From positions 1 through 20,070 of IMG/VR virus record IMGVR_UViG_3300020438_000370: a stretch of 20,070 nt of DNA, one strand, 5' to 3'. Shown here in pieces: positions 1-20,070 of this stretch. The notes beneath the pieces were generated by a model, which was given only the letters and a program-made list of their open reading frames with translations, was not told the DNA's origin and searched no databases. Position numbers and translations under genes: made by a program. Within the stretch, counting starts at the first letter, position 1, and every line of letters begins with the position of its first letter. This stretch comes from a virus.

Positions 1-253
1 TAATCCATATAAACCTTGTATCTCCATCACCTATATTAACACCACCACTTGTAGCTTGTAAATAATTGGTAGTTCCATTAGTTACTCCACCGAAATCTAT
101 AGCTCCATCATTAGTAACTTCACCAGAACCTCCTAACGTTTTTCTAATATTTTCATGTATAGAATTAGTTTCCATACTAGCTCCATCTACAGCATCGACT
201 GTTACTTTTGGTGTAGCTGAAACAGAATATATTACTTTGTGTGTTGTAGCCAT
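1..253 (-). CDS. Partial CDS, probable virion-associated protein (N-terminus only)
   Basis: An open frame starts at the ATG complementary to 251-253 and runs off the left edge without a stop, giving about 84 residues starting MATTHKVIYSVSATPKVTVD. The SD (AGGAG) overlaps the stop codon of the upstream coiled-coil virion gene, so the two genes are translationally coupled. The visible part is rich in G, T, N and V with no charged coiled coil, as in beta-structured tail or decoration proteins, but no family is recognised. Its position after capsid and adaptor genes in a head-to-tail order suggests a tail or head-decoration component. That role is inferred from position only. Confidence 0.7.
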   Translation of the reverse strand, partial: MATTHKVIYSVSATPKVTVDAVDGASMETNSIHENIRKTLGGSGEVTNDGAIDFGGVTNGTTNYLQATSGGVNIGDGDTRFIWI

Positions 254-255
254 AT

Positions 256-1644
256 TTATCTCCTAGACTGTTGGGCTAATGTTGCTTTCAAAATATCTGA
301 ATTATTTTGTATATACAAAGTTACTTCATTTACAGACCAATCGTAATACTTTTTACTTTCAGTACTGTAAAACTGTGATTTTTGTAAGTTACTTGCAAAT
401 TTTTGTAATTCTTCATTTACTTGTGTTTGATATTCTTGAATTTCAGAACTATAATTCTGTATTTTTTGAACATCATCTTGAGAAGATAGTCTGGCATCTT
501 CTATTGATTTTTGCAATAAAGCCTGATAAGCAACATTTTCTTTGTTAAATTCGTTAAGTTCATTTTGTATATCACTTTGATATTTTTGCAATTCTGTATT
601 TCTTTTTGCTGAAAATAATTGTATTTCTTTTTCTGTGTTTTGCGAATACTCTTGTACTTCTTTATTTATATTGTTTTGATACACAGATATATCATTAGAA
701 TATTTTTGTAATGCTTGTACATCATCTTGTGATGCTAACCTAGCATCTTCAATTGATTTCTGTAGTTGTGCTTGATATTCTGTATTTTCTTTATTAAATA
801 CTGCTTGTGACTCTTGTATCCTTGCACTATACTCACTGATTTTAGCATTTATTTCAGATATTCTTGCTGATAACATTTCACTGTCTTCTTCATTTGTAAT
901 TAAATCTTCTGTATCTGCAAAATCAAGACTCCCCATAGCAGGAGGTGTAAATGTTGGAGCTGTTGTACTAAATGTTATAGAGTTGCTTTGCAATGTAGGA
1001 GTATTAGGAGCAACTGAAGTTACAGATAAATCTGTTATACTTATATCTCCTGTTAAAACTAAAGTTGGTTTTGAATAAGTAGGTGCTGTTTCATTAAAAG
1101 TAATACTATTAGAAGTTAAAGTAGGTGTATTAGGTGCTGATATACTTGAAAAACTAGGAACAGTAGCAGATGCTAATTTTGTATATTCATTTGATACTGC
1201 ATGGTATATAACTGCTGACATAAGAACAGTATCATCATCAATTGTTGTAGGGTCTATAAAGTAATAGTTTGCTACTTGACTATTAGTAGGTGTAGGATGT
1301 ATTTGTAGTTTTGCACCAGCACTATCTCCTATAATAGTATAAGTAGGAAACTTTTCTGTTGATTTTTGTAAACTTGCAGAGTCATTAGCAAAAGCAGCTT
1401 GTTCTACTGTTATTTTTGTGCAAAGGTATCCATTTCTTACAACATCTGTTATTTTAGATGTAGATAATTTATCATTATTATGATTCCCATTATCAATATC
1501 TCCAGATTTAACTTTTGCAAAACTTAATAAATCTTTAGGTATTTTAGATGCAACAAACTTTTGTGCAGATGTAATAAACCCTGCGTTTGCAGTAGTTACA
1601 CCTGTAATGTTTTGTATATCTGTTGCTATGTTAGTTGTTGCCAT
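256..1644 (-). CDS. Virion structural protein: adaptor-like N-terminus plus duplicated coiled coil
   Basis: This 462-aa protein lies directly downstream of the major capsid gene. Residues about 1-160 look like the N-terminal part of phage neck/adaptor proteins: a TIIGDSAGAKLQIHPTP segment, then YYFIDPTT, then a helical LMSAVIYHAV stretch. Residues 170-190 and 212-232 are near-identical copies of an APNTPTL.SNSITF unit, 42 residues apart. Residues about 255-430 are Q/E/K/S-rich predicted coiled coil. Within it FNKEN..YQA.LQKSIEDAR recurs at 283 and 366, 83 residues apart. The best guess is a head-tail connector or fibre-like virion protein; the fold assignment is inference. Start: ATG at 1644 with AGGA eight bases upstream. 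Confidence 0.75.
   Translation of the reverse strand: MATTNIATDIQNITGVTTANAGFITSAQKFVASKIPKDLLSFAKVKSGDIDNGNHNNDKLSTSKITDVVRNGYLCTKITVEQAAFANDSASLQKSTEKFPTYTIIGDSAGAKLQIHPTPTNSQVANYYFIDPTTIDDDTVLMSAVIYHAVSNEYTKLASATVPSFSSISAPNTPTLTSNSITFNETAPTYSKPTLVLTGDISITDLSVTSVAPNTPTLQSNSITFSTTAPTFTPPAMGSLDFADTEDLITNEEDSEMLSARISEINAKISEYSARIQESQAVFNKENTEYQAQLQKSIEDARLASQDDVQALQKYSNDISVYQNNINKEVQEYSQNTEKEIQLFSAKRNTELQKYQSDIQNELNEFNKENVAYQALLQKSIEDARLSSQDDVQKIQNYSSEIQEYQTQVNEELQKFASNLQKSQFYSTESKKYYDWSVNEVTLYIQNNSDILKATLAQQSRR
430..798 (-). repeat. Intragenic tandem duplication in the coiled-coil region (about 249-bp period)
   Basis: Two about 120-bp units (798-679 and 549-430) encode nearly the same 40 residues, FNKEN through the YS..I..YQ segment. 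About 130 bp of diverged coiled-coil sequence separates them. The protein identity is clear by eye. The DNA copies differ at many third positions, so the duplication is old and kept by selection on the protein. Confidence 0.8.
949..1137 (-). repeat. Intragenic duplication of an APNTPTL-type linker unit (126-bp period)
   Basis: Codons 170-190 and 212-232 of the coiled-coil virion gene both encode APNTPTL(T/Q)SNSITF followed by a TAPT(Y/F) end. This Pro/Thr/Ser-rich unit looks like a beta-linker or small fibre repeat between the adaptor-like N-terminus and the coiled coil. Confidence 0.75.
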
Positions 1645-1733
1645 TCAAAGTCCTATAAGGATTCTCTGCCCCTTCGGAAAAAAAGGAGGAAAATAACGTC
1701 AGGGGCATCAAATCCATGATTAACTAATTATAA
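1645..1733 (-). promoter_or_regulatory. Structured gap between capsid and coiled-coil virion genes
   Basis: On the minus strand, TGCCCCT (1707-1701) pairs perfectly with AGGGGCA (1673-1667) around a loop holding CCTCC and a run of seven T. Just after it, the SD of the 462-aa gene (AGGA) sits in a small TCCT-TAT-AGGA hairpin (1661-1651). No T-run follows the large stem, so this is not a normal intrinsic terminator. A processing, attenuation or SD-masking site between the strongly expressed capsid gene and the next gene is possible. Confidence 0.35.
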
Positions 1734-3299
1734 TCAACCAGTCCAAACTGCGTGGGATTCAGGCATTTGCCATTCCATACCAGCTTCTGTTTGTACCAAG
1801 TCAATACGTTTGTCAATACCACTATTTTCTAGTGTTTGCACACCAACATAAATTGCAGTATCTCTGTTAATTCCGTTACCAACTAATGGTCTGTATGCAC
1901 AGTGAGCCATGTTGATACCCATGATTTTAACATTAGTTCCATCTAGGTGTACATTACGAGCAATGTTCATAACTCCATATGGAGTGTAAACAGTAGTAAC
2001 GTCTACGCCAAAGGCTGATTTTCTATCACCCATTGACATATCTCCTCTAGCTGCGAATGAATTAGCAGAACCTAAATCGGTCTTCTTAGCATTTGCAGTA
2101 AAGTATCCACTTAATTTATGGAACCAATTGTATACATCTGTTGAACAGAAGAATACAGTTGCGTTTGCATTGTTATAACGAGGGTCAAGGAATTTACTCA
2201 TATCCTCTAAGAAGTCATCTGATGATTTATTTGTATCCCATGAGAATATGTTTCCATAGTTTACAATATAATCAAGAGCTCCTTGAGTGTATTGAACTCC
2301 AGCTGCATCGGTGTATTGTGAACCAAAAAGCATAGCAGTTTCAATATCGAACTTATGTTCAATTAACTTTTCTCTCCATAGACGTGCAAACTCGTTACCT
2401 TCGTACTTTAGTACTGTTGCGCGAGTTGTGTTGTCCATTGATAATGCAGTCTTCCAAATTTGTGTAAGACCATTACCAGTTGAGAAAGGATTGTCTTGCC
2501 ATGTTTGTGGGTAAGTACTACCTTGAGCATGTGCGCTACCAACAACGTAACTTCTCATAAACTCAAGTTGACTAGAAATAGTTCTATCTGCAACAGCTTC
2601 ATCTCCAGCGACTCCGCCAGGGCCAAAGTTGTTAGAAGTAAAAGATGCTAATTCATTTTTACCTGTTTCAAACTTAACAATATCTCCAGTAACAGCTACC
2701 GCTTCTTTACCATCCAATGTTGCTTTAGTTGCAACTGCGGTTACTTTTATAACATGATAACCAACAGTAGCATTGCTTGTTAAAGCAGCTCCACCATTAG
2801 CTGTAGAAGTTACAGGTATTTTAACTATTTGGCCAGGAAGGAAAAATTCTGGCGCTGTTCCTGCAACTCCGACATCAATTTTTGATGAACCTGTTTGCCC
2901 TTGAACATTGCTAAGATTTCCATCTGACTTATAGTCAGTTACCATGTAAACTTGCACTGTTTGACCAGCTGCTGAAACAGCTGCATTTGCACCACTTTGA
3001 AAAAGTTCTGCATCATCATAAGTTGGGGTTCCATTTTTGTTATGCCCCATAACATAAGCATATCGCTTATGGTAAGATGGTCTACGTTCTGTGAATTTAA
3101 ACTGAGGGTCATCGGTAGGTTTTTTATTTACCTTAGACACCAAGCGAAAAAACGGGTCTTGTGCAATCGCTAATTCGGATACTTTGTCGCCAAAGTTATA
3201 CCGCCTCCGCAGGTCACCAGTACTCAGATTATCATCGAGTCCAGCGCTATTCTCAGTTAAACCAGTAACGCCACCAATTTGTAAAAGGTCACTTGCCAT
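1734..3299 (-). CDS. Major capsid protein
   Basis: This 521-aa protein follows portal and scaffold genes in the classic terminase-portal-scaffold-capsid order. Features common in HK97-fold capsid proteins are visible: an N-terminal arm, a helix-rich segment around residues 260-320 (LWREKLIEHKFDIETAMLFG), and a C-terminal beta region where GVDVTTVYTPYGVMNIARN resembles the conserved strand pair near the end of many phage capsids. Residues about 115-215 are Val/Thr/Gly-rich and low in charge, suggesting an inserted beta domain. Start: ATG at 3299, SD AGGAG, which lies in a strong hairpin described separately. The capsid call rests on gene order, length and general features rather than a diagnostic motif. 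Confidence 0.85.
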   Translation of the reverse strand: MASDLLQIGGVTGLTENSAGLDDNLSTGDLRRRYNFGDKVSELAIAQDPFFRLVSKVNKKPTDDPQFKFTERRPSYHKRYAYVMGHNKNGTPTYDDAELFQSGANAAVSAAGQTVQVYMVTDYKSDGNLSNVQGQTGSSKIDVGVAGTAPEFFLPGQIVKIPVTSTANGGAALTSNATVGYHVIKVTAVATKATLDGKEAVAVTGDIVKFETGKNELASFTSNNFGPGGVAGDEAVADRTISSQLEFMRSYVVGSAHAQGSTYPQTWQDNPFSTGNGLTQIWKTALSMDNTTRATVLKYEGNEFARLWREKLIEHKFDIETAMLFGSQYTDAAGVQYTQGALDYIVNYGNIFSWDTNKSSDDFLEDMSKFLDPRYNNANATVFFCSTDVYNWFHKLSGYFTANAKKTDLGSANSFAARGDMSMGDRKSAFGVDVTTVYTPYGVMNIARNVHLDGTNVKIMGINMAHCAYRPLVGNGINRDTAIYVGVQTLENSGIDKRIDLVQTEAGMEWQMPESHAVWTG

Positions 3300-3346
3300 T
3301 TTAGGCTCCTATTCTTTATTTACTGATTTGACAATAGGAGACTAAA
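3300..3346 (-). promoter_or_regulatory. Hairpin sequestering the capsid gene ribosome binding site
   Basis: On the minus strand, TTTAGTCTCCTATT (3346-3333) pairs with AATAGGAGCCTAAA (3313-3300) at 13 of 14 positions around a 19-nt loop. The 3' arm contains the AGGAG of the capsid gene and ends one base from its ATG, and the 5' arm supplies the matching CTCCT. Folded, this RNA would hide the SD. It could act as a translational switch or be opened by coupling to the scaffold gene ending at 3356. Confidence 0.6.
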
Positions 3347-3355
3347 ACTAATGTT

Positions 3356-4246
3356 TTAGAATCCTAGTGCTTTTTCTAATTTGTTTTCAGCACCTAGAAT
3401 AGCATCAAAAACCATATCATCGTGAGATTTTTCTTGTTCTGGTGAACTACCAGCGGACGCTAATGAAGCAGGTTTTTGTTGAACCCTTTTCATTTGATTG
3501 GTTACTTCTTGATTTGCATTACGAGCAATAGTTTGCTCTCTTTTACCTTTATTCATTAGATAAAATATATCATCTAACTCTAAAGTTTTATTTTTTGCAA
3601 ATTCAACAAATTTAGACCATTGTCCGTCATCCAAATTATGCTTTTGTTTAAATTCAATTTCTTTCGCAAGTCTTGTATTCTCTTGTTTTTGATGAGACAT
3701 AGTTTCATTTAATCTTTTTTGAACTACACCATCAATTGTTGCTGACAATACTCTTGCAGAATCTGAATCTGAATTTGACATAGCTTCATCTGGGTCAAAC
3801 ACAAAATCTTCACCTAATTTTAGTTTTTCTTTCATCGAACTAGGCGCTTCTCCACCACCCTCAAAATAACCTCTCACATGAGAAATTAAATTAGGGTCTT
3901 CTTTCATAGCATCGAGTATTGGCATATATGGTTCTATCTCCTTTAATTGCTTACTAAGCTTTTTAGCTTCTCTGCTAGAATCACTATACCGTTTTTGCAG
4001 ATTTCCAATATCCGTATCTTGACCTTCTACAGGGCTCATGTCAGTAGGTTCAGATTGTACATCTTGATTATCCAACTGATTAGAGGTTATCTGAGGTTGA
4101 TTGGTCACTTGTGGTTCATTATCATAAATTGAACCATTCACTTGGTTGTCTAAAGCCTCGAAAAACTTATCGACATCCATTTCTTCGTTAGAAGAACTTT
4201 CTGGGGCTCCCGAAAGAGCGTTACTTACTTGTTCTTGACTATTCAT
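3356..4246 (-). CDS. Capsid scaffolding protein (putative)
   Basis: This 296-aa, highly charged, mostly helical protein lies between portal and major capsid genes. The N-terminal 80 residues are acidic and Q/N/S-rich with no apparent fold. A coiled-coil stretch follows (about 82-110, NLQKRYSDSSREAKKLSKQL), then central helices with E/K/Q repeats. The C-terminus (about residues 250-296, KRVQQKPASLASAG then a helix) looks like the capsid-binding tail of phage scaffolds. No protease motif is seen. Start: ATG at 4246 with AAAGGA. Position and composition support the role; the sequence family is not recognised. Confidence 0.75.
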   Translation of the reverse strand: MNSQEQVSNALSGAPESSSNEEMDVDKFFEALDNQVNGSIYDNEPQVTNQPQITSNQLDNQDVQSEPTDMSPVEGQDTDIGNLQKRYSDSSREAKKLSKQLKEIEPYMPILDAMKEDPNLISHVRGYFEGGGEAPSSMKEKLKLGEDFVFDPDEAMSNSDSDSARVLSATIDGVVQKRLNETMSHQKQENTRLAKEIEFKQKHNLDDGQWSKFVEFAKNKTLELDDIFYLMNKGKREQTIARNANQEVTNQMKRVQQKPASLASAGSSPEQEKSHDDMVFDAILGAENKLEKALGF

Positions 4247-4273
4247 TTTACTATCCTTTTAGTTTGAGTAAAT

Positions 4274-6565
4274 TTATTTCTGTTTAGCAGAATCTTCAAA
4301 GTCTTTTTTTTGCTTATCTTTTTGTTCTTTTGCATCATCTTTTACTTCTTTTTGCAAATCTCTGCGTACAATATCAAATTCTGCTTTCATCATATTTCTT
4401 AAAAGTTTTTGTTCTGCATCTGTTTTTTGAAGTGTATCTTTAACTTTTAATCCACCTTCTTGAACTTTCATTCTAATTCCAGATTGTACCAACTGTCGTT
4501 CTAATGTTTCTATTGTACCATCTTTGTCTTTCATTTGTTCAGATAATGATTCTATTTGAGACTGCAACTGAGAATACATACTTTTACGTTCAATTAATTG
4601 TTTTTTATTTCTAATATCTGTTTCTGCTATCATTGCTACATCATCAATTAATCCAGACTGGAACCATCTAAAGTATTCCTCAAGCAATGCCCATCTGTTT
4701 AATGGTAATGTTGCACCTGCTATAATTCTTACGTCAAAATTTGCAGACTCGTAATCCATCCATCTTCCTACTACTTGACCATAGTCGTTATAAATAGGAA
4801 TGTTAATTCTAACTTCTGAGTCTTCACTTGTTTTTTGTCCCGCTTCAGGTTGTACTATCCTAAATACTTTATCAATTGTGTAATGACGTTGTGCAACTTG
4901 CTGAAATACCCTACCAAGATGTTCTAATGCTGGTTCTACAATTGTAGACATCCAAGACTTTAGCCTTCTAGTTCCAAATTCATCATTTGCTAATAATCCT
5001 CTATATGTTTCTGCTTGGTCAGAAGTAAATCCCATCATAGCAGAAGGTACACCAGATATATATTCTGCATCTGCTTTACCTTGTTGGGTTATAGTGTAAA
5101 ATGCATTATTAATAGGTGCTGGTTGTATAGGTGTTGGAGCATTAAATCCTTGCCTATATTTCAATAGAGCGCCAGGTGATGAAGAATACTGCTCCCATTC
5201 TGACTCATCTACAGAACCTTCTTCATACATCCATCTAAGATTAGATGCTAGGTTTGCATTATGAATCATTATTTGATGAGCTTTATTAATCTCTTGTTGT
5301 TTACCAATTAAAGGCATTACTGCTGACATTGGGTAGGGTGTACCTGTGTAGAGGTATGGGATAGGGATTATAGGGTATTCATTAATTGGTAATTCATATT
5401 CATAGAGAAATACATCATCACCGACGCTACAACATAACATAATTCTTGTTTCAAAAAACTTTACATAATCAACAACTGTTTCTGCAAAATCTTTATCCTT
5501 CATAAGACTATCAAATTCTGTAGCTCTTACAACAATTTGCTTTACTTTACTTATTTCTTCTTGTGATTCAGATATTAATTGTTGTTGTTTTAATTCTACT
5601 TGTTGTCGAGATTGTTGTTCTGCTTTTTGTATTTCTAATTGAGCTCTTTCTTCAATGATATCACCATTTTCTAATTGCATTTCAATATTCATTATTGTTT
5701 CTTTTAATAAAACATCTATTTCAGATTGAAATTCTTGCACTTGAACTTGTATAGCAGATTGCATTTGTTCAAGACTATCATTGTCTGGTGGTACGTTTAC
5801 AAATACATTAACAAAAGGAATTTTAACTTTAGAATATTTTTCATAATATCCAATTATTTGGTCTTCTTCTCCACCTTGAGAATAAGTATTAGATATATCT
5901 TCAGGTTGTATAACCTTAGAAGTTTCTATATCTCTTTGTGAATAAACACCATCAAAATCAGAATGACTTGTTACTTTATTTATTTTACTAGCATGTTCTG
6001 GAAACAATGTTTTTAATTGAGACTTTGACATATTCTTTTTTACAATAATAAAACCAGCATCTCTAAATAAAAAATCTCTACTTGCTGGGTCAACAAATAC
6101 ATCATAAGGGTCTATACGACTGTAAGTAACTTCCCCTTTTCCATTGTCTTTATTTTGGTCAACATCTAATAAAAAGTAACCAACTCCTTTAACAAGAGAA
6201 TCTAAAATTACTTGACCATACACAGAATTACCATTAGATAAATTCCAACAATAATCTGCAATATCTGAATGGACTTGCGCAATATCTGTATCGTCACCAG
6301 TAACTCCTACAGCCCTCCATCTAGGATTATTAGCAGTTACAAAATATTTCATAATTTCGATTATAGGAAGTATCCTATTAATCGTAAAAGTAGGCATTCC
6401 TGCTTCTTCTAAAGAATCTTGCTCTATTTCTGTTAGTTGTTCATCAAGATAAAAATCATATCCTTTTTGACTTTTAGAACGCCATTTACCTCTATCGGTA
6501 CTATTAGCTCTATCCCACAATTGTTTATTTTCATGTGCTTTGTTTTTATTAGTAACTCTAGCCAT
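4274..6565 (-). CDS. Portal protein (P22-like, with helical insertion)
   Basis: This 763-aa protein would form the dodecameric DNA-entry channel at one capsid vertex. The N-terminal region has FTINRILPIIEIMKYFV then a YSRIDPYDVFVDPASRD segment, matching the 'N-R-hydrophobic' and 'I-D-P...DP.A' signatures of P22-type portals. Residues about 262-345 form a Q/E-rich helical insertion. A central PYLYTGTPYPMSAVMPLIGKQQEIN segment and a following helix resemble the wing/stem region. The C-terminal 120 residues are a charged coiled coil (from about 660), perhaps a barrel or disordered tail. The start ATG at 6565 overlaps the preceding stop (TAATG). Its length is typical of large P22-like portals. 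Confidence 0.88.
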   Translation of the reverse strand: MARVTNKNKAHENKQLWDRANSTDRGKWRSKSQKGYDFYLDEQLTEIEQDSLEEAGMPTFTINRILPIIEIMKYFVTANNPRWRAVGVTGDDTDIAQVHSDIADYCWNLSNGNSVYGQVILDSLVKGVGYFLLDVDQNKDNGKGEVTYSRIDPYDVFVDPASRDFLFRDAGFIIVKKNMSKSQLKTLFPEHASKINKVTSHSDFDGVYSQRDIETSKVIQPEDISNTYSQGGEEDQIIGYYEKYSKVKIPFVNVFVNVPPDNDSLEQMQSAIQVQVQEFQSEIDVLLKETIMNIEMQLENGDIIEERAQLEIQKAEQQSRQQVELKQQQLISESQEEISKVKQIVVRATEFDSLMKDKDFAETVVDYVKFFETRIMLCCSVGDDVFLYEYELPINEYPIIPIPYLYTGTPYPMSAVMPLIGKQQEINKAHQIMIHNANLASNLRWMYEEGSVDESEWEQYSSSPGALLKYRQGFNAPTPIQPAPINNAFYTITQQGKADAEYISGVPSAMMGFTSDQAETYRGLLANDEFGTRRLKSWMSTIVEPALEHLGRVFQQVAQRHYTIDKVFRIVQPEAGQKTSEDSEVRINIPIYNDYGQVVGRWMDYESANFDVRIIAGATLPLNRWALLEEYFRWFQSGLIDDVAMIAETDIRNKKQLIERKSMYSQLQSQIESLSEQMKDKDGTIETLERQLVQSGIRMKVQEGGLKVKDTLQKTDAEQKLLRNMMKAEFDIVRRDLQKEVKDDAKEQKDKQKKDFEDSAKQK

Positions 6566-6960
6566 TATTTTTTATCCATATTTAATTTAATTGCATCTCT
6601 TCTTTTTAAGTTTTCAAATACTCTATCGGACGACATAGATTCAGCAATTTTTCTTACATCCATAACAGAACGTTGTGTTTGTTTTCCAAGTAATCCATCA
6701 ACTGTAATTTTATTAGATGAGCTTCCCATAAGTTCTTGCAAAAAATTATATTGACTTTGAAATTTTTGTGTCATTTTATTATCATTAGGATTTTTATTTA
6801 AAGAATCTGCTATTTTTAAAAGATTTCTTGTTGTAAAAGCTTTATTTCTATTAACTTCTTGTAAACTCATAAAATTTCCATCAATGTCATAAAGAGTTGA
6901 GACTAAACCCATACTATCTTTTACTTGTTTTGTTTTATATTTAGATTGTTTAGTTTGCAT
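6565..6960 (-). CDS. 131-aa protein with weak peptidoglycan-binding-like motif
   Basis: No family is firmly recognised. The protein is basic (many K/N/Q) and mostly helical. Residues about 75-105 read FLQELMGSSSNKITVDGLLG followed by KQTQRSVM. This matches the pattern LQ..L...VDG..G..T..AV of the PG_binding_1 fold (PF01471), but only one such segment is seen and the final Q/Y signature is absent. It lies between the basic 38-aa ORF and the portal gene, whose ATG overlaps its TAA. It could be a virion-associated or head-maturation factor; the function is open. Confidence 0.65.
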   Translation of the reverse strand: MQTKQSKYKTKQVKDSMGLVSTLYDIDGNFMSLQEVNRNKAFTTRNLLKIADSLNKNPNDNKMTQKFQSQYNFLQELMGSSSNKITVDGLLGKQTQRSVMDVRKIAESMSSDRVFENLKRRDAIKLNMDKK

Positions 6961-7066
6961 TTCTTTTTTCTTTCTGCATCTTTTTTAATCTGCGTTTATA
7001 AGTTTTATTTTCTATCGCAAGTTTTCTACGTTTTCGTTTTCTTTCTTTTGCTTTTTTATTAGGCAT
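6950..7066 (-). CDS. Very basic 38-aa protein
   Basis: An ATG at 7066 overlaps the large-terminase stop (TAATG, as at other junctions in this operon). It opens a 38-codon frame ending with TAA at 6950-6952, eleven bases inside the next gene. The product begins MPNKKAKERKRKRRKLAIEN and is about half Lys/Arg with almost no acidic residues. A nucleic-acid-binding peptide is plausible; nothing more can be said. The close coupling on both sides favours a real gene. Confidence 0.55.
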   Translation of the reverse strand: MPNKKAKERKRKRRKLAIENKTYKRRLKKMQKEKRNAN

Positions 7067-8661
7067 TACGATACAACCCAACTTTTAGCTTTACGTTTTA
7101 CCTTATACCAACCACTTTTATCTTTATTTTGGTTCATATTTGGCGGAAATGAGTACAATTGTGCGTAATAAAGAGTCTCAATCGTGTCATCGTGGTTCAT
7201 TTTCGGGCCAAAAGTAACAATTTCGTTAATCAAATCAAACATATTTTCTTTTAAAAAGATATTTCCTGTACTAAATCTACCACTTAAACCACTATAAATC
7301 TTATTTCTTTTATTTTTTCCGCCTGGTTTTTCTGGAATTACACTAATATTAAATTTATCTTCTATTCGTCTACGTTCATTTAATGCTTGAAATATACTCC
7401 TATTCATAGCAACATCTTCTACAGTAGACGATATACAATGGTATTTTTCGTGCAATTCTAATATATAATCTACTACACCTTTTTTATTTAGTATGTTTCC
7501 ATCTAAATCTCGTTGCCCTACTGTTGGTATACTACGATGTCTTTCGTATTCAACAACATACATTTGATTATCTTGGTCTACTGCAATAACCATAATAACA
7601 GAAAAGTCAGATGTTTTTGTATCAATATCTGTAGCAGGGTCGCAACCAATAAAAGTATTTACAGGTATAGGGTCTTTATTAATTACAAGATAATTTTGAC
7701 CATCTTTGTGTTCGTAATAACCTTTCCATTTTTTTATATACTTTCTTCCCCATACTGCTTCTTCTTCATTTTGTACTTCTAGTTCATATTCTTGGTAATA
7801 CCCATGTATACGACCTGCTTCTGAATATTCTTTTTTAATTCTATCTAGTTTTTTTCTTGGTATATAAGAATTCCATAATACACCTCCAGACATTTCTGGT
7901 TGTGTAGATTTGTATGATATTACATTCCAAGTATAATCATCTTTACTTTCAGATTTATCATACCCTTCTAAAATGTTTTGGCAAAGACTATCAAAATGAA
8001 CAGGTGTACCAGCAAATATTAATCTACCATCTACATCTAAAGCAGGTTTTACACCATTGTAAACAATATTCTTAATTTTTTCTCTAGCTTCTCTAGTAAC
8101 TGTATTTGTTTCACTTTCAGTATCATCAAGAGCAACAAGGTCGTATCGTTTACCTAAATAATTTTCTCCACGAACACTAGATAAGTTTGACCTACTTATT
8201 AACTTTGCATTTGTTTTTGTTACAATATCTGTCTCTGTCCATTTGTCTCCAACTACATCACCAAAATAATATTTAATAATGTCGTTAGTTTGTAAATGTT
8301 GTTTAATATATTGTAAGTTTAAAATAGACTTGCGATGATTATCAGATACCCAAGCCATAAACATTAAATCATCAGGTTTTTTAAAAAGTATTTTGTGTAA
8401 TAAAAAAGTTTTAAATAGTTGTGTTTTTCCACTTTGTCGAGGTAATATTAATGCCAAAGACTTTGTAGTGTTCTCTAGCAATGCATCTCCTATCTCATAA
8501 TGAAATAACGGACTTTCAGATTTACCAAAATCTCCTGATAAAAATAATTTACCAAAAGCTATTAAATCTGTATATGCAACCTGTAAAGCTTTTTCTGCTT
8601 CACTTACGTTTTTTTTGTTCAGATTTATCTTTTTCGATTTTATCTGTGATGTACTTTTCAA
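7066..8661 (-). CDS. terL: Terminase large subunit (TerL)
   Basis: This 531-aa packaging motor/nuclease translocates DNA into the procapsid with the portal. The N-terminal ATPase has Walker A LPRQSGKT (73-80) and Walker B VALDD (176-180; Asp in place of the usual catalytic Glu after the Mg-binding Asp). The coupling motif is FAGTP (217-221). The C-terminal RNase H-like nuclease shows IGCDPA (D341), TVEDVAMN (E415) and NHDDTIE (D491/492), the expected three acids. The only in-frame start upstream of Walker A that fits is a TTG at 8661, preceded by AGGTAA, so the gene overlaps the 70-aa ORF by 62 bp. Family identity is very likely from the motifs. Confidence 0.95.
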   Translation of the reverse strand: MKSTSQIKSKKINLNKKNVSEAEKALQVAYTDLIAFGKLFLSGDFGKSESPLFHYEIGDALLENTTKSLALILPRQSGKTQLFKTFLLHKILFKKPDDLMFMAWVSDNHRKSILNLQYIKQHLQTNDIIKYYFGDVVGDKWTETDIVTKTNAKLISRSNLSSVRGENYLGKRYDLVALDDTESETNTVTREAREKIKNIVYNGVKPALDVDGRLIFAGTPVHFDSLCQNILEGYDKSESKDDYTWNVISYKSTQPEMSGGVLWNSYIPRKKLDRIKKEYSEAGRIHGYYQEYELEVQNEEEAVWGRKYIKKWKGYYEHKDGQNYLVINKDPIPVNTFIGCDPATDIDTKTSDFSVIMVIAVDQDNQMYVVEYERHRSIPTVGQRDLDGNILNKKGVVDYILELHEKYHCISSTVEDVAMNRSIFQALNERRRIEDKFNISVIPEKPGGKNKRNKIYSGLSGRFSTGNIFLKENMFDLINEIVTFGPKMNHDDTIETLYYAQLYSFPPNMNQNKDKSGWYKVKRKAKSWVVS

Positions 8662-8812
8662 ACTTACCTGATTCTTTTTTCATTTCTAAATATTGTTCAA
8701 ACAAAATATGAACTTTTCTAACTTCTGTAAACAATGTACGTATAGAATGATGTATGTTGTATATATCATTTAATATGTCTTTACGAGTATTTCTTTTTAT
8801 TTTATTTCTCAT
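8600..8812 (-). CDS. Small 70-aa basic helical protein
   Basis: The ATG at 8812 overlaps the stop of the metallophosphoesterase gene (ATGA), with AGGA seven bases upstream. The product is helical and highly charged (MRNKIKRNTRKDILNDIYNI then more K/E-rich helix) with no cysteines or membrane segment. It shares 62 bp with the start of TerL in another frame. It may be a small accessory to packaging or DNA binding; that is inferred from position only. Confidence 0.6.
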   Translation of the reverse strand: MRNKIKRNTRKDILNDIYNIHHSIRTLFTEVRKVHILFEQYLEMKKESGKFEKYITDKIEKDKSEQKKRK

Positions 8813-10080
8813 TTTTTTCCTATGTATTCTTTACCATTATATATTGAATGACCATCATATATACCGACTGTATCTATACGGAATCTTTCCTCATCGTATT
8901 CAACAACTCCAAATCCTTGTTGCCAGTTATATCTAGTACCACCGCCAGGCACGATACCATCTATTCTAGCTAATGTTCCCATAGATACTGCTTGATATAT
9001 TTTTGGTTTTCCATGTGTCCATACAGTTTTATGCGCCATTTCTAATCTGTGTATATGTCCTTGTATAATACTAATACGAGGAGAGTCTAATAACTTCATA
9101 ACACTTTGACCGCTTTTAGCACCTACCTTGTTTCCATGTATACATACCAGATTATTATTAATATAGTATTCACCATGAGGATACTGTCCAACATATTCTA
9201 CTCCTATTTTATGTAATCCAAGTATATAAGGTACAGAAATTAATGGAGGTACGTCTGGTTCATTCGCTGGTTTTATACCATAAGCTTGTATTGTGTTTTG
9301 TACAATACTATCCATCATACGTTTTTCGTGATTACCTTCTATATATACCATTTCTTCGCAATATGGTCTTAGTTCATTAATCCAAGATGCAAGATAATCT
9401 ATACTTGGTTGTGTTGTAAAATAAAATTCTGGTGAACGCACATAATGTGTAGACCAGTCAGGTAAATCAAGCATATCACCTAACATTATTATGCGATTAG
9501 GCTTTATTTCCTTAATTATTTTAGTAACAATAGCAATTGCCCTTAAATCATGAAGTGGTTCTAGTTCTCCTGTAGTCATATCTTTTTTATACCCTATTTG
9601 AGAATCAGGTAAAATTATATCTAACTTTTTTTCTCTTTTAGGAATATTGACATTAAACTTTAGTCTTTTAACTTTTGCACCACGAACATGAGGAAAATCT
9701 GTTTTTACTGGTTTTTTCCTTACTAGACTAGCTTTTGCTTGATAGTTAGTATGTGTATTCCAAACAATTTTACCATCTATTTCTTGTTTAGCAGATACAT
9801 CCCATTGGTTTACTTTAAAATTAGTAACCTTCCATACGTCTTCTTTTATTTTAAATTTCTTTAATACACTTTTTAACGTAGGTACTTTTTTGTTTTCTAC
9901 GTCATCTATATAAATATAGTTCATATCTTCTACATACGAACTTGTATTTACATTAGAATTATTATTGTTTTCGTTATTATCAGAATATTCTCTATTGCAC
10001 TCGTTACATTTGTATCTTTGTACAAAACCTCTTTTACCATTTTTTTTATATTTATTAGAACCGCAATATTTACAACTCAT
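8809..10080 (-). CDS. Calcineurin-like metallophosphoesterase with N-terminal zinc ribbon
   Basis: This 423-aa protein has two parts. Residues 1-35 form a four-cysteine zinc ribbon (C3, C6, C25, C28), like the NGK...QRYKC ribbon of IS1 InsA-type transposases. After a N/S-rich linker, residues about 65-100 look like a small helical DNA-binding segment. From 150 the metallophosphoesterase core shows ILPDSQ (D159; Q161 where DxH is usual), GDMLD (201-205), GNHE (249-252), CIHG (H315) and GHIH (341-344), which are the metal-binding motifs. Such phage enzymes act as phosphodiesterases or nucleases, often near terminase genes. Here it lies between terS- and terL-like genes. Start: ATG at 10080, SD AGGAG. 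Confidence 0.88.
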   Translation of the reverse strand: MSCKYCGSNKYKKNGKRGFVQRYKCNECNREYSDNNENNNNSNVNTSSYVEDMNYIYIDDVENKKVPTLKSVLKKFKIKEDVWKVTNFKVNQWDVSAKQEIDGKIVWNTHTNYQAKASLVRKKPVKTDFPHVRGAKVKRLKFNVNIPKREKKLDIILPDSQIGYKKDMTTGELEPLHDLRAIAIVTKIIKEIKPNRIIMLGDMLDLPDWSTHYVRSPEFYFTTQPSIDYLASWINELRPYCEEMVYIEGNHEKRMMDSIVQNTIQAYGIKPANEPDVPPLISVPYILGLHKIGVEYVGQYPHGEYYINNNLVCIHGNKVGAKSGQSVMKLLDSPRISIIQGHIHRLEMAHKTVWTHGKPKIYQAVSMGTLARIDGIVPGGGTRYNWQQGFGVVEYDEERFRIDTVGIYDGHSIYNGKEYIGKK

Positions 10081-10844
10081 TATTTCTCCTCGTTTATAGA
10101 TTTTAACTCTGGTCTTTTTGCATCTTCTAATTGTTCAGGGCTAAAACCTTGAAACATTCCAATAATACCCATTTCTTTTTGTTTAATTGTATTACCAGTT
10201 GTCCCTATTATTTTTCCTATTTCCTTTGTTGATTGCAATACAATATTGTCATCTTCACTATTATCAGATAATAATTTTAATTTACCTAATACATATTCGT
10301 GGTCTAGACCCATATTCTTTGCAATATCCATTACAGATTTTTCTATTTCATGCATAACTCTATCCTGTTTTAATAGCACTACAGCTTTCTTTTTAGATTT
10401 TATTGTGTCATCAGCATCAAACGCATCCATGTATGATTTGACTATTCCCATACCTACAGCAACATTAGTTGCAAACATTTTTTCTTTATTAGTTATAGAT
10501 TTACGTTCTTTGACACTTCGTGGATTTGTTCCACTAAACGTATACCTGTTTGGATGTTTGGTAAAATCAGTATCCATTTCTGATGTTTTATTAACTATAA
10601 ATGTTCCTACTATTGTACGAACCCATCCATTAGCAAACTTATAGTTTTTTCTGTCGTTATGATGCTTAATATTAGTAGAAACTTTTAGCAGTTGCACAAT
10701 TTTACCATCACTTGCATATACCCAATCTCCTTCTTTTGCAATTTTCCAATCCTTTTGCACTTTAGTGTTTGGATTGTGTACCCTAAATTCTTCTATACTG
10801 TCATAAACGTAATGTTTTTTATTCCGTATTGTTTGGTAATCCAT
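10080..10844 (-). CDS. Putative terminase small subunit (TerS)
   Basis: In this 254-aa protein, residues about 115-215 follow the pattern of Terminase_2-type small subunits. A basic helix KEKMFATNVAVGMGIVKSYM is followed by helices with KSKKKAVVLLKQ and then GLDHEYVLGKLKLLS and STKEIGKIIG, the 'll..dp.v...gl..e.vl..l..l....d......k.lGk..G' arrangement. The N-terminal 100 residues (EGDWVYASDGKIVQLLKV) look like an SH3-like beta domain. Position at the head of the packaging operon supports DNA recognition for TerL. Its ATG overlaps the end of the preceding small gene. The family resemblance is judged by eye. Confidence 0.7.
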   Translation of the reverse strand: MDYQTIRNKKHYVYDSIEEFRVHNPNTKVQKDWKIAKEGDWVYASDGKIVQLLKVSTNIKHHNDRKNYKFANGWVRTIVGTFIVNKTSEMDTDFTKHPNRYTFSGTNPRSVKERKSITNKEKMFATNVAVGMGIVKSYMDAFDADDTIKSKKKAVVLLKQDRVMHEIEKSVMDIAKNMGLDHEYVLGKLKLLSDNSEDDNIVLQSTKEIGKIIGTTGNTIKQKEMGIIGMFQGFSPEQLEDAKRPELKSINEEK

Positions 10845-11034
10845 CTTCCAATTGTGTTTTTAAAGAAACAGTTTTCTCGAAGAGTCTTTCTATTAAATCA
10901 TTAACAGCTGAGGGAATATAATATACTTGTCCGTCTATGTCTATAGGAGTGTAAATGTCTTTAGATATACGTTTTAATATATATTTTTGTTCTTCAGCAG
11001 AAAGATTTAATAATTCTGTCATAGCAATAGCCAT
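10819..11034 (-). CDS. Small 71-aa protein, first gene of the leftward operon
   Basis: The product is acidic and helical (MAIAMTELLNLSAEEQKYIL, then DIDGQVYYIPSAVNDLIE) with no membrane segment. I chose the ATG at 11034. A TTG at 11058 would add eight residues but has no SD before it. The stop lies 26 bp inside the next gene. The IDGQVYYIPSAVNDLI part is common in phage small proteins near terminase genes but has no known role. The function is unknown. Confidence 0.6.
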   Translation of the reverse strand: MAIAMTELLNLSAEEQKYILKRISKDIYTPIDIDGQVYYIPSAVNDLIERLFEKTVSLKTQLEDGLPNNTE

Positions 11035-11344
11035 ATTTAAATCTAACCTATAACCCAATTTATTACAAATAATTTATCAGCGCAAGAAACAGTCATGTAA
11101 TACCCTTTTTTATAAAAAAAATAACTCTGTATTTTATCTGACCTAAAAGTCAAAAGTCAAGTCTTATTTTAAAATGACCAAGTGTTTTCTAAAAAAAATG
11201 GAGATAAATGTGGCAGGGTGTTTTTTACATATATACCCCCTATAAGGGGGTAACACTAAATTAAAAATTTAGTTATGATTTAATTTTTATAAATTATTTT
11301 ATGATTAATTATTAATAAAACAACATAAGAAAGGATATGAAACT
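11035..11344. promoter_or_regulatory. Divergent control region between leftward and rightward operons
   Basis: This gene-free region separates the divergent blocks. A candidate leftward promoter is TTGACT (complement of 11155-11160), an 18-bp spacer and TAAAAT (complement of 11131-11136). The heptamer AAAAGTC is tandemly repeated at 11145-11158. TACCCCC-TATAA-GGGGGTA (11234-11252) is a 7-bp perfect inverted repeat in otherwise GC-poor sequence. ACTAAATT-AAA-AATTTAGT (11255-11273) is a second, 8-bp perfect one. Further right is an AT-only stretch to the first rightward gene (SD AAAGGA). These are likely operator, promoter or origin elements; none is proven. Confidence 0.55.
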
Positions 11345-11614
11345 ATGACTACCATAGAAGAAGTATACCAAGAGTTTGTAACTGAAATGAAGTCTATCAT
11401 CAAAGAGTATAGAGCTAAGCATAGAGCAGCTCCAATGAAGCGTGGATGGAACAGAACGTTTGGCACATCTATACCTAACAAGAATGATGTTCTACGTGAG
11501 CGTGATGCTGACCTTAAACAGCTTAATTCAGACTGTGAATTACTAACAAAGAAAACATTAGTTACATTTGCAGAAGACCAAGAGTACGTATCTAACGTTA
11601 ACGTAGTAGAGTAA
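11345..11614 (+). CDS. Small 89-aa protein, first gene of the rightward block
   Basis: The product is soluble and helical, beginning MTTIEEVYQEFVTEMKSIIK, with a basic middle (residues 24-40) and an acidic end. No motif or family is recognised. The SD AAAGGA lies nine bases before the ATG. As the first gene after the control region it is likely expressed early; early phage proteins in this position are often host-takeover factors, but nothing in the sequence shows that here. It is followed by a 170-bp structured gap. Confidence 0.65.
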   Translation: MTTIEEVYQEFVTEMKSIIKEYRAKHRAAPMKRGWNRTFGTSIPNKNDVLRERDADLKQLNSDCELLTKKTLVTFAEDQEYVSNVNVVE

Positions 11615-11784
11615 GGATTTACTACCAACAGACCTAAGCAAGTCTATTTAAACTGCTTATTTTACTATTACAACTTGTCCTTGTGCTGTTATATAGCATA
11701 TATATCTTTATATTAATGTCATACTTACTATACTATATATATATGTTTTTTAATAGCACTTGGGCATAAACTAAAGGAACTATT
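11615..11784 (+). promoter_or_regulatory. Long-stem RNA element upstream of the 61-aa gene
   Basis: A long imperfect hairpin spans 11676-11766: TGTCC with GGGCA (5 bp), a TT/TT internal loop, GTGCTGTTA with TAATAGCAC (9 bp, one G-U), then CATATATAT with ATATATATG (9 bp). A smaller hairpin, TAAGCA/TGCTTA, lies at 11635-11659. No T-run follows the big stem, so it is not an intrinsic terminator. The next gene's AAAGGA (11773-11778) is just outside the stem, and TCCTT inside it (11678-11682) could pair with that SD. The pairing is seen directly; a regulatory role is inferred. Confidence 0.45.
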
Positions 11785-11970
11785 ATGAGCAGATTTAGAA
11801 ATACTAAAATAACAGATGACGAACAGGAAATATTATTTCAACATATGTTAGACTTTCAATCAAAGAAAAGATTTGGTGTGAAGTTTAATGATATTGAAGT
11901 AGAAGAGCAACTTACAGTCTTACGTAAAGTGCAAAAGTTTATAAAGATATTAAAGAAAGTTGAAGACTAA
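11785..11970 (+). CDS. Small 61-aa protein
   Basis: The product is a basic helical protein (MSRFRNTKITDDEQEILFQH then a KKRFGVKF stretch and a C-terminal KVQKFIKILKKVED helix). The basic surfaces suggest a nucleic-acid or protein-binding role, but no family is recognised. SD AAAGGA precedes the ATG after the long-stem element. The next gene starts two bases after its stop. Confidence 0.6.
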   Translation: MSRFRNTKITDDEQEILFQHMLDFQSKKRFGVKFNDIEVEEQLTVLRKVQKFIKILKKVED

Positions 11971-11972
11971 AA

Positions 11973-12365
11973 ATGAAAGAAAAAGCGTTAGGATATATTA
12001 ACATTGCTAAAGCATCAGAGTTAGATGTTCATGGTATGCAGAATTATGTAATATTATTTCCGAGAGCTAAATGGTTAATGGTGCGTAATGTAATGTTTGA
12101 ACAGAACTTTATGGAAAAGCTAGAAACTAATACACATAGTTCAGTACCAATATATAGCATAGTAAAGAATTCTAATAAGATAGGATTCGCATTGCCACGA
12201 TATGACGAAAACGATAAACCCTTTCTATTCATACCAAAAACATATAACAAAAAGCGAATGGGAAGAATGAACCATCGTAAAACAATACTAAGAAATTATT
12301 ATATATTTGAAGTCAATGAAGATTTTGAATTATACAACGATGCAAATTTAACATTCTTTCAATAG
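11973..12365 (+). CDS. 130-aa hypothetical protein
   Basis: This is a mixed alpha/beta basic protein with many aromatic residues and methionines (YVILFPRAKWLMVRNVMFEQ, then GFALPRYDENDKPFLFIPKT). No catalytic motif, cysteine pair or membrane helix is seen. The SD is weak, so it is probably coupled to the gene ending at 11970. Its TAG stop falls inside the 5' arm of the first structured element of the next gap. The function is unknown. Confidence 0.6.
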   Translation: MKEKALGYINIAKASELDVHGMQNYVILFPRAKWLMVRNVMFEQNFMEKLETNTHSSVPIYSIVKNSNKIGFALPRYDENDKPFLFIPKTYNKKRMGRMNHRKTILRNYYIFEVNEDFELYNDANLTFFQ

Positions 12366-12632
12366 GGTTTGGACACAATTAATTGTTTAGTAGTTAATGG
12401 TTTAATAAAATAAACAATAACCGTTCAAGCCCTTAAAGATTAAGGATAGGTATTGCCAGCAGATTACTGAGGAGTTATTCTGTGTTATGGCTCTATCCTT
12501 TACTTTATGGTTACAAGCAGAGTTTAAGAAACTCCAACACAATATATTAATACTCTCGATATATAGTCACTAGTAAAAAGCCTCTGTAACCATATTAATT
12601 TAACTATAATAATAAATAACAAAGGAAACAAT
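12364..12632 (+). promoter_or_regulatory. Gap with three tandem nested stem-loop elements
   Basis: Three modules follow one another. A: AGGGTTTGGAC (12364-12374) pairs with GTTCAAGCCCT (12423-12433), 11 bp with two G-U, enclosing ATTGTTTA/TAAACAAT (12382-12389/12411-12418). B: AAGGATAG/CTATCCTT (12442-12449/12493-12500) encloses GCCA/TGGC and a CAGA..TACT/AGTTA..TCTG hairpin with a GAGG loop. C: ATGGTTACA/TGTAACCAT (12507-12515/12585-12593) encloses a GAGTTT-AAG-AAACTC hairpin (12520-12534). A TATAAT (12605-12610) precedes the 36-aa gene, but the -35 is poor. A structured non-coding or leader RNA is suggested. No known RNA family is recognised. Confidence 0.45.
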
Positions 12633-12743
12633 ATGAAAAATATATTAATGGATTTTATTGTATTAGCAATACATGAAACAAAGCAAAAATATGAATTTAT
12701 ACTTGGTATTATAATTGGATTATGCATAGGAATATTGATATGA
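12633..12743 (+). CDS. 36-aa probable membrane peptide
   Basis: The ATG at 12633 has a strong SD region (AAAGGAAACAAT). The product begins MKNILMDFIVLAIHETKQKY and ends in a hydrophobic segment, EFILGIIIGLCIGILI, long enough for one membrane span at the C-terminus. The charged middle suggests a cytoplasmic N-terminus with the tail in the membrane. Its TGA overlaps the next ATG (ATGA at 12740). A small membrane effector (for example in superinfection exclusion or membrane takeover) is possible but unproven. Confidence 0.6.
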   Translation: MKNILMDFIVLAIHETKQKYEFILGIIIGLCIGILI

Positions 12744-13078
12744 AACGTAAAAGATATGAAAGAAATAGAAAGTTTACTGGAAGAATAGATAATAAAGACA
12801 GTCTATTTAAAAGTAGAAGAGATATTAAAAAACTAGTTAATAAAGCATTAAAAGATAAACCTAAAAATATACCTGCTAAAGGATATGTATTTCTTAAATC
12901 ATTAGATGAAGGAACACATTTCGAAACACAGACAGGTACTAGAGGTCTTTTAATAAGCAAAAACATAAACTGTGAAGTAATTGTAACTCACGTAAATGTT
13001 GCTAAAGAAGACAAAGCATATTATTTAGGTAAACAAATATTTCCAGAAACAACAGAAGTAAAGAAAGTGAGAGTATAA
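12740..13078 (+). CDS. 112-aa basic hypothetical protein
   Basis: I chose the ATG at 12740, which overlaps the membrane peptide's stop. A start 18 bases upstream (12722) lies inside that gene and has no SD. The first 45 residues are very basic (MKRKRYERNRKFTGRIDNKD), suggesting nucleic-acid binding. The rest is a beta-type region with KGYVFLKSLDEGTHFETQTG and a GLLISKNINCEVIV core. It is followed by TAATG coupling to the next gene. No family is recognised. Confidence 0.65.
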   Translation: MKRKRYERNRKFTGRIDNKDSLFKSRRDIKKLVNKALKDKPKNIPAKGYVFLKSLDEGTHFETQTGTRGLLISKNINCEVIVTHVNVAKEDKAYYLGKQIFPETTEVKKVRV

Positions 13079-13290
13079 TGTCATTACCAAGAACAGAAGA
13101 CTTTGTAGATATGAATGAATATTATAAAGCATTATCAAAGTCAACTAAAAATGTAAAAACAAAAGCAATTGATTTAATGGATGATTTAGCATGGGAGTAT
13201 CAGCGTATGTCTAGTTCGGGCAAAGAATCATTTAATCAATTATGTAAACTATTTGATATACCAACAATGCAAGAAGAAGGAGAAGAATAA
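13078..13290 (+). CDS. Small 70-aa acidic protein
   Basis: A helical acidic protein, beginning MSLPRTEDFVDMNEYYKALS and ending in EEGEE. Both boundaries are TAATG overlaps (13076-13080 and 13288-13292), so it is co-translated with its neighbours. No motif is recognised. It could be a small partner of one of them. Confidence 0.65.
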   Translation: MSLPRTEDFVDMNEYYKALSKSTKNVKTKAIDLMDDLAWEYQRMSSSGKESFNQLCKLFDIPTMQEEGEE

Positions 13291-13922
13291 TGGGATATGA
13301 TGTATATGGTGTTAGTCCAAAAATAAATAAAGATTATCCAGAGAGATATAATGAAATACTAAAACAATATGGTAAAGATGGATTTTTAGATTGGAATAAT
13401 ACACCAGAAGATGTTAAAGATGAGTATTTTAATTTAAAAGATAATTATGAAGATGATAATCCAGGCTCATATTTTCGTAATAATGTATGGTTCTGGAGAC
13501 CATTATGGGATTTTGTAATAGAGACATGCGAAGATTATATGACACATGATGAAATGGATGGTGGATATAGCAATTCAGGACATAGAATAAAAGAAAAAAC
13601 AGCTCTTTATATTGCAAAAAAATTATCTGAAAAATTAGATGATGGAACTGTCGATGAATTGCAAAAAGCAACAGAATCAAAGATAGCAAAAGCTAAAGCT
13701 CACAATAAAAAAGTTCGTGCAAAAATGGATAAAATAGGTGATGAATGTAAAAAGAAACATGGAAAAGATTTAGTTCCTGCTAATTATCCAGAACCTTACA
13801 ATACAAAATGGCAAGAAGCATACTCAAAAGAAGATTGGAGTTCTAATTATCCATTCCATAGAGATAATGTAAAAAGTTTTATTGAATTTTGTAAACAAAG
13901 TGGAGGATTTGAAATATGTTAA
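13290..13922 (+). CDS. 210-aa MGYDVYG-type phage protein of unknown function
   Basis: The N-terminus MGYDVYGVSPKINKD and the YFRNNVWFWRPLWDFV segment (residues about 61-76) match a family common in phages and metagenomes that begins MGYD(V/L)YG and has a 'FRNN.W.WRPLW' signature. A later GYSNSGHRIKEKTALYIAKK segment and a C-terminal PFHRDNVKSFIEFCKQSGGF also fit. The role of that family is not known to me. SD AGGAG lies eight bases upstream. It is soluble, with two predicted helices in a basic middle (about residues 125-160). Confidence 0.75.
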   Translation: MGYDVYGVSPKINKDYPERYNEILKQYGKDGFLDWNNTPEDVKDEYFNLKDNYEDDNPGSYFRNNVWFWRPLWDFVIETCEDYMTHDEMDGGYSNSGHRIKEKTALYIAKKLSEKLDDGTVDELQKATESKIAKAKAHNKKVRAKMDKIGDECKKKHGKDLVPANYPEPYNTKWQEAYSKEDWSSNYPFHRDNVKSFIEFCKQSGGFEIC

Positions 13923-14137
13923 AAAAGAAAACACAAAAAGAAGAAATACTAAAGTATTTTGAATCTGGTGGTGTTCTTACTCCGATTGATGCATTACGCA
14001 GATTTGGATGTTTTAGATTAGCAGCTATTGTGTTTGATTTAAAGAAAGAAGGACATGATATTAAAACTAGATTAGAATATAGTGGTGGTAAGAAATTTGC
14101 AAAGTACAAGTTAAATCACAAAACTACTTTGTTCTAA
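13916..14137 (+). CDS. Small helix-turn-helix protein (HTH_39-like)
   Basis: This 73-aa protein has KKEEILKYFESGGVLTPIDA-like order: a first helix, GGVLTPIDALRRFGCFRLAA (helix-turn-helix core), then IVFDLKKEGHDIKTR and a YSGGKKFAKYKL wing. This is the pattern of HTH_39 (PF14090) small phage proteins, which typically have 'lT...A...fG..rL...I..Lr..G..I.T'. It may regulate early genes or bind DNA during replication. Its ATG overlaps the preceding gene by 7 bp, SD GGAGG. A structured gap follows. Confidence 0.8.
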   Translation: MLKKKTQKEEILKYFESGGVLTPIDALRRFGCFRLAAIVFDLKKEGHDIKTRLEYSGGKKFAKYKLNHKTTLF

Positions 14138-14268
14138 GTCTTATTATTGTTATATTTAAACAGTATTTTAGGGATATTAAGGGACTCAGTTGTTCTATGT
14201 AAAGGGGTTTATTTAGACAATGAGTTATACATCTGTGCTGAGTCCTTTATAATTATAAGGAAAAACAA
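14138..14268 (+). promoter_or_regulatory. Structured leader before the nuclease gene, possible SD switch
   Basis: AAGGGACTCAG (14179-14189) pairs with CTGAGTCCTTT (14238-14248), 11 bp with one G-U. Immediately inside, TTGTTCTA (14190-14197) pairs with TAGACAA (14214-14220) with one bulge, and ATGTA (14197-14201) can pair with TACAT (14228-14232) to make a pseudoknot-type topology. The 3' arm includes TCCTT, which can instead pair with the next gene's AAGGA (14257-14261) through TCCTT.ATAA/TTATAAGGA. The two folds exclude each other, as in a translational switch. Pairing is seen; switching is inferred. Confidence 0.45.
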
Positions 14269-15036
14269 ATGGGTATTAATTCAACAAAAAATAGTATTGT
14301 CTTAGATACGTATTCTAAATATATACAAGACAAACAAAAAGAAAATGAATTAAATCGTAAAGAAAACAATCCTAATTCTTATTTTAGTGCATCAAGTGCT
14401 GGTTCATGTAGATTAAAACAATTCTTTCAATTATCAAATGCTGAAAAGAAAGAAATGGATGATAGGTCTGGAAGATTGATGAGACTTGGTACAATTGTAC
14501 ATAAAGATATAGAATATGCTTTAGTTAAATACACACAAGATATTTATAAAGACACAGGGATGATTTCATTAATTGAACATTTTATACAAATACCAAGATT
14601 AAGAGTTCAAGGAACTTTAGACGTTGCATTTGTACATGAAGAAAATAAATATGCAGAAATAACAGATATAAAAACTGTGCATAGTTATAAATGGAAAAAA
14701 ATGTTTGGTAGAAAAAATCAAAGAGATTTTAATCCAAGTGTAAATTATGAATTACAAATTGGTACATATGCATTAGGTCTTATGGAAGAGTTTAGTTTTT
14801 TAAATCATGACAATATAAAAATGTCATTAACATGGTATAAAAAAGAAACAAGTGATGTAAGAGTGAGCAATATACCAAGTTACTGGATAGAACAAGCAGA
14901 AAACTATTGGAGTAAAATAAACAAAAGAATATATGAAGAGGACGCGATACCTAGTGTCGGAGAAGAAGATACACCAGTATATGACTGGGAATGTAATTAC
15001 TGTCCTTATTATGAAATAACTTGCAAAGGAGCATAA
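14269..15036 (+). CDS. Cas4/RecB-like PD-(D/E)XK nuclease with Fe-S cysteines
   Basis: This 255-aa exonuclease-like protein shows FSASSAGSCRLKQFF (C47), LGTIVH (H78), VQGTLD (D118), AEITDIK (the D-x-K core, D133-K135) and QIGTYALG (Q163-Y167). It ends in a cysteine trio, WECNYCPYYEITC (C242, C245, C252). With C47 these make the four cysteines of the 4Fe-4S cluster in Cas4 and AddB. The H-D-(D/E)xK-Q..Y order is that of RecB/Cas4 nucleases. It would resect DNA ends for the annealing protein encoded next. It starts after the structured leader with the AAGGAAAAACAA signal. Confidence 0.9.
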   Translation: MGINSTKNSIVLDTYSKYIQDKQKENELNRKENNPNSYFSASSAGSCRLKQFFQLSNAEKKEMDDRSGRLMRLGTIVHKDIEYALVKYTQDIYKDTGMISLIEHFIQIPRLRVQGTLDVAFVHEENKYAEITDIKTVHSYKWKKMFGRKNQRDFNPSVNYELQIGTYALGLMEEFSFLNHDNIKMSLTWYKKETSDVRVSNIPSYWIEQAENYWSKINKRIYEEDAIPSVGEEDTPVYDWECNYCPYYEITCKGA

Positions 15037-15037
15037 A

Positions 15038-15664
15038 ATGCCAAAGAAAAAACAAGATAATACATTACAAGAAATCGATAACGAGAATATGGAATTAGAT
15101 GCACATAGAGTTAGATTTCAAAACATAGCAATAACTCATGGTTTAGTAAGTAATATGAAAACACCTAAAGCTTATATAAAAGATAAAATGGGTATGGATT
15201 ATGTAGAGATTGGATACATGAAACAGACTGCTGATAGACATTATCCTGGCTGGAGTTGGCAAATTATTAGTACAGAGTTTGCTGGTACAGAAGCATTTGT
15301 AGTACATGGCAGACTGATGTGGTATGATAGTGGTGTTAAAAGAATAGGTGATATGACAGCTGCACATCGTATACAAAAAAAGAAAGGTAGTTCTGAATAT
15401 GTTGATTTAGGTAACGACATTAAGTCAGCAAATACAGACTGCATGAAGAAAGCATTTAATATGTATATGAATATTGCAGATGATGTTTATCGCAATCAAG
15501 TAGAAGATACAGAATTAACAGAACAACAAAAAGATTCTATATTAGCACTTGCAGAAAGCATAAATAAAGAAACAAAAAGTCAAATAGAAAAACTAATAGA
15601 AAATGGTGATTTACACGCTTTGAATTACAAAGGTTCATTTAATAAACTTTCAAGAAAAGCGTAA
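15038..15664 (+). CDS. Single-strand annealing protein (Rad52/ERF-like)
   Basis: In this 208-aa protein, residues about 70-155 show YPGWSWQI, then VVHGRLMWYDSGVKRIGD, then NDIKSANTDCMKKAFN and NIADDVYR. This is the order of Rad52-family/Sak-type single-strand annealing proteins ('GW...i', 'V.G.L', 'D..K.A.TD.lKKA...', 'iA.D.Y'). The rest is charged helix. It would anneal or exchange single strands made by the nuclease just upstream (one base between genes) and protected by the SSB-like protein at 16398. SD AAGGAG. ERF or RecT families remain possible; the Rad52-like group fits best by eye. Confidence 0.75.
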   Translation: MPKKKQDNTLQEIDNENMELDAHRVRFQNIAITHGLVSNMKTPKAYIKDKMGMDYVEIGYMKQTADRHYPGWSWQIISTEFAGTEAFVVHGRLMWYDSGVKRIGDMTAAHRIQKKKGSSEYVDLGNDIKSANTDCMKKAFNMYMNIADDVYRNQVEDTELTEQQKDSILALAESINKETKSQIEKLIENGDLHALNYKGSFNKLSRKA

Positions 15665-15705
15665 TGATTGCTATAATAACTAATAAAAAAGAAAAGGAAA
15701 ACAAC

Positions 15706-15882
15706 ATGATAGAAATTACACAAAAAGACTTTCTTGAGTATAAAGCAATACAAGAAAGTGGTCAGTTTAATATGTTTGACCCACAAGCAAGAGAGATGAC
15801 AAATCTTTCTAAAGAACAATGGGTTAAAATAATGCAAGAATACAAAAAGTTAAACGAAGCTTGGGGTAATGATGACAAATAA
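15706..15882 (+). CDS. Small 58-aa protein with SGxxNMFD motif
   Basis: I chose the ATG at 15706, which follows AAAAGGAAAACAAC; an in-frame ATG 42 bases earlier lacks an SD. Residues 14-26 contain ESGQFNMFDPQA, and the rest, SKEQWVKIMQEYKKLN, is helical. The SG..NMFD element recurs in many small phage proteins (DUF5049-like), for which I know no function. The gene lies in the recombination block between the annealing protein and the SSB-like gene. Confidence 0.7.
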   Translation: MIEITQKDFLEYKAIQESGQFNMFDPQAREMTNLSKEQWVKIMQEYKKLNEAWGNDDK

Positions 15883-16126
15883 TATTAACGAAGAACTTTT
15901 GCAAAAGGGTTTGAGTTATACTGTTGGTATAAATGATGGAAAAGTATTTGATAGAGTTGTGTATAAAGGAACTAGAAATATTATGGGTAAACAGATTATG
16001 TGTTTTGAAACAGAACATAAAGAAACTGTCACTGTAAATCCTAGTTATTTTTCATATTCAATAGAAGATAATGGATACTTTCCACAACCTGAAGACTTTA
16101 ATAATAACAACAAAGGAAAACAATAA
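15869..16126 (+). CDS. 85-aa hypothetical protein
   Basis: A beta-rich small protein (KGLSYTVGINDGKVFDRVVY, then ETVTVNPSYFSYSI) with a low-complexity N/K/Q tail. The pattern could be an SH3-like or OB-like barrel, but no family is recognised. The start could be 15869 or the adjacent ATG at 15872, and it overlaps the preceding gene by 14 bp. Its TAA overlaps the next ATG. Confidence 0.65.
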   Translation: MMTNNINEELLQKGLSYTVGINDGKVFDRVVYKGTRNIMGKQIMCFETEHKETVTVNPSYFSYSIEDNGYFPQPEDFNNNNKGKQ

Positions 16127-16401
16127 TGGGAAGAATAACTATAGCAGAAATGGAAGACCTAAAGAAAAAAGGTTTGCTTGATAATAAAGCAGTAGAAGAA
16201 ATGCAGAAAAGTGGTATTGTTGGTACAAGAAGAAGAGGAATAAGAAGATACATGAAAGATGGTAAAGGGAATCAAGTTACACCTCAATTATATTTTAGAG
16301 GTCTTTCTAAAACTGGAGAATACTCAAAGAAAATGACAGAGTTCAAAGATGAATTCGTTAAACTAGTAAACAAATACACAACAGAAGGGAAAAATAAATG
16401 A
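16126..16401 (+). CDS. 91-aa basic hypothetical protein
   Basis: The product begins MGRITIAEMEDLKKKGLLDN and has a basic GTRRRGIRRYMKDG stretch (about 32-46) and a helical end. This suits a nucleic-acid-binding or recombination accessory protein, but no domain is recognised. The initiation region AAAGGAAAACAATA recurs before several genes of this operon. It overlaps the SSB-like gene by four bases. Confidence 0.65.
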   Translation: MGRITIAEMEDLKKKGLLDNKAVEEMQKSGIVGTRRRGIRRYMKDGKGNQVTPQLYFRGLSKTGEYSKKMTEFKDEFVKLVNKYTTEGKNK

Positions 16402-17012
16402 AAGATGTAGGTGCTACATTCGATAAGTCAAAACAAAGTTACTTACCAATAGAAGCTGGTAAATATCCAGCACATATTAGTTCTGTTTATGAAAGAGAAC
16501 TTAATACTAAAGCAGGTAAAGCTATTGTTGTTAATATGTCTTATGATATAGCAGAAGATGTTAAAGACATTACTCAAAAAGTCTATAAGATGGATGGATA
16601 TGAGTATGAGTTAAATGCAGATGGAAACAAAATACCTGTTAACGATAAAGACGGAAAACCTGTCTTAGCAGCTTGTAAACATCTGTCAGGTAAACAATTT
16701 AGAGATAATGGTACTTTCTTATTCTTAGAAGAAAAATCAGCAGGTAAGAATGGTAGATATTATAGTCTATTACAGAATCTCGGAATAGAAATTAAAGAAG
16801 ACGGAAAGTTACCTTTAATAGAAGAAGAAGATGTAGTAGGTTTACCTGTATTCATTACTTTAAAATCTGAAACTTATGTTACAAAAGATACTAAAGACTT
16901 GCCAGAAGCTGAACAAGAAGTAAGAACAGCATGGAAAGTTGATAAAGTAGATTCATGGGCAGATGGTGTTAAAGTAAGCAAAGAAGAAATGGAAGAAGAC
17001 TTACCATTTTAA
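16398..17012 (+). CDS. SSB-like single-stranded DNA-binding protein
   Basis: This 204-aa protein shows beta-rich segments alternating with basic turns (GKYPAHISSVYERE, GKAIVVNMSYDI, then a long basic loop) and ends in MEEDLPF. An acidic C-terminus finishing in (D/E)(I/L)PF is the hallmark of SSB proteins (bacterial DDDIPF), which use it to recruit replication and repair partners. Together with the neighbouring nuclease and annealing protein, a DUF669-like ssDNA-binding role fits. I see no clear Pfam-type signature in the core, so the call rests on tail and context. The SD AAGGGA lies before the ATG. Confidence 0.7.
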   Translation: MKDVGATFDKSKQSYLPIEAGKYPAHISSVYERELNTKAGKAIVVNMSYDIAEDVKDITQKVYKMDGYEYELNADGNKIPVNDKDGKPVLAACKHLSGKQFRDNGTFLFLEEKSAGKNGRYYSLLQNLGIEIKEDGKLPLIEEEDVVGLPVFITLKSETYVTKDTKDLPEAEQEVRTAWKVDKVDSWADGVKVSKEEMEEDLPF

Positions 17013-17155
17013 ATTAAATCCTTTTATGTAGCAAAAGGACAGGTGGCAATAAAAAAATGTTCATCTGGAGTTGGCTGGGTTTTGGCTACAAATAATGTTA
17101 ATTTTGGTAAAGTGGGCATTATTCAAAACCCAAAATTTTAAAAGGAAAAACAAAC
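17013..17155 (+). promoter_or_regulatory. Riboswitch-like structured leader with pseudoknot and duplicated SD
   Basis: Hairpin 1: TCCTTTT (17019-17025), loop ATGTAGC (17026-17032), AAAAGGA (17033-17039), 7 bp perfect. Helix 2: TGGGTTTTG (17076-17084) with CAAAACCCA (17124-17132), 9 bp perfect, stacked on AATAATG (17091-17097) with CATTATT (17117-17123). The six bases bulged between those helices, GCTACA (17085-17090), match loop 1's TGTAGC perfectly (6-bp pseudoknot). AAAAGGA recurs at 17140-17146 as the next gene's SD, so the TCCTTTT arm could pair with either copy. Helices are directly visible; function is inferred. It overlaps a 12-codon upstream ORF (17057-17095). Confidence 0.5.
17057..17095 (+). 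CDS. Candidate 12-aa leader peptide (aromatic-rich)
   Basis: Within the structured leader, ATG at 17057 opens MFIWSWLGFGYK then TAA. AGGTGG lies 10 bases before it. Five of twelve residues are aromatic (F, W, W, F, Y). It spans the 5' arm of helix 2 and the pseudoknot strand, so a ribosome here would disrupt both. A leader-peptide attenuation role is speculative; the ORF could be chance in AT-rich sequence. Confidence 0.25.
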   Translation: MFIWSWLGFGYK

Positions 17156-17383
17156 ATGACAAAACAATTAGAATCAGTAACTATTAAATTTACAAAAAAC
17201 GAACTTAGACTTTTAATTAGAGCTTTATATGTAACTAAAAAAACAAATATGCTTTATGCAGAATGGACATCTAATGAATTATGGGAAACACCAGACCAGT
17301 ATGCCATAACAGCGTTTAGAGCATTATCAAAAGATTTAACAAAAATTGAAAATAAAATTAGAGAGGAGGAAGGTCTTGGGTAA
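17156..17383 (+). CDS. 75-aa hypothetical protein
   Basis: The product begins MTKQLESVTIKFTKNELRLL and has a basic helical centre with LLIRALYVTKKT and an acidic end (KIENKIREEEGLG). No family is recognised. The start has the strongest SD region of the operon (AAAAGGAAAAACAAAC), and this SD may be masked by the upstream RNA element. Its end overlaps the start region of the next gene. Confidence 0.65.
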   Translation: MTKQLESVTIKFTKNELRLLIRALYVTKKTNMLYAEWTSNELWETPDQYAITAFRALSKDLTKIENKIREEEGLG

Positions 17384-17672
17384 AATGAAAAAATTTTCTA
17401 TGGAACAAGCAGCTGACATGGAATCAGATATGGTATTTCACGAATGTGAAGATAAAACTGTTAATAAACTTATGCAAAAATTTTCTGATAGAGCTATTAA
17501 ATCTAATAATAAACACGGAAACACAATTGACCAAGTGAATAAAAATCAGATAGAGTGGGCAGTAGAAGCTTTAGAAGAAGCTATGGATATGTGTGTTTAT
17601 TTACAAAGATTAATAGATATGATGCTAGATACAGAACAAGAAAGGAGAGGTAATGTACGTAACTTGTCCTAA
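17376..17672 (+). CDS. Possible MazG-like protein
   Basis: I favour the TTG start at 17376, six bases after an AGGAGG, with an ATG at 17385 as the alternative. The product (98 aa) has FSDRAIKSNNKHGNTI followed by the helix QIEWAVEALEEAMDMCVYLQ. This resembles the 'R..KyG....d....W...a.eE..D...Yl' core of MazG/dNTP pyrophosphohydrolase-like proteins (E..E...D). Only the C-terminal half of the motif is visible and the usual second acidic helix is not obvious, so nucleotide hydrolysis is a weak inference. Confidence 0.5.
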   Translation: MGKMKKFSMEQAADMESDMVFHECEDKTVNKLMQKFSDRAIKSNNKHGNTIDQVNKNQIEWAVEALEEAMDMCVYLQRLIDMMLDTEQERRGNVRNLS

Positions 17673-18126
17673 TTGTAGGAATAAATTTAAAGCAAAAAAA
17701 AGAGTGCAACCTGTAAGTGAATATGAAATTGCAAAAATGATGGAAGACAAAGATAAAAAATACAAAGAGTTAGTAAAACAAATAATTGATAGAATAAGAA
17801 GAAACATTCCTTCAGAAAATAAAAAACAATCTATTTATAATTTTATTGAAAAAATATCAAACTATCCTATACTAACAATTAGCAGAGCATATAATATGTA
17901 TATTACAAAAGGTTATTTTTGGCAAAGTAAAGGATTTAACTATTTTATGAAAATGGTTGAAACAGTTGATGAAGATTGGGTAAAATATGAAGACAATCAA
18001 AAAAAGAAATTTGGTACATCACCTAAAACAATAGAATGGAATAAAAATGACAAAAGTAAAAACAGTAAAAGCAAATCCAGTAAAAAAGAAACTAACAGCA
18101 GAAGAAGTAAATCAGTTAATAGATGA
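17653..18126 (+). CDS. 157-aa protein with a single CxxC and basic tail
   Basis: It begins MYVTCPNCRNKFKAKKRVQP, one CPNC knuckle with no second pair in the gene, so a complete zinc ribbon would need dimerisation. The middle is helical and basic, with SRAYNMYITKGYFWQSKGFN. The tail (about residues 127-157) is K/S/N-rich and overlaps the next gene by 80 bp in another frame. SD GGAGAGG sits just before the ATG, which lies 20 bp inside the previous gene. A DNA- or RNA-binding role is plausible, but no family is recognised. Confidence 0.65.
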   Translation: MYVTCPNCRNKFKAKKRVQPVSEYEIAKMMEDKDKKYKELVKQIIDRIRRNIPSENKKQSIYNFIEKISNYPILTISRAYNMYITKGYFWQSKGFNYFMKMVETVDEDWVKYEDNQKKKFGTSPKTIEWNKNDKSKNSKSKSSKKETNSRRSKSVNR

Positions 18127-18223
18127 AGCATTAGAATCTTTCTCTGAAGCAATGTATGAAGAGTTTGAAGAAATGCAGAAATTAATTGATGAAATGAGAG
18201 AACGACTAGGTTTCGTAGAATAA
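18047..18223 (+). CDS. Small 58-aa acidic helical protein
   Basis: The ATG at 18047 (GGA nine bases upstream) opens a 58-codon frame ending at TAA 18221-18223. The product begins MTKVKTVKANPVKKKLTAEE and continues as an acidic amphipathic helix (SFSEAMYEEFEEMQKLIDEM). Its first 27 codons overlap the K/S-rich tail of the previous gene in the +1 frame. The composition change (basic head, acidic coil) looks like a real small protein. The next gene begins 21 bases later. Confidence 0.6.
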   Translation: MTKVKTVKANPVKKKLTAEEVNQLIDEALESFSEAMYEEFEEMQKLIDEMRERLGFVE

Positions 18224-18244
18224 AAAAACAAAAGGAGAAAAACA

Positions 18245-19003
18245 ATGAAAGATACATTCTTTCCAGTAAAAGAAGATACTATATATACAGGCAAAGGTAA
18301 TGAAAGTGGTTATAAGTTTATTATGCGAGAAGACACAGACGAAATTTTAAGTTGTGTAACTGATTCGTATAAACTTATTAAAAATAAAGATGTTGTAGAT
18401 AAAGTATTAAAGATATTTAAAAAGAAGAAAATTAAAAATAACTTTGTAGGGTCAAGACAATTTTCTAATGGTGCTAAAACAACTTACACTTGGAATCTAA
18501 CTAATCAAAAAGTAGAAACAAATAAAGGAGAAGAACATTATCCACAAATAATATTGGTTAATAGTTATAATGCAACAACACAGTTATCTTTTCTAGCTGG
18601 GGTATTTAGATTAGTTTGTAGCAATGGTTTAGTTATAGGACATACTGTTGGCAACAAAACTAACAGACATTCTATATATAATACTGAATTAGAAAAGATA
18701 GATGAATATGTTGATAAAACTATTGATTCTATTGATAAAGTATTTACTAAAGATTTTCCAACACTTGTGAATACTAAATATAATAATAGACACACTAATC
18801 AATTCTTAAAACTATTTCCTGATTTTATTATGGGCGATTTAGTTAAGTATTTAAGTAGTTACAATATTCAAACATATTGGGATTTATTAAATGCAGCTAC
18901 TTTTGTAGCAACTCATAGAATGAATAAGAAATATGAATCAACATTTAAGTTTGAAGAATCATTATATCCTAAAGTTGTTAAGTGGGCTAAAGCAGAAGCA
19001 TGA
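18245..19003 (+). CDS. DUF932 family protein
   Basis: This 252-aa protein contains the QIILVNSYNATTQLSFLAG then FRLVCSNGLVIGHTVG core (residues about 100-135), the signature of the DUF932/TIGR03299 phage/plasmid-like family. A C-terminal helical region with HRMNKKYESTFKFEESLYPK follows. Biochemical function is unknown, but members often lie with DNA replication or recombination genes, as here. A strong AAAGGAG start region is present. It overlaps the methyltransferase by four bases (ATGA). Confidence 0.88.
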   Translation: MKDTFFPVKEDTIYTGKGNESGYKFIMREDTDEILSCVTDSYKLIKNKDVVDKVLKIFKKKKIKNNFVGSRQFSNGAKTTYTWNLTNQKVETNKGEEHYPQIILVNSYNATTQLSFLAGVFRLVCSNGLVIGHTVGNKTNRHSIYNTELEKIDEYVDKTIDSIDKVFTKDFPTLVNTKYNNRHTNQFLKLFPDFIMGDLVKYLSSYNIQTYWDLLNAATFVATHRMNKKYESTFKFEESLYPKVVKWAKAEA

Positions 19004-19854
19004 CATCTTTAGAGTTTTATGACTGTCCAGTTGTAATTCCATATTATGGTGGGAAGTTTAGGTTGAGCAAACAGCTTATTCCTTTACTTCCTAACCATAG
19101 CAGATACATTGAAGTTTTTTCTGGAGGACTAAGTATGTTTTTTAGAAAATCTAAATGTGACTATACAGTTATAAATGACATAGACAATGATATAATTAAT
19201 CTATATAGATGTTTAAGTGAAAAGTATGATGAATTTATTGATACATTACTATGGGTTCCTAAGAGCAGACAGATGTTTGAAGAAGCAAGGCATGAAGTAC
19301 ATTACAGCAAAGTAATAAAAATGCCTAATGTATTAAGAGCAGTTAAATATTTTTATTGTATTCGTAATGCTTTTAATAAAAATCCCAACTCTTCTTTTTC
19401 AAAAACATCATATTGGAATACAGAAGACATTATAGATAAATTAAAATACTCTGTAAAATATTTTAAAAATACCACAATTGAGAATATGGACTTTAGAAAA
19501 CTTGTTGTAGATTACAAACCTACATTGGGTGATATGTGGTACTTTGACCCTCCATATATTGTAGCTACAGAAAAAGGCGATTATTATATGGCGGACTTTG
19601 GATACGAAGAACATGAAGACTTGCGTGAATGTATTGATTTAGTAGATAGAAATGGTGGCAAGTTCATGATTAGTTACGATGACAAAGAAATAGTAAGAGA
19701 TATGTATTCTGATTATAATATAGTCGAAATACAAACTCAATATGCTGGTCGTACACAAAACGGATACAAAGAAGGTCAAAATACAAAATATTTTACTGAA
19801 CTAGTAATAATGAATTATGAAGAAAAAACACAAGTAGAAATGTTTAAGGAGTAA
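19000..19854 (+). CDS. DNA N6-adenine methyltransferase (Dam/D12 class)
   Basis: This 284-aa protein transfers methyl groups from S-adenosylmethionine to adenine. IPYYGGKFRLSKQLIPLLP (13-31) and YIEVFSGGLSMFF (36-48, the FxGG motif) form the AdoMet-binding part. WYFDPPYI (180-187) carries the catalytic DPPY motif. Fold and motif order match D12/Dam-type enzymes. No restriction partner is seen, so it is probably a solitary phage methylase for host-restriction evasion or replication timing. Target sequence cannot be read from the protein. It starts four bases inside the DUF932 gene and precedes the helicase. Confidence 0.93.
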   Translation: MTSLEFYDCPVVIPYYGGKFRLSKQLIPLLPNHSRYIEVFSGGLSMFFRKSKCDYTVINDIDNDIINLYRCLSEKYDEFIDTLLWVPKSRQMFEEARHEVHYSKVIKMPNVLRAVKYFYCIRNAFNKNPNSSFSKTSYWNTEDIIDKLKYSVKYFKNTTIENMDFRKLVVDYKPTLGDMWYFDPPYIVATEKGDYYMADFGYEEHEDLRECIDLVDRNGGKFMISYDDKEIVRDMYSDYNIVEIQTQYAGRTQNGYKEGQNTKYFTELVIMNYEEKTQVEMFKE

Positions 19855-19856
19855 AT

Positions 19857-20070
19857 ATGCAAGACACACCAAAAAATATTGATGCTGAACAAAGTGTTAT
19901 TGGTTGTATACTTGTTGGAGGTATTGCTACTTATGATAAAGTAAAACCATGGCTAAGAGATGATGAAGTATTTTATACAGAAATAAACAAACAGATATGG
20001 CAATCATTTCGTGAGTTAAAACAACAAAACACACCTATAGACACAATAACAGTATTAGAAAAATGTAAAG
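19857..20070 (+). CDS. DnaB-type replicative helicase, N-terminal part (cut by window end)
   Basis: The frame opens at ATG 19857 (SD AAGGAG) and runs off the right edge after 71 codons. The product begins MQDTPKNIDAEQSVIGCILV and continues to PIDTITVLEKCK. The NIDAEQSVIGCIL helix and the I(W)QSF..L......PIDTITV pattern are the DnaB N-terminal domain (PF00772). The ATPase domain lies outside the window. It would unwind DNA at the replication fork. Identity from the N-domain alone is good. Confidence 0.85.
   Translation, partial: MQDTPKNIDAEQSVIGCILVGGIATYDKVKPWLRDDEVFYTEINKQIWQSFRELKQQNTPIDTITVLEKCK

Follow-up and report, generated by a model that had tools for sequence, protein, structure and literature searches.

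The 143-nt non-coding gap at positions 17013-17155 of the window, i.e., the whole 20,070-nt stretch of viral DNA analysed here, lies on the + strand between p204 (16398-17012) and p75 (17156-17383), within a compact + strand operon. Our preferred reading, to which we assign a probability of about 0.4, is that this gap encodes a sense-strand RNA module occupying a slot after p204, a probable member of a class of intergenic RNAs that carry GUUGGC, and an intercistronic mRNA element recognised by a protein. The features on which the argument draws are as follows.

16398..17012, + strand: p204, predicted SSB-like, with a predicted OB-fold and an acidic -EDLPF tail; the RNA slot follows p204 in relatives
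17019-17025/17033-17039, + strand: P1 hairpin, UCCUUUU/AAAAGGA (TCCTTTT/AAAAGGA as DNA), loop AUGUAGC, read from the sequence
17027-17032, + strand: pseudoknot strand 1, UGUAGC, exact complement of 17085-17090, the same in all variants
17040-17045/17062-17067 (span 17040-17067), + strand: P1b hairpin, CAGGUG/CAUCUG, A-rich loop, part of the MFE structure
17070-17075, + strand: GUUGGC motif in the window RNA, common to intergenic RNAs of relatives
17076-17084, + strand: P2 5' strand, UGGGUUUUG as RNA and TGGGTTTTG as DNA, no changes among variants
17085-17090, + strand: pseudoknot strand 2, GCUACA (GCTACA as DNA), 9 nt 3' of GUUGGC, no changes
17091-17097/17117-17123 (span 17091-17123), + strand: P3 hairpin, AAUAAUG/CAUUAUU (AATAATG/CATTATT as DNA), 19-nt loop
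17124-17132, + strand: P2 3' strand, CAAAACCCA, flush with P3
17140-17146, + strand: SD-like AAAAGGA of p75, which could pair with 17019-17025; the ATG of p75 is at 17156
17156..17383, + strand: p75, a small protein family with 34 homologues, not consistently linked to RNA
12440..12502, + strand: family A RNA, a copy within the window in a gap other than the p204 slot, located by covariance model

A sequence read and a rescan showed that all four pairings proposed by the sequence-only reading, i.e., P1, P2 (TGGGTTTTG/CAAAACCCA), P3 and the pseudoknot, are exact, and that AAAAGGA indeed occurs twice without mismatch, in the P1 hairpin and as the SD at 17140-17146. The folding comparison that it had suggested also came out in its favour, with an MFE of -32.1 kcal/mol (z -2.69) that none of 200 dinucleotide shuffles equalled (-23.4 +/- 3.2). 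The fold as a whole needed revision: its helices are exact, but the computed MFE structure differs from it, with TCCTTTTA paired with the SD and P1 not formed, and the P1b hairpin had been missed. The SD-free model comes to -29.8 before the pseudoknot is counted, about 2 kcal/mol above the MFE, and the pseudoknot, taken as a 6-bp duplex, would contribute about -6.5, which places the SD-free and SD-paired states close in energy. In a scan of approximately 750 kb of related loci, and of the same sequence reversed, for a hairpin whose loop pairs with a bulge between two stacked helices, the window ranked first with a score of 31, the best reversed control reaching 27. At a looser cut-off the reversed controls gave 15 matches versus 8 forward, and the layout alone is therefore not overwhelming; a topology scan of the relatives returned no second example of it.

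In the collections searched, the window-type RNA is represented by three distinct sequences, namely that of the window (identical to L004), that of L003 and a variant shared by L001, L064 and L065. Between the window and L064, none of the 44 positions in P2, P3 and the pseudoknot has changed and the 23-nt SD leader is identical, beside 7 changes among the 19 positions of the P3 loop; four genes together show 28 differences at 200 fourfold sites (14%), against which 0/44 in the helices gives P = 0.0013. P1 is shortened from 7 bp to 5 bp in L001/L064 through changes in both arms that keep the pairing, and contains one U-G wobble in L003. P1b has been rebuilt in the L001/L064 variant, with an added U-A pair and with G-U to A-U and A-U to G-U exchanges; judged by base pairing, these wobble changes make sense on the + strand only and are consistent with a + strand RNA. 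Since the window RNA folds better than its shuffles, keeps P2, P3 and the pseudoknot unchanged, and alters P1 and P1b while still pairing, it is very probably a real sense-strand RNA structure. On the proposed check for compensatory change, P1 re-pairs, as does P1b, P2 and P3 stay unchanged in close relatives, and the pseudoknot shows no covariation among window-type variants; because it never varies, it is backed by conservation instead. When 2.9 M viral contigs were searched with patterns for P2 and the pseudoknot, the known close relatives were recovered and the rest were chance matches; a covariance model of the window RNA gave three strong matches only, so neither approach found homologues outside the close group. 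The L001 variant contains 1-nt indels, and since such indels between variants leave no conserved peptide, a protein-coding origin of 17013-17155 was ruled out.

For the wider comparison, relatives were collected with the neighbouring ERF-like gene, yielding 76 loci, mostly syntenic, down to 48% identity. p204 has 65 homologues and matches nothing in Pfam or PHROG. Foldseek matches of its AF2 model (pLDDT 89.5) were weak, with PrgE and OB-fold SSBs at the top, and its C-terminus carries an acidic -DLPF/-DVPF tail, as in SSBs; from the weak structural matches and the tail we infer that p204 is SSB-like. Of the 61 relatives that could be assessed, 49 have a non-coding gap of at least 64 nt directly 3' of p204. 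A distant clade with 11 members has its next gene touching or overlapping p204, and a weakly similar gene, a probable p75 homologue, directly follows p204 there with no gap. Approximately 18 of the 34 p75 homologues follow the slot; elsewhere, 11 of 15 overlap or abut another gene without an RNA, and the other four are not cleanly resolved. Because the slot follows p204 in most relatives and p75 elsewhere mostly lacks the RNA, gene order indicates that the RNA slot is tied to the 3' side of p204 and not to p75. The sequence-only reading had placed the RNA before the 75-aa gene as its possible regulator, a link that these data do not support; its broader proposal, a candidate new phage cis-regulatory RNA, survives as a structured phage RNA conserved in close relatives, but not as one bound to p75.

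Slots of the relatives fold well relative to shuffles (mean z -2.6 versus -1.0 for a coding control), and antisense slots fold nearly as strongly (mean z -2.2) because stems fold on both strands. Some folded RNA, of differing design, occupies the p204 slot in about 80% of the relatives examined, and these folds are probably real and unreported. A scan for sigma-70 promoters and terminators returned nothing of use on the + strand around the window RNA; as it has neither a + strand promoter close by nor a terminator, this RNA most likely belongs to a polycistronic mRNA. Among cultured phages, the region has no DNA or protein relatives apart from approximately 30% identity to the ERF-like gene in Polaribacter phages. 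One relative resides on a contig binned as Flavobacteriales, but the strong AAGGAG signal argues against a Bacteroidota host.

The slot RNAs fall into unrelated designs, comprising the window type, family A, group E and others. Family A occupies the p204 slot of L066, L078, L085, L119, L124, L125 and L150, and occurs also in L139, L141 and L144-L148 at differing intergenic sites. An invariant core, UAGGUAUUGCCA ... UAUGGCUCUA, which can also be written UAGGUAUUGCCA-stem-UGYUAUGGCUCUA, lies between covarying stems, with 25 double-sided cells versus 6.0 in shuffled alignments, 97% paired, and 0/500 shuffles as high; with its covariance model, 751 kb of sequence yielded 15 strong matches, at 51-74 bits. 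As family A stands in the slot of other genomes and at 12440-12502 here, the gap that a module occupies differs between related genomes. Group E fills the p204 slot in the L070-L106 group (e.g., L089 7288-7386, just upstream of the SD), and its long closing helix carries compensatory changes. Its two long helices overlap on GAGGG and cannot both form fully, pointing therefore to a bistable switch or a pseudoknot. None of these designs has a counterpart in Rfam; searches of the window RNA, family A and group E at gathering and permissive thresholds gave weak matches only, the strongest being that of group E with a eukaryotic microRNA family (E 0.008, 22.9 bits versus a cut-off of 50).

Across 252 same-strand intergenic gaps, GTTGGC was seen 31 times versus 4.9 expected (about six-fold), and its reverse complement 3 times versus 3.9 expected in the same gaps. 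A strong closing stem, with its 3' arm starting 3-17 nt after GUUGGC, is present at 22 of 42 distinct sites, compared with 2/210 shuffled flanks and 4/190 random intergenic positions; both the enrichment test and the closing-stem test were devised after the data had been seen. The closing stems are unrelated in sequence from site to site (e.g., L126 5809, L104 5163 and L102 8077), and intergenic GUUGGC, mostly in loop-like positions, appears about once per 10-kb locus, with exactly one in 26 of 50 loci and none in 18. On these sequence patterns, we take the GUUGGC-carrying intergenic RNAs to be a class in their own right. The window RNA carries a sense-strand GUUGGC at 17070-17075, and its pseudoknot helix closes 9 nt later, in the class position; it is without the long (9-13 bp) closing stem of the class and has the 6-bp UGUAGC/GCUACA helix in that place. 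Given this one motif (AUUGGC instead of GUUGGC in L064), the 6-bp helix in the class place and weak matches of the window-RNA model (E 0.2-1.4), several of them at GUUGGC gaps or sites or in slots, the window RNA is likely a divergent member. A more far-reaching proposal, which we put forward tentatively and with the odds against it, is that an undescribed RNA class displays GUUGGC on changing, exchangeable scaffolds, often in the p204 slot, to bind one specific partner, the window RNA being the pseudoknotted version.

In mechanistic terms, the preferred reading would place the window RNA inside a polycistronic early phage transcript, as one of several unrelated exchangeable modules in the slot after p204 in a marine phage lineage, where it may act post-transcriptionally as an intercistronic element. 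A putative phage or host protein or RNase would recognise it through GUUGGC; the element could stabilise the end of the p204 mRNA or bring about its processing, and may insulate the downstream mRNA or set its translation level. In the window genome, the P1/pseudoknot and SD-paired states might also tune p75 locally. Counting against this reading are the small number of window-type sequences (three), a pseudoknot that does not covary, and antisense folds nearly as strong as the sense ones. The catalogue of structured phage RNAs is poor, and a fixed slot where unrelated RNA folds stand in for one another, several of them not in Rfam and one strongly covarying, offers a starting set for new phage RNA functions, in which the window RNA is one data point; what recognises GUUGGC is a question that can be tested.

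The earlier statement that no known riboswitch family fits agrees with our searches, as the window RNA belongs to no Rfam family and has no match above the gathering cut-off at either gathering or permissive thresholds, and searches of the open-access literature found no description of the window RNA, family A or group E. The DUF2815 RNA (RF03084) gives sub-threshold matches to the SD-proximal halves of both the window RNA (E 2.3) and group E (E 0.58), at 16-17 bits where the gathering score is 41; they most likely reflect a shared SD-like 3' end. The preQ1-II and SAM-II riboswitches and the T4 gene 32 leader are H-type pseudoknot translational regulators with the strand order S1-S2-S1'-S2' close upstream of the Shine-Dalgarno sequence. 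The window RNA shares this strand order and position, yet it follows an SSB-like gene instead of leading it, is not tied to the downstream gene and has no Rfam match. GOLLD RNA (RF02032), a structured non-coding phage RNA present in two related contigs, is far larger, sits in another place and has no sequence relation to the window RNA. Its copies lie at L077 2809-3213 and L119 1221-1635, several kb upstream of the ERF-like gene.

The window RNA does not look like a switch for p75. A cis-regulatory switch, in which TCCTTTT either joins the P1 AAAAGGA, with the pseudoknot formed and the SD left free, or pairs with the SD itself in an off state, in response to ligand, protein or temperature, is an unlikely alternative. 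In its favour, only a few kcal/mol separate the two states, the SD is paired in the MFE structures of the window and L003, a 5-bp version occurs in L001, and the SD leader is unchanged among variants. The mimicry of the SD by P1, as noted earlier, would permit switching in the window and L003 and, more weakly, in L001. Against the switch, the SD pairing weakens in L001, where P1 is re-paired; moreover, the slot follows p204 and not p75, and the closing stem of other slot RNAs usually lies upstream of the SD. We also consider it rather unlikely that the stretch gives rise to a separate small RNA, processed or independent, that acts in trans, e.g., on a host RNA or protein, by displaying GUUGGC. 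Such an RNA would accord with roughly one loop-like intergenic motif per locus, with a motif that stays while scaffolds vary freely, and with the precedent of phage-associated GOLLD in related contigs, but neither promoter nor terminator bounds the window RNA, the p75 SD follows directly, and 18/50 loci lack the motif.

A chance fold of drifting intergenic spacer, devoid of function, appears improbable: the pseudoknot layout alone does score 27 in reversed sequence, but invariant helices beside drifting loops and a slot that is conserved throughout the lineage and holds structured RNAs argue otherwise. It is very improbable that the element works at the DNA level, as a replication, recombination or packaging site extruding hairpins, since wobble-compatible changes and a GUUGGC bias specific to the coding strand oppose the hints offered by adjoining recombination and SSB-like genes and by folding of both strands. 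The pistol ribozyme (Rfam RF02679) raises a further alternative, a self-cleaving RNA that cuts the p204-p75 mRNA. Pistol RNAs, reported from bacteriophage DNA too, combine three stems with a pseudoknot that joins the P1 loop to the left P2/P3 junction, and their right-shoulder junction of strictly conserved 2 nt holds the cleavage site (PMC4604425). The window RNA has its stems and pseudoknot in this pistol order (PMC4604425), its P1 loop likewise pairing with the left P2/P3 junction, but its right-shoulder junction is 0 nt (17123/17124 flush) versus 2 nt, a 36-nt P1-P2 linker holds a hairpin, and the pistol covariance model (conserved core) gives no match at E<=10, nor does any ribozyme model match; self-cleavage is accordingly the faintest prospect considered here.

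Other elements were seen beside these RNAs. In gaps of the same operon, the window contains more stem-closed RNA-like elements on the + strand, at 12366-12431, 12507-12597 and 14178-14249. A TTTAATAnCACTTGGGCATAAACTTTA-like conserved block at 11739-11775 of the window recurs at L064 2681, L067 2361, L099 2766 and others; it follows an AT-rich run upstream of early genes and may be a phage promoter or an RNA element. Finally, GGACTCCGCATCG is conserved inside a closing stem in L074, L077, L079, L136 and L137, and the stem is followed by a T-run in L074, L136 and L137.
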